A stretch of 64,000 nucleotides of DNA from Clostridium sp. 12(A) (GTDB lineage Bacteria > Bacillota > Clostridia > Lachnospirales > Lachnospiraceae), in the NCBI GenBank assembly GCA_000526575.1, contig JAGI01000002.1, forward strand, positions 1,116,001 to 1,180,000, in the 5' to 3' direction. The translations under genes were made by a program, and so were the position numbers. Positions 1 through 64,000 of the stretch are shown here, one piece after another; position 1 is the first letter of the stretch, and every line of letters begins with the position of its first letter. A model generated the notes under the pieces. That model saw only the letters and a list, made by a program, of their open reading frames with translations. It ran no database searches and was not told the origin of the DNA.

Positions 1-737
1 ATGAAATCCAGACTAAGATGTGGCCTTTATCCGTGTCAGAACTGTTTTTCGTTGGCCGGGCTACCTTTTCAAAGCTTCACAATCTGGGAATCAAGACCAT
101 TGGAGAGCTGGCTCAGACAGACCCCACCATCCTTAAAAATCATTTCGGCAAGCATGGAGAGGTTATCTGGTCCTTTGCCAATGGGATCGACTTTTCCGCC
201 GTGGAACCAGCCCCTCCTCCTAACAAGGGATACGGAAACAGCACTACCATTTCCTTTGATGTCACCGATTCCAATACGGCTAAATTAGTCCTTTTATCTC
301 TGGCAGAAACCTTATCCGCAAGGCTGAGAGAGGATGGGGTGAAAATTGGCGTTGTATCCGTAGGAATTAAAAATTACAACTTTGAATACCTGGGACACCA
401 GAAGACCCTTTCTGCCCCCACCAATATAACAAAGGAAATTTTTGAAGCTTCCTGCCAGATCTTTGATGAAATGTGGGATAAGGTCCCCATACGCCACTTA
501 GGCATTCACACCAGCCGGGTGACCAGCGAATCCAACCGCCAGCTAAACATATTTGATACAACGGATTATGAAAAGCTGGAACGGCTGGACAAAGCCATTG
601 ACGAGATCAGAAAACGCTTCGGCTCAGACAGCATCAAAAGAGCCAGTTTCGTGCAGACCAGATCGATTGACCACATGAGCGGAGGAATCAGCCGGGAAAA
701 AAGAACCGTGAATTATAACAATGAAATTATTATGTAA
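1..737 (+). CDS. dinB: DNA polymerase IV, C-terminal part (5' end outside window)
   Basis: Y-family translesion DNA polymerase that copies damaged templates. The gene enters from the left edge (reading frame begins at base 3) and ends with TAA at 737. What is visible is the helix-hairpin-helix/thumb part (GRATFSKLHNLGIKTIGELA, roughly the first 40 residues) followed by the little-finger domain (STTISFDVTD, then LRLARLRED-like LSARLREDGVKIGVVSVGIK). The palm with the catalytic acidic residues lies outside. A small gene follows 12 bp downstream and probably shares the transcript. The family assignment is firm; which paralogue (dinB versus another Y-family member) is inferred from the C-terminal domain only. 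Confidence 0.9.
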   Translation, partial: EIQTKMWPLSVSELFFVGRATFSKLHNLGIKTIGELAQTDPTILKNHFGKHGEVIWSFANGIDFSAVEPAPPPNKGYGNSTTISFDVTDSNTAKLVLLSLAETLSARLREDGVKIGVVSVGIKNYNFEYLGHQKTLSAPTNITKEIFEASCQIFDEMWDKVPIRHLGIHTSRVTSESNRQLNIFDTTDYEKLERLDKAIDEIRKRFGSDSIKRASFVQTRSIDHMSGGISREKRTVNYNNEIIM

Positions 738-749
738 GAGGTCAGATAT

Positions 750-1061
750 ATGGGTAAATTCGGGATCGGAACCAATGTAAAAAATATTGACAGCGGTGCA
801 GTTCGGGGAAAGCTGTATCACATTGCCTGCAAAGCATGGTTTACTTCTACTTGCAGCCCTATCCCCTTAAGCTTTAAATTCGAAGGTGAGGACGGAATGA
901 TACAAACAGTCTCTTCTTTAAATATCAAGTGTACCGAAGATAAAAATTATTCCGGCATTCCATCAAAGGAATACGATTGTGAAGCCATAATCGGGGGTAT
1001 CTTATGCAGATTTAAACTGATTTTTTATATGGAAGCCTGCAAATGGGTCATGGTAATTTAG
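750..1061 (+). CDS. small protein of unknown function downstream of dinB
   Basis: Protein of 103 residues that I do not recognise. It starts 12 bp after dinB with a plausible ribosome binding site (AGAGGT), so it is likely co-transcribed and possibly translationally coupled. Visible features are four cysteines spread through the chain (C27, C35, then in IKCTEDK and EYDCEA), a hydrophobic C-terminus (FKLIFYMEACKWVMVI) and no signal peptide. A Rho-independent terminator follows. Its place behind a translesion polymerase suggests, without proving, that it is expressed in the same damage-related transcript. Confidence 0.6.
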   Translation: MGKFGIGTNVKNIDSGAVRGKLYHIACKAWFTSTCSPIPLSFKFEGEDGMIQTVSSLNIKCTEDKNYSGIPSKEYDCEAIIGGILCRFKLIFYMEACKWVMVI

Positions 1062-1076
1062 CCCCTGTAAGAAATC

Positions 1077-1125
1077 AGCCCCTTGAACCTGGAATTTCCC
1101 AGGTCCAAAGGGCTGTCCTTTTAAA
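1077..1125 (+). terminator. intrinsic terminator after the dinB operon
   Basis: Long GC-containing inverted repeat: AGCCCCTTGAACCTGG pairs with CCAGGTCCAAAGGGCT around an AATTTC loop, followed by TGTCCTTTTAAA. It sits between the convergent dinB operon and the holin gene, so it may serve both strands. Confidence 0.7.
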
Positions 1126-1127
1126 TA

Positions 1128-1331
1128 CTATACTTTTAACTCCGGCAGTCCCGCAATGGATGTGAGCAGGGACATAATACCGGCAAGGGCGGCTGTGGAG
1201 CCCACCAAAGCCCAGTCAACGCCTGACATCAACGCGGTTGTTCCAATGGCGGCTACGGCTGTCTGAGCCATTGTTTTAATCGCCCGGATTCCCGCAGCCC
1301 TGATCCATCTCTTCCAATATTCCTTGTCCAT
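1128..1331 (-). CDS. phage holin, r1t-like family (orphan)
   Basis: Small membrane protein of 67 residues. The N-terminus (MDKEYWKRWIRAAGIRAIKT) and the C-terminal LAGIMSLLTSIAGLPEL pattern match my memory of r1t-type phage holins, which form membrane lesions that release endolysin. Two hydrophobic segments are visible at about residues 22-37 and 42-60. The start is supported by GGAGGACAAGTAAATG. There is no endolysin, tail gene or integrase beside it, so it is an orphan: a prophage remnant, or a domesticated holin used for protein or toxin export as in some clostridia. Family call is from motif memory, not a search. Confidence 0.75.
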   Translation of the reverse strand: MDKEYWKRWIRAAGIRAIKTMAQTAVAAIGTTALMSGVDWALVGSTAALAGIMSLLTSIAGLPELKV

Positions 1332-1426
1332 TTACTTGTCCTCCTTCTCTATAGATATTTTATGCTCTAATATAAAATATGCCATAGCTCAGGGGAGTAG
1401 CACCTGGGAATGATTAAAATGTCTGA

Positions 1427-2020
1427 TTATTTATGCTCTTTCCATTGACATTCTGTAAAAGCAATTTCAGTAAAGACGGCTTTAAAGGTTGAATGCTCCG
1501 GACTGCATGCGTAGATACCCAGCTGGATCTCGTTATCACCTTCAAACAGATGGGCAATGCGCATCTGTTTATAATTCACTCCATCGTAGGAATTCTCAAT
1601 GCAAAAATCCTGTTTTCTCCTGCTTAGCCGATAATACATGTACTTCTGAGATGCAGGAATATCTGTCGTCGCCCAATCGGAATATCCCAGATTTGTAACA
1701 ACGCTTCCCAATCGTTGAAATGTTTCGTTCTCATATTCAATGGAAGCCTTAATCCAGCTCTCACTGTTTTGATATACAATGACACCACATTGGTCAAATC
1801 GGTGCCTGCTGTCAAATTCAGTTCTCACTAGGAATGAAAAATACTGCTCACTGGTTTTTATCAATAATGCTGGTGCATTATCATTTTGAAAACCATAATA
1901 CGTTCTTTGCCAGAAATCAGTTCCTGGCTCCGTATCAATTAAAATTTCAGTCTCCTTAATTGTGTAGTTCTTTGGCTCATTAATCCAAAACAGAGCTTCT
2001 TTTTTAAATTTTAAATCCAT
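1427..2020 (-). CDS. DUF1349 domain protein (concanavalin-like fold)
   Basis: Cytosolic protein of 197 residues resembling the DUF1349 family (yeast regulation of enolase 1-like), a beta-sandwich fold with suspected carbohydrate or ligand binding. Recognisable stretches are LFWINEPKNY near the start, the GTDFWQRTYYGF region, DQCGVIVYQNSESWIKASIEYE, and LGIYACSP near the end, which is typical of the family. I chose ATG at 2020 because AGGGGGCG lies 8 bases before it; an in-frame ATG 12 codons upstream has no comparable site. No linked pathway gene is present, so its role is not predictable. Confidence 0.8.
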   Translation of the reverse strand: MDLKFKKEALFWINEPKNYTIKETEILIDTEPGTDFWQRTYYGFQNDNAPALLIKTSEQYFSFLVRTEFDSRHRFDQCGVIVYQNSESWIKASIEYENETFQRLGSVVTNLGYSDWATTDIPASQKYMYYRLSRRKQDFCIENSYDGVNYKQMRIAHLFEGDNEIQLGIYACSPEHSTFKAVFTEIAFTECQWKEHK

Positions 2021-2092
2021 ATGTACGCCCCCTAAAATCGTAGTTTCTTTATTCATTCACACAGATTTTAATATATTATTATTCTAAATCTT

Positions 2093-2515
2093 CTAAAGCT
2101 TCAGGGATATTTCCATTCCAGGACCCCGGTTCTCATTAGGCCGGGTGAAAAATCCCAGCTTTTGGTAGAACTCCTCTTTTCCTTTGGCTGCAAAGAGCCC
2201 CAAGGTAAGATGAGTTCCAGAAACTCCGTGCTCTTTTGCATAGGCAATCAATCGTTCCATAATGGCTTTTCCAATGCCTTTTCCCTGATATTGGGGAAGT
2301 ATGACAAGATCCTGGACATAACAGATACATACTCCATCGCCTACAAGTCGTCCCATACCAATCACCTGGCCTTCATCCATCACTGCTATTGTAAGCAGAG
2401 AGTTATTCAATGCCTCGTCTCCCTGTTTCGCCGACAGTTGTCCCCAGCCAGCTGATACTCTTAGTCTGTTAAAATCTTTTTCCATCAGAGCATTTTCCCT
2501 TATCTCGTATGTCAT
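2093..2515 (-). CDS. GNAT family N-acetyltransferase
   Basis: Acetyl-CoA-dependent acetyltransferase of 140 residues. The acetyl-CoA pyrophosphate-binding loop is visible as PQYQGKGIGKAIMERLI (Q/RxxGxG/A motif A), preceded by the beta-4 strand CICYVQDLVILP, and followed by the motif B region FYQKLGF. Start ATG has AAAGGAG 7 bases upstream. It is the first of three consecutive minus-strand acetyltransferases, spaced 11 bp from the next, so they probably form one transcript. The substrate cannot be told from sequence. Confidence 0.88.
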   Translation of the reverse strand: MTYEIRENALMEKDFNRLRVSAGWGQLSAKQGDEALNNSLLTIAVMDEGQVIGMGRLVGDGVCICYVQDLVILPQYQGKGIGKAIMERLIAYAKEHGVSGTHLTLGLFAAKGKEEFYQKLGFFTRPNENRGPGMEISLKL

Positions 2516-2526
2516 CGTCAGCTCCT

Positions 2527-3024
2527 TTATAGGTTCTTTCTCATTTTATCACAGGTTAATGTCATCCCGTTTTCCTCAATATCAAAAGTTTCTAATTTAT
2601 GAAAGCCGTGAGAGAGATAAAATTTAATTGCCCGGCTATTAGATGATAAAACTTCCAGAATACAATATTTACACCCCATCATGATCATCTCTCTTTCAAG
2701 CTTTTCAAAGAACCAGTGGCCAATGCCAAAACCAATGTATTCGGGCAGCAAGTAAAACGCATGCCATTGTGCAAAGCGCTCATTCCCATCATAAGCAGTG
2801 CCAAATACACTACTTCCAATCATTAATCCAGCGGATTCTGCAATAAGACAAGTGTCACCCGCCTTCACACTCTCCTGCAAAATCGGCACCCAGTGATCCG
2901 TTTTTAAGGAGGATAGATAGGTTTCATCCATAAGCCCCTTGTAAGCGGAAACATAACTAACTGCGATCTGGGCACTGACCTTTTCCATATCCTCCAAAAC
3001 AGGTATACGGTATTTTATGTCCAT
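2527..3024 (-). CDS. GNAT family N-acetyltransferase
   Basis: Acetyltransferase of 165 residues. Motif A appears as LLPEYIGFGIGHWFFEKLE, in which the usual GxGxG glycine pattern is present but the Q/R preceding it is replaced (YIGFGIG), and motif B as NSRAIKFYLSHGFHKLETF. The start at 3024 follows GGAGGAGAAAA; an upstream in-frame ATG would leave this strong site inside the gene. It lies 11 bp upstream of the preceding acetyltransferase gene. Substrate unknown. Confidence 0.87.
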   Translation of the reverse strand: MDIKYRIPVLEDMEKVSAQIAVSYVSAYKGLMDETYLSSLKTDHWVPILQESVKAGDTCLIAESAGLMIGSSVFGTAYDGNERFAQWHAFYLLPEYIGFGIGHWFFEKLEREMIMMGCKYCILEVLSSNSRAIKFYLSHGFHKLETFDIEENGMTLTCDKMRKNL

Positions 3025-3153
3025 TTTTCTCCTCCAAAAATACAATTATTCCCTGGACCTTTTCTCTAACATTTGATTTAGATTCATAGCCGTCCTGTTG
3101 ATTCTCAGCATAGGCTAAGTAGCTTTGTAAATAGAATCAAATCAAGGAAATAT

Positions 3154-3921
3154 TTATCGATTCATTCCCGCAATAAAACCATTCTCTTTCACAGTCACCT
3201 GCACCCAGGCAGGGCGAAATCCGCTTTTTATTGCGTTCCTTACCGACTTTATATTGGACCAAGCACAGCAATAAAAAGGTACGATATCTCGTTCCAATAT
3301 CTGAATGGCAAGTTTACTTGTAAGACTGGCACCAATCCCCTGATTTCTATATTCAGGAAGTACGTCAATTCCTATCTGCCACATGGTATCACAATCTGCG
3401 GAACAGGCTGCAAGTCCAATGAGTCTGCCCTTGTGAAATGCACCCACCGCCAGCTTATCTCGTTCTTTGTTTCTTTCAGATAAAGCATTGCTCCAATTTG
3501 ATAGATAATATGCTGAGAATTCATCTGGATTCATAACCTTTGTTTCATACCCACAGGAAATAGAGTTTAGGGAATTCATATCAGGCAAAAAATATTCCGC
3601 CATAAAACAAACATTACAATCAAATGGCTTTAGCTTTTCCATTAAAATATGCAGATTTGGTGTTTCAAAGCAATGGGGAGCACCATACTTTTCTATATAC
3701 TCTTTTACAATCTCTTTCAGCTCTTCTGATACAGAAGCCACAACATTATTTCCATAAGAGGTCAGATCGCAGGAAAACGGTAATTTTAAATATCTTCTGG
3801 CATTGGCGTTTTGTGCGGAAAGTACAACCTTGTTCTCTGACCTCATAAAATCATTCCTGCTGCAATTGCTGTCAATTGCAGACTGGTGCATTGCTATTTC
3901 AAGAATTTCTTCGTTTTTCAT
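3154..3921 (-). CDS. GNAT family N-acetyltransferase, long form
   Basis: Protein of 255 residues with a C-terminal GNAT domain: WQIGIDVLPEYRNQGIGASL is a good motif A, with NIKSVRNAIKSGFRPAW behind it. The first 120 residues are an unrelated-looking leader with several cysteines (NCSRND, FSCDLTSYG, DCNVCFMAEYFLPD) and resemble the N-terminal half of two-lobed GNAT proteins. Start ATG has GAAAGG 7 bases upstream. It is separated by about 130 bp from the next gene, so it may have its own promoter. Substrate unknown. Confidence 0.85.
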   Translation of the reverse strand: MKNEEILEIAMHQSAIDSNCSRNDFMRSENKVVLSAQNANARRYLKLPFSCDLTSYGNNVVASVSEELKEIVKEYIEKYGAPHCFETPNLHILMEKLKPFDCNVCFMAEYFLPDMNSLNSISCGYETKVMNPDEFSAYYLSNWSNALSERNKERDKLAVGAFHKGRLIGLAACSADCDTMWQIGIDVLPEYRNQGIGASLTSKLAIQILERDIVPFYCCAWSNIKSVRNAIKSGFRPAWVQVTVKENGFIAGMNR

Positions 3922-3956
3922 AATAACCTTTCATTATGTCCTTTTATACACCTGTA

Positions 3957-4346
3957 TCATTTTCTCTCAAGCAGCCATTCTTTCGCTTTTTCCAAGTCAT
4001 CCATGCAGGTCATGACAAATCTGGTATCTGTCTTTCTTTTTTTCATATAGCTTTTCATCTTTGATGTTAATCCTACAAATACCACTTTACGAAGCGGCTT
4101 CTCTAAACCAGCCAGGCTCCCAACAATCATCTCTAATAGCTCGTTATCAACCTCTGACTCATCTAAAATAACAATAATAAAAGAGCTGGTAGATGGCCTT
4201 CCGATTACCAATAAATCCTGATGAAACTTTTGCTTTAAAAGCTCTTTTTCGCCATAGAGCGCATCCAGATGCTCACACCAAATTTCTCCGCCACGATAAA
4301 AAAGAGAAAATGATTTCTTCTTTAAACCAAGTTCGTATTTTTCCAT
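3957..4346 (-). CDS. protein of unknown function
   Basis: Cytosolic protein of 129 residues. It has alternating hydrophobic strands and helices (DLLVIGRPSTSSFIIVILDES, KVVFVGL, FVMTCMDDLEKAKEWL) suggestive of a small alpha/beta domain, perhaps STAS-like, but no motif lets me name it. The start is supported by CAGGAGCTTGATTCATG. It lies in the minus-strand accessory series, 25 bp downstream of the VOC gene. Confidence 0.6.
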   Translation of the reverse strand: MEKYELGLKKKSFSLFYRGGEIWCEHLDALYGEKELLKQKFHQDLLVIGRPSTSSFIIVILDESEVDNELLEMIVGSLAGLEKPLRKVVFVGLTSKMKSYMKKRKTDTRFVMTCMDDLEKAKEWLLERK

Positions 4347-4371
4347 GAATCAAGCTCCTGACTTTCTTTTT

Positions 4372-4833
4372 CTACAGTTCTCTTTTCTTTCTCCAGCTTT
4401 GCAGTTCAATAATATTGCCTTCCGGATCTCTCGCATAAACAAGAACTGCCTCCACACCGTCAGGGTAATCTGCTGTAACTACCTCTCCCAGAGTTCCACC
4501 CCCTGCGCGGATAATTTCGGACAAGGTCATTTCCACGTCAGCCACTTCAAATGCAAGATGGCCGAACCCGGGACGATTGATTTCTGGAGCCACAGACTCC
4601 TTAAGTGCATCGTATGTAAATATTTCAAGGGTAGGGTGGTCATCTCCATAACCAGGTAACAGCAGATGTTCCCCTTTGATATGAGAATCCTTCAAATTAG
4701 TGAGCCGGTCCACCCAATCCCCTTTTAAGTCTCTTTTCTCGTCAATGCTCCGGCAATGGAGAACTTTTTTATAAAATGCACTCAGTTTGTCCGGGTCTTT
4801 TGCTATTAAATTCGTATGTACATATCGAAACAT
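4372..4833 (-). CDS. VOC family protein (glyoxalase/dioxygenase fold)
   Basis: Protein of 153 residues with the vicinal-oxygen-chelate fold. The N-terminal module (YVHTNLIAKDPDKLSAFYKKVL) and the C-terminal module (GFGHLAFEVADVEMTLSEII, then YARDPEGNIIELQSW) show the paired beta-alpha-beta-beta-beta pattern. Candidate metal ligands are H7, H92 in FGHLAF and E145 in NIIEL; metal dependence is inferred. Start ATG has AAAGGAACG upstream. Enzymes of this fold include glyoxalase I, fosfomycin and bleomycin resistance proteins, and a specific reaction cannot be assigned. Confidence 0.87.
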   Translation of the reverse strand: MFRYVHTNLIAKDPDKLSAFYKKVLHCRSIDEKRDLKGDWVDRLTNLKDSHIKGEHLLLPGYGDDHPTLEIFTYDALKESVAPEINRPGFGHLAFEVADVEMTLSEIIRAGGGTLGEVVTADYPDGVEAVLVYARDPEGNIIELQSWRKKREL

Positions 4834-4857
4834 ATTCCGTTCCTTTCACTATGGTAT

Positions 4858-5220
4858 TTAAGCCTCTCGTAACCGAAACATGGAGAACTCATTTAATGAT
4901 GGCTTATGCCCCTCATCAAAGGAAAACTCGTCAAGTCCACGCTGGCTGAAAAAACCAATTTCAAGTTTTCCCTCAAAATACTCTCCGTCTATTTCCTGGG
5001 ATAAATGCCAGGCTATCTGTCTGGAAAAGCTATCCGGGCCAACGCCCTTGCCGCCAATGGGCAAATTCCCTTTTAGATTCGGATTTTCCTTAGCGACTAA
5101 TACGGCAAGCTGATACGCAGTAATAAAGCATCGTTCCCCATTATACTTTCCACTGTTGGAATTCCTTTCATTTTCCAGCAATTCCTTAACAATTGGTCGG
5201 ATTTGTGTCCAATCTGACAT
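4858..5220 (-). CDS. conserved hypothetical protein
   Basis: Protein of 120 residues, soluble, acidic C-terminal half, no signal peptide. Segments such as CFITAYQLAVLV, GGKGVGPDSFSRQIAWHLSQEID and IGFFSQRGLDEFSFD look conserved but I do not recognise the family. The start follows AAAGGAGTCAAACC. It sits 24 bp upstream of the VOC gene on the same strand and is probably in the same transcript. Confidence 0.6.
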   Translation of the reverse strand: MSDWTQIRPIVKELLENERNSNSGKYNGERCFITAYQLAVLVAKENPNLKGNLPIGGKGVGPDSFSRQIAWHLSQEIDGEYFEGKLEIGFFSQRGLDEFSFDEGHKPSLNEFSMFRLREA

Positions 5221-5741
5221 GGTTTGACTCCTTTTCTATATTAAATTTTTGTTTATAGCTTTCATTGAATGAGGTTCAGAGATAATATTTTATATAATCA
5301 AGGAAATAGGGACTTATTGAACAAGTCGAGGAGAATTCGTTCCAAAGATATCTGTGATACAATCGCCATTATGTGTAGATTTTGTTATTAAATGGTTGTC
5401 TAAGGACCATTTTATCAACAAATATGGTAACTATCAATATTATATTTTAAATATAGGATACTATGATAAATTCGTCATCAATTCTACGTTTCACCGATTA
5501 AACCAGTCCGACATCATACCTTCATTTACTTATTATAATTAAAATCATTTTCATTGTGTTACTAATTGATCAGCATTTCTAGAATTATTAAGTTTACAAA
5601 TTATTATATAATTCTATTTCATTTAAGTGCATGTCTTTTATAATCATTCCTTATCTTATGGAAGTATTTTATCTTCTATCACAGTAAAAGAAATCGCTTG
5701 TACTGCATTTATATTCTCTCAATCATAAGCGGTAATTATAT
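5221..5741. other. AT-rich intergenic region, no gene seen
   Basis: About 520 bp, very AT-rich, between two minus-strand genes. The only ORF of note (plus strand near 5354-5542) would start with GTG without a ribosome binding site and has no family resemblance. I see no RNA motif or repeat beyond the terminator at its right edge. Confidence 0.5.
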
Positions 5742-5771
5742 AAAAAAAGCGCCAGGCCGAAGCCAAGCGCT
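5742..5771 (-). terminator. intrinsic terminator after the glutaredoxin-like gene
   Basis: Read on the minus strand, AGCGCTTGGC-TTCG-GCCTGGCGCT followed by seven T. The UUCG tetraloop and U-run are classic. It ends the transcript of the gene at 5785-6108. Confidence 0.85.
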
Positions 5772-5784
5772 TAGTTGTACAGTA

Positions 5785-6108
5785 CTAACACTGTCCTTTT
5801 TTGTCAATAGAGCAGGAAAAAGCAGGAATTTCTGTGTCTTCCGTTTCATCAGGCAAATCTATATACTCACCAATATCAAATGTCTTTTCTCCATTATCCA
5901 GTATAAAAAATGGAATTCCAATCCTTCCAGATTCCTTAATTTCCTGAAAAATGGCATCATGATCGCGGTAAGCTAAAAATTCTTTTAAAGTAGCCGTGTC
6001 GCCTATGATATTCTTATATTCTAAGTCAATATGATTCAGCGCAGTTAAATTCTTCTTGGCTTTCACGCAATCAGGACAAATCTCTGCTCCGTACATGGTT
6101 ATCTTCAT
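5785..6108 (-). CDS. glutaredoxin-related protein
   Basis: Thioredoxin-fold protein of 107 residues. The N-terminal active site is MYGAEICPDC, with a CPDC redox pair, and the later cis-proline region is RIGIPFFILDNGEK, both typical of glutaredoxin-like proteins. The C-terminus is extended and carries two further cysteines (FSCSIDKKGQC). I placed the start at 6108 behind GAGGTAACT; an upstream in-frame start adds 20 residues that do not belong to the fold. Likely role is thiol-disulfide exchange in the cytosol; partner not evident. Confidence 0.85.
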   Translation of the reverse strand: MKITMYGAEICPDCVKAKKNLTALNHIDLEYKNIIGDTATLKEFLAYRDHDAIFQEIKESGRIGIPFFILDNGEKTFDIGEYIDLPDETEDTEIPAFSCSIDKKGQC

Positions 6109-6311
6109 AGTTACCTCACATTCTGCATGTAGTGATATGCCAGTTCTTGTTAATGTTACCAATTTCATTATAAGCTTACTTTTTCATTACGTCAATAAAC
6201 TCTGTCAAATGTATAAATACCATTACATTCACACGCTTATTATGTCCGCTTCCGCTTATAATCATTAACTTTACATATTTTTAGCTGCGTTTGATGACTC
6301 AAAAGAATCAA

Positions 6312-6488
6312 TCATATAGAAACAATACATTTTTTAGGACATATCATCTGGCAGGCACCACAATCCACACATTCAGTCTCATTAACTTTTCTTTTTCTTC
6401 CTGTGTCCTGGTAAATACATCCAACAAGACACACTCTCTGGCATTGTCCGCAGCCGATACATTGCTCATCATCAATTCTTCTGGACAT
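6312..6488 (-). CDS. small ferredoxin, two [4Fe-4S] clusters
   Basis: Translation of the minus strand gives 58 residues with two complete cluster motifs: CIGCGQCQRVC at residues 10-20 followed by C24, and CVDCGACQMIC at residues 40-50 followed by P and C54. Both are CxxCxxCx(3)C-type ligand sets of bacterial electron carriers. It starts 14 bp after the stop of the flavin-reductase-like gene at 6503-6874, with GGGGAAC as ribosome binding site, so the two form an operon. It is too short to be noticed by a 60-residue cut-off. Likely function is electron transfer to or from the upstream flavoprotein. Confidence 0.88.
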   Translation of the reverse strand: MSRRIDDEQCIGCGQCQRVCLVGCIYQDTGRKRKVNETECVDCGACQMICPKKCIVSI

Positions 6489-6502
6489 GAAATGTTCCCC
6501 AA

Positions 6503-6874
6503 TTATATGGTTTGCTTACAGGACTCAACGGTAACTTCCAGTACCCTCGTTAAGAATGGGAATTTTTTATACATCAAATCGTAATTCTCCCCTTCTTTTA
6601 AAAACCTGGCTGTTCCCTCTAAGACAAATCCGGTTCCCATGTGATGATATCCCATTACTTCTTTACTTCCAAGAGTAAGTGTAACCTTAGAATTTAGCTT
6701 GGTGTTCTCTTCTGTTTTAATCATTGCGGCAGCCGGTATTAAAACCTTATTGGAATCTACCAATTCTAAATAAGAATTCCATGTATTTGCCACGTGAGCT
6801 TCGTTATTTGCACAGCTTACAATTGAAACTACACCTTCATGTTTTACTACTTCTAATAATTTTTCTGGAAACAT
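6503..6874 (-). CDS. pyridoxamine 5'-phosphate oxidase-fold flavoprotein
   Basis: Protein of 123 residues with the FMN-binding split-barrel pattern: GVVSIVSCANNEAHVANTW at the N-terminus, KVLIPAAAMIKTEENT and GTGFVLEGTARFLKEG. Family members bind FMN or F420 and act as small reductases. It is the first gene of a two-gene operon with a ferredoxin, under a clear sigma-A promoter and divergent from an Rrf2-type regulator, so a redox or Fe-S-responsive role is likely. Start ATG follows AAAGGAGGATATAACAG. The exact substrate is unknown. Confidence 0.82.
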   Translation of the reverse strand: MFPEKLLEVVKHEGVVSIVSCANNEAHVANTWNSYLELVDSNKVLIPAAAMIKTEENTKLNSKVTLTLGSKEVMGYHHMGTGFVLEGTARFLKEGENYDLMYKKFPFLTRVLEVTVESCKQTI

Positions 6875-6904
6875 CTGTTATATCCTCCTTTTGTAGACTT
6901 ATAT

Positions 6905-6960
6905 TATCGTCGATATATGTTGTCTTTAATTATAATAATTCTATAACAGGAAAATGTCAA
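6905..6960 (-). promoter_or_regulatory. sigma-A promoter and candidate Rrf2 operator of the flavoprotein-ferredoxin operon
   Basis: On the minus strand TTGACA (6955-6960) and TATTAT (6932-6937) are 17 bp apart. Just downstream, at about +10 to +20, lies the perfect palindrome TATCGTCGATA (6905-6915), a good position for a repressor. The divergent neighbour encodes an Rrf2 protein, which I infer binds here. Confidence 0.65.
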
Positions 6961-6986
6961 CTCTTTTTATTTAAAAAATATAAAAC

Positions 6987-7015
6987 TTGAATTCACAGGA
7001 CTCTTCTATTATGAT
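6987..7015 (+). promoter_or_regulatory. sigma-A promoter of the Rrf2 gene
   Basis: TTGAAT (6987-6992), 17-bp spacer, TATGAT (7010-7015), followed 30 bases later by the ATG with AAGGAGAGAG. Divergent from the flavoprotein promoter. Confidence 0.6.
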
Positions 7016-7045
7016 ATTACTAATACTTGTAAGGAGAGAGAAAGA

Positions 7046-7543
7046 ATGAAATTTTCAGTCGGGGTTGAATATGCATTGCATTGTTTGCTTTATATGATAA
7101 ATGTAGATAAAGATAAATCAGTAGGTATCAGAGATTTGGCTACCTTTCAAGGGATATCCGAAAGTTATTTATCAAAGGTCTATGCCAGATTAAGCAAAAA
7201 CGGCCTAATCAAATCCGTACCGGGCGTAAAAGGCGGCTATGCCTTGGCCCGGGATCCAAAAGAGATTACTTTCTGGGATATCGTCGAAGCTGTAGAAGGA
7301 AATGAGTCATTCTTTCAATGTGCAGAAATCAGGCAGAACAGTATACTTGTAGATAAAAATAATCTCCCAGATTCATACACCAAATGTCCTTGCCTGATCA
7401 AAGTCGTAATGAATGAAGCGGAGAACGAAATGAAAAAATACCTGGAGCAAAAAACATTGGCATGGCTGCACGAAGAGGTTTACTCAAATATTTTAACGAA
7501 AGAAGCAAAAGAAGCTACTATTTTGTGGTTCAATAAAGAATAG
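7046..7543 (+). CDS. Rrf2 family transcriptional regulator
   Basis: Protein of 165 residues with the winged-helix Rrf2 N-terminus (KFSVGVEYALHCLLYMINV, then GISESYLSKVYARLSKNGLI and PGVKGGYALAR wing). Three cysteines, C92 in FQCAE and C112, C114 in TKCPC, fall where IscR/NsrR-type members hold an Fe-S cluster or sense thiols, though the spacing is not the canonical IscR one. Divergent transcription from a flavoprotein-ferredoxin operon suggests it controls that operon in response to redox or iron-sulfur status. Start follows AAGGAGAGAGAAAG. Confidence 0.9.
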   Translation: MKFSVGVEYALHCLLYMINVDKDKSVGIRDLATFQGISESYLSKVYARLSKNGLIKSVPGVKGGYALARDPKEITFWDIVEAVEGNESFFQCAEIRQNSILVDKNNLPDSYTKCPCLIKVVMNEAENEMKKYLEQKTLAWLHEEVYSNILTKEAKEATILWFNKE

Positions 7544-7574
7544 CTCCACATCAGGTATCGCCAACCTGCAAAAA

Positions 7575-7606
7575 TGCGCCAGTCCGAAGACTGGCGCATT
7601 TATCAT
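7575..7606 (-). terminator. bidirectional intrinsic terminator
   Basis: TGCGCCAGTC and GACTGGCGCA flank a tetraloop that reads TTCG on the minus strand; T-runs follow on both strands. It separates the convergent Rrf2 and GNAT genes. Confidence 0.85.
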
Positions 7607-7659
7607 ATCATCATTATAAGGCAAACGAAATAAACTTTTATTACTACAAATTTAATATC

Positions 7660-8181
7660 TTAATCTATTATTTTTTCAAATAGTAAGCTATCGGTCCATC
7701 CTTCTTTAGTCATAATATACTGAGTATACTTTCCCACAAATTGAAAACCATTTTTAATCAAAACAATCTGAGAACCTATATTTTGAGGAGAAGTTCCTGC
7801 CTCAATTCGATGTAAATTGTGTACCATTTTGGCCTTGCTAATAATTACTTTGGCAGCTGAAGTTGCATATCCTTTTCCTTGATGTTTTTCACCGATACGA
7901 TATCCTAACTCAGCTTTATTTAAAGGCCCTTTTATAATATCCGTAAGGTTGATTCTGCCAACAACTTCATCCTGTTCATTCGTTATCAAATACATAAAAT
8001 GAACACCCAAATCTTGTTCTTTTACTAAATCTTTTACAATCTCTTCAAACGATACGTAATCGTAATAAGCTTCACTACGGGATAAACCAATAGCTTCAAA
8101 ATAAAGACGATTCTCTACCTCAAAATCAAATAATTTATTTGTATCATCTAAAGACAATAGCTTAACTGAAACCGTTTCCAA
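7660..8181 (-). CDS. GNAT family N-acetyltransferase, RimJ/RimL type
   Basis: Protein of 173 residues of the RimJ/RimL/SpeG branch, acetylating protein N-termini or small amines. Visible are the N-terminal VSVKLLSLDDTNKLFDFEVENR, motif A IGEKHQGKGYATSAAKVII, the helix LHRIEAGTSPQNIGSQIVL and LIKNGFQFVGKYTQ. The start is a TTG codon at 8181 with GGAGG six bases upstream; no in-frame ATG fits. Substrate unknown. Confidence 0.88.
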   Translation of the reverse strand: METVSVKLLSLDDTNKLFDFEVENRLYFEAIGLSRSEAYYDYVSFEEIVKDLVKEQDLGVHFMYLITNEQDEVVGRINLTDIIKGPLNKAELGYRIGEKHQGKGYATSAAKVIISKAKMVHNLHRIEAGTSPQNIGSQIVLIKNGFQFVGKYTQYIMTKEGWTDSLLFEKIID

Positions 8182-8260
8182 TGGGGACCTCCAATTATCT
8201 TTTCAATATTGCTCTATTGACCACAAGTAACATTATAATCCACCAGCATAATACTGAAAG

Positions 8261-8872
8261 TTAGTGTTTTATTTTATGTAGGTTAATATCATACTCCATT
8301 CTTTTAGCTGTCGCAATCGCAATTTCCTTTCCGACAAGTCTATTTAGAAGATAAAAAGACATATCAATTCCGGCTGAAATACCACCAGACGTGATTATAT
8401 TACTTTCATCAACATATTTAACTCCTCGCTGAACCTTTATTTTCGTGTACTCACTTTCTAGTCTATCTATATCCAGCCAGTGTGTGGTTGCTCTTTTCCC
8501 ATCTAATAATCCAGTCTCAGCCAATAAAAATGATCCGGTACACACAGATGCGATAATATCACATTCCTCCGCTCTGATCTTAATCCAATTTTTAAGAATT
8601 TCATTGTGAATTTCTATTTCCTCTGCTCCATACCCACCGGGTATAATTAAAATATCAAAAGAAGGACTATTATTAAAATCAAAATCGGGTTGAACTTTTA
8701 GACCATTTCGGGCGCTGATTAAATCTGTTGTTTGGGCGACAGTCTTTACTGTAAAAGGCTTTTGTTGACAATTTGAATATGAAGCAATTGAAAAAACTTC
8801 AAATGGACCAGCAAAATCCAGAACTTCAACTTCATTAAAAAGAAGTATACCAACGTTCCAATGCTTTTTCAT
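8261..8872 (-). CDS. DJ-1/PfpI family protein
   Basis: Protein of 203 residues of the class I glutamine amidotransferase-like superfamily. The N-terminus VGILLFNEVEVLDFAGPFEVF, the middle DILIIPGGYGAEE and the nucleophile elbow IIASVCTGSFLLAETGLLDGKRATTHW match the GlxA/isonitrile-hydratase-like branch; the elbow Cys (in SVCTGS) is the expected catalytic residue, with His in TTHW. ITSGGISAGIDMSFYLL closes the domain. No AraC DNA-binding domain is attached. ATG at 8872 was chosen behind GGTGGAATAGAT. Reaction (hydratase, deglycase or chaperone) cannot be decided. Confidence 0.88.
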   Translation of the reverse strand: MKKHWNVGILLFNEVEVLDFAGPFEVFSIASYSNCQQKPFTVKTVAQTTDLISARNGLKVQPDFDFNNSPSFDILIIPGGYGAEEIEIHNEILKNWIKIRAEECDIIASVCTGSFLLAETGLLDGKRATTHWLDIDRLESEYTKIKVQRGVKYVDESNIITSGGISAGIDMSFYLLNRLVGKEIAIATAKRMEYDINLHKIKH

Positions 8873-9208
8873 ATCTATTCCACCAATCTCCATGCATATA
8901 ATGAATGCGGTCTGCTATATAAATAATCTTTATGAATAGACTACTACACATTTTGCTAACTATCAATATTTAATTTTCAATGTTCGTATTACGTTAAATT
9001 TCAGTTTAATTGCTTTGTTCAATGTATGGGTTATCATTTATTAAGTAATGACAGCGCTATCAAATACTTTTACCATTTTAATTAATTGACTCTTTCATAC
9101 CAAATAACATGTACTTTCAATTTTCTGGTTTGTTTGACAACATTTTATAGAATGAGTTTTATAGAAAAACGGTATACTAAAATAACACTTGAGAAAAGGA
9201 GGTAAATT
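8873..9208. promoter_or_regulatory. AT-rich intergenic region with a plus-strand promoter candidate
   Basis: About 335 bp of AT-rich DNA between divergent genes. The only recognisable element is TTGACA (9134-9139) and TTTTAT (9157-9162) with a 17-bp spacer, pointing to the small gene at 9209; TATACT at 9173 is an alternative -10. No other gene or RNA seen. Confidence 0.4.
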
Positions 9209-9361
9209 ATGAGCAGAGACAATTCTAAAAAAAGTACTAAAAATCACAAAAAAGAAGATGGTACTTTTCATTCAAAACATATTAATCACAATCCACAAGC
9301 AGAAAGCGCACGTGCCGTATTTGGGCTAAAGACAGATAATTCAAAAGATAAAGAATCTTAG
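9209..9361 (+). CDS. small hydrophilic protein, CPC_1213-like
   Basis: ORF of 50 codons with a strong ribosome binding site, AGGAGGTAAATT before ATG. The product is very hydrophilic, rich in Lys, His, Asn and Ser, and ends its middle part with HINHNPQAESARAVFGL; the HxPQAESARAxFG motif resembles a family of tiny clostridial proteins I remember as CPC_1213, but this is memory only. No membrane segment. It precedes the HMA-like gene by 54 bp and may be in the same transcript, closed by the terminator at 9652. Confidence 0.65.
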   Translation: MSRDNSKKSTKNHKKEDGTFHSKHINHNPQAESARAVFGLKTDNSKDKES

Positions 9362-9415
9362 ACTTTTAATAATATTTTGTAATAATAAATCAAACTGTAA
9401 AGGAGCAATTGTTGT

Positions 9416-9634
9416 ATGAACAGAATCCATTTTGATATATCAGGCATACAGAATTCGGAAATTAAAACTCAGCTCAAAAATGCATTAGATAAAGTTGAAG
9501 GAATTTCCATGGTCAATATTGATGCTGCAAGGGGTTCAATTGAAATTGGATACAATCCATCAACGGATGAAAATTCTATTAGATCTTGTATCGAAAATGT
9601 CGGATGCAATATTTTGAACCAATCAAATGAATAA
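9416..9634 (+). CDS. HMA-fold protein lacking the CXXC metal site
   Basis: Protein of 72 residues with the ferredoxin-like alpha/beta pattern of heavy-metal-associated domains (CopZ family): strand IHFDIS, helix SEIKTQLKNALDKVEGI, strand SMVNIDAARGSIEIGYNP, helix ENSIRSCIENVGCNI. The position of the usual MxCxxC loop reads SGIQNSEI, so both metal-binding cysteines are missing; the only cysteines are C58 and C64 at the C-terminal end. It is therefore unlikely to be an ordinary copper chaperone. Start has AAAGGAGCAATTGTT upstream. Confidence 0.8.
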   Translation: MNRIHFDISGIQNSEIKTQLKNALDKVEGISMVNIDAARGSIEIGYNPSTDENSIRSCIENVGCNILNQSNE

Positions 9635-9651
9635 ATTGAGTTTGTAAAATT

Positions 9652-9686
9652 AGAATAGGGAGATAAATGCCCCTATTCTTTTTTTA
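9652..9686 (+). terminator. intrinsic terminator after the HMA-like gene
   Basis: AGAATAGGG and CCCCTATTCT flank a short loop and are followed by seven T. Confidence 0.85.
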
Positions 9687-9781
9687 CAGTGAACTTAAAT
9701 CGACATTGTATTACTCTAACTGTTCTTTGCCTTTAAACATTACGTCTTTCATTTTTCAACCCACCTCCGCTAAATCCTAAA

Positions 9782-10129
9782 TCAATCGACAAAAATTTCC
9801 TTTACTTTTCGCAACTGTTCTAAAGTATAATTCCTGCTTTTAATCCACGATATATTGCTGATCCACACTGAAAGCCTACTTTTTTCAATGTAATTATTTG
9901 CGTCTGTTCTTGATGGGAAAAGTAATCCTTTATTACCATAATCAATATTTTGAATCAAACCAAAAGGATTGGATTCTTCTGATTCGTACCTATCTCCATT
10001 GCCAATGGTTACATATTTGCGACCTACTGCTTTTACCTTTACTTCTCTGATCTCTGGCTCACGATTTCTGCCTTCATGCATGTTGAGAATAAAAACCGTC
10101 TGACCTACATCAAATTCTTTTACTGTCAA
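9782..10129 (-). CDS. small beta-rich protein of unknown function
   Basis: Protein of 115 residues. The first half (FDVGQTVFILNMHEG, then IREVKVKAVGRKYVTIGNG) has the alternating pattern of a small beta-barrel, and the C-terminus (SVWISNISWIKSRNYTLEQLRKVKEIF) is helical. I recall similar proteins annotated only as beta-barrel domain proteins, often near mobile DNA. The start follows GGAGGGAACAAAAATTGACAGTAAAAG; the annotated ATG-equivalent at 10129 is TTG-like in context, so the first codon is not certain. A gene remnant lies just upstream. Confidence 0.55.
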   Translation of the reverse strand: MTVKEFDVGQTVFILNMHEGRNREPEIREVKVKAVGRKYVTIGNGDRYESEESNPFGLIQNIDYGNKGLLFPSRTDANNYIEKSRLSVWISNISWIKSRNYTLEQLRKVKEIFVD

Positions 10130-10156
10130 TTTTTGTTCCCTCCGTTAAATTCGGGT

Positions 10157-10330
10157 TTAATAGCTAATTGTTCCCTCATTATCATCCGCCTCAACTTCCA
10201 GCGCGTCAGAGTAATAAATATAAATAAAGCCATCTTCTTCCGTCTCGTCTATTTGGGCAATTCCATAAGTTTAGATACTAATTCCTATACTTCCCTTTCC
10301 CCCTCAGACCTGCTCTGTTGGAAGGTTATG
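10157..10330 (-). pseudogene. remnant of an unidentified gene
   Basis: On the minus strand an open stretch of 37 codons (10157-10270) encodes an acidic, coding-like C-terminus (GIAQIDETEEDGFIYIYYSD, then ALEVEADDNEGTISY and a stop) but has no start codon; the frame closes upstream with TAA. A second coding-like stretch in another frame (EGEREV, stop, ELVSKLMEL) lies directly upstream. This looks like the degraded 3' end of a gene, perhaps linked to the small beta-rich gene downstream. The parent family is not recognisable. Confidence 0.4.
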
Positions 10331-10990
10331 TAATACCGAATACGTCGGTTGCAGATTTGAGTATCAGCCCCATCCTTTTCGGTTTTTCATTCTACCATCT
10401 CTGTTCCTACGGTAATCTTGCAATATAGCAACCTATTAATCATTTAGAATCGTGCTATTAAAGAATTGCTTAAACCGCAGATAAAGGAGTAGTTTATTAT
10501 CCAAGTAGATGAATGATAACTCTGACAACTAATCGAAACACATTAGTCATTTCAATAACAAACTGCATATAATGTTTGAGTTAATTCTGATCATATCTCA
10601 ACCGCTGATGCATCTCTCCGCTAACAGTACTTGTAAAATCCCACCATTTTCCATTCACACTTTTTTCACAAGCCGTACAAAGTTTATTTACAACTTCTAC
10701 AAACTTTTTTCATATCTCTCCTCTATACTTAAAACATAAACAAGAGCAACCCCAAAACTTGTTTGAACAAAAAACTTTTTTTCATAACTCGCCGGTGAAA
10801 CCCACATTTCACCGGCTCCTCCCTTTTTATGGGCATTTCTTACTACTTCCTCCATTTCCCATCCTCCCAAAATCAATAGTACTTACAGGTTTTACGCCTC
10901 CCGGACCAAAAAAGGGGTAAAATATAGGGAAATGACCGTTGCAAAGATACACGTTCTATTATAGAATAGGAGACGTGCCTAAAGCATACG
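10331..10990. other. long intergenic region before the phosphofructokinase gene
   Basis: About 660 bp with no large ORF. It holds a possible 52-codon minus-strand ORF (10697-10855) that contains the inverted repeat GCCGGTGAAA/TTTCACCGGC (10791-10816), and nothing else I can name. AGGAG-like GGAGGATATATTAC at its right end is the ribosome binding site of the downstream gene. Confidence 0.4.
10697..10855 (-). CDS. possible small protein, 52 residues
   Basis: ORF with a good ribosome binding site, GGGAGGATGGGAA before ATG. The product has a basic start (MEEVVRNAHKKGGAGEMW), a hydrophobic centre (VQTSFGVALVYVLSI) that could be a short membrane segment, and the charged end EERYEKSL. There is no homologue I recognise. 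An inverted repeat inside the ORF could be a terminator instead, which would argue against it being coding. Confidence 0.25.
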   Translation of the reverse strand: MEEVVRNAHKKGGAGEMWVSPASYEKKFFVQTSFGVALVYVLSIEERYEKSL

Positions 10991-11011
10991 CAAATCTGGA
11001 GGATATATTAC

Positions 11012-12229
11012 ATGAAGAAAAACGCAATCGTAGGACAGTCCGGCGGCCCTACCGCTGTGATTAATGCAAGTCTTTACGGGATAATTAAAGAAGGAATGGC
11101 TCACGATGAAATCGACAGAGTTTACGGCATGATCAACGGCATTGAAGGCTTTATGTCCGGGAATTATATGGATTTATCAAATGACTTGACCGCAGAGGAA
11201 CTGGAGCTGCTAAAATTAACACCTGCTGCTTATTTGGGCTCATGCCGCTATAAGCTTCCGGATGATCTTTCTTCTCCATTTTATCCGGCTCTGTTTGAAA
11301 AGTTCCGGGTTATGGATATCGGATATTTCTTTTACATCGGTGGAAATGATTCCATGGATACGGTGAGCAAGCTTTCCCGCTATGCAGCCCATCATCAGAG
11401 CGACATCCGCTTTATCGGAATCCCCAAAACCATTGATAACGACCTGGTTCTTACAGACCACACTCCTGGATATGGCAGTGCGGCCAAATATGTAGCAGAT
11501 ACCGTTCGTGAAATTGTTTTAGACGCTTCCGTTTACCAGCAGAAATCCGTTACCATTATAGAGCTGATGGGACGTCATGCTGGATGGCTTACTGCAGCCA
11601 GTGCCATGGCAAGAAAGTTTGAAGGTGACAATCCTGTACTTATCTACCTTCCTGAATCAGATTTTAATTTCGAACAGTTCGCATCAGACGTGGATTCTGC
11701 TCTGCAAAAAAGAAGTTCAATTATTATCTGTGTATCAGAAGGACTCTCCGATTCCAACGGTAAATTCATTTGTGAATACGCAGATGAAGCCCGTTTGGAT
11801 ACCTTCGGCCACAAAATGCTAACAGGAAGCGGTAAGATGCTGGAGAACTTTGTCCGGGACCGTTTCGGTGTAAAGGTACGTTCCATAGAGCTGAATGTCA
11901 GCCAAAGATGCAGCGGAATGCTGGCATCTGCTGTTGATATAGAAGAATCTGTTCAAGCAGGGATTAAAGGAGTAAAAACTGCATTAGAGGGTATAACAGG
12001 AATGATGATCGCTTTTAAGCGTACTGCTGATTCCCCTTATACCATGGAATGCGTTACCGTGGATGTAAACGAAGTTTGTAACAAGGAAAAACTATTTCCA
12101 TATGAATGGATTAGTAAAAATGGTACTGATGTTACAGACGACTTTTTGGCCTATGCACTTCCTCTTATTCAGGGTGAGCCTGAGAGAAAGATGGAAGGCG
12201 GCCGTCCGGTCTATTTATATAGAAAATAA
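11012..12229 (+). CDS. pfp: 6-phosphofructokinase, pyrophosphate-type
   Basis: Glycolytic enzyme phosphorylating fructose 6-phosphate to the 1,6-bisphosphate; 405 residues. The N-terminal nucleotide/PPi loop GQSGGPTAVINAS, the GGNDSMDT segment and the substrate signature PKTIDNDL are visible, followed by YGSAAKYVADTV and MGRHAGWLTAAS. ATP-dependent enzymes have GGDGS where this has GGNDS; Asp in that place together with Lys in PKTIDND is the known mark of PPi dependence, so the enzyme is probably PPi-using and reversible. Start ATG lies 7 bases after GGAGG. It is monocistronic, with a terminator after the stop. Confidence 0.9.
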   Translation: MKKNAIVGQSGGPTAVINASLYGIIKEGMAHDEIDRVYGMINGIEGFMSGNYMDLSNDLTAEELELLKLTPAAYLGSCRYKLPDDLSSPFYPALFEKFRVMDIGYFFYIGGNDSMDTVSKLSRYAAHHQSDIRFIGIPKTIDNDLVLTDHTPGYGSAAKYVADTVREIVLDASVYQQKSVTIIELMGRHAGWLTAASAMARKFEGDNPVLIYLPESDFNFEQFASDVDSALQKRSSIIICVSEGLSDSNGKFICEYADEARLDTFGHKMLTGSGKMLENFVRDRFGVKVRSIELNVSQRCSGMLASAVDIEESVQAGIKGVKTALEGITGMMIAFKRTADSPYTMECVTVDVNEVCNKEKLFPYEWISKNGTDVTDDFLAYALPLIQGEPERKMEGGRPVYLYRK

Positions 12230-12244
12230 AATAGTCATGCATTT

Positions 12245-12274
12245 AAAAAGGATAGCTTTCGGGCTATCCTTTTT
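12245..12274 (+). terminator. intrinsic terminator after phosphofructokinase
   Basis: AAAAAGGATAGC, loop TTTCGG, GCTATCCTTTTT. Confidence 0.88.
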
Positions 12275-12411
12275 CCGGTTTCACTCCCAGCTGGAAATGA
12301 AACATTTTTTGTTTATTTGTAATATATTATTGCATTTTTTTACAACATGTCTCATATATTTTATATAAGACCAATTCTATATTAAAAAGCACTTATGGGA
12401 GAAAGTGAACG

Positions 12412-14052
12412 ATGAACGAAGAATATTTTTTAGACCGCATTCCCTGCGGCTTACTGAAGCTAAAAGCCCAGGAGCCTTTTTCAATTTTCTATTGTAACCA
12501 GACGGTCAGGGACTGGTTCTGTCTGCACGCATGTTTAAATGATCTTGTCTGCGAAGCGGATTACGAAGCAATTGTAAATGAAATACAAAGCCACCTTAAA
12601 ACTACGATTAATCGGTTTGTTTTGGAATTCAGAGCCAGAAATGCAGAGACATGCACCTGGCTTTCCATGGATGCCAATTACATCTCAGAGGATGGATTTT
12701 TATACTGTTGTGTTACCGACATGACAGACATAAAAAAGTCCCAGGAACGGCTGCGGCTCAGAGAAGAACAATATCGCCTTGCAACTCAGCATTCCAGTTG
12801 TCTCGTCAGCATCTACGATATTTCTTCCAGAAGCATTTCTCCCACCCCGGAATTTTCAAGGAATTTTCCATTCCCTTATACCCAGTCTCTATCTCCTGAA
12901 TTTCTCATTGAAAATGACATCGTACATAAAGAAAGCATTGAGGATTTTCTACAGTTCTTTCAAACCATGGAAAACGGAGCTGGGGAAGGAAAGTGCATTG
13001 TGCGCTTAAAAACAGGAGGGGATTACCGCTGGTTCTCCACCCGCTATTCCCTTGTATATGGGGAATCACAGTCTCCTGTCCGCAGCATTATATCCTATCA
13101 GGATATCACGGATGAATATGAGAAAGAACTGGCCTATCAACGATGGATGGAATACATGGAAGAGCAGAAAAAAAATTGTATCGGCTACTATGAATACAAT
13201 ATAAAGTTTGACCTGTTTGAGGAAATCATCGGAGAGTTGAAATGCAATATGCCGGATTACGCCTCCAATACGTTTTCTGACATTATGGGATACGTTGCAG
13301 AACATTTTATTTACGAAGAAGACAAGGAAGCGTATCTTAAATTTTTCAACAAAGACCAGTTGCTTCATCATTATTACAGAGGGAACCGTTCTCTCCATAT
13401 GGAGCACCGGAGAGTAAAGCCAGACGGCAGTATCTTCTGGGCCAATGCTACTGTACAGATCGTCTGTGATCCTTATAACGACTCCATTAAGGCATTTATC
13501 CTTATCAAGGATATTGATGACTCCAAACGGGAAGCCATCTCCCTACAGGAACTTTCAGAGCTTGATTCCCTTACGGGGCTGTTAAATCGGGCAACTGCCA
13601 TAAGATCCATACGCCATATACTGAAAAGCTGCCCTACTCATCATATTCTCATTATGCTGGATATAGACCGTTTCAAGCAGTTAAATGACAGCTACGGGCA
13701 TCAGTTTGGTGATAAAGCCCTTCATAGAGCAGCTTCCAGATTAAAGTCCGCCTTAAGACGAGAGGATATATTCGGACGCATGGGAGGAGATGAATTTATT
13801 ATATTGTTAAAGGATGTATCATACAGCATTGACATATATACGAAACTGGAAAATCTCTGCAATTTAATAACAAGTGCCTTGGAACCGGAAATCCATATAT
13901 CGGGGAGTCTTGGAACCGCCGCATTTCCAGAGGATGGAACCAGTTTCGAAGAATTGTATGAAAAAGCGGATATCGCTCTATATCACGCAAAAAAACACGG
14001 CCGCAATCAATATACGGTTTATGAACCTGGTATGAATATGAAAGAGTGCTGA
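12412..14052 (+). CDS. PAS domain-containing diguanylate cyclase
   Basis: Soluble signalling protein of 546 residues that makes cyclic di-GMP. Three PAS/PAC-like modules are suggested by segments near residues 5-105 (ending in FLYCCVTDMTDIKKSQERL), 110-235 (RSIISYQDITDEYEKELAY) and 240-375 (FILIKDIDDSKREAISL). The C-terminal GGDEF domain starts with LDSLTGLLNRATAI, has the metal/substrate segment LIMLDIDRFKQLNDSYGHQFGD, and an intact GGDEF active site. RRED lies exactly five residues before GGDEF, the RxxD inhibitory site, so product feedback is expected. No membrane segment or EAL domain. Start has GGGAGAAAGTGAACG upstream. Confidence 0.92.
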   Translation: MNEEYFLDRIPCGLLKLKAQEPFSIFYCNQTVRDWFCLHACLNDLVCEADYEAIVNEIQSHLKTTINRFVLEFRARNAETCTWLSMDANYISEDGFLYCCVTDMTDIKKSQERLRLREEQYRLATQHSSCLVSIYDISSRSISPTPEFSRNFPFPYTQSLSPEFLIENDIVHKESIEDFLQFFQTMENGAGEGKCIVRLKTGGDYRWFSTRYSLVYGESQSPVRSIISYQDITDEYEKELAYQRWMEYMEEQKKNCIGYYEYNIKFDLFEEIIGELKCNMPDYASNTFSDIMGYVAEHFIYEEDKEAYLKFFNKDQLLHHYYRGNRSLHMEHRRVKPDGSIFWANATVQIVCDPYNDSIKAFILIKDIDDSKREAISLQELSELDSLTGLLNRATAIRSIRHILKSCPTHHILIMLDIDRFKQLNDSYGHQFGDKALHRAASRLKSALRREDIFGRMGGDEFIILLKDVSYSIDIYTKLENLCNLITSALEPEIHISGSLGTAAFPEDGTSFEELYEKADIALYHAKKHGRNQYTVYEPGMNMKEC

Positions 14053-14081
14053 AAACAGAAGTTTTCAGCACTCTTATATTT
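14044..14081 (+). terminator. intrinsic terminator overlapping the end of the diguanylate cyclase gene
   Basis: GAGTGCTGAAAAC, loop AGAA, GTTTTCAGCACTC, then TTATATTT. The stop codon lies within the stem. Confidence 0.8.
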
Positions 14082-14093
14082 AGGAGCATTCAA

Positions 14094-14177
14094 TGCAGAA
14101 GAAGGGACTTGAACCCTCAAGGTATTGCTACCACACGGACCTGAACCGTGCGCGTCTGCCAATTCCGCCACTTCTGC
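14094..14177 (-). tRNA. tRNA-Leu (CAG), copy 1
   Basis: 84 nt on the minus strand. Acceptor GCAGAAG/CTTCTGC, D-arm TTGGCAGACGC, anticodon loop TTCAGGT with anticodon CAG (plus-strand ctg at 14141-14143), long variable arm and GGTTCAAGTCC T-arm. CCA is not encoded. Identical to the copy at 14451-14534. Confidence 0.95.
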
Positions 14178-14282
14178 TCATTAATTGTATAAATTGGAGA
14201 ACCAATTCGTACAATTATATTACTATACTTCCAGCAAATAATCAAGCACTTTTTGTATTTTTAAATGCTCTCTCATAGGGAT

Positions 14283-14318
14283 AAAAAAAGAACCCCTTGT
14301 TAAGGATTCTTTTTATTA
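14283..14318 (-). terminator. intrinsic terminator between tRNA genes
   Basis: AGAACCCCTT-GTT-AAGGATTCT with a T-run in both directions; on the minus strand it follows the tRNA-Leu at 14320-14403. Confidence 0.65.
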
Positions 14319-14319
14319 A

Positions 14320-14403
14320 TGCGGGAGATGGGACTTGAACCCACACGATCATACAACCACAAGATCCTTAGTCTTGCCTGTCTGCCAATTCCAGCACTCC
14401 CGC
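14320..14403 (-). tRNA. tRNA-Leu (AAG), minus-strand copy
   Basis: 84 nt, acceptor GCGGGAG/CTCCCGC, anticodon stem CAAGA/TCTTG and loop CTAAGGA, which puts AAG at positions 34-36. Long variable arm as in all Leu tRNAs. A34 would need TadA-type deamination to inosine to read CUU/CUC(/CUA). The same gene occurs inverted at 14693-14776. Confidence 0.93.
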
Positions 14404-14450
14404 ACGTCATTTTATAAAACCAAACAGCCATGACATTCTGTAAGGTTTCA

Positions 14451-14534
14451 TGCAGAAGAAGGGACTTGAACCCTCAAGGTATTGCTACCACACGGACCTG
14501 AACCGTGCGCGTCTGCCAATTCCGCCACTTCTGC
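14451..14534 (-). tRNA. tRNA-Leu (CAG), copy 2
   Basis: 84 nt, same sequence as the gene at 14094-14177, same strand; anticodon CAG. The two copies flank the minus-strand tRNA-Leu(AAG), which points to local duplication. Confidence 0.95.
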
Positions 14535-14651
14535 ATTTCGTTGTTATCTCTCGCAACAACAATAGCTATTATAGTATACAAGCACTATTATGTCAATATC
14601 TTTTTTCCAATTTTTTTCAAATTGTTTTTTGTATATATTTTTCAAAAAACA

Positions 14652-14680
14652 TTGACAATAATTAAAAAGCATGATAAGAT
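14652..14680 (+). promoter_or_regulatory. sigma-A promoter of tRNA-Leu (AAG), plus-strand copy
   Basis: TTGACA (14652-14657), 17-bp spacer, TAAGAT (14675-14680); transcription would begin a few bases before the tRNA at 14693. Confidence 0.7.
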
Positions 14681-14692
14681 TACTTTCGTTGC

Positions 14693-14776
14693 GCGGGAGT
14701 GCTGGAATTGGCAGACAGGCAAGACTAAGGATCTTGTGGTTGTATGATCGTGTGGGTTCAAGTCCCATCTCCCGCA
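14693..14776 (+). tRNA. tRNA-Leu (AAG), plus-strand copy
   Basis: 84 nt, identical in sequence to the minus-strand gene at 14320-14403 but on the opposite strand, with its own strong promoter. Anticodon AAG. It is followed by tRNA-Asn, which has a separate promoter. Confidence 0.94.
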
Positions 14777-14790
14777 TTTTTATTTTTTTA

Positions 14791-14818
14791 TTGACATATC
14801 TCAATTTTGGGGTATAAT
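14791..14818 (+). promoter_or_regulatory. sigma-A promoter of tRNA-Asn
   Basis: TTGACA (14791-14796), 16-bp spacer, TATAAT (14813-14818), ten bases ahead of the mature tRNA. Confidence 0.75.
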
Positions 14819-14828
14819 AATAAAGTAT

Positions 14829-14901
14829 TCCTCGATAGCTCAGTCGGTAGAGCAAACGGCTGTTAACCGTTGGGTCGTAGGTTCAAGTCCTACTCGGGGA
14901 G
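14829..14901 (+). tRNA. tRNA-Asn (GTT)
   Basis: 73 nt, acceptor TCCTCGA/TCGGGGA with G discriminator, D-arm AGCTCAGTCGGTAGAGC, anticodon loop CTGTTAA with GTT, T-arm GTAGGTTCAAGTCCTAC. CCA not encoded. Confidence 0.96.
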
Positions 14902-14905
14902 TTTT

Positions 14906-14935
14906 AAATCACACCTTTGGTGTGATTTTTTATTT
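14906..14935 (+). terminator. intrinsic terminator after tRNA-Asn
   Basis: AAATCACACC-TTT-GGTGTGATTT followed by TTTATTTT. Confidence 0.85.
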
Positions 14936-14938
14936 TAT

Positions 14939-15005
14939 AAAAGAGCTGCTGTAAAAGAAACTTTGGTGTCGACGACACCATTATTTCTTGTTACAGCAGC
15001 TCTTT
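14939..15005. repeat. long inverted repeat (67-bp nested hairpin)
   Basis: Outer arms AAAGAGCTGCTGTAA-AAGAAA and TTTCTT-G-TTACAGCAGCTCTTT are complementary over 21 bp with a single bulged base; inside them sits a second hairpin, GGTGTC-GAC-GACACC. The whole element lies just after the tRNA-Asn terminator. Such symmetric elements are typical of small palindromic repeats (MITE/REP-like) or a structured RNA; there is no clear U-run for a terminator. Confidence 0.75.
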
Positions 15006-15111
15006 ATAATTTATGACGATTGGTATATTTTCTTTTAATATTGAATAATATTAAACGTACATACCTAACAAGGTAGTACTTAGGTGTTTGCGAGCACCCG
15101 TATTATTGGGC

Positions 15112-15152
15112 GGAAGGTCTCTATCTCCTGTAGATCTTCCGCTTCTTTTTAT
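15112..15152 (+). terminator. hairpin with T-run, plus strand
   Basis: GCGGAAGGTCTC and GATCTTCCGC (with mismatches) are followed by TTCTTTTT. No plus-strand gene precedes it closely, so it may end an unannotated short transcript or act on the convergent side of the gene at 15154. Confidence 0.5.
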
Positions 15153-15153
15153 A

Positions 15154-15354
15154 TTAGCATCCACAGTCGTCATCATCATCATTATTATTATCCCATCTGC
15201 ATCCGCAATGGCGGTAACCATCCCAATAACCTCTCCAATAAGCTCTTCTTCTCTCTTCTTCACAATCATTATTTGATCCATTACAATCATTGTTCCAGTT
15301 ATTGCAGCAATGGCGATTCCAATTGTTGTTACAAGAACCCCAAAAACAGCCCAT
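15154..15354 (-). CDS. small Cys/Asn-rich protein, possibly spore-coat-like
   Basis: Product of 66 residues with extreme composition: ten cysteines, runs of Asn, and an Asp stretch near the C-terminus before the final CGC. Paired cysteines occur as GSC, HCC, DC, CGC and the centre is EEERRRAYWRGYWDGYR. There is no signal peptide. Such composition is seen in spore coat/crust or exosporium proteins of sporeformers, which is an inference here. ATG at 15354 is 6 bases after AGAGGTG; a GTG three codons upstream overlaps that site. Low-complexity bias means it could still be a spurious ORF. Confidence 0.55.
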   Translation of the reverse strand: MGCFWGSCNNNWNRHCCNNWNNDCNGSNNDCEEERRRAYWRGYWDGYRHCGCRWDNNNDDDDDCGC

Positions 15355-15527
15355 ATAGTACACCTCTTTTCTTATATTTATACCTTATTGTATGAGAAGC
15401 ACAGACAAGATGTGAGCCCACGCCTTCCAGGCCCTAAAATACAAGAAAATGAATTTAATTTTTCATTAACTGCTTTCGTCCTTCTTCATATATTATTAAT
15501 ATAAATAACAAAAAAGGATGTAATATT

Positions 15528-15830
15528 ATGCCCCCATTACCCCCCAATAATAATTTCGGCGGTCCCATGCCAATGGGCCCACCTCCTTCCAGACCACCCC
15601 AGAAACCGGCGCAGATGCGTTCAGGAACCAGAATGGTAGATGCAGGTTCTATTCGTTACTGTATTGGTCGTTTTACCTATATTTGGATGCGCAATGGCCA
15701 GGAATTCTGGTTCTTCCCCATTCAGGTATGGCGTAACAGTGTTTCTGGCTTCCGTTGGGACAGAAGATTTGGCTGGTCATATGCCGGAATTTCCTTAAAC
15801 CGGATTGACATGTTTACCTGCTCCCGTTAA
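15528..15830 (+). CDS. Pro-rich N-terminus, Trp/Arg-rich small protein
   Basis: Protein of 100 residues with a proline/asparagine-rich first third (MPPLPPNNNFGGPMPMGPPP) and an aromatic, basic remainder (CIGRFTYIWMRNGQEFWFFP, RWDRRFGWSYAGISLNRIDM). I have seen closely similar small proteins in Lachnospiraceae, sometimes mislabelled as transporters, but know no function. AAAAAAGGATGTAATATT precedes ATG. Pro-rich heads and aromatic repeats are also seen in coat-associated proteins, and a Cys/Asn-rich gene lies nearby on the other strand. Confidence 0.7.
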   Translation: MPPLPPNNNFGGPMPMGPPPSRPPQKPAQMRSGTRMVDAGSIRYCIGRFTYIWMRNGQEFWFFPIQVWRNSVSGFRWDRRFGWSYAGISLNRIDMFTCSR

Positions 15831-15984
15831 GAAAGAAGCAAAGGTCCATAAAGGATTATTTGGCAGCTCTTGCTCTTCTCTGCAACTAACATTCCTTTTC
15901 AGGAAAATGTTAATTCCAGGGAGGAGCTTTTTGCTTGATATTAATCCTATCTTTCACAGTAGAAAATGGTTCAATGTCCTGGCA

Positions 15985-16884
15985 TTAAGACTGCATACTG
16001 GCTCCTCCGTCTACATGAAGAACCTGACCTGTCACATAAGAAGAATCATTGCTTGCCAGATAAACATAGGTCGGAGCCAGCTCCACTGGCTGCCCGGCTC
16101 TTCTCATTGGGGTATTAGATCCAAAGGTAGGGATACGATCTGCCGGCTGGCTTGCTGGCTGAAGAGGCGTCCAGATCGGACCAGGTGCGACTGCATTCAC
16201 CCGAATTCCTTTTGATACCAGGGAACGGGCCATAGACCGGGTAAAGCTGACAATCGCTCCTTTCGTGCTGGAATAATCAATCATCTGATCATTTCCCGTG
16301 TAGGCCAGGACAGAAGCTGTGCTGATTATGGTACTACCCTTTGTCAAATAAGGCATTGCAAACTTCGTCATCATAAAGATTCCAAAGAAGTTTACTTCAA
16401 ATGTAAATAGCATCTGTTCTATAGGTATATTCTCAATACCATTTTGGGGAAACTGGACTCCCGCATTATTAACCAGAATATCCAGACCTCCCAAAGCGGA
16501 AACAGTTTTTTCTATGGAGCTCCTGCAAAACGATTCATCCCTGATATCTCCTGATATCAAAAGACATTTTCGGCCTTGAGCTTCGATATAGGCTTTTGTT
16601 ATTTGTGCATCTTCGTGTTCATCATAATAAACAATACAAACATCAGCTCCTTCTTTTGCAAATGCAATGGATACCGCTCTTCCTATTCCACTGTCCCCGC
16701 CAGTAACTAAAGCCACTTTGTCCATAAGCTTTCCTGTGCCAATATAATTCGGATCATCAAATACCGGGGGAGGATCCATAAGAGTTTCTAATCCCGGCTG
16801 CGCCGGCTGGTGCTGGGGAGGAAACTGAATGGGGACTTGCTGACAAACTTCCTCATAACCTAAATATGGATAGAATTCAGACAA
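15985..16884 (-). CDS. SDR family oxidoreductase, general-stress type (YhdF/YghA-like)
   Basis: Short-chain dehydrogenase of 299 residues. After a proline-rich head of about 50 residues (QFPPQHQPAQPGLETLMDPP) typical of the B. subtilis YhdF/general stress 39 group comes the Rossmann motif ALVTGGDSGIGRAVSIAFA, then NNAGVQFP, the catalytic Ser in IISTASVLAYTG, and YSSTKGAIVSF with the Tyr-x-x-x-Lys pair. The C-terminus YVTGQVLHVDGG is standard. The start is TTG at 16884 behind GGAGAGAAG. The NAD(P)-linked alcohol or sugar substrate is not known. Confidence 0.92.
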   Translation of the reverse strand: MSEFYPYLGYEEVCQQVPIQFPPQHQPAQPGLETLMDPPPVFDDPNYIGTGKLMDKVALVTGGDSGIGRAVSIAFAKEGADVCIVYYDEHEDAQITKAYIEAQGRKCLLISGDIRDESFCRSSIEKTVSALGGLDILVNNAGVQFPQNGIENIPIEQMLFTFEVNFFGIFMMTKFAMPYLTKGSTIISTASVLAYTGNDQMIDYSSTKGAIVSFTRSMARSLVSKGIRVNAVAPGPIWTPLQPASQPADRIPTFGSNTPMRRAGQPVELAPTYVYLASNDSSYVTGQVLHVDGGASMQS

Positions 16885-17106
16885 AACTTCTCTCCTATCT
16901 AACTAATTTCTTTTATTATTTATATATTGATAAATCCATTGTGCGGTTACTGTTTTTCAAAAAAGTTTATCTGTATTATAATCATGGACTTAATTTTCTT
17001 TTTTCCAAACTTTAAAATAATTCTTTAGTGTTTAATTAAATTTTCGCAAATACCCTTTGACAAATCCCTTTGGATAAATTATAATGAAACAAATAAATAA
17101 TGATAC

Positions 17107-17185
17107 GTTGCCGCCGGGCAACAAAGTGAACATTCAATTATCATGTCGTTAGGCCATAGAAGACATGAGATTTGGGTGTTTTTTT
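17107..17185 (+). promoter_or_regulatory. guanidine-IV-like riboswitch with terminator
   Basis: Leader of the SMR gene. Hairpin GTTGCC-GCCG-GGCAAC (17107-17122) is followed by a second hairpin whose 14-nt loop contains TTAGGCCATAG (stem TCATGTC/GACATGA). The first loop GCCG can pair with GGC(C) of the second loop, the kissing-loop layout described for guanidine-IV (mepA) riboswitches. The second stem can be extended outward (AACATTC...GGGTGTT) to end directly at a seven-T run (17179-17185), giving a terminator that competes with the loop-loop fold. Guanidine export by the downstream gene fits. Class assignment is by architecture from memory. Confidence 0.6.
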
Positions 17186-17206
17186 CATTTAAAGGAGGAT
17201 ATTAAA

Positions 17207-17527
17207 ATGGCATGGATCTTTTTGTTTATTGCAGGAATTTTTGAGGTTGTATGGGCTACATTATTAAAGCTATCCGACGGTTTTAGTAAACCTATATTTA
17301 CCGTTGGCACCATCGCAGGAATGATAATCAGTTTTTACTTTCTATCTCAGGCGACTAAAGTACTTCCCTTGGGTACTGCTTATGCAATCTGGACAGGAAT
17401 CGGGGCCATTGGCGCAACCATTGTAGGAGTACTCATATTCAATGAGTCAATGACATTGGCGCGAGGCTGTTTCGTTATCATGTTAATTGTAGGTATTATA
17501 GGTCTTAAATTTACATCGGCACATTAG
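17207..17527 (+). CDS. gdx: SMR family exporter, guanidinium (Gdx/SugE) type
   Basis: Four-helix membrane protein of 106 residues that works as an antiparallel dimer. Glu in AGIFEVVWATLLK of helix 1 is the proton/substrate-binding residue, and PLGTAYAIWTGIGAIGAT in helix 3 and the KxS pattern after helix 1 match the Gdx (formerly SugE) subgroup, which exports guanidinium rather than broad quaternary ammonium drugs. The start at 17207 follows AAAGGAGGATATTAAA; an in-frame ATG 14 codons upstream overlaps the leader terminator. A guanidine-IV-like leader precedes it, in agreement with the substrate. Monocistronic. Confidence 0.88.
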   Translation: MAWIFLFIAGIFEVVWATLLKLSDGFSKPIFTVGTIAGMIISFYFLSQATKVLPLGTAYAIWTGIGAIGATIVGVLIFNESMTLARGCFVIMLIVGIIGLKFTSAH

Positions 17528-17615
17528 CTCTCAAAGATGCTCTGTTTTATATACAATAGAATACGGTGTTTAAGTTGATTCTCATAATATGAAATATTAA
17601 AGAATTATAGATTCT

Positions 17616-17655
17616 AAAAAAGACGATTGCTAAATTTCTGGCGTCGTCTTTTTAA
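17616..17655 (+). terminator. intrinsic terminator after the SMR gene
   Basis: AAAAAGACGA ... TCGTCTTTTT around a 17-nt loop, on the plus strand about 90 bp after the stop codon. Confidence 0.75.
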
Positions 17656-17780
17656 TTTACTCATTTAATAAAATAAATCTATAATTAAAATGATACATTT
17701 ATTAATTTATATTACCACGAACTATTACATATCAATAAACCAATGCCTAAATCAATGACGATCTCATTTATCGAATATTT

Positions 17781-18308
17781 TTAAGATAACTTAACTAAAT
17801 TTTTAACCAGAATCAAATCAGTCTGCTCCTCTTCTCCCATAAAAAAGGCATGAGAGCCACTTGGACAAAAGCCCATTCTTTCATAGAAAGCCAGTGCATC
17901 ATGATTTTCTTCCCAGACTCCAAGCCAAACTTTCTTCTTATATTGAACTTTTGCAATCTCTATGGCTTTTTGAATTAATTGTTCTCCAAGTTTCTTTCTT
18001 TGATATTTTTTTCTGATATAAATCCGTTCAATTTCCAAAGTTTCATTACCCATCTTTTCTGTCTGAGAGTCCCCTGTATTTACTTTTAAGTATCCAGCCA
18101 TTTCATTATTATAAAAAATGAAGTAAAATTCTGTACTTTTATCTTCAAGCTCTTTTATAAGTTTTTGTTTAGAAAATGCCTTTTCTATATATTCTTTTAT
18201 GCTTTCCGGTGAATTTTGAGATGCAAACGTGTCTACGAATGTTTCAATACCTATTTCTCTCAGTTCCTCTGCATTCTCATAGTTGGCTTTTTTAATATAT
18301 ACTTTCAT
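17781..18308 (-). CDS. paiA: GNAT acetyltransferase, PaiA-like (spermine/spermidine type)
   Basis: Protein of 175 residues. The start VYIKKANYENAEELREIGIE, the FVDTFASQNSPESIKEYIEK segment, the core LEIERIYIRKKYQRKKLGEQ and the tail VWLGVWEENHDALAFYERMG plus GEEEQTDLILVK follow B. subtilis PaiA, a polyamine N-acetyltransferase, closely from memory. Motif A is RKKYQRKKLGEQ. It lies 26 bp downstream of a MarR-type gene in one operon, so it is probably controlled by that regulator. Polyamine acetylation is family knowledge; the actual substrate here is not proven. Confidence 0.85.
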   Translation of the reverse strand: MKVYIKKANYENAEELREIGIETFVDTFASQNSPESIKEYIEKAFSKQKLIKELEDKSTEFYFIFYNNEMAGYLKVNTGDSQTEKMGNETLEIERIYIRKKYQRKKLGEQLIQKAIEIAKVQYKKKVWLGVWEENHDALAFYERMGFCPSGSHAFFMGEEEQTDLILVKNLVKLS

Positions 18309-18334
18309 AACTTCTAATTACTCCTATTTAACTA

Positions 18335-18787
18335 TTAATAGATTCTCTTTTTTCCGTTTTTAACATTCTTCCAATCTACTTCAATATTCTTTCTGGCTCT
18401 GTGTAATAGCTGATAAAAAATTTCTTTTTCTTCATCTGAAAATCCGGTCAAAACTACCTGATTTGAATGAGTGTTCTCCCTAATAATAAATGGATAAACA
18501 TTAGAACCTTTAATCGTTGAATAGAGCTTTTTAATTTTTTTATTATCCTTATCACTTTGCTTTTCAATGAATTCATTCATCTCAAGCTTTTGAATAGCTC
18601 GCGCAGCAGTAGCACGGTCAACCTTAATTAAATCAATCAATTTTTCCTGAATAATGCCTGGGTTCTCACAAATTCTTACAAGATATAGATATTGACCTTT
18701 TGTCAGTTCAAGTTCCTTAAATTCTATATTACTTATAGAGTCCAAAGCTCTGGATATCATACCTATTTCCCTTAAAACTTCTACCAT
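18335..18787 (-). CDS. MarR family transcriptional regulator
   Basis: Winged-helix regulator of 150 residues. The helix-turn-helix/wing is in LTKGQYLYLVRICENPGIIQ, EKLIDLIKVDRATAARAIQK and LEMNEFIEKQSDKDNKKIKK, followed by the C-terminal dimer helices. It is the first gene of an operon with the paiA-like acetyltransferase. A palindrome covers the -35 region of its own promoter, so autorepression is likely, with relief by an unknown ligand. Start has AGGAGATGAGGTA upstream. Confidence 0.9.
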   Translation of the reverse strand: MVEVLREIGMISRALDSISNIEFKELELTKGQYLYLVRICENPGIIQEKLIDLIKVDRATAARAIQKLEMNEFIEKQSDKDNKKIKKLYSTIKGSNVYPFIIRENTHSNQVVLTGFSDEEKEIFYQLLHRARKNIEVDWKNVKNGKKRIY

Positions 18788-18819
18788 TACCTCATCTCCT
18801 ATTTTTTTACTTTCTTATC

Positions 18820-18851
18820 ATTATAAAGTATTTTTGTTGCAAATGCAACAA
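18820..18851 (-). promoter_or_regulatory. marR-paiA promoter with overlapping palindromic operator
   Basis: On the minus strand TTGCAT (18843-18848) and TATAAT (18820-18825) are 17 bp apart. The 18-bp palindrome TTGTTGCAAATGCAACAA (18834-18851) covers the -35 box. Its symmetry and position make it the probable MarR-type operator. Confidence 0.7.
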
Positions 18852-19159
18852 TTATCTTCTTCCATTTTATACTAAACTTGCAATAGCTTATGCTCATAGA
18901 TATTTCTATATTTTGCTATGCATTAAAAGATTTTAAAATTGTCTGCATAATTACGAGTTACAAAATCAAAATTTATGTTGTAGATTACTAATTTATTATG
19001 GTACTATGAAAATGTAAAATAATTTAACATATCTACATATTTAATGTAACTAATGGCAGATACTATTACCATAAAAATTTATGAAACACTGAATTTGAAT
19101 TTCAAAAACAGATAAAAAGAATTGCTTATTATATTCATATAGAAAGGCGGTTGATTCCT

Positions 19160-19717
19160 ATGTGCGGAAGATATTATATCGAAATAGATAACGCGGAATT
19201 TCGCTCCATTATAGCCGAGGTGGAGAGAAATACAGCAATTAAGACAGGGGAAATCTATCCTACTAATGTAGCTCCTGTTTTATCACCAACCGGAGTCATG
19301 ACGGCCATGCGCTGGGGATTTCCAAAATTTGATGGTAAGGGTGAAATTATAAATGCCCGAAGCGAAACCGCTGCTGAGAAGAGTATGTTTCGAAATCCAA
19401 TGATGGAAGGCCGTTGCCTGATCCCTGCCAGCTGGTATTTTGAATGGGAGAAACGTGGTACAAAAAAAATAAAATATGCGTTGATGAATCCTAATAAGAA
19501 GCCAGTATGGATGGCTGGTCTATCTAAAATCGACTATAAGACAGGTCTTCCCTCTTATGTGGTATTAACCCGCCCTGCCTGGTCTGGAATTTCATTTATA
19601 CACGATAGGATGCCGGTTATATTGCCGGAAGAACGCCATGACGAATGGCTGAATGGCCACGATCCGGTAGGCACTATGAATCGGGCTGTGAATGAGGTTA
19701 GTTATGAGATGGTATAA
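19160..19717 (+). CDS. SRAP (HMCES/YedK-type) abasic-site protein
   Basis: Protein of 185 residues that covalently caps abasic sites in single-stranded DNA. After Met removal the catalytic Cys2 starts the chain (MCGRYYIEID), which fixes the start at 19160 rather than the in-frame TTG nine bases earlier; AAAGGCGG is the ribosome binding site. Other marks are NARSETAAEKSMFR, the conserved Glu in SWYFEWE, the VLTRPA strand and the His in IHDRMPVIL. Residues Cys2, Asn, Glu and His are all present, so it should be active. Terminated by a hairpin downstream. Confidence 0.93.
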   Translation: MCGRYYIEIDNAEFRSIIAEVERNTAIKTGEIYPTNVAPVLSPTGVMTAMRWGFPKFDGKGEIINARSETAAEKSMFRNPMMEGRCLIPASWYFEWEKRGTKKIKYALMNPNKKPVWMAGLSKIDYKTGLPSYVVLTRPAWSGISFIHDRMPVILPEERHDEWLNGHDPVGTMNRAVNEVSYEMV

Positions 19718-19794
19718 TTACGACATGCAATACGCCTTTAATAATAGGTTTAAAATTAGGCAAAAACAATAATATAACTTATTAAGACAAAGAA

Positions 19795-19831
19795 ACTACC
19801 AGCTATCAGTATTATGCTGGTAGTTCTTTTT
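19795..19831 (+). terminator. intrinsic terminator after the SRAP gene
   Basis: ACTACCAGC ... GCTGGTAGT followed by TCTTTTT. Confidence 0.85.
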
Positions 19832-19900
19832 GCATGCACCATTTTACTTCATGCAGAATGCTTTTGAAGAAACGAACAAAGTTCCTGTAAGATAGTAGTT

Positions 19901-19947
19901 CGCGTGTATATTACGCGTATATTGCTCGTATACTGCGCGTATATTAC
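19901..19947. repeat. short degenerate tandem repeat (about 11 bp x 4)
   Basis: Four near-copies of a CGCGTATATT(A/G) unit follow one another, the first two bases longer than the rest and the third diverged to CTCGTATACTG. The repeat lies in non-coding DNA between the SRAP gene and the rplT terminator. Function unknown; CG-TATA steps could be a protein site or a slippage product. Confidence 0.55.
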
Positions 19948-19985
19948 AAACTTAAATCTACTCATTTGCTCCATCTAAGGGTAAC

Positions 19986-20018
19986 AAAAAACCCCGCAAA
20001 CACGAAGTCTTTGGGGTC
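19986..20018 (-). terminator. intrinsic terminator after rplT
   Basis: Minus strand: ACCCCAAAGAC-TTCG-TGTTTGCGGGGT followed by a T-run; ends the infC-rpmI-rplT operon. Confidence 0.85.
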
Positions 20019-20037
20019 GTTCTATCTTTATATATAA

Positions 20038-20394
20038 TTAAGCCACTTTAGATTTTGCAAGTTCTGCTAATTTAGCAAAGCCAGCTGCATCGTTAACAGC
20101 CATGTCAGCCAGAACTTTTCTGTTCAAGTCAACACCAGCTAACTTTAATCCGTGCATAAATACGCTGTAGGATACTCCATTGATACGAGCTGCTGCATTG
20201 ATACGAGCAATCCATAACTGTCTGAACTGTCTCTTTCTCTGTTTTCTGCCTGCGTAGGAGCTTGTTAATGCTCTCATTACGGACTGCTTTGCTACTCTAT
20301 ACTGTTTGGAACGAGCGCCTCTGTAGCCTTTAGCCATCTTTAACACTCTATTATGTTTTTTCTTAGCGTTCATACCGCCTTTAATTCTTGCCAT
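20038..20394 (-). CDS. rplT: 50S ribosomal protein L20
   Basis: 118 residues, normal length. The start [20 protein letters not shown] is the basic tail that reaches into 23S rRNA, and the C-terminal globular part contains [20 protein letters not shown] and [13 protein letters not shown]20 binds and helps assemble 23S rRNA, and in Firmicutes also represses its own operon through the leader. Last gene of infC-rpmI-rplT, 29 bp after rpmI. Confidence 0.98.
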
Positions 20395-20423
20395 CGGTTT
20401 TTCCTCCTTCTTAACTTAAAATC

Positions 20424-20621
20424 TTATAAATATGGTAAAATCTTTTTCATTACTTTTGCGTTAGTTGCATCTGTAACAATATCTTTTCTAAGGTTTCTTT
20501 TTCTCTTAGTTGATTTCTTAGTTAAGATGTGGGATTTGTAAGCTTTATTTCTTACAAGCTTTCCTGTTCCTGTAACTTTGAAGCGTTTTGCTGCTGCTTT
20601 GCTTGTTTTTAATTTAGGCAT
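20424..20621 (-). CDS. rpmI: 50S ribosomal protein L35
   Basis: 65 residues, the standard small basic protein: [20 protein letters not shown], then [20 protein letters not shown]. Located between infC and rplT, as in nearly all Firmicutes. ATG follows GGAGGAAAAT. Confidence 0.98.
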
Positions 20622-20648
20622 TGTATTTTCCTCCTTGATAATGTTCTT

Positions 20649-21155
20649 TTAGCGTTTTGCGGTTAAAAACATAACCATGCTTCTTCCTTCCACCTTTGAC
20701 GGCTTGTCAATGGTCGCTATATCAGCCAGCTTTTCTGCAAAATCATCCAGAATGTATTTAGACTTAGACATATGCGCCATCTCACGACCTCTGAAACGTA
20801 AGGTTACCTTAACTTTATCTCCTTTTTCCAGGAACTTTCTTGCGGCTCCCATCTTCGTGTTCAAATCATTCGTGTCGATGTTAGGAGATAAACGAACTTC
20901 TTTTATTTCGATTACCTTCTGCTTCTTTTTAGCTTCTTTTTCTTTTCTTGCCAGCTCGTAACGATATTTACCGTAGTCAATAATCTTACAAACCGGTGGT
21001 TTCGCAGTCGGAGCAATTTTTACCAAGTCAAGCTCTGCTTCCTTTGCAAGCTGCATCGCGTCTTTGGTAGCCATAATCCCTAACTTTTCTCCGTTTTCAC
21101 CAATCAACAGAATCTCTTTATCCCGGATCTGTTCATTAATCATTAAATCGCTAAT
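20649..21155 (-). CDS. infC: translation initiation factor IF-3 (AUU start)
   Basis: Binds the 30S subunit and checks start-codon choice. An ATG-started reading (MINEQIRDKE at 21143) would be 18 bases from the ribosome binding site GGAGGTG. Instead ATT at 21153-21155 is in frame, 7 bases after GGAGGTG, and adds I/M-S-D-L, aligning with the M-I-S-x-D start known in other Firmicutes. I therefore call 168 residues with an AUU start, the rare codon that lets IF-3 limit its own translation. The two domains are visible (ILLIGENGEKLGIM...PPVCKIIDYGKYRYE, then VTLRFRGREMAHMSK). First gene of infC-rpmI-rplT. Confidence 0.93.
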   Translation of the reverse strand: MSDLMINEQIRDKEILLIGENGEKLGIMATKDAMQLAKEAELDLVKIAPTAKPPVCKIIDYGKYRYELARKEKEAKKKQKVIEIKEVRLSPNIDTNDLNTKMGAARKFLEKGDKVKVTLRFRGREMAHMSKSKYILDDFAEKLADIATIDKPSKVEGRSMVMFLTAKR

Positions 21156-21159
21156 TGTC

Positions 21160-21365
21160 GTGCACCTCCATCATATAGTGTGTGTATTGGTCGGAATCCA
21201 CATTGCTCGCCCATAGGCATAAAAAAAGTAGATAGACAAACGCTATCCACCACCAAAGTCTCTACACAGTACACCTATGTATCAAAGGCTATGAACCAGG
21301 GACACTTACTCGTGCCGTGGTGAGGCGGATACCTACTTTCCTGTCTGTTGTTTCCACAACTTATA
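21160..21365 (-). promoter_or_regulatory. L20 leader with attenuator ahead of infC
   Basis: About 200 nt between promoter and infC. It ends in the terminator GTGGATAG-CGTTTGT-CTATCTAC (21228-21250) with seven T (21221-21227). Upstream segments such as GGAAAGTAGGTATCC and GTAGAGACTTTGG can pair with parts of this stem. Position ahead of infC-rpmI-rplT, size and terminator match the Firmicute L20 leader, where excess L20 ends transcription. I did not verify the conserved L20-binding bases one by one. Confidence 0.8.
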
Positions 21366-21367
21366 TT

Positions 21368-21396
21368 ATGATACAATAAAACAATCTTTTTGTCAA
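21368..21396 (-). promoter_or_regulatory. sigma-A promoter of infC-rpmI-rplT
   Basis: Minus strand TTGACA (21391-21396), 17-bp spacer, TATCAT (21368-21373), about 210 bp ahead of the infC start. Confidence 0.7.
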
Positions 21397-21518
21397 TCTA
21401 TTTTTTCAATTACCATTTCTCAGGAAAATTCCACTTGTATTCTTCTATATATAACGTTACAATTTATGGTAACGTACATGAGATGTGCATTATAATATGA
21501 ATGAAAAGGAGATATATT

Positions 21519-21932
21519 ATGTGGTTTATTTTTGCAATCCTTTCTTCTATCTTTGCCGCGCTCACTTCCATTCTGGCAAAGCTTGGGATCGAAAATGTCA
21601 ATTCCAACCTGGCCACTGCGATTAGAACCTTCGTGGTATTAATCATGGCCTGGGGCATTGTTTTTCTGACCGGCGGCATGAGTGGAATTTCTGAAATAAG
21701 TAAAAAGAGCTGGATATTCCTTATATTATCCGGACTTGTAACTGGGGCATCCTGGATCTGCTATTACAAGGCGCTTCAGATTGGCGAAGCCACGAAGGTA
21801 GTTCCCATCGATAAATTCAGCATAGTTCTCACCATGCTTTTGGCATTTGTCATTCTTCACGAGCAAATTACTGTATATAAGCTGATCGGTATCCTGCTCA
21901 TCACAGCGGGAACCTTTGTTATGCTATTATAA
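21519..21932 (+). CDS. EamA family transporter, single-repeat form
   Basis: Small membrane protein of 137 residues with about five hydrophobic helices (MWFIFAILSSIFAALTSILA at the start and LLAFVILHEQITVYKLIGIL, then LITAGTFVMLL at the end). It equals one half of a ten-helix drug/metabolite transporter, so it probably dimerises. The start at 21519 follows AAAAGGAGATATATT. The substrate is unknown. A bidirectional terminator separates it from the DUF1540 gene. Confidence 0.88.
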   Translation: MWFIFAILSSIFAALTSILAKLGIENVNSNLATAIRTFVVLIMAWGIVFLTGGMSGISEISKKSWIFLILSGLVTGASWICYYKALQIGEATKVVPIDKFSIVLTMLLAFVILHEQITVYKLIGILLITAGTFVMLL

Positions 21933-21967
21933 AAAGATGCGCCAGGCCAATACCTGCGCATCTTTTC
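21932..21967. terminator. bidirectional intrinsic terminator
   Basis: GATGCGCCAGG-CCAATA-CCTGCGCATC with A/T runs on both sides; ends both the EamA gene (plus) and the DUF1540 gene (minus). Confidence 0.8.
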
Positions 21968-21975
21968 ATTTTCGT

Positions 21976-22290
21976 TTAACGTGTTTTAAATGTGGCACAC
22001 TCGGTATGCTCTGCCTGACTTGCACCATCGCCTGCAATGCCGATATGCTCTGCAGAACAGTGGCGGCCTTCGTTGTAAACACAGTTTACAGCTTCGCAGT
22101 CCACTTCCAGACGGCTTTCCGGTGTTTTAAACAGGTTGCGGAAAGAACCATCTTTATTTTCGTCAAAGCTGCCGCAGCAGGTATCGTAGGTATCCTTTGC
22201 CTGATTTCCTTCTACAATAATAGCAGATTTGCAACAGAAATTATCAGAGTTATGGAGACAACTTGTTACATTGCAGTCTAATTTCGTCAT
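21976..22290 (-). CDS. DUF1540 domain protein, two copies
   Basis: Protein of 104 residues with two cysteine-rich DUF1540 repeats: LDCNVTSCLHNSDNFCCKSA (residues 4-23) closing with TCCGSF, and VDCEAVNCVYNEGRHCSAEH (residues 63-82) closing with ECATF. Each has the C-x4-C-x7-C pattern of a small metal- or disulfide-bound knot. Members are common in sporeformers; function unknown, possibly metal binding. Monocistronic. Confidence 0.9.
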   Translation of the reverse strand: MTKLDCNVTSCLHNSDNFCCKSAIIVEGNQAKDTYDTCCGSFDENKDGSFRNLFKTPESRLEVDCEAVNCVYNEGRHCSAEHIGIAGDGASQAEHTECATFKTR

Positions 22291-22346
22291 AGCACATTAC
22301 CTCCTGGCATTCTTATTGAGATTATATTTCAGGAAGTAGTATGCAC

Positions 22347-22390
22347 CATGGGGAAGGATAATATTCTCACGAATATCGTCCTTCCCCATG
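22347..22390. repeat. long hairpin without T-run
   Basis: CATGGGGAAGGA ... TCCTTCCCCATG with an inner stem ATATTC/GAATAT; almost fully paired over 44 nt. It lies 20 bp after thrS and lacks a U-run on either strand, so it may protect the 3' end or be a small palindromic element rather than a terminator. Confidence 0.6.
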
Positions 22391-22409
22391 TCATTCTTAA
22401 AAAAATTAA

Positions 22410-24371
22410 TTATTTCGCTTCTTCTGTTACATTTACTTTTTTAATTTCCTTTGTACGGATTTCGCGGCTGATGTCATCTATGAAATCGGCAAGCGGACGC
22501 TGACCCTCGTCACCATTAAACCGGCTGCGAACAGAAACCACTGCCTCTTCTTCTTCCTTCTGGCCTACAACCAGCATATAAGGAAGCTTTGATAAACGGG
22601 CCTCACGAATCTTATAACCGATCTTTTCCGCACGCTCATCAACTGTTGCCAGAATGCCGTTATCCTTTAACTGAGCAACCACCTTCTGTGCATACTCATG
22701 ATATTTCTCAGAGATAGGAAGCACACGTACCTGCTCCGGACATAACCATGTTGGGAATGCAGCCTCATATTTTTCAATGAGCCATGCAAGAGTTCTCTCA
22801 TAGCATCCAATAGAAGTTCTGTGAATGATAAACGGACGTTTCTTTGTTCCATCCTTATCCACAAAGCTCATATCAAAACGCTCTGCAAGGAACATATCAA
22901 GCTGAATGGTAATCATGGTATCTTCCTTACCGTACACGTTCTTAGCCTGGATATCAAGCTTTGGACCATAGAATGCAGCTTCTCCTACTGCTTCTGTATA
23001 CTCAATTCCGATATGATCCAGAATCTTACGCATCATATCTTGAACTTCATCCCACATTTCAGTATTACCAAGATAATGGTCTGCTTTTTCCGGATCCCAT
23101 TTTGACATCCGGTAAGTTACATCTCCTTCAAGCCCAAGAGTTGTCAGACAGTATTTTGCCAGATCCACACAGCCTTTGAACTCTTCTTCTATCTGATCCG
23201 GACGCACAATCAAATGGCCTTCTGAGATTGTAAACTGACGAACACGAGTCAGACCATGCATCTCACCGGAATCCTCATTACGGAACAGAGTGGAAGTCTC
23301 GCCATATCTGCAAGGCAGATCACGATAGGATTTCTGGCTCTGCTTGTATACATAATACTGGAATGGACATGTCATAGGGCGAAGTGCGAATACTTCATCA
23401 TCCTTCTCCTCGTCACCTAAAACGAACATGCCTTCCTTATAGTGATCCCAGTGGTCAGAAATGATATATAAATCTTTTTTTGCCATGAGAGGTGTTTTTG
23501 TCCTCATGTAGCCGCGTTTCTCTTCTTCATCTTCAATCCATCTTTGTAATGTCTGGATGATCTTAGCACCCTTAGGCATTAAGAGCGGAAGGCCCTGCCC
23601 GATTACATCCACTGTGGAGAACAGTTCCAGATCTCTTCCCAGTTTATTGTGATCGCGATTTTTGATATTCGCTAAATACTCCAGGTATTCATTTAACTCT
23701 TCTTTCTTTGAGAATGCAGTTCCGTATACACGTGTCAGCATGGCATTCTTTTCGCTGCCTCTCCAGTAAGCGCCTGAGGAAGATGTAAGCTTAAAGGCCT
23801 TGATTGGTTTTGTGCTCATCAGGTGAGGGCCCGCACACAAATCTGTAAAATCACCCTGGCGGTAGAAGGATATCTCCTCGCCTTCGGGAAGGTCCTTTAT
23901 CAGCTCCACCTTATATGGCTCGCCTTTTTCTTCCATGAACTTGATTGCTTCTTCTCTGGGAAGAGTATAGCGTTCAATCTTTTCCCCTTCTTTAATGATC
24001 TTCTTCATCTCAGCTTCTATCTTATCAAGATCTTCTCTTGAAAAAGAAGGAATATCAAAATCGTAGTAAAAACCATTCTCTATGGATGGCCCAATGGCAA
24101 GCTTTGCCTCCGGATAAAGTCTCTTTACTGCCTGAGCCAATATGTGACTTGCTGTATGACGGTAAGCAGAAAGACCTGCTGGGTCGTTTACGGTTAAAAT
24201 GTTTAAGTTACAGTCGGTTGTCACTACAGTTCTTAAATCTACAACCTCTCCATCTATTTCGCCTGCACAGGCGTTTCTAGCCAGACCTTCGCTGATATCA
24301 GACGCGATTTCGATCACTGACATTTCATGTTCATATTCTTTGATTGATCCATCTTTTAATGTAATCTTCAT
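22410..24371 (-). CDS. thrS: threonine--tRNA ligase
   Basis: 653 residues, normal length. Domains in order: TGS (MKITLKDGSIKEYEHEMSVI), second editing domain with HTASHILAQAVKRLYPEAKL and CAGPHL, class II catalytic core (RPMTCPFQYYVYK motif 2 region, HRTSIGCYER motif 3), and the C-terminal anticodon-binding domain (CPEQVRVLPISEKY). The start at 24371 follows GGAGTG; the longer frame to 24440 runs into the T-box terminator and is not coding. Expression is controlled by the T-box leader directly upstream. Single-gene transcript. Confidence 0.97.
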   Translation of the reverse strand: MKITLKDGSIKEYEHEMSVIEIASDISEGLARNACAGEIDGEVVDLRTVVTTDCNLNILTVNDPAGLSAYRHTASHILAQAVKRLYPEAKLAIGPSIENGFYYDFDIPSFSREDLDKIEAEMKKIIKEGEKIERYTLPREEAIKFMEEKGEPYKVELIKDLPEGEEISFYRQGDFTDLCAGPHLMSTKPIKAFKLTSSSGAYWRGSEKNAMLTRVYGTAFSKKEELNEYLEYLANIKNRDHNKLGRDLELFSTVDVIGQGLPLLMPKGAKIIQTLQRWIEDEEEKRGYMRTKTPLMAKKDLYIISDHWDHYKEGMFVLGDEEKDDEVFALRPMTCPFQYYVYKQSQKSYRDLPCRYGETSTLFRNEDSGEMHGLTRVRQFTISEGHLIVRPDQIEEEFKGCVDLAKYCLTTLGLEGDVTYRMSKWDPEKADHYLGNTEMWDEVQDMMRKILDHIGIEYTEAVGEAAFYGPKLDIQAKNVYGKEDTMITIQLDMFLAERFDMSFVDKDGTKKRPFIIHRTSIGCYERTLAWLIEKYEAAFPTWLCPEQVRVLPISEKYHEYAQKVVAQLKDNGILATVDERAEKIGYKIREARLSKLPYMLVVGQKEEEEAVVSVRSRFNGDEGQRPLADFIDDISREIRTKEIKKVNVTEEAK

Positions 24372-24412
24372 TTGCCCTACACTCCTTTGCTTTAATAAAA
24401 TTTCTAATAAAT

Positions 24413-24670
24413 AAAAAAGTCCCTTTCCATACGTTTCCATACAGAAAGGGACGATTTAATCAAAATAAATCGCGGTTCCACCCTAAATTGAGCGGACAAA
24501 AATGTCCAAACCACTTCATTTGATGATAACGGGATCACCGTTCCCGATTAAGGGACGCTCCAAGATGGTTTTCTCATAGCATTCCGGTAAAGCACTTTCA
24601 CCTTATGTGCTTCTCTCTGGACGTTCCTGCAATGATACTGTTCTTATCCACGCGTTTTCTATATAGCTTT
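24413..24670 (-). promoter_or_regulatory. T-box leader of thrS
   Basis: The minus strand carries the T-box AGGGTGGAACCGCG (24471-24484), which pairs with the acceptor end of uncharged tRNA. It is followed by the terminator GTCCCTTTC...GAAAGGGAC with six T (24413-24452). Upstream sequence has the paired Stem I segments. An ACC triplet (minus strand, 24586-24588) is a candidate specifier for Thr, but I did not fold Stem I, so its place is tentative. Confidence 0.93.
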
Positions 24671-24680
24671 CTATGTTTTG

Positions 24681-24708
24681 ATTATAGCACGGTTAAGCAT
24701 TTTGTCAA
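24681..24708 (-). promoter_or_regulatory. sigma-A promoter of thrS
   Basis: Minus strand TTGACA (24703-24708), 16-bp spacer, TATAAT (24681-24686), just ahead of the T-box leader. Confidence 0.75.
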
Positions 24709-24726
24709 GCTACATGAAAAAATTTC

Positions 24727-25638
24727 TTATAACAGAACAATTAGAGCAATTGTGATTGCGATGATACTGACTACAATAGACAAGGAATTAATGGCGCTGG
24801 CCGTTCCCACATCACCCTTTAATGCTCCGGTAAAAGCAGGGGCTACCGATGATACAGGACCAAGGCTCACAATAGCTAGAGCCCGGCGGATCTCAATATC
24901 AAATGGGGCTATTAAGTAAAATGCCACCGACACTAAAATAGCAAAAAGATACCTGGCTCCAAGTATTTTGATAATCTGTGCCATCTTCTCTTTTTCCATT
25001 CGTATTTCAAATCCAATGCCAAGCATCAAAAGAGCCAGAAAAGCATTGGCTCCTCCTGCCGTATCAGCCAGACTGATAATCACAGCTGGGAGCTTAATAT
25101 TTAATATGCTTAAAACCGTCATCATGACATAAGTATCAAACGGCGCCGAGGAAAACAGTTTTTTTGCCATATTGCGTATAGAAGGTTTTCCGTCTTCGCC
25201 GATTACCATACCAGCCATAGAGTAGGTAAGTCCGGTACACATAACAGAGTTTCCTGCATCGAAAAGACTTGTGACCGCAAACCCAACAGGACTTAGAAAG
25301 CTTTGTACAAATGGCATGGTAAAATTCCCCACATTATACCCTGACATATTGAGCATGGCAAAGGCTTTCTCTTCCTTACTCCTTCGCAAATTCATAATAT
25401 AGCCTGCTGCAATGGTCATCAAATTACAAAGGATGCCTATGATACAGATAAACAGCAGTGATTTTTCCATTGTTATCTTACTGAAATTAGAGATAATGGC
25501 TGCCGGAAGGGTAATCTTTATTACGATTCTGGAAACCAGATAAAAATCCTTGGCTTCAAAAAATCCTGCTCTCTTAAGCAGATAGCCTATGATGATAATT
25601 GCTACAAATGCAACCGCTTTTGTTATTACTGCCGCCAT
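24727..25638 (-). CDS. AEC family transporter
   Basis: Integral membrane protein of 303 residues with about ten helices, related to auxin efflux/malate-type carriers. It opens with AAVITKAVAFVAIIIIGYLL and contains the unwound Asn/Pro motif regions SGYNVGNFTMPFVQSF and FLALLMLGIGFEI. Such carriers move organic anions or amino acids; substrate unknown. ATG at 25638 lies 7 bases after GAGGAAG and is preferred to the TTG two codons before. It follows ilvE by 77 bp on the same strand, so the two could be co-transcribed. Confidence 0.9.
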   Translation of the reverse strand: MAAVITKAVAFVAIIIIGYLLKRAGFFEAKDFYLVSRIVIKITLPAAIISNFSKITMEKSLLFICIIGILCNLMTIAAGYIMNLRRSKEEKAFAMLNMSGYNVGNFTMPFVQSFLSPVGFAVTSLFDAGNSVMCTGLTYSMAGMVIGEDGKPSIRNMAKKLFSSAPFDTYVMMTVLSILNIKLPAVIISLADTAGGANAFLALLMLGIGFEIRMEKEKMAQIIKILGARYLFAILVSVAFYLIAPFDIEIRRALAIVSLGPVSSVAPAFTGALKGDVGTASAINSLSIVVSIIAITIALIVLL

Positions 25639-25715
25639 ACGCAACTTCCTCTATGCAAGTATTTCCCCAAAAGATTCCGGTGGTGCAATCGCCCCACCGG
25701 ATAGTTTTCATGGAT

Positions 25716-26786
25716 TTATTTTACTTCAACACTCCACCCCTCAGGACCGCTTAATATTCCAAGCTGAATCCCGGTAATGGTATCATAGAACTTTTGAGTG
25801 AGTTCCCCAATTTTGCCTTCGCCGATTGCCATTCTGTCGTTTTCAAAGCGAAGTTCACCGACAGGCGATATAACAGCTGCAGTACCGGTTCCAAAGCATT
25901 CTTCCAGGGTACCCTTTTTTGCAGCTTCAAGGATTTCATCAATGGATATCTGTCTTTCCTCAACCGGAATGCTCCACTCCTTGCAGAGAGAGATAACGGA
26001 ATCTCTGGTTACTCCAGGAAGGATGCTCCCATTTAATTCAGGAGTAATTACCACACCGTTTATTTTAAAGAATATGTTCATAGCTCCTACTTCTTCAATG
26101 TATTTGCGGTGAAGGCCATCCAGCCAGAGCACCTGGGAATATCCTTCATCATGAGCTTTTACCTGGGAAGCAAGAGATGCCACATAATTTCCGCCGGTCT
26201 TTGCCTCACCAATACCACCCTTAACCGCTCTTACATATTCATCCTCAATCCAGATTTTAACAGGGTTTAAGCCACTTGCATAGTAAGCACCTACCGGAGA
26301 CAAGATGATCATAAACTTGTAGGAATGAGATGGTCTTACCCCTAAAAATGGATCTGTGGCGATAACAAATGGTCTGATATAAAGAGAAGTACCTGGTTTC
26401 GTAGGAATCCAGTCCTGATCCACATCTACCACTGCCTTTAAGGCCTCTAAAAATACGTCCTCCGGAATCTCTGGGATACAAAGTCTTTTGTTGCTGCGGT
26501 TAGCACGTTCAATGTTCTTATCCGGTCGGAACAATAGCACTCTTCCATCTTCGGTCTTATAGGCCTTTAAGCCCTCAAACATCTCCTGTCCGTAATGAAA
26601 CACCATACAGGAAGGCTCCAGCTCCAGCTTATGATATGGCACGATTCTTGGATCATACCAGCCTTTCCCTTCTTCGTAATCCATCTCAAACATGTGGTCT
26701 GTAAAAATGGTACCAAATGTCAATGGGTTGTCATTGCCTGGTTTTTCCTTCGGGCAAGTTGTTTTTTCGATTCTGATATTCTGCAT
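25716..26786 (-). CDS. ilvE: branched-chain amino acid aminotransferase
   Basis: PLP class IV aminotransferase of 356 residues making and degrading Leu, Ile and Val. HYGQEMFEGLKAYKTEDGRV at the N-terminus, RANRSNKRLCIP, the PLP lysine in GEAKTGGNYVASL, EEVGAMNIFF and GTGTAAVISPVGE near the end match the large (type II, Firmicute/eukaryote-like) IlvE. The start at 26786 follows GGAAAGGAAGATAGTAAC. There is no T-box or leader upstream in the 160 bp to the next gene. Confidence 0.95.
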   Translation of the reverse strand: MQNIRIEKTTCPKEKPGNDNPLTFGTIFTDHMFEMDYEEGKGWYDPRIVPYHKLELEPSCMVFHYGQEMFEGLKAYKTEDGRVLLFRPDKNIERANRSNKRLCIPEIPEDVFLEALKAVVDVDQDWIPTKPGTSLYIRPFVIATDPFLGVRPSHSYKFMIILSPVGAYYASGLNPVKIWIEDEYVRAVKGGIGEAKTGGNYVASLASQVKAHDEGYSQVLWLDGLHRKYIEEVGAMNIFFKINGVVITPELNGSILPGVTRDSVISLCKEWSIPVEERQISIDEILEAAKKGTLEECFGTGTAAVISPVGELRFENDRMAIGEGKIGELTQKFYDTITGIQLGILSGPEGWSVEVK

Positions 26787-26950
26787 GTTACTATCTTCCT
26801 TTCCCAATCCGGCATATCTGTCAGTTTTATAATTGTTTATCATTATGTTCCAAAAAATGCAGACTGTCAAGATTTTTCAAAACATATGCTCTACCGAAAT
26901 GGAATCCAAAGTATAACCTTAAGTTATATAAGTAAAATCATATCCTGGCA

Positions 26951-28351
26951 TCAACCAGCAGCTATTTCTTTTTCTTTTAATTTTTCTTTTTCTTTCATTT
27001 TCCGGTTAAGCTCTCTCCAGACCGTAAGAAGCATGGTTATAAAGCAGGCTCCGCCTCCAATTACATTGGACACTGGTTCTGCCATAAAAACACCGGAAGT
27101 TCCGTTGGAAAAAATGATGGGCAGGAAAACAATTAACGGAGCTACAATAATGAGCTTTCTGAAAATGGAAAAGAACACGGCTTGTCTTGCCTTGCCAAGT
27201 GCCACAAATATGGACTGGCCGGCAAACTGAAGCGACATAAAAAAGAAGCCGAAATAATAAATCCGCATGGCGGGAACTCCTGCACGAATGAGTTCAGGGT
27301 CCTGGTTGAATATCCGGATGAAAAATTCCGGGAACCCATGAACGACTCCCCACATGGCGGTGGTGTAAATAATAGGGACTACGGAAGTAAATATAATGGC
27401 TTTTTTGACTCTTCCGTATTCTTCTGCCCCATAGTTATAGCCCATAACCGGCTGACCACTGTTGGTAAGGCCCCTGACCGGCATAGAGATTACTTCACGA
27501 ACGGAATTGATAATGGTCATTACGCCAACATATAAGTCTCCACCGTACATCTGTAAAGATGCATTGTACATGACCTGCACCACACTGTTGGTAACATTCA
27601 TGGTAAACCCGGACATGCCAAGGCCGACGATGCTCTTCACCCTGTGCTTTTTTAGCCGGAAGCAGGAAAACTTCAGTTTTAATATGGCCTTTTTACCTGT
27701 GAGGAATCTAACGGTCCAGACTGCGGAAAGAAACTGGGCAATCACAGTCGCAAGTGCCGCTCCCCTGACTCCCATATCTAAGGTAAAGATGAAGATGGGA
27801 TCTAAGATAATATTGACGATAGCTCCCATAAGAACCGTCATCATTCCGATGGTTCCAAATCCCTGGGAATTAATAAAGCTGTTTAATCCAAGTCCTACCA
27901 TCACAAATATGGTTCCCAAAAGATAAATTTCGGCAAACTGAGCTGCATAAGGATAGGTGGCGTCACTGGCTCCAAACATATAAAGCAAAGGCTTTTTAAA
28001 AATCAGACCAAGAATGGTGAGTACAACACCAAAGAACAGCATGAGCACAAAGGAATTTCCCATAATTTTTTCCGCTTCCTCATCATTGCCCCTTCCTCGT
28101 TCTATGGAACACAAGGGAGCACCTCCCATGCCGAACAGATTTGCAAAAGCCATTACGATGGAGGTAATCGGCAGGCAAAGTCCCAGGCCAGTGAGTGCCA
28201 GTGTTGCATTTTCAGGAATTCTTCCTATAAAAATTCTGTCAATGATACTGTAAAGAACATTAATAAGCTGGGCCAGTGTCATCGGAAGTGCCAGCTTTAA
28301 AATGTTCCCCACTATATTCCCTTTTGTAAAGTCATTCTTGGTATCAGTCAT
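26951..28351 (-). CDS. MATE family efflux transporter
   Basis: Twelve-helix multidrug and toxin extrusion protein of 466 residues. Typical segments are LALPMTLAQLINVLYSIIDR in helix 1, the second-half repeat LGMSGFTMNVTNSVVQVMYN and RGLTNSGQPVMGYNYGA. The basic/polar tail (ELNRKMKEKEKLKEKEIAAG) is cytosolic. Start taken at 28351 (MTDTKNDFTKGN) with AAAGG 10 bases before; an upstream GTG adds eight charged residues and has a poorer site. Substrate not known; there is no riboswitch ahead of it. Confidence 0.92.
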   Translation of the reverse strand: MTDTKNDFTKGNIVGNILKLALPMTLAQLINVLYSIIDRIFIGRIPENATLALTGLGLCLPITSIVMAFANLFGMGGAPLCSIERGRGNDEEAEKIMGNSFVLMLFFGVVLTILGLIFKKPLLYMFGASDATYPYAAQFAEIYLLGTIFVMVGLGLNSFINSQGFGTIGMMTVLMGAIVNIILDPIFIFTLDMGVRGAALATVIAQFLSAVWTVRFLTGKKAILKLKFSCFRLKKHRVKSIVGLGMSGFTMNVTNSVVQVMYNASLQMYGGDLYVGVMTIINSVREVISMPVRGLTNSGQPVMGYNYGAEEYGRVKKAIIFTSVVPIIYTTAMWGVVHGFPEFFIRIFNQDPELIRAGVPAMRIYYFGFFFMSLQFAGQSIFVALGKARQAVFFSIFRKLIIVAPLIVFLPIIFSNGTSGVFMAEPVSNVIGGGACFITMLLTVWRELNRKMKEKEKLKEKEIAAG

Positions 28352-28463
28352 ATTCCATTGCCTTTCTTTTTTCACACAGCTTTTTTTGCCTTTATCATAT
28401 CATCCGTTTATCTATTTTGCATGCATTTTACCTTAATAATTATTTATAATTAGCAGTAAATAC

Positions 28464-28507
28464 CAAAAAAATCCCGATTGGCTTTCATGCCTTCACCGGG
28501 ATTTTTT
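28464..28507 (-). terminator. intrinsic terminator after fucO
   Basis: Minus strand: ATCCCGGTGAAGGC...CGGGAT, then seven T. Lies between fucO and the downstream MATE gene. Confidence 0.85.
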
Positions 28508-28536
28508 GTTATTTTGATGGGCGGCTGTGTCCGCTG

Positions 28537-29685
28537 TTACATCAGTGATTGATAGAGGCCAATAATATCCTCAAGACTTGCTTCTCTTGGATTGCCGGGA
28601 GCACAGGCATCTGCTACTGCTGATTCTGCCAGGAAATTTACATCCTCTTCCTTTACAATTTCTTTTAAGTCAGCAGGTATTCCTACATCAGCAGAAAGCT
28701 TTCTTACCGCCTCAACTGCTGCATCACGGTACTCCTTAGCAGTCATCTGTTCTGTATTCTCCACTCCCATTGCCCTTGCGATATCCCGATATTTTTCTCC
28801 GGTCTCACTGGCATTAAAAGCCATAACCGTCGGCAGCAAGATGGCGTTTCCAACGCCGTGGGGAGTATCGTAAACGGCACCAAGTGCATGGGCCATGGAA
28901 TGTACGATTCCAAGACCGCAGTTGGAAAAGCCCATACCAGTGATGTACTGGCCAAGTGCCATACCCTCTCGACCCTCAGGAGAATTATCCACCGCTCCCC
29001 GTAAGCTCTTTGCAATAAGCTCAACCGCTTTTATATTAAACATATCTGTAATGGGATTAGCCCCTTTTGTGATGTAGCCCTCAATGGCATGAGTCAGGGC
29101 ATCCATACCGGTGGCTGCTGTGAGTCCCTTTGGCATGGTGGCCATCATATCAGGGTCGACCACTGCAACCACTGGAATATCATGAGGATCTACACAAACA
29201 AATTTACGCTTTTTCTCTACATCCGTAATGACATAGTTGATGGTAACTTCTGCTGCCGTACCTGCTGTGGTCGGTACCGCAATAATTGGAACGCTGGGAT
29301 TTTTCGTAGGTGCGACCCCTTCTAAGCTTCTTACATCAGAGAATTCAGGATTGGCAATTATGATTCCAATGGCTTTTGAGGTATCCATAGAGGAGCCTCC
29401 GCCAATGGCAATGATATAGTCAGCCCCCGATTTTTTAAAGGCCTCCACTCCATTTATTACATTCTCAATGGTGGGATTGGGCTTAATATCAGAAAATATT
29501 TCAAAATCCAAACCGTTGTCTTCCAGTATCTTCGTAACCTTTGACGTAACCTGGAATTTGATTAAATCCGGATCAGAGGATACAAACGCCTTTTTAAAGC
29601 CCCGTCTTTTTACCTCCCCCGGAATCTCCATAATTGCTCCGGCTCCGTGATAGGATGTCTCATTTAACACGATTCTGTTTGCCAT
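28537..29685 (-). CDS. fucO: iron-containing alcohol dehydrogenase, lactaldehyde reductase type
   Basis: Group III alcohol dehydrogenase of 382 residues reducing lactaldehyde or related aldehydes to propane-1,2-diol with NADH. Visible are the nucleotide site IIAIGGGSSMDTSKAIGI, PTTAGTAAEV, and metal ligands in GMDALTHAIEGY and GIVHSMAHALGAVYDTPHG (Asp and three His). It resembles E. coli FucO more than BdhA from memory. Start at 29685 follows AAAGGAGAGATAATT. A TetR regulator lies directly upstream and the gap contains repeated TGTAAC/GTTACA sites. No fucose operon is present, so a role in mixed-acid or diol fermentation is as likely. Confidence 0.9.
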   Translation of the reverse strand: MANRIVLNETSYHGAGAIMEIPGEVKRRGFKKAFVSSDPDLIKFQVTSKVTKILEDNGLDFEIFSDIKPNPTIENVINGVEAFKKSGADYIIAIGGGSSMDTSKAIGIIIANPEFSDVRSLEGVAPTKNPSVPIIAVPTTAGTAAEVTINYVITDVEKKRKFVCVDPHDIPVVAVVDPDMMATMPKGLTAATGMDALTHAIEGYITKGANPITDMFNIKAVELIAKSLRGAVDNSPEGREGMALGQYITGMGFSNCGLGIVHSMAHALGAVYDTPHGVGNAILLPTVMAFNASETGEKYRDIARAMGVENTEQMTAKEYRDAAVEAVRKLSADVGIPADLKEIVKEEDVNFLAESAVADACAPGNPREASLEDIIGLYQSLM

Positions 29686-29769
29686 AATTATCTCTCCTTT
29701 TCCATTACTTGCCGTTTTCATAACACGGTTATTTCTGTTATAACTTTAACAAAATAAGGAGAGAAAAAA

Positions 29770-29836
29770 AAGTTACAAACCCTGACTTTTGTAACATATG
29801 TTACACTTTATTGGGATTGTAACTTTTTTTATGTAT
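29770..29836 (-). promoter_or_regulatory. cluster of TGTAAC/GTTACA operator sites before fucO
   Basis: Perfect 16-bp palindrome TGTAACATATGTTACA at 29790-29805, flanked on both sides by single half-sites (GTTACA at 29772-29777, TGTAAC at 29818-29823 on the plus strand). The arrangement in the fucO upstream gap and beside a TetR gene suggests a cooperative operator. Confidence 0.65.
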
Positions 29837-29848
29837 ATTTTCTACATA

Positions 29849-30418
29849 TTAAATCAGTCCTGCTTCTAAGAAAACGGTAGCCAAACCAGGAGGCATGGCC
29901 TCGGTAAGGCTCTCGGCCATCTCTTTCGGACTCTGCTTCATTCCGGATAATACCCACTTAACTGTCATATAGACCGACCCACGGCAGTACATCTCTAGTT
30001 GAAACTGGATGTCTTCGGAAAGGGGCTCTCTTTTCTTTCTTACCACCAGTTCCGTATAAAAGCCCATAATCAGCTCAAAATCATGCTCCTTTAAGGAGTT
30101 ATAATCATCAGAGCGAAACGCCTCTGTAAAGAAAACCTTTTCTTTTTTAATAAATTCAAATTTTTCCCGAAGACTTTCGCAAACCGTTTTTTCTACTCCA
30201 ATTTGAGCAAAGGATTGCAACACCAGCTTATCAAAATACCAGTTGATCAAATCATACTTGTCCTTAAAATTCCGATAGAAGGTCTGTCTTGTCATCCCGC
30301 AGCCATCCACAATATTCTGGACTGTGATCTTATCCACATGTCTGGTCTTCATACACTCCTTTACGGAATCTGCCAAACGATATTTGGTTTTCTCACCTTT
30401 ATTAAGATTCTCCACCAT
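29849..30418 (-). CDS. TetR/AcrR family transcriptional regulator (DhaS-like)
   Basis: Protein of 189 residues. The N-terminal helix-turn-helix (KYRLADSVKECMKTRHVDKI, TVQNIVDGCGMTRQTFYRNF KDKYDLINWYF) is of the type found in DhaS, the regulator of dihydroxyacetone kinase, and the C-terminal ligand domain is helical with FYTELVVRKKRE. It precedes fucO on the same strand and probably regulates it and itself through the palindrome between them. The ligand is unknown; an aldehyde or diol would fit. Confidence 0.88.
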   Translation of the reverse strand: MVENLNKGEKTKYRLADSVKECMKTRHVDKITVQNIVDGCGMTRQTFYRNFKDKYDLINWYFDKLVLQSFAQIGVEKTVCESLREKFEFIKKEKVFFTEAFRSDDYNSLKEHDFELIMGFYTELVVRKKREPLSEDIQFQLEMYCRGSVYMTVKWVLSGMKQSPKEMAESLTEAMPPGLATVFLEAGLI

Positions 30419-30513
30419 AACCCCGCTCCCGTCCTCTAACTGTTATGTTTTATTTTACCATAAAGAGGGTGGTTTGTGAACAAGAAAGGAGACGTATTGA
30501 CGGCTAAAATCCC

Positions 30514-31194
30514 TTAAGCCGCTTCACCTTTTTCTTCTATGAACATGATAAGAAATGCTGCAATCAACAGACCACAGGAAAACCATATGGTTTTTTCAGC
30601 AAAGAATGGAGTGAGATAACAGCCTGCCGCCGCTCCTATGGCGAAAAATATGATAATCACATAATAGCGAATGCTTTTTTCCAGGCTGTCTCTATTCTTT
30701 GTATGGCGGTAATGGAACAGCATCTCGGTGGCACTCCTTAAATTACCGATGCACATGGTGCTTGCATAGGCATTACCTTTAATTTTACGAAATGTCTCCA
30801 CCTGCATGGCACAGACAAAGGAAATCGTTACATTGGCAGCGGTATCCATGGAATGAGGGAAAAAGCCTACTAAAAACAGCAGGAATATTTCAAATAATAC
30901 AACAACCTGCCGCCAGTGCAGCAACTTATATTCCTTAAAAATCTCCCGTATTATTTCCGATACATAGATTCCAGCCACAAAAGCAAGAACCGGAAGAAGA
31001 TATCGAAATGCTGTGTTCCAGTCTCCTTCCATAACATGATATCCTAGAATTACAATATTACCGGTCTGCGCATTGGCAAAGACCTTATCTCTGAAATAAT
31101 AGGTGTAAGCATCCTGAAAGCCGCCGGAAAGCGTAAGAAGCAATGCGGTGGGAACGGATTCTGACACCTGCCCCCTGACCCAGTCTTTAATCAT
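30514..31194 (-). CDS. YoaK/DUF1275 family membrane protein
   Basis: Six-helix membrane protein of 226 residues. The start of the domain ALLLTLSGGFQDAYTYYFRD, then VFANAQTGNIVILGYHVMEG, and the later FVCAMQVETFRKIKGNAYAS with TMCIGNLRSATE are hallmarks of DUF1275. Function unknown; some family members were linked to oxalate/formate-like transport in annotations only. Two starts are possible; ATG at 31194 is taken because GGTGAT lies 7 bases upstream, while a GTG at 31203 would also work. Confidence 0.88.
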   Translation of the reverse strand: MIKDWVRGQVSESVPTALLLTLSGGFQDAYTYYFRDKVFANAQTGNIVILGYHVMEGDWNTAFRYLLPVLAFVAGIYVSEIIREIFKEYKLLHWRQVVVLFEIFLLFLVGFFPHSMDTAANVTISFVCAMQVETFRKIKGNAYASTMCIGNLRSATEMLFHYRHTKNRDSLEKSIRYYVIIIFFAIGAAAGCYLTPFFAEKTIWFSCGLLIAAFLIMFIEEKGEAA

Positions 31195-31378
31195 TAGTAT
31201 CACCAGCCTTTCAGAAGTTTAATATACCACAATTCCTATTTAATAGAAACTTGGATTTCTAAAATGACAAATTTCCTGTAGTTTTAAACAAATATAGCAT
31301 TTTATTCGTATCTTTTGTTTTTTATATGCTATATGCTTATTCATACATAAGATTAGATTGCACAAAAGGAGAAAAATC

Positions 31379-32806
31379 ATGTCACCCAAAGCAAACTTAT
31401 CCGCCAAGGATGAGAAATTCCGTAATTTTGCATTACACGATAATATGTGGAAAGTCGTCCTGTACGTGGGTGCCCCTCTGGCCTTATACCAGAGCTTAAA
31501 TCAGCTGTTTAAAATCTTTGATGCCATGATGGCAGCCCATATCAGCGCCAATTCCGTCTCGGCGGTTGCATATTTATCTCAGATCAACTTAACCCTTTCC
31601 GCTTTGGGAGGCGGCCTTGCCATTGGTTCCAGCTTAAAAATCAGCGAAGCTTACGGGGCCGGTGACTTTGATCTGGTAAAGAAACGGGTCAGCAGCCTCT
31701 TTGCCATGTGCGGCATTTTGGGCGCGGCCATTCTTCTCTTTCTGATTCCTGCTGCTCCCCAGTTTCTAAAGCTGGCAAAGACTCCTGAAAGCTTTATATC
31801 AGAAGGGACTCAGTATTTTCGCCTGGAGCTTATTGGAATGGTCATCAGCTTTTTCAACAATGTCTATATAGCCATTGAAAGGGCCCGGGGAAATTCCAAA
31901 CGAATCCTGCATTTAAACATGGGCGTTATTGCGATCAAACTGTCCCTTACAGCATTGTTTGTATACGTTCTCCACGGGGGAATCAATATGATTTCTACTG
32001 CGACCATTATATCCCAATGCTTTCTTTTGGCGGCCGCCATGGTGAATCTCAATCAGAAGGACAATGCCTTTGGCTTTTCCCTCCACAGTATCAGCTTAAA
32101 GCGTGCGGTTACAAGACCTATGATTGTCCTATCGATTCCAGTAATCATTGAGAAAATGGCCTTTTCCTTTGGTAAGGTCATTATTAATTCCATGAGTACC
32201 ATATATAGTGCTCTAACCGTAGGCGCCCTGGGTATCTCCAACAACATTGGCGGCATTACCACCATGCCTCAGATGGGTTTTCAGGAAGGAGGCTCTGCTA
32301 TTATCAGCCAGAGCATGGGTGCCGGAAAACCGAAACGTGCAATCAAGGCTTTTGGCTGCATTCTGCTGATCAATATTATGCTGGGTGCTGTACTCATGTC
32401 TCTTTCCCTGTTGTTTTTAAAGCAGATCAGCGGCTTGTTTGCTGGAGATAATGTGGAATTTAGCAACATGATTTCTTCAATTTACCGGTATGAGGCTTAC
32501 GGTGCCATTCCTCTTGGAATTAATTCCTCCGTCCTTGCCCTTTTATATGGTTTTGGAAAGACAAAAATCACACTCACCATTAATTTCTGCAGGGTATTTA
32601 TTTTCCGGGTGCCAGTCCTTTTTATATTACAGAACTTTACAGACCTTGGAAGTGTCAGCCTGGGATTTGTTATGGCTTTTAGCAATACGGCCACTGGATT
32701 AATGGCACTTATCATCGGAATCATCGAAATACGAAGAATCTGCAGGCAATATAACGTAACCTTCTCCCACTTTTCTTTCAACAGAAAGACCTTAATGGAT
32801 CATTAA
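31379..32806 (+). CDS. MATE family efflux transporter
   Basis: Membrane protein of 475 residues with the MATE core: VLYVGAPLALYQSLNQLFKI, LGGGLAIGSSLKISEAYGAG and GFQEGGSAIISQSMGAGKPK, the last being the typical second-half loop. It is only distantly similar to the MATE at 26951-28351. ATG at 31379 follows AAAAGGAGAAAAATC; an upstream in-frame ATG lacks such a site. Transported compound unknown. Single gene, closed by a bidirectional terminator. Confidence 0.9.
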   Translation: MSPKANLSAKDEKFRNFALHDNMWKVVLYVGAPLALYQSLNQLFKIFDAMMAAHISANSVSAVAYLSQINLTLSALGGGLAIGSSLKISEAYGAGDFDLVKKRVSSLFAMCGILGAAILLFLIPAAPQFLKLAKTPESFISEGTQYFRLELIGMVISFFNNVYIAIERARGNSKRILHLNMGVIAIKLSLTALFVYVLHGGINMISTATIISQCFLLAAAMVNLNQKDNAFGFSLHSISLKRAVTRPMIVLSIPVIIEKMAFSFGKVIINSMSTIYSALTVGALGISNNIGGITTMPQMGFQEGGSAIISQSMGAGKPKRAIKAFGCILLINIMLGAVLMSLSLLFLKQISGLFAGDNVEFSNMISSIYRYEAYGAIPLGINSSVLALLYGFGKTKITLTINFCRVFIFRVPVLFILQNFTDLGSVSLGFVMAFSNTATGLMALIIGIIEIRRICRQYNVTFSHFSFNRKTLMDH

Positions 32807-32823
32807 ACTTATTCTATATAAAA

Positions 32824-32870
32824 ACAGGACGTGCAGTCCGGGCCAATTGGCCCGTGGCAGCACGTCCTGT
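32824..32870. terminator. bidirectional terminator between MATE gene and nrdG
   Basis: ACAGGACGTGC ... GCACGTCCTGT with an inner hairpin GGGCCAATTGGCCC; convergent genes on both sides. Confidence 0.7.
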
Positions 32871-32873
32871 CAT

Positions 32874-33392
32874 TTAATCCCACATTACGATGTTCCCTGT
32901 TAAAAGAGACTCAGGTACCTTAATGATTCTTTGGTTTGAGGAGCCTTTAAACCGAAGCTTTAAGTCCTTGTTTTCCATCTGGAATTTCCCATCTACCATA
33001 ACATCAAAGCAGGCAAGAAGTCTGCTTGTCTCTGGCAGGCGAAGTAACATATCACCTGTAATATCCCGTTCAAAATCATATCCAGTGTAACACCAGACAG
33101 ACTTTTGTGGATAGCGCTCCTTCACCCGTTCCACAAGGGGAATCAGAGATTTCTGATTATTGGGGTGCATAGGTTCTCCCCCAAGCAGGGTGAGTCCAGA
33201 GATATAATCATGATTTAGGTAATTCAAAATGGTTTCTATTGTCTCTTCTGTAAATTCTTCTCCATACTGGAAATCCCAGGCCTCAGAGTTAAAGCACCCC
33301 TCACAGTAATGGGTACAGCCGCTTACAAACAGGGAAACTCTCACTCCTGGCCCGTTAGCAACATCCGTAGGCTTTATGGTGGCATATTTCAT
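32874..33392 (-). CDS. nrdG: anaerobic ribonucleotide reductase activating protein
   Basis: Radical-SAM enzyme of 172 residues that makes the glycyl radical on NrdD. The cluster motif CTHYCEGCFN (CxxxCxxC) is present, with NGPGVRVSLFVSG before it and LTLLGGEPMHP (SAM-binding GGE) after. The start at 33392 follows AGGAGGCCGGTC. It lies 10 bp after nrdD and is co-transcribed. Confidence 0.96.
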   Translation of the reverse strand: MKYATIKPTDVANGPGVRVSLFVSGCTHYCEGCFNSEAWDFQYGEEFTEETIETILNYLNHDYISGLTLLGGEPMHPNNQKSLIPLVERVKERYPQKSVWCYTGYDFERDITGDMLLRLPETSRLLACFDVMVDGKFQMENKDLKLRFKGSSNQRIIKVPESLLTGNIVMWD

Positions 33393-33402
33393 GACCGGCC
33401 TC

Positions 33403-35532
33403 CTACAGATGAAGAACTCTTGATTTGATTTCCTTGGTCTTACCAGTATTCCAGAAGTTCTCTCCAAGATAGCCACAGGTTCTTCTGGTAACATTCATGC
33501 GGTTTTTGTCCTTGTTATGACATTGAGGGCATTCCCATTCCATATCATCGTTAATGATGATTTCTCCATCAAACCCGCACTCCTGGCAGTAATCAGACTT
33601 GGTATTGAATTCCGCATACTGAATATTATCATAGATGAACTTGACCACTTCCTCCATAGCCTCCAGATTATGACTCATGTTAGGCACTTCCACATAAGAG
33701 ATGGAACCGCCGGATGATATCTTCTGGAACTGGCTTTCAAAGGTAAACTTTGTAAAGGCATCAATATTCTCTCTGACATCTACGTGATAAGAGTTGGTAT
33801 AGTAGCCTTTATCCGTTACATCCGGGATGATTCCAAACCGTTCCCGGTCAATTTTAGCAAAACGGTAGCAGAGAGATTCTGCTGGTGTTCCGTAGAGGCC
33901 AAAGCCAAGTCCGGTCTCTTCCTTCCAACGATCCACAGTCTCACGCATATGGTTCATAACACGAAGGGCAAAATCTTCTCCCTCTTTTGTGGTATGGCTC
34001 TGTCCCTTCATCAATCTGGTAGTTTCATAAAGACCGATATACCCAAGGGAAATGGTGGAGTAACCGTCTTTTAAGAGGCGGTCAATGGTTTCTCCTTTTT
34101 TAAGCCTTGCAATGGCTCCATACTGCCAGTGAATGGGGCTTACGTCTGAGAGGGTTCCTTCCAATGATTTATGTCTGTACATAAGCGCTTCATAAGCCAG
34201 AGATAAGCGGTCCTCTAACAGCTTCCAGAACATCTCCTCGTCACCCTTAGCCAGTATGCCGAGCTGAGGTAAATTAAGACTCACAACACCCTGATTGAAT
34301 CGTCCTTCAAATTTATAATTGCCGTTTTCATCTTTCCATGGAGACAAAAAGCTTCTGCACCCCATACAGCTGAATACATTTCCTTCATAATATTCTCTCA
34401 TCTTCTTTGCAGAGATATAATCCGGGTACATGCGCTTGGAAGAGCATCTTACCGCAAGCTTTGTAATGTAATCGTATCTGCCGCCTTTTAAGCAGTTGTT
34501 TTCATCAAGAACATAGATGAGCTTTGGGAAAGCCGGGGTCACATAGACTCCTGCTTCATTCTTAATTCCTTCAAGCCTTTGACGCAGAACCTCTTCTACG
34601 ATCAATGCATTTTCTTCGATATACTCATCCTGATCGTCCAGGCATAAAAACAGCGTAACAAATGGCGCCTGTCCATTGGTCGTCATCAAGGTGTTGATCT
34701 GATACTGAATGGTCTGTACGCCGGATCTAAGTTCATCTCTCAGACGAATAGCTGCCATCTTCTCTACGATTTCTTTTGAAACAGAATCTCCAAATTCTTC
34801 TTTGATCTGTTTTCGGAATTTATCGTTGCTTTTTCTTAAATATTTTCCAAGATGACGGATGTCTACAGACTGACCACCGTACTGGTTGCTGGCAACTGCG
34901 GCAATGATCTGAGTCATGACTGTACATGCAACCTGAAAGCTCTTAGGGCTTTCAATCATCTTTTCGTTCATTACGGTTCCGTTATCCAGCATGTCACCAA
35001 TGTTAATCAGACAGCAGTTAAAAATGGGCTGTACGAAATAATCCGCATCATGAAAATGAATGGCTCCCTGCTCATGCGCAAGAGAAATTCTCTCAGGAAG
35101 CAGCATCCTTTTTGTTAAGTCCCTGGATACTTCGCCTGCTATGTAGTCTCTCTGAGTCGATGCCAGAATGGTATTCTTATTGGAATTTTCTTCTGCAAGC
35201 TCTTTGTTCTCGTTTTTGATCAGCTTTAAGATAGACTCATCCGTGGTATTGGCCTTTCTAAGCAGCGCTCTTTGGTAACGGTATATGATATACTTCTTGG
35301 AAAGGGTGTATTTGTTTCTTTTTACAAGGATGCTTTCGATCATATCCTGAATGGTCTCAACATTGACTACATCCTCTGCATGGTCTTCCACAAAATCCAA
35401 AATGGAATCGATCATCTCATCGCTAGCCTGCTCAGAGGGCTCTACTTCTGCATTTGCCTTTTGGATTGCCTTTATGATTTTCGCCCTATCATATTCCGCC
35501 ATTCTGCCATCACGCTTTTGAACCTTAATCAT
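33403..35532 (-). CDS. nrdD: anaerobic ribonucleoside-triphosphate reductase
   Basis: Oxygen-sensitive class III enzyme of 709 residues turning NTPs into dNTPs. An ATP-cone leads (MIKVQKRDGRMAEYDRAKII), followed by the PFL-like barrel with FVTLFLCLDDQDEY and the Cys region FSCMGCRSF. The C-terminus has the zinc-binding pair CQECGF and CPQCHN and the glycyl-radical loop RRTCGYLGENF, with Gly in RTCGYLG. ATG at 35532 is 10 bases after AAGGTGACAGG; 27 residues upstream in the same frame lie inside the promoter region. A likely NrdR box lies right after its -10 sequence. Confidence 0.97.
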   Translation of the reverse strand: MIKVQKRDGRMAEYDRAKIIKAIQKANAEVEPSEQASDEMIDSILDFVEDHAEDVVNVETIQDMIESILVKRNKYTLSKKYIIYRYQRALLRKANTTDESILKLIKNENKELAEENSNKNTILASTQRDYIAGEVSRDLTKRMLLPERISLAHEQGAIHFHDADYFVQPIFNCCLINIGDMLDNGTVMNEKMIESPKSFQVACTVMTQIIAAVASNQYGGQSVDIRHLGKYLRKSNDKFRKQIKEEFGDSVSKEIVEKMAAIRLRDELRSGVQTIQYQINTLMTTNGQAPFVTLFLCLDDQDEYIEENALIVEEVLRQRLEGIKNEAGVYVTPAFPKLIYVLDENNCLKGGRYDYITKLAVRCSSKRMYPDYISAKKMREYYEGNVFSCMGCRSFLSPWKDENGNYKFEGRFNQGVVSLNLPQLGILAKGDEEMFWKLLEDRLSLAYEALMYRHKSLEGTLSDVSPIHWQYGAIARLKKGETIDRLLKDGYSTISLGYIGLYETTRLMKGQSHTTKEGEDFALRVMNHMRETVDRWKEETGLGFGLYGTPAESLCYRFAKIDRERFGIIPDVTDKGYYTNSYHVDVRENIDAFTKFTFESQFQKISSGGSISYVEVPNMSHNLEAMEEVVKFIYDNIQYAEFNTKSDYCQECGFDGEIIINDDMEWECPQCHNKDKNRMNVTRRTCGYLGENFWNTGKTKEIKSRVLHL

Positions 35533-35559
35533 TCCTGTCACCTTTACCTCTTCTATATT

Positions 35560-35607
35560 TTGTATACACAATTTCTCAAGCACAACATCTAGTGCTTTTT
35601 TATTATA
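35560..35607 (-). promoter_or_regulatory. nrdD promoter with NrdR-box-like palindromes
   Basis: Minus strand TATAAT (35602-35607) is directly followed by the palindrome AAGCACTAGATGTTGTGCTT (35578-35597), which resembles the NrdR box core CAC-N(8)-GTG. A second palindrome-like TTGTGTATACAA (35560-35571) is centred 22 bp, two helical turns, further on. nrdR itself lies at 43104-43556. Confidence 0.5.
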
Positions 35608-35645
35608 CACCACAAGAGAAAAAAGTAAAGAGGATTTTAAGTCTT

Positions 35646-36266
35646 TTAATCAACAAAATTTGTCCAAATTTTTTCTTCTTGTACGGGAAGGCTGATTCCT
35701 GCTGCTTTTCCAGCCTCTATGGATTTTAATAGCCACGCCATATTTTTTCCAAGGTCTCTCATGACCTGGAGTCCTTCCTTATCCTGCTCCACATCCTCAG
35801 GTGTTCTTCCGTGTACCATGTTCCAATAACGGGATGAGACCACAGGCATCTGGGATATGGTAAAATATTTATTCAGCGCATCGAAGGTAGCCGTAGTGCC
35901 GGCCCTGCGGGCGGAGACAACTGCTGCTGCCGGCTTAAAAGCAAATTTTCTTCCTGCAAAAAAGAGACGGTCCAGCAAGGAAAATAAGGAGCCATTGGCA
36001 GAAGCATAATAAACCGGTGATCCAACGATCAGCCCATCCATTTCTTCCACTTTGCCAAGGATTTCATTTACCAGGTCATCCCCGAAGATGCACCGGCCCG
36101 TCTGGGCACATTTTCCGCATGCGATGCAGCCGTGAATGGCTTTTGTTCCGATATGAAGGATTTCTGTATTAATTCCCTCTTTATTCAAAGATTCTGACAC
36201 CTCCATCAGTGCCCGGTTTGTACAGCCTGCTTTGTGTGGACTTCCATTAATCAGCAATACGTTCAT
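35646..36266 (-). CDS. flavodoxin-fold NAD(P)H-dependent reductase
   Basis: Protein of 206 residues, FMN-binding. The phosphate loop is NVLLINGSPHKAGCTNRALM, followed by HGCIACGKCAQTGRC, a CxxC...C patch often found in this iron-sulfur flavoprotein-like group, and the PVYYASANGSLFSLLDRL loop. The start at 36266 follows GGAGAGTC. It ends 33 bp before nrdD's upstream region and lies 14 bp after the SNF2 gene, with which it is probably co-transcribed. Substrate (quinone, azo or disulfide) unknown. Confidence 0.88.
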   Translation of the reverse strand: MNVLLINGSPHKAGCTNRALMEVSESLNKEGINTEILHIGTKAIHGCIACGKCAQTGRCIFGDDLVNEILGKVEEMDGLIVGSPVYYASANGSLFSLLDRLFFAGRKFAFKPAAAVVSARRAGTTATFDALNKYFTISQMPVVSSRYWNMVHGRTPEDVEQDKEGLQVMRDLGKNMAWLLKSIEAGKAAGISLPVQEEKIWTNFVD

Positions 36267-36280
36267 GACTCTCCATCCTT

Positions 36281-39200
36281 TCATTCTTTTAATAGACCCA
36301 ATAAATCATCCCTGCTTAAATTGCTCAGGGAAATGGTACCCTCTGTAATAATCTGTTCTGCAAGATCCTTTTTAGATTCCTGCAGCTTTAATATATTTTC
36401 CTCAATCGTACCTTTCGTAATCAGCTTAAATACTGACACCTGCTTTTCCTGTCCCATTCGGTGTGCCCGGTCTGTGGCCTGATTCTGGGCCGCTACGTTC
36501 CACCAGGGATCAAAGTGTATTACCATATCTGCCGCTGTCAGATTAAGTCCTGTTCCGCCTGCTTTTAAGGAAATGAGGAATAAAGGCACCTCATCATCTT
36601 TAAAGGAGCTGACCATTCGGATTCGTTCCTCCTTAGGCGTTGCCCCGGTAAGAATATAATAAGGGATTCCCTCGTTTTTAAGCCTCTGGCTTATGACCTC
36701 AAGCATGGATGTGAACTGAGAGAACAGAAGGATCTTATGGCCTCCTTCCACTCCATTTCTCACAAGGTCAATGCAGGTTTCAAGCTTGGCCGATTCTCCG
36801 CTGTAATCGCCATAACAAAGATGAGGATCGCAGCAGATCTGTCTTAGTCTTGTAAGCTGGGCAAGAATCTGTATGTTGTCTCTTCCCTGTCTGCCCTCCA
36901 TGTTTTCCAGCTCTTTTTTAAGCTGGTACGCATTGGCGGTGTAGATCTCCTTTTGTTTTTTATCAAAGGCGGAATAGACTACGGTTTCCAGCTTATCCGG
37001 CAGCTCCTTTAGTACATCCTTTTTTAATCTTCGAAGGATAAATGGCCCAATGAGGCGATGAAGGTTTTTCAGTGCCTGCCCATCCTGATCCCTGACAATA
37101 GGGAGCTCATACTCTTTCTTAAACCTTTGATAACTGAATAAGAAGCCTGGCATAAGATAATCAAAAATACTCCAAAGCTCCGACAGTCTGTTTTCAATTG
37201 GTGTTCCTGTTAGTGCAAACCGACCGCGGGCCTCAATGCCTTTTACCGCCTTGGCACTCTGAGTGGAAGCATTCTTAATATACTGAGCTTCATCAATAAT
37301 CTGAAAGCGAAAGGATTTGCCCTCATAAAGAACGGCATCCCGTTTTAAAAGATCATAAGAGGTAATGAGTACATCATATTCATGGGAGTGGGCTAACAGC
37401 TCTTCTCTTTCAGCCGCCGTTCCTGTTACTGTCAGAACCTTAAGACCTGGTCCAAATGTGTGTATTTCATTTTCCCAGTTGTACACCAGAGAGGCCGGAC
37501 AAACAATGAGGGAACGGGCAGACCCTTCCTTTTCCTTTTCATCAAGAAGCAAAGCTATGACCTGAATGGTCTTACCAAGGCCCATGTCATCTGCAAGAAT
37601 GCCGCCAAACCCATAATGATCCAGGGTTTTTAGCCAACGGTATCCCGTCTTTTGGTATCCTCGCAAAATATGGTCCAGGCATCCTGGTATTTCAAAGTCA
37701 CTGTCTTCCACAGACTTCATCCCCCGGACTACAGCTTTATAAAGCTGATCCCGGTATAGAGTAATACCGCTGCCCTCTTTTAGAATGCCATCCAGATAAA
37801 GGGCTCTGTAGGCCGGCAGACGAAACGTTCTGCTCTCAAGCTCTGAAACAGAAACAGACATATCCTGGACCAGTCTTGCAACAGAAAGAAGACCATTGTC
37901 ATCCAGATTGATAAATTCTCCGCTCTTTAGACGATAGTACTTCTTCTTTCTACTATATTCAGCCAGAAGCTTGTTTAGCTCTGAACCTGACAGCCCTTCC
38001 GTGTCAACGTTAAGCTCCAGCCAGTTTCCTATACTCTTAATCCCCACCGATATCTTAGGAGGAGGAAGTATCTTTAACTTTTTAAATGGCTCTGAAAAAT
38101 AGACCTCTCCAAACGCCATAAATTCCGGGATTCCCACCGTCAGAAGACTGTAAACTGCCTCCTCGTCATTTCGTATGGCAGGAAAGGAGGAGTCATATTC
38201 CTTGTATTTAAAATATTTGGTGATCAGCTGGCTGATCCTGAATTCCCCCGGGACATCTCTGCATACCGTGCGGGGAAGACGTTCATCTTCCACGGGCTGA
38301 AAGGAATAATCTCCATAAGACAGAGTTGGCTTTAATATCAGGCTGTTTGGACCATCGGAATCAAAATCAAAACGTGCCTTAAGCTCTTCCGGCTTAAAGG
38401 TCTCCAGATTTATGTTTCCAGAATCAATGGTACAGTATGCCGCGATTCTCTTTAAGACCCGCTCATAGAAGAGTGGCATATCTTTATTATTTACCTCAAT
38501 TTCATAGGCAGAGCCAAACCCTTCTGTCATCTGTTTAAAGAAGATGAGAAGTGCCTCACTGCATTCCTGGTCACAGCAGTACAGATATTTGGTATCTGCA
38601 AAATACAAATACCGCTCCCCTTCTAATACCATCAAATCCTTGGGAATGGAAACAAGCACTCCTTCCCTGCCTCTCCTTCTTACGGTCACCGTAAGCTCCG
38701 GAGACTTATCCGTGACCGCCACCTGGCGGCTATGGCCCTTATGATCCTCAATTTCTAAAAGGTTTCCCTTCATCAGTCCGAAAAAGCGGTCCATGCTGGT
38801 ACGGCTTAAGGTAAGAAAACGCATCACAGGACTTGTGGTAAAGGATGCCTTCTGAAACTGTTCATGATGCTCTAAGTAGGTATTCACTACCTCCATAACA
38901 AATTCAAGGAGCGGCTGACTTTCTTTTTGAAATGCCTGAACGCTGTGATGAAAGGATAGGTTTTTTCCATATTCCACATAAGTACCGTTGGCTACCGCCC
39001 GTACAAATGCAGATAGGTCCTTTAGTACATACAGACGGTCTTTACCCAGTTTAAATTCAAGCTTTATCTCTCTGCGGCCAGCCATCATTGCAACAAAAAG
39101 CTTTACCTGCTCTCCCTCTCCTTCGCTCATAATGCGGGCAACCTCCCGGTTGGTGTATTCCCGAATCATCGCTCTTGCCTGTTGGGAGGTGGTTACAATC

Positions 39201-39430
39201 CTTCCCTGGTTTTCTGATTCCTGTTCCTTATACGCCTGGAATAAGGCCTGACAGTGCGGGCACATGCCCCGGTAGGAATTTCCCTGGGCACAGGAACAAG
39301 AGTAGTCAATTGCCTGACTACCCTTGATATGGAGACTTGCCTTATATTCTCTTCCCTGATCCTCTACAACTGCTTTGACGCCTGATTCACCCTTCCAGAA
39401 AGCGTTAGTCGTTATATGTGATACTTTCAT
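36281..39430 (-). CDS. SNF2 family DEAD/DEAH helicase with SWIM zinc finger
   Basis: Large ATP-dependent DNA translocase of 1049 residues. Residues about 40-70 form a SWIM finger (YSCSCAQGN...GMCPHCQALF). A middle region without recognisable motifs precedes the SNF2 core: Walker A GILADDMGLGKTIQVIALLL, DEAQ box IIDEAQYIKN, motif III LTGTPIENRLSELWS, then the helicase C domain with SLKAGGTGLNLTAADMVIHF and the arginine finger region TDRAHRMGQEKQVSVF. The family acts in chromosome maintenance or repair in bacteria. ATG follows GAGGAGCT. The gene lies 23 bp after argS. Confidence 0.95.
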   Translation of the reverse strand: MKVSHITTNAFWKGESGVKAVVEDQGREYKASLHIKGSQAIDYSCSCAQGNSYRGMCPHCQALFQAYKEQESENQGRIVTTSQQARAMIREYTNREVARIMSEGEGEQVKLFVAMMAGRREIKLEFKLGKDRLYVLKDLSAFVRAVANGTYVEYGKNLSFHHSVQAFQKESQPLLEFVMEVVNTYLEHHEQFQKASFTTSPVMRFLTLSRTSMDRFFGLMKGNLLEIEDHKGHSRQVAVTDKSPELTVTVRRRGREGVLVSIPKDLMVLEGERYLYFADTKYLYCCDQECSEALLIFFKQMTEGFGSAYEIEVNNKDMPLFYERVLKRIAAYCTIDSGNINLETFKPEELKARFDFDSDGPNSLILKPTLSYGDYSFQPVEDERLPRTVCRDVPGEFRISQLITKYFKYKEYDSSFPAIRNDEEAVYSLLTVGIPEFMAFGEVYFSEPFKKLKILPPPKISVGIKSIGNWLELNVDTEGLSGSELNKLLAEYSRKKKYYRLKSGEFINLDDNGLLSVARLVQDMSVSVSELESRTFRLPAYRALYLDGILKEGSGITLYRDQLYKAVVRGMKSVEDSDFEIPGCLDHILRGYQKTGYRWLKTLDHYGFGGILADDMGLGKTIQVIALLLDEKEKEGSARSLIVCPASLVYNWENEIHTFGPGLKVLTVTGTAAEREELLAHSHEYDVLITSYDLLKRDAVLYEGKSFRFQIIDEAQYIKNASTQSAKAVKGIEARGRFALTGTPIENRLSELWSIFDYLMPGFLFSYQRFKKEYELPIVRDQDGQALKNLHRLIGPFILRRLKKDVLKELPDKLETVVYSAFDKKQKEIYTANAYQLKKELENMEGRQGRDNIQILAQLTRLRQICCDPHLCYGDYSGESAKLETCIDLVRNGVEGGHKILLFSQFTSMLEVISQRLKNEGIPYYILTGATPKEERIRMVSSFKDDEVPLFLISLKAGGTGLNLTAADMVIHFDPWWNVAAQNQATDRAHRMGQEKQVSVFKLITKGTIEENILKLQESKKDLAEQIITEGTISLSNLSRDDLLGLLKE

Positions 39431-39453
39431 AGCTCCTCACATCCGTTCGCTGT

Positions 39454-41223
39454 TTACATACGCTCTGGTGCTTCAATACCCAGAACATCGATGCATTCAT
39501 TTAACACATCTTTGGTAAGACTGATTAAGCATATCCAGGATGCCTGACGCTCTTTGTTTTCTTCGGAAATAATCTTGGTCTCATGATAGAACCGATTAAA
39601 AGCATTGGCTAATTCATAGATATACTGGCATATCTTGTGGGGAGCAAGCTCTGTAAAGCTTGTTTCCATGATCTCGTTATACCGGGAAAGCTGAAGCATC
39701 AAATCCTTTTCTGAACCTGATACTGCAGGAAGGATCTTCGCTTCTCCTTCGTACTTCTCTTCCTGGCTCTGGTATCTAGCCAGAATGGATTTAATTCGGA
39801 CAATGGTATAAAGAATGTATGGACCGGTATTTCCTTCAAAGGATACGAAACGATCCATATCAAAAATATAATCCTTGGAAGCCTGGTTGGAGAGATCTCC
39901 ATACTTTAAGGCAGCAAGTCCGATAATCTTTGATGTTTCTCTCGCTTCTTCTTCTGAAACCGTCCGGTTTTCTGTTATCTTTTCATACGCAGCCTGGCAG
40001 ATGTCTGAAATTAGATTCTCAAGTCGCATAACACCGCCGTCTCTTGTTTTAAATGGCTTTCCGTCCTTGCCATTCATCGTACCAAAAGGAAGGTGAGACA
40101 TCTTTTTATCTTCTGAAACAAATCCAGCCTTCTTGGCTACGCGGAAGACCTGAACAAAATGCAGCTCCTGACGCTTATCGGTAATGTAAATATACCAGTC
40201 AGGCTTAATGTCTTTTTCCCTTTCAATAATGGTTCCAAGATCTGATGTGGAGTAAAGTGCAGCTCCGTCAGATTTTCTTACGATACATGGCGGTAGTTCC
40301 TTGGAATCCCCCTCTTCTGTGACATCAACTACAAGAGCGCCCTGGCTTTCATATGCCAGCCCTTTCTCAACCAGTTCCTGAATCAATCCGGGAATGTAGG
40401 GCTCTGCATGGCTCTCCCCTTTCCACAAGTCAAAGGAAACCTTAAGATTGCCATAATTCTTCTTTAAATCAGCAACTGAAACAGCAATGATATGCTGCCA
40501 GATGGCGCGGTAAGGACGATAGCCATTCTGAAGCTTTAACGTAGCATCATGGGCTCTTTTGCTGAATGCCTCGTCTGCCTTAGACTTCGCACTAGCAGCT
40601 GGATAGATTTCCTCCAGCTCGCTGATGGTAAATGGTGCTTCCGCTGGATATTCCCCTTCAAAAGTATCATCAAAATAAGACAGCTCCGGCTTTCTGTCTC
40701 TTAATTCTTCAATGATAAGTCCCATCTGAAGACCCCAGTCTCCGAGATGAACGTCACCAATGACCTTATGGCCCAGTAAGCGTCCGTTTCTTTTAATGGT
40801 CTCGCCAATAATTGCAGAGCGCAGATGACCTACGTGAAGAGGCTTAGCCACGTTGGCACCGCCGTAATCCACTACAATGGTCAAAGGATTTACTGTCTTA
40901 TCTAAGCCGCACTGGTCTGCCTTAGCCATGCCATTCATATATTCTGCCAGATAGCTGGAGTCAAGCTTTAAATTGATAAATCCCGGCATAACTGCTTCTA
41001 CTGCAGCAAATACTCTGTTTCCAGCAAGCTTTGCCACCACTTCTGACGCTATATCAAAAGGTTTCTTTTTAAACGCCTTGGCCGCTGCCATCGCTCCGTT
41101 GCACTGGTATTCGCAAAGGTCCGGGCGGTTCGACAGCGTCACCTTTGCATAGGCTTCCTCGTATCCGCAATCTGCAAATGCAGCCTTCATCTCTGCCGTA
41201 ATCAAATCAAGAATCTTATTCAT
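39454..41223 (-). CDS. argS: arginine--tRNA ligase
   Basis: Class I synthetase of 589 residues. The signature HIGH is present as PLHVGHLRSAIIG with the preceding VVDYGGANVAK; the KMSKS loop is degenerate as usual in ArgRS (FKTRDGGVMRLENL). The N-terminal additive domain and the C-terminal DALR anticodon domain (GPYILYTIVRIKSILARYQ, ANAFNRFYHETKI) are complete. No T-box was seen upstream. ATG follows AAGGAGACTAGCAACC. Confidence 0.96.
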   Translation of the reverse strand: MNKILDLITAEMKAAFADCGYEEAYAKVTLSNRPDLCEYQCNGAMAAAKAFKKKPFDIASEVVAKLAGNRVFAAVEAVMPGFINLKLDSSYLAEYMNGMAKADQCGLDKTVNPLTIVVDYGGANVAKPLHVGHLRSAIIGETIKRNGRLLGHKVIGDVHLGDWGLQMGLIIEELRDRKPELSYFDDTFEGEYPAEAPFTISELEEIYPAASAKSKADEAFSKRAHDATLKLQNGYRPYRAIWQHIIAVSVADLKKNYGNLKVSFDLWKGESHAEPYIPGLIQELVEKGLAYESQGALVVDVTEEGDSKELPPCIVRKSDGAALYSTSDLGTIIEREKDIKPDWYIYITDKRQELHFVQVFRVAKKAGFVSEDKKMSHLPFGTMNGKDGKPFKTRDGGVMRLENLISDICQAAYEKITENRTVSEEEARETSKIIGLAALKYGDLSNQASKDYIFDMDRFVSFEGNTGPYILYTIVRIKSILARYQSQEEKYEGEAKILPAVSGSEKDLMLQLSRYNEIMETSFTELAPHKICQYIYELANAFNRFYHETKIISEENKERQASWICLISLTKDVLNECIDVLGIEAPERM

Positions 41224-41331
41224 TGGTTGCTAGTCTCCTTTATATCCAGAAATTTCTAAGCTAAATATTAATTATATTACAAACAAGGTTAAAAATCAAA
41301 TTCTTTTCTAAGTACCAAGGGTTATAATAGC

Positions 41332-41360
41332 AAAAAAGACCGGGCATGCCGGTCCTTTTT
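41332..41360 (-). terminator. intrinsic terminator after efp
   Basis: Minus strand: GGACCGGCATGCCCGGTC followed by six T, right behind the efp stop. Confidence 0.85.
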
Positions 41361-41368
41361 CATACGGA

Positions 41369-41926
41369 TTAAACTCTGGACAGATATTCACCTGAACGTG
41401 TATCAATCTTAATTTTATCACCCTGCTCAACAAACAGAGGAACATACACAATTGCTCCGGTCTCAACGGTAGCTGGTTTTGTAGCGCCCTGTGCGGTATC
41501 ACCCTTAAAGCCTGGTTCTGTATCTGTGATTACTAACTCAACAAATAACGGAGGCTCTACGGAATATACCTTACCATTATAGGAACATACCTTAACCGTC
41601 TCATTCTCTTTTACGAACTTAAGTGCATCACCAATTACTTCATTGCTTAATGCAACCTGCTCGTAAGTACTTGTATCCATAAAATTATGAAGATCTCCAT
41701 CAGCATACAGATACTGCATATCTACTCTGTCGATTCTTGCCTGTGGAAACTTTTCTGTCGGGCGGAATGTGCGTTCGTTGATGCCTCCGTTTACCACATC
41801 TCTAATTTTTGTTCTTACGAAAGCAGCACCCTTTCCAGGTTTTACGTGCTGGAACTCAATAATCTGATAAACAGTACCATCGATCTCCAATGTGATACCG
41901 TTTCTAAAATCACCCGCTGATATCAT
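41369..41926 (-). CDS. efp: elongation factor P
   Basis: 185 residues, three-domain tRNA-mimic that relieves ribosome stalling at proline runs. The tip loop is [17 protein letters not shown], with Lys in PGKGAA as the usual site of modification, and the C-terminus shows [20 protein letters not shown] and [20 protein letters not shown] follows AAGGAGGAATATC. Single gene. Confidence 0.97.
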
Positions 41927-42038
41927 AAATGATATTCCTCCTTGAATTTCTCTTCTTAACCTTTTATATTCTATACTATAACAAACGCATTTTCAACCGT
42001 TTTTTTGCAAATATCTCCATTTTCTCCCCAGAAAGAGC

Positions 42039-42467
42039 TTATCTTCCCGTTAAAAAGTCCATGGCCAAAGCATATCCTTTCAGTCCAAGACCGACAACTT
42101 GTCCCGTACACACTGGTGCTGTAACGGACAAATGACGAAACTCTTCTCTTTTATGGACATTGGATATATGAACTTCGATTTTGGGAATCTCTACAGATCC
42201 TAAGGCATCCCGCAGTGCATAGCTATAATGTGTAAACGCACCCGGATTGATGATAATACCCTCTGTACCGTTATGATACGCCTCCTGAATCTTGTCAATG
42301 AGCCCGCCTTCATAGTTACTTTGGTAGACTTCCAGCTCATGACCTTCCTCTTTTGCCTTCCCTTCCAGGGAGGTAACCAGGGAATTGTAATCTTCACTTC
42401 CATAGATTCCTTTTTCCCGAATCCCTAAAAAGTTAATATTAGGCCCGTTTAAAACAAGAATTTTCAT
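42039..42467 (-). CDS. aroQ: 3-dehydroquinate dehydratase, type II
   Basis: Shikimate-pathway enzyme of 142 residues, dodecameric. ILVLNGPNINFLGIREKGIY holds the catalytic Tyr (IYG), NPGAFTHYSYALRDAL and EVHISNVHKREEFRH supply the catalytic His and binding residues. The start at 42467 gives the standard length; 16 residues further upstream in frame are rich in Arg and not conserved. No other shikimate gene is beside it. Confidence 0.95.
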   Translation of the reverse strand: MKILVLNGPNINFLGIREKGIYGSEDYNSLVTSLEGKAKEEGHELEVYQSNYEGGLIDKIQEAYHNGTEGIIINPGAFTHYSYALRDALGSVEIPKIEVHISNVHKREEFRHLSVTAPVCTGQVVGLGLKGYALAMDFLTGR

Positions 42468-42586
42468 AGATTTTCTTCTGCCTTTCCTCCTACCGGTCAA
42501 AATAATGGCAGACATTTGCGAATTCTCAATTTCTATTATATCCGAAAAGCTGCCTTTTAGCCCGGAAGAAGACTTTTTTTCAATGG

Positions 42587-43096
42587 TTACATGACTTTCT
42601 TCTTATCTCTATGGTAAAAAAATAAGACTACGGCTTCCAAATACCTCTTTAACACAATCTGAATTTCTTCCTTGGGATTGATGGGTCTTACCAGTATACT
42701 GTAGATGCCCGCTCTTTTTGCACCAAAAACATCTGTGAACAGCTGATCTCCGACAAAAATAGTGGTTTCCTTATTGGTACCCATTACGTTCATGGCCCTG
42801 TGATAGCCAGCGATGCCAGGCTTGTTTCCTTTAAAGATATAGTCGGTGCTTCCTGATGCACGTGCAAAGGAAGCAACTCTTGGTTCTTTGTTGTTGGAAA
42901 GGAGACAAGACTTAAGCCCGATTTCATTTAAACGGGCAAAAAGCTTTTTTGCCCTTTCATCTGCTGGTGCACCATGAGGGACCAAAGTATTGTCAATATC
43001 AAAAATCACACCACGGATTCCGCTTTTATATAAGCGCTCATAAGGAATGTCGTATGCGGATACCACATCTTCGTCCGGATAAAATGTATTAAACAT
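42587..43096 (-). CDS. yqeG: YqeG family HAD phosphatase
   Basis: HAD-IIIA phosphatase of 169 residues. The DxDxT motif is GVIFDIDNTLVPHG, with SNNKEPRV and the KP...GDQLFTDVFGAKRAGI motifs following. In Firmicutes yqeG is usually next to aroE/yqeH-type genes; here it lies 7 bp after nrdR. Substrate unknown. Confidence 0.93.
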   Translation of the reverse strand: MFNTFYPDEDVVSAYDIPYERLYKSGIRGVIFDIDNTLVPHGAPADERAKKLFARLNEIGLKSCLLSNNKEPRVASFARASGSTDYIFKGNKPGIAGYHRAMNVMGTNKETTIFVGDQLFTDVFGAKRAGIYSILVRPINPKEEIQIVLKRYLEAVVLFFYHRDKKKVM

Positions 43097-43103
43097 AACT
43101 CTC

Positions 43104-43556
43104 CTACTTCTTTAACAATTTTCCTATTTCTTCTATAAAGGTATTCACATCTTTAAATTCCCGATATACAGAAGCAAATCGTACATAAGCCACCTCATCG
43201 ACCTCCTGCAGCTTCTTCATCACAAGCTCACCGATGACGGTGCTTTCCACTTCTTTTTCTTCCCGGTTAAAAACTTGCAGCTCCACTTCATCGACCATGG
43301 AATCAATCTGCTGGGATGACACAGGCCTCTTATGGCAGGAATGCAAAATCCCTGACTCTATCTTCGAACGGTCATAGACCTCTCTGGAACGATCCTTCTT
43401 AATTACCATGAGAGGCATGGTCTCAAGCTTCTCATAAGTTGTAAAGCGCTTCCCGCATTTCTCGCACTGTCTGCGCCGCCTGATGGAACTGTTGTCATCC
43501 GCTGGTCTTGAATCAATGACCTTAGTATCTGCCTCGTTGCAAAATGGACATTTCAC
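43104..43556 (-). CDS. nrdR: transcriptional repressor NrdR
   Basis: 150 residues, normal length. N-terminal zinc ribbon CPFCNEADTKVIDSRP...RRRRQCEKCGKRFTTYE and an ATP-cone (VIKKDRSREVYDRSKIESGI). It represses ribonucleotide reductase genes when dATP is high. The start is GTG at 43556 behind GGAGGATAGAGGC. A NrdR-box-like palindrome lies in front of nrdD in this window. Confidence 0.97.
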   Translation of the reverse strand: MKCPFCNEADTKVIDSRPADDNSSIRRRRQCEKCGKRFTTYEKLETMPLMVIKKDRSREVYDRSKIESGILHSCHKRPVSSQQIDSMVDEVELQVFNREEKEVESTVIGELVMKKLQEVDEVAYVRFASVYREFKDVNTFIEEIGKLLKK

Positions 43557-43639
43557 GCCTCTATCCTCCTATCTTACGGACTGTATTATATTATGTATAT
43601 CATAACTTACATTCCGCAGATTGACAAGCCCATCTTCCA

Positions 43640-43900
43640 CTATATCCCGCATTTTTCCGTTGCTTTATCCAGATCCACATTTACAAGGATAATATCCGGT
43701 CCTACCTGTCTGATATCGCAGAAGGGAATGATATACTCTTTTTCTCTTACCAAAAAACCGCAAAAGCAACCTGGGCCTGGGACAATGATTGCCAGGAGAC
43801 ACCCCGTATCCATATCAAAATCCACATCGCCCACATACCCCAGTCGTCTGCAGTCACAGATATTTATCACTTCTTTTGCCTTAAGATCACAAATGCGCAT
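43640..43900 (-). CDS. YlmC/YmxH family sporulation protein
   Basis: 86 residues, PRC-barrel-like. MRICDLKAKEVINICDCRRL, GYVGDVDFDMDTGCLLAIIV and GPGCFCGFLVREKEYIIPFC match the YlmC/YmxH group found only in sporeformers. ATG follows AGGAGGTGTATCT. Precise role not known. Confidence 0.88.
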   Translation of the reverse strand: MRICDLKAKEVINICDCRRLGYVGDVDFDMDTGCLLAIIVPGPGCFCGFLVREKEYIIPFCDIRQVGPDIILVNVDLDKATEKCGI

Positions 43901-43971
43901 AGATACACCTCCTACAATGCTTAGTGTATTCTATGCGCACAAAAACCAGGTGACACGGTTTAGAAATGATT

Positions 43972-44790
43972 TTAGTAATTCTGCATGGATTCGTAGGAAT
44001 GATCCACCTGACTTACAGGTACACTCTCTGTTTTATCTGCCTTAATGTCAAGGTAAAACTCCGTAAATGTACATTGAATATAAGGCATGATCCATAATAA
44101 TCCAATTCCCATAGAAGCATATCCAAGCAACATCATTCCGGTAAAGCTTAACATGATGTAGAAAAAGCGTCCTTTGTTCCCCTTCATAAGTTCCACACTT
44201 TCCCGTAAGCATTGAAGCACTCCTTTATCCGCTGATTCAATCAGGATAAATAAGCACTGGGAAAAATAAATAGTAGTCATGATGCAGCCAACTAAAAGTG
44301 CAATATACATAAGGAATAGAAGCACAATCATGATCGGAATAAAATCTGTAATCATTGAAACAGCAAATACGACCATGAAAGGTATCCCTAAGATGATTCC
44401 TATAAGAAATAACAATAGATGAATGCCTAAAAATTTCAAAGGTTTATTTTTCAATGCAAAGGCCAGATCAGATATGCCATATTTCTGGTCCGTAGTTATG
44501 TTAAGAAACATCTTTATGTAACCAGGCATTAGCAAAGCCATAACTGCTGTATATATGATACCGAAAAGGATTGTAAAAATCTGAAATAATGCAAATCCTA
44601 TTCCAGAGTCTAATCCATCGTAAAAAAGCCTTTCACTTGTTGCGCCGAAAATAACAGAGAAAATAATAAACACAGTAAAAAGAACAGATAAAATAGCTCC
44701 AATGATCAGGCCTGCCCCTATACTTATGGGGTATTTTCCTTTTAATTTTCTTCTAGCCCGTAATTTAAGCTCCGCAGATGTGGTCTTCAT
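43972..44790 (-). CDS. DUF975 family membrane protein
   Basis: Protein of 272 residues with about six hydrophobic helices (IGAGLIIGAILSVLFTVFII, FLGIHLLLFLIGIILGIPFM and others). The start MKTTSAELKLRARRKLKGKY is the charged head typical of DUF975. Its ATG overlaps the last base of the upstream gene's stop, so the two are translated together. Function unknown. Confidence 0.88.
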   Translation of the reverse strand: MKTTSAELKLRARRKLKGKYPISIGAGLIIGAILSVLFTVFIIFSVIFGATSERLFYDGLDSGIGFALFQIFTILFGIIYTAVMALLMPGYIKMFLNITTDQKYGISDLAFALKNKPLKFLGIHLLLFLIGIILGIPFMVVFAVSMITDFIPIMIVLLFLMYIALLVGCIMTTIYFSQCLFILIESADKGVLQCLRESVELMKGNKGRFFYIMLSFTGMMLLGYASMGIGLLWIMPYIQCTFTEFYLDIKADKTESVPVSQVDHSYESMQNY

Positions 44791-45185
44791 TAAAATACAC
44801 CTCCTCTGTCAATATATCCTCCAGCCATTAATACTAAATATACCATAAGTAATAAGAACATGAGGACAAAGGAAATGATTGAAGTAATAAGACCTGCCTT
44901 CGCATATCCTTCCATTTTGTCTTCTGTCCTGGATAACAACGCAAACAAGATACCAAGGCTTGCGAATATGAAGCCACCATAAATACAGCAGCATGTGACA
45001 AGACTCAGTATTCCCATAACCAATGAGGCAAGTGCCATGGTGCTTTGAGAAGCCCTTACTTGCTGAGGGGCGACATTCTGTGCATTCCAGCTGGGTTCTT
45101 CTGTCTTTAAGGTATCAGGATATGTATCCTCCCTTTGTTCCACTGATGGTTCATTGTTATAATCTTTTTGATTCTCTTGATCCAT
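44790..45185 (-). CDS. small membrane protein, DUF4190-like
   Basis: Protein of 131 residues with a polar, Glu/Gln-rich N-terminal half and two hydrophobic segments in the second (MALASLVMGILSLVTCCCIY and AGLITSIISFVLMFLLLMVY). The layout resembles DUF4190 proteins. Stop overlaps the DUF975 start. Function unknown. Confidence 0.8.
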   Translation of the reverse strand: MDQENQKDYNNEPSVEQREDTYPDTLKTEEPSWNAQNVAPQQVRASQSTMALASLVMGILSLVTCCCIYGGFIFASLGILFALLSRTEDKMEGYAKAGLITSIISFVLMFLLLMVYLVLMAGGYIDRGGVF

Positions 45186-45271
45186 ATAGTTTCAACTCCC
45201 TTTTGTAATCTTATATAGATTATACAATAATTAAAGGAATCTGTAAATTCAATTATTTGCATACTATATAT

Positions 45272-45311
45272 AAAAAACGCCATGAACCAGATAGCTGCCG
45301 ATTCATGGCGT
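45272..45311 (-). terminator. intrinsic terminator after metQ
   Basis: Minus strand: ACGCCATGAA ... TTCATGGCGT followed by six T; ends the metNIQ operon. Confidence 0.88.
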
Positions 45312-45335
45312 CTCGTTTCTTTTTAATAATTACAC

Positions 45336-46232
45336 TTAGAATGAAGGAACAACTGCTCCATCATACTTATCATTGATGAATTTCTTTACCTCTTCACTTG
45401 TAAGTGCTTCTACAAGCGCTTTTGTCTTTTCGTTGCTCTCATCGCCGGAACGAACTGCTACGATATTGCTGTAACGAGTTGCTGCCACTGATTTTGCATC
45501 TTCTACTGCTAAAGCTTCTGATACCTTTAAACCAGCCTCAATGGCATAGTTTCCGTTAATAACTGCAACATCAACATCTCCAAGAGAACGTGGAAGCTGA
45601 GCTGCTTCTACTTCAATGATCTTAAAGTTCTTTTCATTTTTAACAATATCATTCTTAGTTGCTTCCAGTTCTACGCCTTCCTTAAGTTCGATGAGACCAT
45701 TATCTGCCAAAAGAAGAAGTGCTCTTGCTTCATTGGAAACATCGTTAGGAACTGCAATCTGTGCCCCTTCTTTCAGCTCTTCCAGGGATTTCGTCTTACC
45801 TGCATAAATACCAAAAGGCTCATAGTGAATTGCTGCTGCACTGACAAGATTGGTCTTATTCTGTTCGTTGAACTGGTCTAAATAAGGCTGATGCTGAAAA
45901 TAGTTAGCATCCAGATCACCGGAATCCAGTGCCAGGTTTGGCTGCACGTAATCGGTATACTCTTTTACTACCAGCTCATAACCTTTTTCTTTTAAAATAT
46001 CTTTTGCTGCATTTAAGATTTCTGCGTGTGGAGCAGGAGTTGCACCGACAACAATTTTCTCTAAATCGCCTGCTGCTTTTGTTTCATCGCCTGCTTTTGT
46101 TGTCTCTGAAGAAGCTGCTTCTGTCTTAGACTCTGCTGCTGTTGTAGCAGTAGATCCCTTGCCAGAAGAGCAAGCAGTTAATGCACCTGCTAAAAGTACG
46201 GCTGCGGTAAGAACGTAAAATGATTTTTTCAT
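45336..46232 (-). CDS. metQ: methionine ABC transporter, substrate-binding lipoprotein
   Basis: NlpA/MetQ protein of 298 residues. The signal ends in the lipobox LLAGALTAC, so Cys21 is lipidated and anchors it outside the membrane. The body has KIVVGATPAPHAEILNAAKD, LALDSGDLDANYFQHQPYLD and VDVAVINGNYAIEAGL, all characteristic of methionine-binding proteins. A 46-bp gap follows metI. Last gene of metNIQ, which is under leader control. Confidence 0.95.
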   Translation of the reverse strand: MKKSFYVLTAAVLLAGALTACSSGKGSTATTAAESKTEAASSETTKAGDETKAAGDLEKIVVGATPAPHAEILNAAKDILKEKGYELVVKEYTDYVQPNLALDSGDLDANYFQHQPYLDQFNEQNKTNLVSAAAIHYEPFGIYAGKTKSLEELKEGAQIAVPNDVSNEARALLLLADNGLIELKEGVELEATKNDIVKNEKNFKIIEVEAAQLPRSLGDVDVAVINGNYAIEAGLKVSEALAVEDAKSVAATRYSNIVAVRSGDESNEKTKALVEALTSEEVKKFINDKYDGAVVPSF

Positions 46233-46278
46233 AATTTCTTCCTCCTTGATCTTTATATGGTAACGCCTGTGGCGGTTA

Positions 46279-46944
46279 CTACTTAATCCTTTTGTCGCTG
46301 ACTCTGGAAAGCTTCATACCAGCTTCCTGAATAATCTGTACGATGATAACAAGAATGGCAACGGTTGCGAACATCATTGCTGTCTGATAACGGTAATAGC
46401 CGTATTTGATTGCAATATCTCCTAAACCACCACCGCCTACAAAGCCTGACATGGCGGAATAACCGAGAATCGTTGTTATGGATAAGGCCGCCCCCACCAA
46501 TAAAGACGGTTTGGCTTCGGGTAATAAAACCTTCCATATAATCTGTAATGGTGAGGCACCCATGGATTTTGCAGCTTCAATGACGCCTGCATCTACTTCT
46601 TTAAAGGAAGATTCCACGACTCTTGCAACGTAAGGAGCGGAAGCGATGACAAGGGGCGGAATAACTGCACTTGCACCCAGGGTGGTTCCTACTACCATCT
46701 TTGTAATAGGAAGAACCATGATCAGCAAAATAATAAATGGTACGGAACGAAGAAGGTTTATAATAAGACCCAGGATTCTCTGAAACCAGGGAATTGGAAA
46801 GATTCCGTCTTTATCCGTTACAATAAGTATGATTCCCAAAGGGATTCCGATTAAATATGCAAAAAAGGATGAGGTAAAGGTCATGTATAGTGTTTCCCAA
46901 ATTCCTAATTTAAGCATGCTTAAAGTAGCCGCATCAAATATCAT
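46279..46944 (-). CDS. metI: methionine ABC transporter, permease
   Basis: Permease of 221 residues with five membrane helices. The cytoplasmic EAA loop is ESSFKEVDAGVIEAAKSMGA followed by SPLQIIWKVLLPEA, and LLRSVPFIILLIMVLPITKM is a typical MetI segment. The start ATGA overlaps metN's TGA by 4 nt, so the genes are coupled. Confidence 0.95.
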   Translation of the reverse strand: MIFDAATLSMLKLGIWETLYMTFTSSFFAYLIGIPLGIILIVTDKDGIFPIPWFQRILGLIINLLRSVPFIILLIMVLPITKMVVGTTLGASAVIPPLVIASAPYVARVVESSFKEVDAGVIEAAKSMGASPLQIIWKVLLPEAKPSLLVGAALSITTILGYSAMSGFVGGGGLGDIAIKYGYYRYQTAMMFATVAILVIIVQIIQEAGMKLSRVSDKRIK

Positions 46945-47957
46945 AGATCCTTCACCTCCTCATGAGTTATTTTAGCTGTTTTTAAGTAATTTAAGATACG
47001 GTTCTGATCTAATTCATCTTCCGGAAGCTGGATCACCATCTGACCCATGGCAGTTCCGTTAATATCCTTTGTTTCCGCATGTATGATATTTACAGGAACC
47101 TTGCAGGCCAGGATTAAATTAGAAAGAACTGGTTCAAAGGAAGATCTTCCGTCAAAGGTAATTCTGACTCTTTTGGATTCTCCAAATTGAACGGCACGTT
47201 CCGCTGCCTCTCCTAAGATCAACTGTCGTCCAATCTTAGACTTTGGCTCGGAGAAGATATCAGCGACAGAGCCTGACTCTGCGATGTGGCTTTGGTCAAT
47301 GATTGCCACTCGGTCACATATGGCTTCAATGACTGACATCTCATGGGTGATAACAACTACCGTTACTCCTAGTGTCTTGTTGATTTCTTTTAAAAGACCG
47401 AGAATGGATTTAGTCGTATTGGGATCAAGAGCACTGGTGGCTTCATCGCAAAGAAGAATCTTTGGTTTCGTCGCTAAGGCCCTTGCAATGGCAACTCTCT
47501 GCTTCTGACCACCGGAAAGCTGAGATGGGTATGCCTTTGACCGATCACTTAAACCGACCATATGAAGAAGCTCCATGGCTCTGTCTACCGCTTCCTTCTT
47601 TGATACTCCGGCAATTTCCAGGGGAAAGCAGACATTTTGAAGAACATTCCTCTGGGCCAGTAAGTTAAACTGCTGAAAGATCATTCCCATGGACTGTCTT
47701 GCCAGACGCTGCTCTCTTGGCCGCATGGCTGTAAGACTTTTATTTTCAAAAAGCACAGTACCTGAAGTGGGTACTTCTAAATAGTTAATACAGCGGACTA
47801 AGGTACTCTTTCCGGCTCCGCTTAAACCGATTATTCCAAAAATCTCCCCCCGTCCGATGGAGAGATTGATATCATCCAATGCCTTTATAGGACCGCTGGA
47901 AGTATGAAATTCTTTTCCAAGCCCTACCAGCTCTATAATTGGTTCTGCTGACTGCAT
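46941..47957 (-). CDS. metN: methionine ABC transporter, ATPase
   Basis: ABC ATPase of 338 residues. Walker A is GLSGAGKSTLVRCINYLE, signature LSGGQKQRVAIARAL, Walker B ILLCDEATSALDP, and the switch His in VVVITHEMSV. A C-terminal NIL domain (about residues 265-338, FEPVLSNLILACKVPVNIIH) senses methionine and inhibits uptake when it is plentiful. ATG follows AGAAAGGAAATACACAC. Transcription enters through the Met-rich leader upstream. Confidence 0.96.
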   Translation of the reverse strand: MQSAEPIIELVGLGKEFHTSSGPIKALDDINLSIGRGEIFGIIGLSGAGKSTLVRCINYLEVPTSGTVLFENKSLTAMRPREQRLARQSMGMIFQQFNLLAQRNVLQNVCFPLEIAGVSKKEAVDRAMELLHMVGLSDRSKAYPSQLSGGQKQRVAIARALATKPKILLCDEATSALDPNTTKSILGLLKEINKTLGVTVVVITHEMSVIEAICDRVAIIDQSHIAESGSVADIFSEPKSKIGRQLILGEAAERAVQFGESKRVRITFDGRSSFEPVLSNLILACKVPVNIIHAETKDINGTAMGQMVIQLPEDELDQNRILNYLKTAKITHEEVKDL

Positions 47958-47983
47958 GTGTGTATTTCCTTTCTTTTAGATAT

Positions 47984-48017
47984 AAAAAGGCCGCAAGTCC
48001 TGCACAGACTTGCGACC
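47984..48017 (-). terminator. attenuator terminator ahead of metN
   Basis: Minus strand: GGTCGCAAGTC-TGTGCAG-GACTTGCGGCC followed by TTTTTATAT. It lies between the Met-rich leader ORF and metN, 26 bp before the metN start, so full termination there would block the operon. Confidence 0.85.
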
Positions 48018-48079
48018 TGATAATCTCCGCGTTAGCTGCTTCTTGCGAATTCAATCACAATCCATACAAATGAAAATCA

Positions 48080-48175
48080 TTATCGGTTTTTTACGCACTC
48101 TGACATACAACACATCATCATACACATGTCGTTCATCCGATCCATATTCATCTGCATAGCTTCTGAATGATTCAT
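48080..48175 (-). CDS. Met/Cys-rich leader peptide of metNIQ
   Basis: ORF of 31 codons, ATG at 48175, strong ribosome binding site AAGGAG 8 bases before it. Ten of 31 residues are Met (1, 7, 9, 11, 14, 17, 19, 20, 21, 24) and four are Cys (18, 22, 23, 27), with the motif MCMMMCCM in the middle. It is followed by an attenuator terminator and then metN, so it is best read as a control peptide: scarcity of charged tRNA-Met would stall the ribosome on the Met codons and prevent the terminator. The last nine bases, ACCGATAAT (48079-48087), can pair with ATTATCAGGT (48015-48024), which overlaps the terminator stem. Confidence 0.75.
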   Translation of the reverse strand: MNHSEAMQMNMDRMNDMCMMMCCMSECVKNR

Positions 48176-48231
48176 GGCAGCTACTCCTTCCCTGATTCCT
48201 ATAGTAAAAGTAGGAATTACTTCTGAGGCGT

Positions 48232-48260
48232 ATTTTACGCTTTCTTTTGCTATTTGTCAA
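48232..48260 (-). promoter_or_regulatory. sigma-A promoter of the metNIQ leader
   Basis: Minus strand TTGACA (48255-48260), 17-bp spacer, TAAAAT (48232-48237). The start point would lie about 50 nt before the leader ORF; the 5' leader contains the hairpin ATTCCTA...TAGGAAT. Confidence 0.75.
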
Positions 48261-48295
48261 TACTATTTTTGAAATATTGGCAAAAGTACTTTATA

Positions 48296-49699
48296 TTAGG
48301 AGCAAAGATCTACAATTACCTGTGCGAATATTTTGGCGCTTACTACAAGCTCCTCCACAACGGCAAATTCATCTGCTCCGTGCATACGGTTGTCTGTTTC
48401 CGGCATGGAAGCTCCAAACGCCACTCCATTTTTCAGATCATGGACATAAGTACCGCCGCCCATGGAGATGCATTCCCCTTTTCTGCCGGTGTATGTTTCG
48501 TAAACCTGTAACAGTGTTTTTACAAACTCTGAGTTTCCATCAACATGGTGAGGAGGTCTCATGGAGTCATTATGAAGAGTAAAGCCCTTATCTTCCATAT
48601 TCTTCTTTACTACCTGAAGAACATTTTCTTCGTTGGAGCAGATAGGACAACGGCTGTCAAAGGTTCCTTCCAGTCCAGTGTCTGTTACTTTCAGCAAACT
48701 GAATGCCAGCGTTAAATCTCCAGAGATTTCATCTCCCATAGCGATTCCAAGTGACTTTCCACTGGTATCTCCATGAGGAATCAAATCATGAAGTCTGCGA
48801 AGCATGGTTACCTGTGGGCATTCTGCAAGGGGAAGTTTTAACAGGTAATAGAGAAGTCCGGTCAAAGCGTTGTTCCCCTCTTCCGGAGTCGATGCATGAG
48901 CGCCTTCTCCAATAGCGGTTATGATACCTTGGTCTCCCATCATCTCTATCTCATAACGAATTCCTGTCGTTACCTGAGTTTCATCCGCAAATTTCTTTAA
49001 CAGTGCTTCTTCCACTCCAGCAACAGTAGCAGATACCTTACCGGGAACCACATTGACTTTAAGTCCTGCTTCCAGCTTAACAATCTTAGGAAGTTCACCC
49101 GATGCCTCCCATTCTGCCGTAAAGTGACCAGCCAGACCGCCTTTTTCTGTATTCACCACTGGGAAAGCCCCATCTGGTGAAAATGTCATTGGCGCTTCTT
49201 TTTCCACAGAATAATAGTGAGCAATATCAGAGCTTCCGCATTCCTCGTCTGTACCAAGAATCAAACGTACATTTTTACTGAGAGGGATGTTTAAATCCTT
49301 TACCGCTCTAAGGGCATAAAGAGCAGCGACTGCAGGTCCCTTATCATCAGAAGAGCCACGGCCAAAGAGCTTTCCATTCTTAACGATTGGATTAAATGGC
49401 TCTGTTTCCTTCCAGCCTTCTCCGGCCGGAACTACATCAAGATGAGCCAGGATATCAAGCTGAGTCTCCTTGTCGTTTAGATCCACAGTTCCAACATAAT
49501 TGTCGTAATTATTAATGGAAAAGCCATAGGATTCCGCTATGGACAAAGCTTCTGTCAGGGCTTCAAAGGCTCCCGGGCCGAAAGGCATTCCTTCTTTATA
49601 AGGCATCTTTTCGCTGTTGATCCGGCACAGGGTGCAGATATCGTCAAGCATCTCCTGCTTATGGGCCTCTATATATTCTTCGATTTCCTTCTTATACAT
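48296..49699 (-). CDS. pepV: M20 family dipeptidase, PepV-like
   Basis: Zinc dipeptidase of 467 residues. Ligands lie in ILAHLDVVPAGEGW (His, Asp), GRGSSDDKGPAVAALYALR (Asp) and GTDEECGSSDIAHY (Glu pair); the later GGGTYVHDLKNGVAFG contains the final His. A lid domain occupies the middle (residues about 190-370). PepV cleaves dipeptides with an N-terminal Xaa such as Ala or Met. It is upstream of the metNIQ leader on the same strand, with no visible terminator between, and follows yqeY by 16 bp. Confidence 0.93.
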   Translation of the reverse strand: MYKKEIEEYIEAHKQEMLDDICTLCRINSEKMPYKEGMPFGPGAFEALTEALSIAESYGFSINNYDNYVGTVDLNDKETQLDILAHLDVVPAGEGWKETEPFNPIVKNGKLFGRGSSDDKGPAVAALYALRAVKDLNIPLSKNVRLILGTDEECGSSDIAHYYSVEKEAPMTFSPDGAFPVVNTEKGGLAGHFTAEWEASGELPKIVKLEAGLKVNVVPGKVSATVAGVEEALLKKFADETQVTTGIRYEIEMMGDQGIITAIGEGAHASTPEEGNNALTGLLYYLLKLPLAECPQVTMLRRLHDLIPHGDTSGKSLGIAMGDEISGDLTLAFSLLKVTDTGLEGTFDSRCPICSNEENVLQVVKKNMEDKGFTLHNDSMRPPHHVDGNSEFVKTLLQVYETYTGRKGECISMGGGTYVHDLKNGVAFGASMPETDNRMHGADEFAVVEELVVSAKIFAQVIVDLCS

Positions 49700-49715
49700 A
49701 AAAACACCCCTTTTC

Positions 49716-50168
49716 TTATTTCATCATTGCTGCCAGAACTTCATTTACGACCTTGCCGTCAGCTTTTCCTTTTACCAGAGGCATCAGGACTTTCATGATC
49801 TTACCCTTATCCGCTGGTGAAGGGGTTTCAATGCTAAGCTCAGCAAGAACAGAAAGAATGATCTCTTTGATCTGATCTTCTCCCATATCCTCCGGAGCAA
49901 ATTCTTTAAATATGGAGATACGAATGGCAGCTTCTTCTCTGATGTCATCCCGATCAGCAGGTGCCAGTTCATAGGTTTCCTGGGTCTGCTTGATTTCCTT
50001 CTTCACAACTGCATTTGCCTCTTCTTCTGTGATAGGGGAATGATCCTTTTTATCAATCTCAAAATTTTTCAGTGCTGACAAAAGCATGGATAAAGCATCT
50101 TTTCTCGGCTTATCTTTTGCCTTCATTGCCTCAACCATGGCTGCTCTTACTTCATCAATCTTACTCAT
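49716..50168 (-). CDS. yqeY: GatB/YqeY domain protein
   Basis: 150 residues. MSKIDEVRAAMVEAMKAKDK, the helix-rich middle and the KVLMPLVKGKADGKVVNEVL end match YqeY, a stand-alone relative of the GatB C-terminal tRNA-binding domain. Function unknown; often near rpsU. Here it lies 24 bp after prfC. Confidence 0.93.
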   Translation of the reverse strand: MSKIDEVRAAMVEAMKAKDKPRKDALSMLLSALKNFEIDKKDHSPITEEEANAVVKKEIKQTQETYELAPADRDDIREEAAIRISIFKEFAPEDMGEDQIKEIILSVLAELSIETPSPADKGKIMKVLMPLVKGKADGKVVNEVLAAMMK

Positions 50169-50192
50169 CGTACTTCCTCCTTAAATATTTTA

Positions 50193-51782
50193 TTAGTTAT
50201 GGCCAAACTCAGAAAGCTTAAGTCCTGGGTTACGTTCGAGTACCATTTGAACACTCCAGCCGTTTACAAAAAGAAGCAGTGGATTGTCTTTTAAATCCTT
50301 GATTCGTTTCATATCGGATGTGCCCTGTATCTTTGCCACATCGATTTCATTTTTATTCTCGATCCAACGGATATATTCATATGGAAGCTTCTCAAGTCTT
50401 ACTTCTACGTTATATTCATTTTCCAGACGATAGGTAAGTACCTCGAACTGAAGCTCTCCTACTACGCCTACGATGATTTCTTCCATACCTGTGTTAAACT
50501 CCTGGAAGATCTGAATGGCACCTTCCTGAGCGATCTGATTTACACCTTTGATGAACTGTTTTCGCTTCATGGTATCCATCTGGCGCACTCTGGCAAAATG
50601 CTCCGGGGCAAAGGTAGGAATTCCTTCGTATTCAAACTTTTGACCGGATTTGCAAAGAGTATCTCCAATGGAGAAAATACCGGGGTCAAAGACACCGATA
50701 ATATCGCCTGCATACGCCTCTTCCACGATTTTTCTGTCCTGCGCCATCATCTGCTGTGGCTGGGACAGACGAAGTTTTTTATTGCCCTGAACATGATTCA
50801 CTTCCATACCGGCATCGAATTTGCCGGAAACGATTCTCATAAAAGCAATACGGTCCCGGTGGGCTTTGTTCATATTGGCCTGAATCTTGAAAACAAAAGC
50901 GGAGAAATCCTCTTCAAAGGGATCTACAACTCCAGTTGTCGTAAGCCTTGGAAGAGGAGAAGTTGTCATCTGAAGGAAATGCTGTAAAAATGTCTCAACA
51001 CCAAAGTTTGTAAGAGCGGAACCAAAGAAAACCGGAGATAAATCACCTCTGCTTACCCGTTCCATATCAAGCTCATCACTGGCACCGTCTAACAGTTCAA
51101 TTTCATCCATGAGCTGACGATGGAAGGATTCACCAATCAATGCATCCACTCGCTCATCTCCTAAGGTAACTTCCGTGGATTCCACTTCTTTTTGTCCATT
51201 CGAGGTTGCCTTAAAGGTTGTGATGGTTTCTTTATAACGGTCATAAACGCCTTTAAAATCTCTGCCGCATCCAATGGGCCAGTTGACCGGACAGGTACGG
51301 ATACCAAGCACGTTTTCGATTTCGTCCATAAGCTCAAAGGGATCTCTTGCTTCCCGGTCCATCTTATTTACAAAGGTAAAAATAGGGATATGTCTCATGA
51401 CACAAACCTTAAACAGCTTTATGGTCTGTGCCTCAACACCTTTGGAACCGTCAATGACCATGACCGCAGAGTCTGCCGCCATTAGAGTACGGTAGGTATC
51501 CTCTGAGAAATCCTGGTGGCCAGGCGTGTCCAAAATGTTAATGCAGAATCCGTCGTAATTAAACTGCAGCACGGAAGAGGTGACGGAAATACCTCTCTCT
51601 TTTTCAATCTCCATCCAGTCAGAGACTGCATGTTTTGCGCCCTTTCTTCCTTTAACGGTACCAGCAAGATTAATCGCACCTCCATAGAGCAAAAACTTCT
51701 CTGTCAGTGTGGTCTTACCGGCATCCGGGTGGGAAATAATGGCAAATGTTCTTCTCTTTTTTATTTCTTCCGCTATATTCAC
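50193..51782 (-). CDS. prfC: peptide chain release factor 3
   Basis: Translational GTPase of 529 residues that recycles RF1/RF2. G1 ISHPDAGKTTLTEKFLLYGG, G3 DTPGHQDFSEDTYRTLMAAD and G4 FVNKMDREARDP are all present, and the domain III end (VGVVGELQFEVLTYRLENEY) is of the RF3 type rather than EF-G. Start has TTGGAGGAACTATTTTTGTG context. Probably in a transcript with yqeY and pepV. Confidence 0.96.
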   Translation of the reverse strand: MNIAEEIKKRRTFAIISHPDAGKTTLTEKFLLYGGAINLAGTVKGRKGAKHAVSDWMEIEKERGISVTSSVLQFNYDGFCINILDTPGHQDFSEDTYRTLMAADSAVMVIDGSKGVEAQTIKLFKVCVMRHIPIFTFVNKMDREARDPFELMDEIENVLGIRTCPVNWPIGCGRDFKGVYDRYKETITTFKATSNGQKEVESTEVTLGDERVDALIGESFHRQLMDEIELLDGASDELDMERVSRGDLSPVFFGSALTNFGVETFLQHFLQMTTSPLPRLTTTGVVDPFEEDFSAFVFKIQANMNKAHRDRIAFMRIVSGKFDAGMEVNHVQGNKKLRLSQPQQMMAQDRKIVEEAYAGDIIGVFDPGIFSIGDTLCKSGQKFEYEGIPTFAPEHFARVRQMDTMKRKQFIKGVNQIAQEGAIQIFQEFNTGMEEIIVGVVGELQFEVLTYRLENEYNVEVRLEKLPYEYIRWIENKNEIDVAKIQGTSDMKRIKDLKDNPLLLFVNGWSVQMVLERNPGLKLSEFGHN

Positions 51783-51877
51783 AAAAATAGTTCCTCCAAT
51801 TATACGTCTAAGTCTTGTCTATTGTAGTATGATTCCAGTCATAAGTCAAGATTCACTCTTATAGAAGAAACCTTATT

Positions 51878-53065
51878 TTAACGGCAGAATATCTCATCCA
51901 GAATGCGGTGGGCCACCTCATCCTTAGTCATCATCTCTAACTCCTGGTCACGCTCCCTGGTGATCAGGGTCACAATATTCGTATCGGTGCCAAATCCAGC
52001 TCCTGCCATTTTTAAATTATTGGCTACAATCATATCAATGTTTTTCTTATCAAGCTTTTTCCTGGAATTCTCCAGCATATTCTGAGTTTCCATGGAGAAA
52101 CCACAGAGGAACTGGCCTTCCCTTCGGTGCTGTCCAAGCCACAATAAGATGTCATCCGTCCGTTCCAGTTCAACAGTCATATCACCATCTGTCTTTTTCG
52201 TTTTTTCGGTTCCTACTGTTTTTGGCCGGTAATCTGCTACCGCTGCTGCCTTTATGATGGCATCTTGCTCCATATGGCAGTCTTTTACGGCATCAAGCAT
52301 TTCTTTTGCACTTTCCACTTCAATGACCTTTGCAAAGAGCGGCTTTTTCGTCTCTGTTCTTCCAGTGACCAAAGTCACCTCAGCTCCTCTTAAATACGCC
52401 GCTTTTGCAACCGCATATCCCATCTTCCCGGTAGAATGATTAGAAATAAATCGAACAGGATCTATGGCTTCAATGGTAGGTCCTGCGGTTACAAGAATCT
52501 TTTTACCGGATAAATCCTTGTTACAGGCAACTTCTTTTTCAATGTATTCATAAAGCACCTCCGGCTCCGGCATCTTTCCGGCTCCCGTATCTCCGCAGGC
52601 TAAGTAGCCTACTGCTGGATCAATAATTTCCATACCATAGGAAGCACAGAGCTTTAGGTTGTCCTGTAAAATGGGATTTTCAAACATGTTGGTATTCATG
52701 GCTGGTGCTATGATTTTTTTACACTTACATGCAAGGACAGTGGTGGTAAGCATATCATCGGCCATACCATGAGCGATCTTTGAAATAACATTGGCACTGG
52801 CAGGTGCCACCATCACGACATCCGCAAGCTTTGCCAGGGATACGTGCTCTACGCTATACTGAAAATTCCGGTCAAAGGTATCTATGAGGCATTTGTTGCC
52901 TGTTAAAGTTTCAAAGGTTATAGGGTTTATAAAATTCGTTGCATTCTGTGACATCATGACGTGTACGTTGCAGCCCTGTTTCATCAACATACTGGCAAGT
53001 GATGCAATTTTATAGGCCGCAATGCTTCCTGTTACTCCCAGTATAATATTTTTTCCTTTTAGCAT
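51878..53065 (-). CDS. coaBC: bifunctional phosphopantothenoylcysteine decarboxylase/synthetase
   Basis: 395 residues making 4'-phosphopantetheine from phosphopantothenate for CoA. The CoaC flavoprotein part (residues 1-185) shows HVSLAKLADVVMVAPASANV, PAMNTNMFENPI and the active-site Cys loop GYLACGDTGAGKMPEP. The CoaB part has ILVTAGPTIEAIDPVRFISN, AAAVADYRPK and VANNLKMAGAGFGTDTN. Start has GGGAGGCGCTT upstream. coaX lies divergently 84 bp away, so two CoA-pathway genes face each other. Confidence 0.97.
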   Translation of the reverse strand: MLKGKNIILGVTGSIAAYKIASLASMLMKQGCNVHVMMSQNATNFINPITFETLTGNKCLIDTFDRNFQYSVEHVSLAKLADVVMVAPASANVISKIAHGMADDMLTTTVLACKCKKIIAPAMNTNMFENPILQDNLKLCASYGMEIIDPAVGYLACGDTGAGKMPEPEVLYEYIEKEVACNKDLSGKKILVTAGPTIEAIDPVRFISNHSTGKMGYAVAKAAYLRGAEVTLVTGRTETKKPLFAKVIEVESAKEMLDAVKDCHMEQDAIIKAAAVADYRPKTVGTEKTKKTDGDMTVELERTDDILLWLGQHRREGQFLCGFSMETQNMLENSRKKLDKKNIDMIVANNLKMAGAGFGTDTNIVTLITRERDQELEMMTKDEVAHRILDEIFCR

Positions 53066-53149
53066 AAGCGCCTCCCGTTGTGTTTCGACTTAAAATGTGA
53101 TACTCTACAGTATATCATAAGAAAAAAAAGTTGGAAAGGAGTTCCCTCT

Positions 53150-53927
53150 ATGATTTTAGCCATTGATTTGGGAAACAGCAATATCGTCATAGGAGGTATC
53201 GACAATACCAGAACTTACTTTGTAGAACGTGTCACTACCAATCATGGGAAAACTGAGCTGGAATATGCAGTCAACATAAAAGATATTATGGAAATTCACC
53301 ACTACTCTCTTTCTGAGATAGAAGGTGCCATTGTTTCCTCCGTCGTGCCGCCTCTTACTGAAGTGGTGATTTCTGCGGTTAAAAAGATAACCGGAAAAAA
53401 CACCTCTTTTAGTAGGTCCTGGAATGAAGACAGGGCTTAATATAAAAATGGACAATCCAAAAACAGTAGGCAGTGATTTAATCGTTGATGCAGTTGCCGC
53501 ACTAAAGGATTACCCAGCTCCTATCATCATTATTGATATGGGTACTGCAACCACCATGTCAGTCATTGACCAGGCAGGCAATTATACCGGCGGCATTATT
53601 TTTCCAGGACTTCGGGTCTCTCTCGATTCCTTAAGCAGCCGGGCTGCCCAGCTTCCATACATCGGACTGAATAATCCTACCAAGATTATCGGCAAAAACA
53701 CCATTGACTGTATGAGAAATGGGATTCTTTACGGCAATGCTGCCATGATTGACGGCGTGATTGATCGTATGGAGGACGAATTAAATGCATCTGCCAGTGT
53801 CATTGCCACCGGCGGACTTGCATCTGCAGTGGTTCCGTTATGCCGTCATGAAATTCATTATGATGACGCACTTTTATTAAAAGGATTATTGATCCTTTAT
53901 GAAAAAAATAATCAGGAAACGCTGTGA
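53150..53927 (+). pseudogene. coaX: type III pantothenate kinase, frameshifted
   Basis: Catalyses the first CoA step. Two frames cover one gene: the first (53150-53440) gives ILAIDLGNSNIVIGG and IVSSVVPPLTEVV, the second (to 53927) gives LLVGPGMKTGLNIKMDNPKT, IIIIDMGTATTMSVIDQ and LASAVVPLCRHEI. The switch lies at the A6 run 53395-53400, where five As would restore one frame of 258 residues, the family's usual length, with every conserved motif. So it is either a real one-base insertion, a phase-variable run, or a sequencing error. Start has GGAAAGGAGTTCCCTCT upstream. If no coaA exists elsewhere, the gene must be functional. Confidence 0.85.
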
Positions 53928-53961
53928 CCAAAAACTGGAAATAAAAATTAATCCGGCAGTC

Positions 53962-53991
53962 GTATAAAAGCCCTCGAATGAGTACATCATT
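53962..53991 (+). promoter_or_regulatory. candidate sigma-G promoter of sigG
   Basis: GTATA (53962-53966), 18-bp spacer, CATCATT (53985-53991), close to the sigma-G consensus (GHATR, CATNHTA). Lies about 36 bp ahead of the sigG ATG, fitting autoregulation. Confidence 0.45.
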
Positions 53992-54026
53992 TCTTTAGAG
54001 AATAAAGATGATGCGGAGGGAAAGAT

Positions 54027-54803
54027 ATGTCTGGATATAAAGTAGAAATTTGCGGCGTCAATACTTCCAAACTGCCTCTTCTCACCAACGAGGAGAAGGA
54101 AGTTCTGTTCAAGCGCATACTTGAAGGGGATAAAAAAGCCCGGGAAGATTACATCAAAGGAAACTTAAGACTGGTTCTCAGTGTCATACAGCGATTTTCC
54201 GGCAGCAGCGAAAATGTGGACGATTTATTCCAAATTGGCTGCATCGGCCTGATTAAAGCCATCGACAATTTTGATATTACTCAGAATGTCCGGTTTTCCA
54301 CCTATGCCGTTCCCATGATTTTGGGGGAAGTGCGGCGTTATCTTCGAGATAATAACTCGATCCGTGTCAGCCGTTCTCTGCGTGATACCGCTTATAAAGC
54401 AATTTATGCAAAAGAAAACTTGATGAAAAGAAACTTAAAGGAACCCACCCTTATGGAAATTGCAGAGGAAATCGGTGTCAGCAAGGAAGATATCACCTAT
54501 GCTCTCGATGCCATTCAAAGCCCTGTGAGTCTTTATGAACCTGTTTATTCTGACGGTGGGGACCCTCTTTTCGTCATGGATCAGATCAGTGATAAGAAGA
54601 ATCTGGAAGAGAACTGGGTTGAGGATATTTCTTTAAACGAGGCAATGAGACGACTTCCGGAAAGAGAACGTCATATCATTGATATGAGATTTTTCGAAGG
54701 CAAGACTCAGACGGAGGTAGCTGAAGAAATTCATATCAGCCAGGCCCAGGTCAGCCGTCTGGAAAAGAATGCACTGAAGACTATGAAAAATTACCTTTCT
54801 TAA
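54027..54803 (+). CDS. sigG: RNA polymerase sporulation sigma factor SigG
   Basis: Late forespore sigma factor of 258 residues. The start MSGYKVEICGVNTSKLPLLT is the SigG-type head, region 2 is NLRLVLSVIQRFSGSSENVD and DLFQIGCIGLIKAIDNFD, and region 4 ends with TEVAEEIHISQAQVSRLEKN. ATG follows GGAGGGAAAGAT. sigE and spoIIGA lie 2 kb away on the other strand. Confidence 0.96.
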   Translation: MSGYKVEICGVNTSKLPLLTNEEKEVLFKRILEGDKKAREDYIKGNLRLVLSVIQRFSGSSENVDDLFQIGCIGLIKAIDNFDITQNVRFSTYAVPMILGEVRRYLRDNNSIRVSRSLRDTAYKAIYAKENLMKRNLKEPTLMEIAEEIGVSKEDITYALDAIQSPVSLYEPVYSDGGDPLFVMDQISDKKNLEENWVEDISLNEAMRRLPERERHIIDMRFFEGKTQTEVAEEIHISQAQVSRLEKNALKTMKNYLS

Positions 54804-54816
54804 TTCCTCCATAGCA

Positions 54817-54849
54817 TAAGCCCACCTTTGAAACAAAGGCAGGCTTATC
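54817..54849. repeat. hairpin between sigG and the RsiV-like gene
   Basis: ATAAGCC-CA-CCTTTG-AAA-CAAAGG-CA-GGCTTAT: a long imperfect palindrome between convergent genes without a strong T-run; a weak bidirectional terminator is the simplest reading. Confidence 0.5.
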
Positions 54850-54859
54850 CTACATATTA

Positions 54860-55726
54860 TTAATATCCAGTTACCGACTTGGGTATGGTAAATTCTACGA
54901 CGCCCATATATCCCGGTGCCACTTCATATTCATCAAACACGATGACAATCTCGCCATTCTCATTAAAATAATAGCTTTCTTCTCCTTTTAATCCCTTAAA
55001 ATCATTTGCTGGCTCTTCTGAGTTATAAAAATATATTTTTGAATCATCGGCTGCCATCTGCTCTGCCATCTGGCTTTTAATATTATCACTGATTTGTTCT
55101 AAAATCTTGTTATCTCCGCGAAATAAATGATTTAAGGAAACCACTTCTCCAGTTCCTTTGTCAATGGTAAAGATTTTTACGTATTCCGCCCCACTTGCCA
55201 TAATAACCGTGGTGTTAATTCTCAGGCTTAGATATTTGCTGTTATCCGTTACCACTTCATATCCGGAAGTCACGGAATAATGACCATTTCCTGCAATATC
55301 CTGAGTGACCTGGGTTTCATATTCTTTTATCAGCTGATTCGCATAGTCTTCTATGGAACGGTTTACCCTGGTATTATCTTTTTCATTGATAGAAACCTTA
55401 GGAATATCAATTTGGGCTTCGTAATTATTCTGGTTATCAGAAAAAGTGCGGAACGTTACGACTTTAGCAATGGCGGAGATGACAGGGATGTTTTCCATGG
55501 CATTGGCGGTGACAGGGCTGGCGTTAGCCATAATAGCAATCATAGAAACTGCGGCTGCAGCGGATAGAGCTGATCTTTTTGTAATTTTCATCATAATTGT
55601 ATTCCTCTTTTCTTTTTTTCCTTTTTGAATTCCTTCCAATACAGCATTACGTGCCTGATCTGGCACAGGAATTTGATGATAGCTGTCTTTTAGATTTAAT
55701 AATGTATTTTTATCCTTATGTTCCAT
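54860..55726 (-). CDS. RsiV-like anti-sigma protein (DUF3298/DUF4163)
   Basis: 288 residues. A cytosolic head of about 50 residues (NTLLNLKDSYHQIPVPDQAR) is followed by one membrane segment (SALSAAAAVSMIAIMANASP) and an extracellular DUF3298-type domain (VNRSIEDYANQLIKEYETQV and YFNENGEIVIVFDEYEVAPG). It lies 16 bp after an ECF sigma gene, the layout of sigma/anti-sigma pairs such as SigV-RsiV. RsiV senses lysozyme; whether this one does is inference. Confidence 0.83.
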   Translation of the reverse strand: MEHKDKNTLLNLKDSYHQIPVPDQARNAVLEGIQKGKKEKRNTIMMKITKRSALSAAAAVSMIAIMANASPVTANAMENIPVISAIAKVVTFRTFSDNQNNYEAQIDIPKVSINEKDNTRVNRSIEDYANQLIKEYETQVTQDIAGNGHYSVTSGYEVVTDNSKYLSLRINTTVIMASGAEYVKIFTIDKGTGEVVSLNHLFRGDNKILEQISDNIKSQMAEQMAADDSKIYFYNSEEPANDFKGLKGEESYYFNENGEIVIVFDEYEVAPGYMGVVEFTIPKSVTGY

Positions 55727-55742
55727 TGTAGCGGCTCCTCTC

Positions 55743-56222
55743 TTAAACCATTTCCGGTTCCAGTATTACCTTAAGCTTCTTTAGTGCACGATATAGCCGG
55801 CTCTTTACCGTACTTACGTTCATATCAAGTGCCTCTGAGATTTCTTCCAATTTCCAGTCCTCTACATATTTTAAGATGACCAGTGCACGGTCCTTATCCT
55901 CCAGCACGTTTAAAATTTCAAGTGGATCCTCTTCTTTGTACTGGTCTTCATGAACGATTTCTATGTCCTCAAAGCTTACTGTTTCCCGTTTCTTCTTTCT
56001 TAAGGTGTCAATAGCCGTATTGATGACAATCCGATAGATCCAGGTAGATAAATAATTTCTTTCTTTTAGTTTGTCTAGATCCTTAATCACCCGGTAGGCA
56101 CTTTCCTGAACAATATCCAAAGCATCCTGTTCATTCTTTACATAGCTGTATGCAAGCCGGTAATACTTATCATAATTGTCAATAAGCATTCTCTCTGCTT
56201 CGTTTTCCATCTTTGGTTTCAT
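55743..56222 (-). CDS. ECF-type RNA polymerase sigma factor
   Basis: 159 residues with region 2 (RLAYSYVKNEQDALDIVQES, YLSTWIYRIVINTAIDTLRK) and region 4 (EDWKLEEISEALDMNVSTVK, SRLYRALKKLK), SigV-like. The partner gene next to it is an RsiV-like membrane protein. AGGAGGGAAAA precedes ATG. Target genes are not in the window. Confidence 0.9.
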   Translation of the reverse strand: MKPKMENEAERMLIDNYDKYYRLAYSYVKNEQDALDIVQESAYRVIKDLDKLKERNYLSTWIYRIVINTAIDTLRKKKRETVSFEDIEIVHEDQYKEEDPLEILNVLEDKDRALVILKYVEDWKLEEISEALDMNVSTVKSRLYRALKKLKVILEPEMV

Positions 56223-56287
56223 TTTTCCCTCCTATATAAGGTTCTATCTATTAGACGATATAATCATCAAAAAGTTTCAATCCACAC

Positions 56288-56328
56288 AAAAATAGGAAAG
56301 ACTCTTCTGAGCCTTTCCCACTATATTA
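56288..56328 (-). terminator. intrinsic terminator after sigE
   Basis: Minus strand: GGAAAGGCTC-AGAA-GAGTCTTTCC followed by TATTTTT. Confidence 0.8.
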
Positions 56329-56333
56329 TATCA

Positions 56334-57074
56334 TTATTCAAAACGAACAATCTCTTTTTTTAGTCGTTTCATGATTTTTTTCTCCAGTCTGGAGATATAA
56401 GACTGGGAAATACCAAGGAGATCTGCAACCTCTTTCTGTGTCATCTCTTCCCCTTCATCATCGGTGAGACCAAACCGGAGTTCTACAATCTTACGTTCCC
56501 TTGGGCTTAAGCGGCTGATGGCCGTGTTTAAGAGATTACGTTCTACCTCTGTTTCCAGATCCTTATAAATCACATCCTCTTCTGTTCCCAGGATATCAGA
56601 TAAGAGCAGCTCATTGCCGTCCCAATCCACATTCAGAGGTTCATCTATGGACACTTCCATCTTTGTTTTATTATTCCGGCGCAGATACATTAGTATTTCA
56701 TTTTCAATACATCGGGATGCATAAGTTGCAAGTTTAATATTCTTTAACGGATTAAAGGTATTAATCGCCTTAATGAGTCCAATTGTCCCTATGGAAATCA
56801 GATCCTCCACACCAACGCTGGTGTTATCAAACTTCTTCGCTATGTATACAACAAGCCGGAGATTGTGCTCGATCAATTCAGATTTTGCCCTCTGGTCATC
56901 GTCTCCGCCAAGGAGTCCAATGATTTGTGCCTCCTTTTCATTGTCTAGCGGCGGAGGCAGGATATCTGCTCCTCCGATGTAATGGATCTCCCCCTGAGAC
57001 GGCATCATAAGCGTCCTGAACGTTGGAATTGCCTTGAACTGGAAACGATTTGGTACAGAAACTTTTATAATCAT
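56334..57074 (-). CDS. sigE: RNA polymerase sporulation sigma factor SigE (pro-form)
   Basis: Mother-cell sigma factor of 246 residues. The first part ([20 protein letters not shown], then [20 protein letters not shown]) includes the pro-sequence cut by SpoIIGA before the IGG site. The core is [40 protein letters not shown] and the region 4 end [20 protein letters not shown]. It lies 29 bp after spoIIGA in one operon. Confidence 0.97.
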
Positions 57075-57103
57075 GTCGATACTCTCTCCTTTACATCAAA
57101 CAT

Positions 57104-57940
57104 TTACTCTTCGTGCAGCAGCATCTGATATTCACCGTTAACGGATAATGTCTTTTTAGAGACAGCTATCAAAGGCTTTTCAATTACTTTTACTTCATCT
57201 CCCTGACGTACCTCCATCTCGTCTAAAAAAATCCCGGGCATTACTCCACTGCTTTTCCCCACACTTCCAAAGGGAATATAAATAACCTCTGATACGGTTT
57301 CGCAGATTTCCCGTACAGCCTCGTAAGTCACAACATGGACAGGCCTGCGGCTTACTGGTTCATAGAGTCGGTTACCCGTGTCAAGAAGAGCCATCACCTT
57401 TTTTTCCTTTCCCCGATAACGCATGGTGACTTCAAAAAAATTGCTCTTTCCTTTCCATATGGCGAGAATTTTCCAAAGAAAATACCGAATGCCAAAATAA
57501 GCGCCTGCTGCAAGAAAAATTAACCGGTAAAGAGGCATGGCAGCTCTGCCATTTCCTCTAAGAATCTGTTCTATATAATAACCGGCCTTCGTATGTTGAT
57601 ATAGGGCATACATAATACCGGCTGTCAATGCCGTTGCCAGGTAAAGCGCTGCCACTGCCCTAACTATTTCCTTTGGTTTTTTTATACAAAAGGCTGTCAT
57701 CACCATCAGAGTGCTTATTACAAGATAGGTGATTCCCATTAAAAGCCATGGGGGCAACAAGGAAAATGCGGCGGCAAATACAGCCCAGGAAGCTCCTAAT
57801 CCTGCCCCAAGAATCATTCTCCACCAGATCAAACGGTATTTGAGACCTCGTCTCACGATGGATAATACAAGCAAATCCATGGTAAAATTAATAAAGAACA
57901 ACACGTCTATGTACAGGTTTATTTCCGTTGCTGCATTCAC
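57104..57940 (-). CDS. spoIIGA: sporulation sigma-E factor processing peptidase
   Basis: Membrane-bound aspartic protease that activates pro-SigE. Five helices fill the first 150 residues (INLYIDVLFFINFTMDLLVL onward), and the catalytic site is VMALLDTGNRLYEPVSRRP with Asp in DTGN. An ORF can be read to 57997, but that part lies inside the promoter, so translation must begin later; GTG at 57938-57940 is the only in-frame start near the ribosome binding site, giving 278 residues. The GTG overlaps GGAGGTG itself, so the true start codon stays uncertain. Confidence 0.93.
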   Translation of the reverse strand: MNAATEINLYIDVLFFINFTMDLLVLSIVRRGLKYRLIWWRMILGAGLGASWAVFAAAFSLLPPWLLMGITYLVISTLMVMTAFCIKKPKEIVRAVAALYLATALTAGIMYALYQHTKAGYYIEQILRGNGRAAMPLYRLIFLAAGAYFGIRYFLWKILAIWKGKSNFFEVTMRYRGKEKKVMALLDTGNRLYEPVSRRPVHVVTYEAVREICETVSEVIYIPFGSVGKSSGVMPGIFLDEMEVRQGDEVKVIEKPLIAVSKKTLSVNGEYQMLLHEE

Positions 57941-57958
57941 CTCCTGCCCTGTACGAAC

Positions 57959-57991
57959 ATTATAGCCAGTATACCTTTCAGAATTTGTCAA
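57959..57991 (-). promoter_or_regulatory. spoIIG promoter with 21-bp spacer and 0A-box-like site
   Basis: Minus strand TTGACA (57986-57991) and TATAAT (57959-57964) are separated by 21 bp, four more than normal. The spoIIG promoter of B. subtilis is known for a 22-bp spacer, activated by Spo0A~P with sigma-A. The TTTGTCAAAA sequence at the -35 is one base from the 0A box TGTCGAA. Confidence 0.65.
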
Positions 57992-58133
57992 AACCAAGGG
58001 AATAATTCCACTTTTTCATCGTCTTTTTCCATCCTGCTACGGCATTTGCTGACATATTTTTACACCAAAAACTTGTCTTGGAAGTCAATCCAGCGCTTCT
58101 GTGCTCTCCCCTCCACTCCCACTTTCCTGCCAC

Positions 58134-58178
58134 AAAAAAACAGCCGGACACGGCCCTATGGCCATGTTCGACTGTTTT
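58134..58178 (-). terminator. intrinsic terminator after valS
   Basis: Minus strand: CAGTCGAACATGGCC-ATAGG-GCCGTGTCCGGCTG followed by TTTTTTT. Confidence 0.88.
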
Positions 58179-58217
58179 TACCAAACCATTTTTAATTGTC
58201 GATTATTCTATAACGGT

Positions 58218-60857
58218 TTAAGAAAGCTGATCAAGTCTTTCCTTAACCTGCAGAAGCATCTGGGTATATTTTTGAAGCTTTGCCTTTTCTTCTTCGATCT
58301 TTTCTTCCGGCGCTTTGCTTACGAACCTTTCGTTGTTCAGCATTCCGTTTACACGGGCAAGCTCTTTCTCCAAACGTTCTTCCTCTTTCTTCAGACGCTC
58401 AATCTCTTTCTCAATGTCTACCAGCTCTGCAAATGGCATATAGATTACCGCCTGATGGATAACTGCGGAAACTGCATCGTCAGAGATACCGTTCTTATCC
58501 TTTTGGAGACAAACCTCACTTGCATATCCAAGGGTCGCAAAAAATACTTTGCTCTGCTCAAAGATCGTAAGGATTTCCTGGTTTTCAGATACCACGTAAA
58601 CCTTAGCCTTTTTGCTTGGCGGAACGTTCATAGAGGTACGCACATTACGGATTCCTCTTACAGCTTCCTTAATGGTCTCTACCGCGTGTTCCTCTGAGGC
58701 AAAATTCCAGGAATCTTTAAATACCGGCCACTGAGAAATCATAATAGACTCTTCCTCTTCCTGAAGATTACAGAAAATCTCCTCGGTAAGGAACGGCATA
58801 TATGGGTGAAGCAGCTTTAAGGACTGAATGAGTACTGTCTTTAAGGTCCAGATGGCTGCCGCCTTTGTGGTATCTTCATCGTTCCACAATCTTGGTTTTA
58901 CCATCTCAATATACCAGTCACAGAATTCTTCCCAAATAAAATCATATACCTTTTGAAGGGCAATTCCAAGCTCATATTTATCCAGGTTTTCTGTTACATC
59001 TTTCGCCAGAGAATTGACCTTAGATAAAATCCACTTATCCGCCATGGTTAGCTGGGAAAACTCAGCCTCTGCATTTGGTGCTTTCTCAATATTCATCATA
59101 ATGAAACGGGACGCATTCCAAACCTTATTGGCAAAGTTTCTGCTGGCTTCTACTCTCTCCCAGTAAAAACGCATATCATTTCCAGGAGCATTTCCTGTAA
59201 TCAGAGTCATACGAAGCGCATCGGCGCCGTACTTATCAATGATTTCCAGAGGATCGATTCCATTGCCTAAGGATTTGCTCATCTTACGTCCTTCCGAATC
59301 CCTTACAAGGCCGTGGATCAGTACGGTGTGGAATGGAAGTTTTCCGGTCTGCTCAATGCCTGAGAATACCATACGGATTACCCAGAAGAATATGATATCA
59401 TAACCTGTTACCAGTACGTCTGTTGGGTAGAAATATTTAAGTTCCTCTGTTTCATTGGGCCAGCCAAGTGTAGAGAATGGCCATAATGCAGAGGAGAACC
59501 AGGTATCCAGGGTATCTTCATCCTGAGTAAAGTGAGTGCAGCCGCATTTTGGGCAAACATCTGGGGCTTCCTTCCCTACGATAATTTCCTTGCACTCATC
59601 GCAGTAGTAAGCCGGAATCCGGTGTCCCCACCAAAGCTGTCTGGAAATACACCAGTCACGGATGTTCTCAAGCCAGTGAAGATAGGTCTTGTCAAAACGC
59701 TCTGGAACAAACTTTAAGGCACCGTTATTCAATGCTTCAATGGCTGGCTTTGCCATCTCTTCCATCTTAACGAACCACTGCTGTTTTACCAGAGGCTCTA
59801 CTGTGGTGCCGCAGCGGTCATGGGTTCCTACCGCATGGGTATGGGGAACCACCTTAACCAATAAGCCAAGTGCTTCTAAATCCTTAACCATGGTCTTTCT
59901 GGCCTCATAGCGGTCCATGCCATGATACTTGCTTCCAGGAAGATGAATGGTTGCATCGTCATTCATAATAGTAAGCTCCGGCAGATGATGCCTTTTACCT
60001 ACCTCAAAGTCGTTAGGGTCATGGGCCGGTGTGATTTTAACACAGCCGGTACCAAAGTCTTTATCTACATAGGAATCTGCAACAACAGGTATCTCACGGT
60101 CTGTAAGCGGAAGCTTAAGCATCTTTCCAATGAGTCCCTGATACCGCTCATCTTCTGGATTTACAGCAACAGCCGTATCTCCAAGGAGAGTCTCCGGTCT
60201 TGTGGTAGCGATCTCTACATATCTTCCCTCTTCCCCGGCAATGGGATAATTAATATGCCAGAAGAAGCCGTTCTGGTCCTCATGCTCTACCTCAGCATCT
60301 GAAATGGAGGTCTGACACACTGGACACCAGTTAATAATTCTTGATCCTTTATAGATATATCCTTTTTTATGAAGGCGGATAAATACTTCCTGTACAGCTT
60401 CGGAGCAACCTTCATCCATGGTAAAACGTTCTCTCTCCCAATCTGCGGAGGAGCCCATCTTATGAAGCTGGTTAATGATCTTGCTGCCGTACTCCTGTTT
60501 CCAGTCCCAGCACTTTTCTAAAAAGCCATCTCTGCCAAGATCAGCCTTATCAATGCCCTGCTTTTTTAAATTCTCAATAACCTTTACTTCCGTCGCAATG
60601 GCCGCATGGTCGGTTCCCGGCTGCCAAAGAGCCTCAAAGCCCTGCATCCTCTTATAACGAATAAGGATATCCTGCATGGTATTATCAAGAGCATGCCCCA
60701 TGTGAAGCTGTCCTGTAATGTTTGGCGGCGGCATTACAATGGTAAATGGTTTTTTATCCTGATTAGGCTCAGCGTGGAAATATTTTTTATCCAGCCACTT
60801 CTGATAAAGCTTTCCTTCGATCCCTGCCGGATCATAAGTTTTTTCCAACTCTTTCAT
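58218..60857 (-). CDS. valS: valine--tRNA ligase
   Basis: Class I synthetase of 879 residues. HIGH appears as PPPNITGQLHMGHALDNTMQ, the editing domain has ATTRPETLLGDTAVAVNPED, zinc-type cysteines in WCPVCQTSIS and YYCDECKE, KMSKS as RKMSKSLGNGIDPLEIIDKY, and the C-terminal coiled coil (IEKEIERLKKEEERLEKELA) is complete. The start at 60857 follows AAAGGAGAAGAAT; the longer frame to 60971 belongs to the T-box terminator. T-box control is upstream. Confidence 0.97.
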   Translation of the reverse strand: MKELEKTYDPAGIEGKLYQKWLDKKYFHAEPNQDKKPFTIVMPPPNITGQLHMGHALDNTMQDILIRYKRMQGFEALWQPGTDHAAIATEVKVIENLKKQGIDKADLGRDGFLEKCWDWKQEYGSKIINQLHKMGSSADWERERFTMDEGCSEAVQEVFIRLHKKGYIYKGSRIINWCPVCQTSISDAEVEHEDQNGFFWHINYPIAGEEGRYVEIATTRPETLLGDTAVAVNPEDERYQGLIGKMLKLPLTDREIPVVADSYVDKDFGTGCVKITPAHDPNDFEVGKRHHLPELTIMNDDATIHLPGSKYHGMDRYEARKTMVKDLEALGLLVKVVPHTHAVGTHDRCGTTVEPLVKQQWFVKMEEMAKPAIEALNNGALKFVPERFDKTYLHWLENIRDWCISRQLWWGHRIPAYYCDECKEIIVGKEAPDVCPKCGCTHFTQDEDTLDTWFSSALWPFSTLGWPNETEELKYFYPTDVLVTGYDIIFFWVIRMVFSGIEQTGKLPFHTVLIHGLVRDSEGRKMSKSLGNGIDPLEIIDKYGADALRMTLITGNAPGNDMRFYWERVEASRNFANKVWNASRFIMMNIEKAPNAEAEFSQLTMADKWILSKVNSLAKDVTENLDKYELGIALQKVYDFIWEEFCDWYIEMVKPRLWNDEDTTKAAAIWTLKTVLIQSLKLLHPYMPFLTEEIFCNLQEEEESIMISQWPVFKDSWNFASEEHAVETIKEAVRGIRNVRTSMNVPPSKKAKVYVVSENQEILTIFEQSKVFFATLGYASEVCLQKDKNGISDDAVSAVIHQAVIYMPFAELVDIEKEIERLKKEEERLEKELARVNGMLNNERFVSKAPEEKIEEEKAKLQKYTQMLLQVKERLDQLS

Positions 60858-60896
60858 ATTCTTCTCCTTTATTCTTCCATCAGTTTTTAGAACATA

Positions 60897-61150
60897 AGAA
60901 AAGCCCCTTGCATCCTGGGATGCAAAGGGCGAATCGTCGCGGTACCACCTTATATTATGACACTTGGTCATATCTCTTAAGGCCTTTAACGCTGCCAGGC
61001 GTGAAGACTTACTTCTTAAATTTCAGCCTTCCGGTTCCAAAGCTACCTTCCGAACATACTTCCTTAACCGCCTTTCAGCCGATGGACGATTCTCTCTTTC
61101 AGGGTTATGATCGTACTCCTCTTTTTCTTAACCTTTTTCTTATTGTTATC
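60897..61150 (-). promoter_or_regulatory. T-box leader of valS
   Basis: Minus strand T-box AAGGTGGTACCGCG (60938-60951) is followed by a terminator (CGCCCTTTGCATCC...GGATGCAAGGGGC, 60903-60930). Stem I lies upstream within about 200 nt. The specifier codon was not located without folding. Confidence 0.92.
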
Positions 61151-61162
61151 TTATACCATGTA

Positions 61163-61191
61163 ATGATAGTGTGTTTTCCTGGTTTTGTCAA
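61163..61191 (-). promoter_or_regulatory. sigma-A promoter of valS
   Basis: Minus strand TTGACA (61186-61191), 17-bp spacer, TATCAT (61163-61168). The -35 overlaps the last codons of the gene upstream. Confidence 0.7.
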
Positions 61192-62003
61192 GACATAATG
61201 TTACGGTATTCCTGCTTCCATTTTTGCACAAGCTCTCCAGCTCCCTGGAAACGCTTAATGGGATCCTTTTGAAACAGCTTATCAAGCTCTAAGAGGCTGT
61301 CTGCCTGTTCTGCCTTTTCTTCTGCTTCCTTTCGATCCTGCCCGGATTCCTGCAAAAGCTCCTCCGTAATCAGAACCTTTAACCGCTCACTGATGACAAG
61401 GCCGGGATTCCACTGGGAAAGATGGCAGATTCTTTTTAATACCTCGCTGCTTTTCACAAGATCAAAGGATTTCTGATAGGCCAGATAAGCCTTGTCCGTC
61501 ATAAACAGCCTGGCGTAGGATGCTCCCAGGTTATTATAAATTTTGGCCTGAAATACCTCTGATCCACGGTTTCCCTTTGGGAGATCTAAAATCTTCTGGT
61601 ATTCTGCCGCTGATTTTCCATATTGCTTTCTGGAAAATAAATAATCGGCTCTTTCTTTTAAGAACTCTGCCTCAGGCATTCTGCGGTAGGATGAGAGCTT
61701 CTGCCTAAAACGGCTTACCTCTGCCCCATTGTAATAATCACATTCATGAAGAATGAGCGCCAGCAGCTCGTCGCCGTCTTCACCGCTTTGCTGCCATTTG
61801 ACCAGCTTAAGCGCTAGAAAGGCCATATCAAGATCATCCCGAATGAATTCAATCAGTGCATTATCTACGAAGCCATCCATAACAAGGAGAGGATTGTTAT
61901 AAATAACATAGCAAAGCTCCTGAGAGGAATACAAGCGAACTCCCAGACCTTCAAAATAATATGGATGTTTAACCGGCTCCTGCCGGCAAAGTATCAGACT
62001 CAT
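61188..62003 (-). CDS. TPR-like protein of the DUF5716/5717 operon
   Basis: 271 residues, soluble. TPR-like helical pairs are visible at about residues 110-195 (FLKERADYLFSRKQYGKSAA, IYNNLGASYARLFMTDKAYL and AYQKSFDLVKSSEVLKRI), and the C-terminus is charged and helical (EELLQESGQDRKEAEEKAEQ). The start ATGA overlaps the TGA stop of the preceding gene, so it is tightly coupled to it. Unknown function, probably an adaptor for the actin/Hsp70-like partner. Confidence 0.75.
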   Translation of the reverse strand: MSLILCRQEPVKHPYYFEGLGVRLYSSQELCYVIYNNPLLVMDGFVDNALIEFIRDDLDMAFLALKLVKWQQSGEDGDELLALILHECDYYNGAEVSRFRQKLSSYRRMPEAEFLKERADYLFSRKQYGKSAAEYQKILDLPKGNRGSEVFQAKIYNNLGASYARLFMTDKAYLAYQKSFDLVKSSEVLKRICHLSQWNPGLVISERLKVLITEELLQESGQDRKEAEEKAEQADSLLELDKLFQKDPIKRFQGAGELVQKWKQEYRNIMS

Positions 62004-63223
62004 AGCATGACCTCTTGTCTTATGATGGTATCTGAAGCCGGAAACAATTCCCCAAAGCCTTTGTCTTTTAATACCACTGCCATGGTTTTTTCATCCAGAA
62101 ACCCAAAGCTGATGCCAAGCCTTGTGGTTCTCCCCGGACGCTTTGGAAATCCTTCCAGATCTATTTTAATTAAGCGTCTTTGCTTCGGATCCATTGGAGT
62201 TACCATAAACTCTACGTAATCCTGATTATCCACAATCAAATCTACACTGCTCTTTGATTCATACCAGTTGTCACCTGCGGCTGCAACCACCAGCTGGCTC
62301 TCCCGTTCCTTATGAAGCACCCGCATGGAAACGGTGGAATGGAGACGTCCTTCACAAATACAGATAAATGGATACGCCGATTTTTCCTGGAGATAATCCA
62401 TCCCCCTTATAGCGGCTCCTCTTGCAAACAATTCCGGCTCCATAAATACCTTTCTGCGATGGCAGAGAAGCTTCATGGAGTCAGGTGCCCAGTCGTGGCG
62501 TTCAAATCCTTTTCCCGTGAGGAATAAGGAGGAGAACAGCTTTTTCTGAAGGAGTCTGTCTGCACAGGAGCTTAAGATCTTATCCGCCAGCTTTCCGCCG
62601 GATGGCGTATCTAAAATATCCAGGTTAAAGCTCTCCTCTAATGCCTCATCCTCTGCAATGACCATCATCTTTCGAAGCCCTCTTTGAACCTTTAATTCAT
62701 GATAATGAAAGGAATCCTCGGATAAGTCAAATACCCCTACCTGGTTGCTCCAGACTTCCTTTTTCTGGCTGAGCACGTAATATACAAATGCTTCCGTATG
62801 GCTTACGATATGTATCCGGTCTCTGGGAATGCCAAGGGCGTCTCCGCAATACATGAGAGCGTCCATAATTTTCGCATCCGCCTTTTGCAGTGTGACCACA
62901 AGCTGCTTTACTTCTTCGCAGAAAAATTCCTCCATGGGAAGCTTTAATATCTTTTTTAAGAACATTGTCAGAAGGTTAAGACCTTCGTATTTGATACCGC
63001 CCAGAGTGGCAGTTCCTTCTTTTCTAACCATTTTTATCAGCTTGTCTACTATGATACCTTCCCCTACAAGCGTGTAGGCATAGGCTTCTTCTCCTACATA
63101 CCAGGCATCTTCATCCTTTTTACGGCAGATTACCGTTGGAATGCACCATGACTTTTCCCTGTCATGGCAGCATATGCGGGTATAGGCATCACAAAGATCA
63201 AGCCCTATTATCAGTCCGTCCAT
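62000..63223 (-). CDS. DUF5716 family protein, Hsp70/actin-like fold (degenerate)
   Basis: 407 residues. LIIGLDLCDAYTRICCHDRE looks like the phosphate-1 loop of the actin/Hsp70/FtsA fold (GxDxG with the glycine replaced by Cys), VGVFDLSEDSFHYHELKVQR corresponds to phosphate-2, and LFLTGKGFERHDWAPDS to the adenosine motif. Key residues are altered, so ATP hydrolysis may be lost. It lies 17 bp after the DUF5717 gene and overlaps the next by 4 nt. The trio is known to me only from Lachnospiraceae, without assigned function. Confidence 0.8.
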   Translation of the reverse strand: MDGLIIGLDLCDAYTRICCHDREKSWCIPTVICRKKDEDAWYVGEEAYAYTLVGEGIIVDKLIKMVRKEGTATLGGIKYEGLNLLTMFLKKILKLPMEEFFCEEVKQLVVTLQKADAKIMDALMYCGDALGIPRDRIHIVSHTEAFVYYVLSQKKEVWSNQVGVFDLSEDSFHYHELKVQRGLRKMMVIAEDEALEESFNLDILDTPSGGKLADKILSSCADRLLQKKLFSSLFLTGKGFERHDWAPDSMKLLCHRRKVFMEPELFARGAAIRGMDYLQEKSAYPFICICEGRLHSTVSMRVLHKERESQLVVAAAGDNWYESKSSVDLIVDNQDYVEFMVTPMDPKQRRLIKIDLEGFPKRPGRTTRLGISFGFLDEKTMAVVLKDKGFGELFPASDTIIRQEVML

Positions 63224-63240
63224 CGACAGCCCCCTTTATC

Positions 63241-64000
63241 TTACATCAGTGGAAATAATTCTTCTGCAGCAGCATTCTTCCTTAAGTACTCCTGCATCCG
63301 TATTTTAAGCGCCGTTTCATCCTTTAAACTCAAAGACAGGCTCATTTCATTGAGACACGCAAATCTGCTGTCCATATCTTTTGAAGATTCCCCGGCATCG
63401 CAGCTTATGCTGCCCTCTTTTTTAAGTACCCAGTCTTCGTCAATCAGCTCGCTGATCCGGTACTCCATAATCTCGCCTTCAAACAGAATCTTCTGCTTCA
63501 CGAACACGCCCTGGTAGACACGGGAGATATCTTCACTATGGAATTCTTCCTCATCTGGCAGAATCCTTATCTGAAGGTCAATCTTGGAATCACGGCCTGC
63601 GCAGTACTGGATCATAGCTTTATCGAGGATATCCTCAGGCATGGGAACATACTTTGACAAGTCTTTAAAATGCGGGAAGACATATCCTTCCTCCAGTAAA
63701 AACTCAACCGTCTCCCTGCACAGTTCCTTCTGCTCATCCGTAAGCTCTGAAAGCTTGGCATAATACTTGGAGAGGGACAGTAAATAAATGGTGGGCAGAC
63801 GTCCCTTTATGGAGGAGGCTTTTACCACGCCTTCCAAATAAGCTAATACCTTTTCTTCCGGTTCCTTATCCTCCATAAAGTATTCCGTACACTTTATGGT
63901 CAGATATGCCTTAACAATATTGTCACTGGTCTCCTTGCGGTTTCTATATAAATGGAATACCTTATCAAGCTTGGTCATGGCCCCGGAAAACATCATCTGG
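63241..64000 (-). CDS. DUF5717 family protein, C-terminal part (5' end outside window)
   Basis: The minus-strand frame continues beyond the right edge; about 253 C-terminal residues are seen. The stretch is helical with repeat-like pairs (LDKVFHLYRNRKETSDNIVK, YLEGVVKASSIKGRLPTIYL, LLSLSKYYAKLSELTDEQKE) and then a beta-rich end (FHSEDISRVYQGVFVKQKIL, FEGEIMEYRISELIDED). Full-length DUF5717 proteins are around 1200 residues from memory. First visible gene of the operon with DUF5716 and the TPR-like protein. Confidence 0.75.
   Translation of the reverse strand, partial: QMMFSGAMTKLDKVFHLYRNRKETSDNIVKAYLTIKCTEYFMEDKEPEEKVLAYLEGVVKASSIKGRLPTIYLLSLSKYYAKLSELTDEQKELCRETVEFLLEEGYVFPHFKDLSKYVPMPEDILDKAMIQYCAGRDSKIDLQIRILPDEEEFHSEDISRVYQGVFVKQKILFEGEIMEYRISELIDEDWVLKKEGSISCDAGESSKDMDSRFACLNEMSLSLSLKDETALKIRMQEYLRKNAAAEELFPLM

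Follow-up and report, generated by a model that had tools for sequence, protein, structure and literature searches.

A Methionine- and Cysteine-Rich Leader ORF Upstream of metNIQ in Lachnospiraceae: A Very Probable Ribosome-Mediated Transcription Attenuator

The metNIQ operon of Clostridium sp. 12(A) is preceded by a leader which, judging from sequence comparison, very probably acts as a ribosome-mediated transcription attenuator of the operon, sensing charged Met-tRNA and probably also Cys-tRNA. The usual view is that bacteria monitor methionine supply by SAM riboswitches, methionine T-boxes or repressors. An earlier sequence-only reading of the window (the whole analysed stretch of DNA, 64,000 nucleotides) had proposed an attenuator of metNIQ based on Met codons, with cysteine as a possible second signal. 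Our comparative evidence supports this core claim. The class of mechanism is very likely right, the particular pairing was wrong, and the finding turned out wider than that reading could see.

Results

Organization of the metNIQ Leader

An M20-type peptidase gene ending at 48296 and the ATG of metN (47957) flank the leader on the minus strand, where all the leader and operon features given below are located. A sigma-A type promoter, TTGACA-17-TAAAAT (48232..48260), has 11 of 12 matches, while promoter-like sites overall are in no excess (3 here vs. 2.4 in shuffles). TTGACA is present in 23/23 aligned genus leaders, which were cut at TTGACA, and the −10 region is nearly invariant there. It is contained in a palindrome, GCGTAAAATACGC (48240-48228), which is likewise nearly invariant in the genus and might be an operator. 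Near the transcript start, the sequence and its fold reveal a 5′ hairpin, ATTCCTA...TAGGAAT (48195..48217), recognisable in the genus alignment, as is the Shine-Dalgarno sequence AAGGAG (48184..48189) located 8 nt before the ATG of the leader ORF. The ORF itself (48080..48175), whose 5′UTR is predicted to be about 50 nt long, comprises 31 codons and encodes MNHSEAMQMNMDRMNDMCMMMCCMSECVKNR, with 10 Met and 4 Cys.

Three segments are relevant to the proposed switch. Segment A (ATGCAGATGAA, 48147..48157) corresponds to ORF codons 7-10 and was assigned as a partner of the first half of segment B by counting pairs in 44 leaders. Segment B (TTCATTTGTATGGATTGTGATT, 48053..48074), the alternative partner of A and C, starts 5 nt behind the stop codon. 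Segment C (GGTCGCAAGTCTGTGCAG, 48000..48017) is the 5′ arm of the terminator together with the loop. The intrinsic terminator hairpin C:D (47988..48018; 13 pairs, a loop of 5) is followed by a T-tract, and 26 nt separate the latter from metN. The promoter, the 31-codon ORF and the terminator are all located where the sequence-only reading had placed them. The fold of the whole leader is more stable than that of shuffled sequences (z −3.45). Downstream, metN encodes the ATPase (46941..47957; Pfam NIL domain), metI the permease (46279..46944; BPD_transp_1) and metQ an NlpA-type binding lipoprotein (45336..46232; NlpA).

Conservation of the Leader ORF and Its Reading Frame

We looked for the metN orthologue in 61 genomes, 24 of them from the same genus. 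An orthologous ORF with 5-11 Met and 2-4 Cys (the longest frame being counted) was found 5′ of metN in 23 of these 24; the exception is a 67% complete genome (G011), where the second metN type alone was detected. In addition, the best 80 of 545 metN loci (69-99% identity) were taken from a named collection, several of them overlapping with the 61-genome set. Among these best 80 of 545, the nearest was [Clostridium] aerotolerans, followed by Lacrimispora, Hungatella, Muricomes, Enterocloster, Lachnoclostridium and MAGs, and 71 of the 80 kept both a Met/Cys-rich ORF and a terminator-like hairpin, so that homologous leaders have mostly not lost the ORF or its Met codons. A terminator-like hairpin between the ORF and metN was present in all 78 parsed leaders (by script; in L105 the hairpin was assigned by hand). 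As to the nine loci of the 80 that gave no such ORF, the upstream DNA of L114 and L164 is shorter than 250 nt, L127 and L166 carry a T-box in place of the leader, and upstream of metN in L141, L143 and L154 the leader ORF was not found. The remaining two, L145 and L153, retain a promoter and a terminator upstream of metN without the ORF, reflecting either an assembly collapse or lost regulation.

In 69 distinct leaders, 598 ATG triplets are in frame vs. 17 and 34 in the other two frames (51 together), which indicates that the leader reading frame is under selection. Met accounts for 27.5% and Cys for 9.7% of the residues in the 69 distinct peptides, and the number of Met varies from 5 to 13 per peptide. 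The pN/pS value, 0.59 over 31 leader pairs, is a weak test because silent changes are impossible in Met codons and open frames alone were sampled. The peptides share a conserved core, xMQM(N/D)M.MM.GM..MC, where the non-Met residues Q, N and G are conserved too, and the dipeptide MC occurs in 69/69.

Two alignments were used. A1 comprises 51 leaders, namely that of the window and 50 of the 64 named distinct leaders; the other 14 were dropped because their segment B was unalignable. A2 comprises 44 leaders, with rows L093, L096, L103, L139, L147, L161 and L165 of A1 left out. In A2, all gaps within the core of the ORF preserve the frame, their lengths being multiples of three, while single-base gaps appear near the ORF end; in L097 and L101, the ORF continues into segment B.

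Known RNA Elements at metN Loci

The sequence-only reading had seen no S-box, T-box or other methionine riboswitch in the leader, and this agrees with our searches. At the Rfam gathering score, no family matches the leader. The relaxed search gave five sub-threshold matches, none of them credible, the one with the lowest E value (0.014) being a rhizobial sRNA with 17.2 bits vs. a cut-off of 40. Specifically, neither a T-box (RF00230, with its stem I, T-box sequence and antiterminator bulge) nor a SAM-I (S-box) aptamer was matched in the leader. The genome of the window has one RF00162 match, preceding an ORF that looks metK-like by eye. Two T-box leaders of the window (60922-61138 and 24444-24659, minus strand) are ordinary and stand before ORFs that by eye resemble valyl- and threonyl-tRNA synthetase genes, respectively. 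The window also bears four tRNA-Leu genes, two per strand, and a tRNA-Asn gene at 14094-14902, which looks like an inverted duplication.

No T-box or SAM match at gathering score was obtained in 20 scanned Lachnospiraceae metN loci. In the class-wide sample, where 20 of 29 new loci were scanned, SAM riboswitches were found upstream of metN in 12 of the 20. The T-boxes of L127 and L201 have ATG as a specifier, according to alignments read by eye.

Distribution, Unlike Leaders and the Second metN

A NIL-domain match was obtained in 119/250 Lachnospiraceae genomes, at 136 places, and 110 metN upstream regions from these were examined. A Met/Cys ORF with a Shine-Dalgarno sequence was found in 27/110 regions vs. 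0/110 on the opposite strand and 25/2200 in shuffles, while 83 of the 110 had no such ORF. Together with its recurrence in the genus, this places the ORF beyond chance. When the ORFs were picked by a rule based on Met only, 25/110 regions qualified vs. 40 ORFs in 6600 shuffles.

A covariance model of the leader matched 27/397 genomes of the family; in the class sample it matched 1/291, the genome of the window itself, and none outside. A MetN-like ORF follows in 11 of the 14 model-matched loci that were inspected; of the other three, one reaches the contig end and two, both weak, lack such an ORF downstream. Among the 25 leaders picked by the Met-only rule, 11 gave no credible match to the model (E of 0.1 or worse, or none). 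An earlier split by peptide pattern had left 14 unlike leaders; the model linked four of these, L079 was added as the eleventh, and the 11 are used here. Their cores are, e.g., MMMLCC, MNMKMCC and MMCCCC. All 11 contain Cys, which makes up 7.8% of residues on average vs. 2.9% in the 40 shuffle-derived ORFs. A missing covariance-model match is no proof of independent origin.

The second metN in the genome of the window (49% identity; L032, contig C2, about 2992600-2992900, minus strand) also has a promoter, a terminator and a Met/Cys leader, though a different one, with the peptide MNRMMHAACCISQRAGNMTMAMSLMCCAHLYFLYSHPGK as translated by eye. The same leader type was found in six further genomes of the genus. 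In leaders of this second type, a CUCCC in the ORF tail faces the GGGAG of the terminator (GGGGG in G001), and the antiterminator strand here probably lies in the ORF tail.

Twenty upstream regions of other metN-like ABC genes were inspected as well (L037-L056). A leader is present in the four same-genus loci where metN is 49-50% identical (L037-L040). No leader was found in L041-L050 (same genus, 37-46% identical; metN-like by identity) and in L051-L056 (other genera), the only frames there being Met-rich ones of 15 codons (L047, L048) and chance-like ones (L052, L053). Finally, one of 29 class-wide loci, L297 from outside Lachnospiraceae, has a Met/Cys ORF (MRTNVSAYLNMNASDMCLSDMYMCMCMSMPCCSHIAFCSYL).

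Alternative Pairings in the Leader

The terminator C:D, which served as a positive control, covaries strongly: 8 pairs are changed on both sides, a result reached in 0/500 shuffles. Segment B, with its motif UUCAUUUGUAUGGAUUGUGAUU behind the ORF, pairs with C by 17 pairs and one bulged G. On the 51 leaders of A1, 84% of B:C cells are paired vs. 25-53% when the segments are slid against each other, and 5 pairs are changed on both sides vs. 2.1 in shuffles (9/500 as high). The B:C covariation score is not significant (93/500 shuffles reach it), and the duplex energy is only modestly low compared with shuffled B regions (median z −1.0; 21/69 below −1.64). Since these z-scores are weak, more weight is given here to conservation, register and the counts of pairs. 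An antiterminator that shares the 5′ arm of the terminator, such that only one of the two can form, is predicted, with modest covariation and weak energies. As C would pair with B through both the arm and the loop, this would also explain the conservation of the terminator loop.

The pairing A:B was evaluated on the 44 leaders of A2, where 93.7% of cells are paired vs. 27-55% in slid controls. As A hardly varies, no A:B pair is changed on both sides, and column shuffles do equally well (500/500 reach the observed value). An alignment of relatives revealed a conserved Met-rich ORF and strong covariation in the terminator, but only modest covariation in B:C and none in A:B. Taking B as the motif copy nearest to the stop codon, we found internal Met codons at least 18 nt before B in 453/456 cases, and the stop codon within 18 nt of B in 53/54 leaders.

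The sequence-only reading had paired the end of the ORF with a stretch running into the first three bases of the terminator stem (ACCGATAAT:ATTATCAGGT). This pairing does exist in the window leader, where a 111-nt fragment contains it when folded at minimum energy (z 0.05). As a conserved helix it was rejected: 54.8% of cells are paired vs. 56.0% in shuffles, and at least 7 of the 9 pairs can form in only 9/51 leaders.

The conserved core also has to be considered in another light. It might act as an arrest peptide, with xMQMNM.MM.GM..MC stalling the ribosome via the exit tunnel, the signal being a small molecule (e.g., SAM or methionine) and not uncharged tRNA. The conservation of the non-Met residues, the invariable MC and the pN/pS value would suit such a role, but the A:B pairing can account for part of the core conservation, peptides alike in Met/Cys richness alone precede other metN genes, and the number of Met is far from constant. 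Nascent-peptide arrest is, to our judgement, quite unlikely.

Predicted Folding with and without the Ribosome

The B:C occupancy was computed for the RNA made up to the terminator loop in the 54 of 69 leaders with a recognisable segment B. A ribosome placed on the first internal Met codon gives a mean of 0.62 and one on the last MC codon pair 0.63, compared with 0.23 when none is there. B:C is higher in the stalled state than without a ribosome in 37 leaders and lower in 2 (p 6e-9; 54 leaders, which are related). In the window leader, the predicted occupancies are 0.80 (first Met), 0.77 (MC) and about 0 (no ribosome). Since the occupancies differ in this way, the model separates an on state with a paused ribosome from an off state with none or a departed one.

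A ribosome on the stop codon was supposed in the sequence-only reading to mask the first pairing segment and thereby allow termination. The model does not clearly bear this out. With a 17-nt footprint, mean B:C falls to 0.36 vs. 0.63 in the stalled state (the latter higher in 43 leaders, lower in 5), but with a 12-nt footprint it stays at 0.56, and the difference from the stalled state is not significant (p 0.40; the stalled value is higher in 17 leaders and lower in 11). The window leader behaves likewise: its B:C is 0.45 with 17 nt, but it remains on with 12 nt (0.86). When pairing of the terminator arm with whatever lies upstream was counted, a cruder measure, the means in 69 leaders were 0.66 (stalled), 0.58 (stop) and 0.48 (no ribosome), and stalled vs. 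stop did not differ significantly (p 0.12). In these predictions, the ribosome at the stop codon is therefore not clearly an off state, and re-pairing of B with the ORF after ribosome departure fits better than stop-codon masking.

The terminator could instead be controlled by another factor, such as a DNA- or RNA-binding regulator acting, e.g., at the −10 palindrome, with the ORF merely tuning transcription-translation coupling. The near-invariance of GCGTAAAATACGC in the genus and the two loci that keep a promoter and a terminator without the ORF would fit this, but it leaves unexplained the selection for in-frame Met, the B:C/A:B arrangement and the unrelated Met/Cys leaders, and we regard such control as very unlikely. 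Hardly credible is a small functional Met/Cys-rich protein (e.g., binding metal or sulfur) encoded before metN by happenstance: purifying selection and a core presumably resembling Cu(I)-binding Met/Cys motifs speak for it, but the peptides diverge widely across genera and paralogues, their C-terminal length and frame vary, metN follows in 11/14 inspected covariance-model loci, and the window peptide has no Pfam or NCBIfam match (nothing, or E > 0.1, the same being true of three relatives' peptides with NCBIfam).

Discussion

Returning to attenuation by a translating ribosome, we infer translation of the ORF, pausing, termination and the signal as follows. As RNA polymerase makes the leader, a ribosome would already be translating the Met/Cys-rich ORF. 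A shortage of charged Met-tRNA, and probably of Cys-tRNA, would cause this ribosome to pause on the Met/Cys codons and cover A, leaving B free to pair with C, such that the terminator is blocked and metNIQ is transcribed. When the amino acids are plentiful, the ribosome would finish and leave, A:B would form, C:D would fold, and transcription would stop; a ribosome at the stop codon perhaps helps this off state by partly covering B. If the ORF is not translated, A:B should also form, leaving the operon off. Counting against the model, methionine starvation should also lower the charging of the initiator tRNA and hence initiation on the leader itself.

The classical trp, his and ilv attenuators combine a short ORF that contains codons for the amino acid under control, an alternative antiterminator, an intrinsic terminator and a gene serving the same amino acid. 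The metNIQ leader likewise has a codon-rich ORF, a predicted alternative antiterminator, a terminator and a matching downstream gene. It differs from them in that AUG serves both as the regulatory and as the start codon, two sulfur amino acids are involved, the operon encodes a transporter, and the host family is Lachnospiraceae; moreover, its off state seems tied to A:B re-pairing more than to a ribosome at the stop codon.

In the sulfur field, polycysteine leaderless sORFs of mycobacteria were reportedly described by Canestrari in 2020. A citing paper speaks of translation attenuation by these sORFs (PMC13236596). Like our leader, they reportedly place codons for a sulfur amino acid in a short ORF upstream of the sulfur genes to be controlled, but they are leaderless and use Cys alone, in a run, whereas this ORF has a Shine-Dalgarno sequence, a 5′UTR and at most two consecutive Cys codons. 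A related prediction is metL, a Met and Cys leader peptide ending in CMCRRMCAF before metNIQ of Streptomyces lividans TK24, which was termed an attenuator by those who described it; it was found from RNA-seq and sequence, is leaderless, has three Met including the start, and shows no typical Rho-independent terminator (PMC8079986). Both leaders are Met/Cys peptides before metNIQ, with no sequence similarity seen by eye. In the open-licence literature, the predicted metL was the one Met leader before metNIQ that we found, and no Met/Cys leader spread through Lachnospiraceae was found there. Seliverstov et al. (2005) describe Cys leaders in mycobacteria but saw no RNA structure conserved ahead of the methionine operons of Actinobacteria (PMC1262725).

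In Firmicutes, leader-peptide attenuation is likewise described for other amino acids: a Leu-rich attenuator peptide for the ilv operon of Staphylococcus aureus (PMC5794164), and a His leader peptide in bacilli, leader peptides replacing Firmicute T-boxes for His (Naville and Gautheret, 2010; PMC2965389). Given metL, the mycobacterial Cys leaders and the Firmicute His leaders, leader-peptide attenuation is an old kind of regulation. A Met T-box controls the met operon of Lactococcus lactis (PMC7058034). Met T-boxes and SAM-I riboswitches also control Met transporters by Met supply via a terminator, and they stand before metN in relatives; unlike the leader described here, they sense tRNA or SAM directly and need no ORF.

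A bolder reading, tentative and on balance doubtful, would make the leader a dual Met and Cys attenuator, turned on by shortage of either amino acid, which evolved more than once in Lachnospiraceae and responds biphasically. The Cys part draws on the presence of Cys in all 11 unlike leaders, which were picked on Met alone. The biphasic part, equally bold, would follow from the fact that every peptide begins with the very amino acid being sensed, and the predicted folding puts the untranslated state off: under moderate Met shortage the importer would be on, while under severe shortage initiation on the leader would stop, A:B would form, and the operon would be off.

This leader type spans several genera, and unlike forms precede paralogous metNIQ operons. 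If the proposed mechanism is true, a Met/Cys leader read by the ribosome would give common anaerobes a further way to sense sulfur amino acids, and it raises the question of how an AUG-based sensor works when initiation requires the same amino acid.
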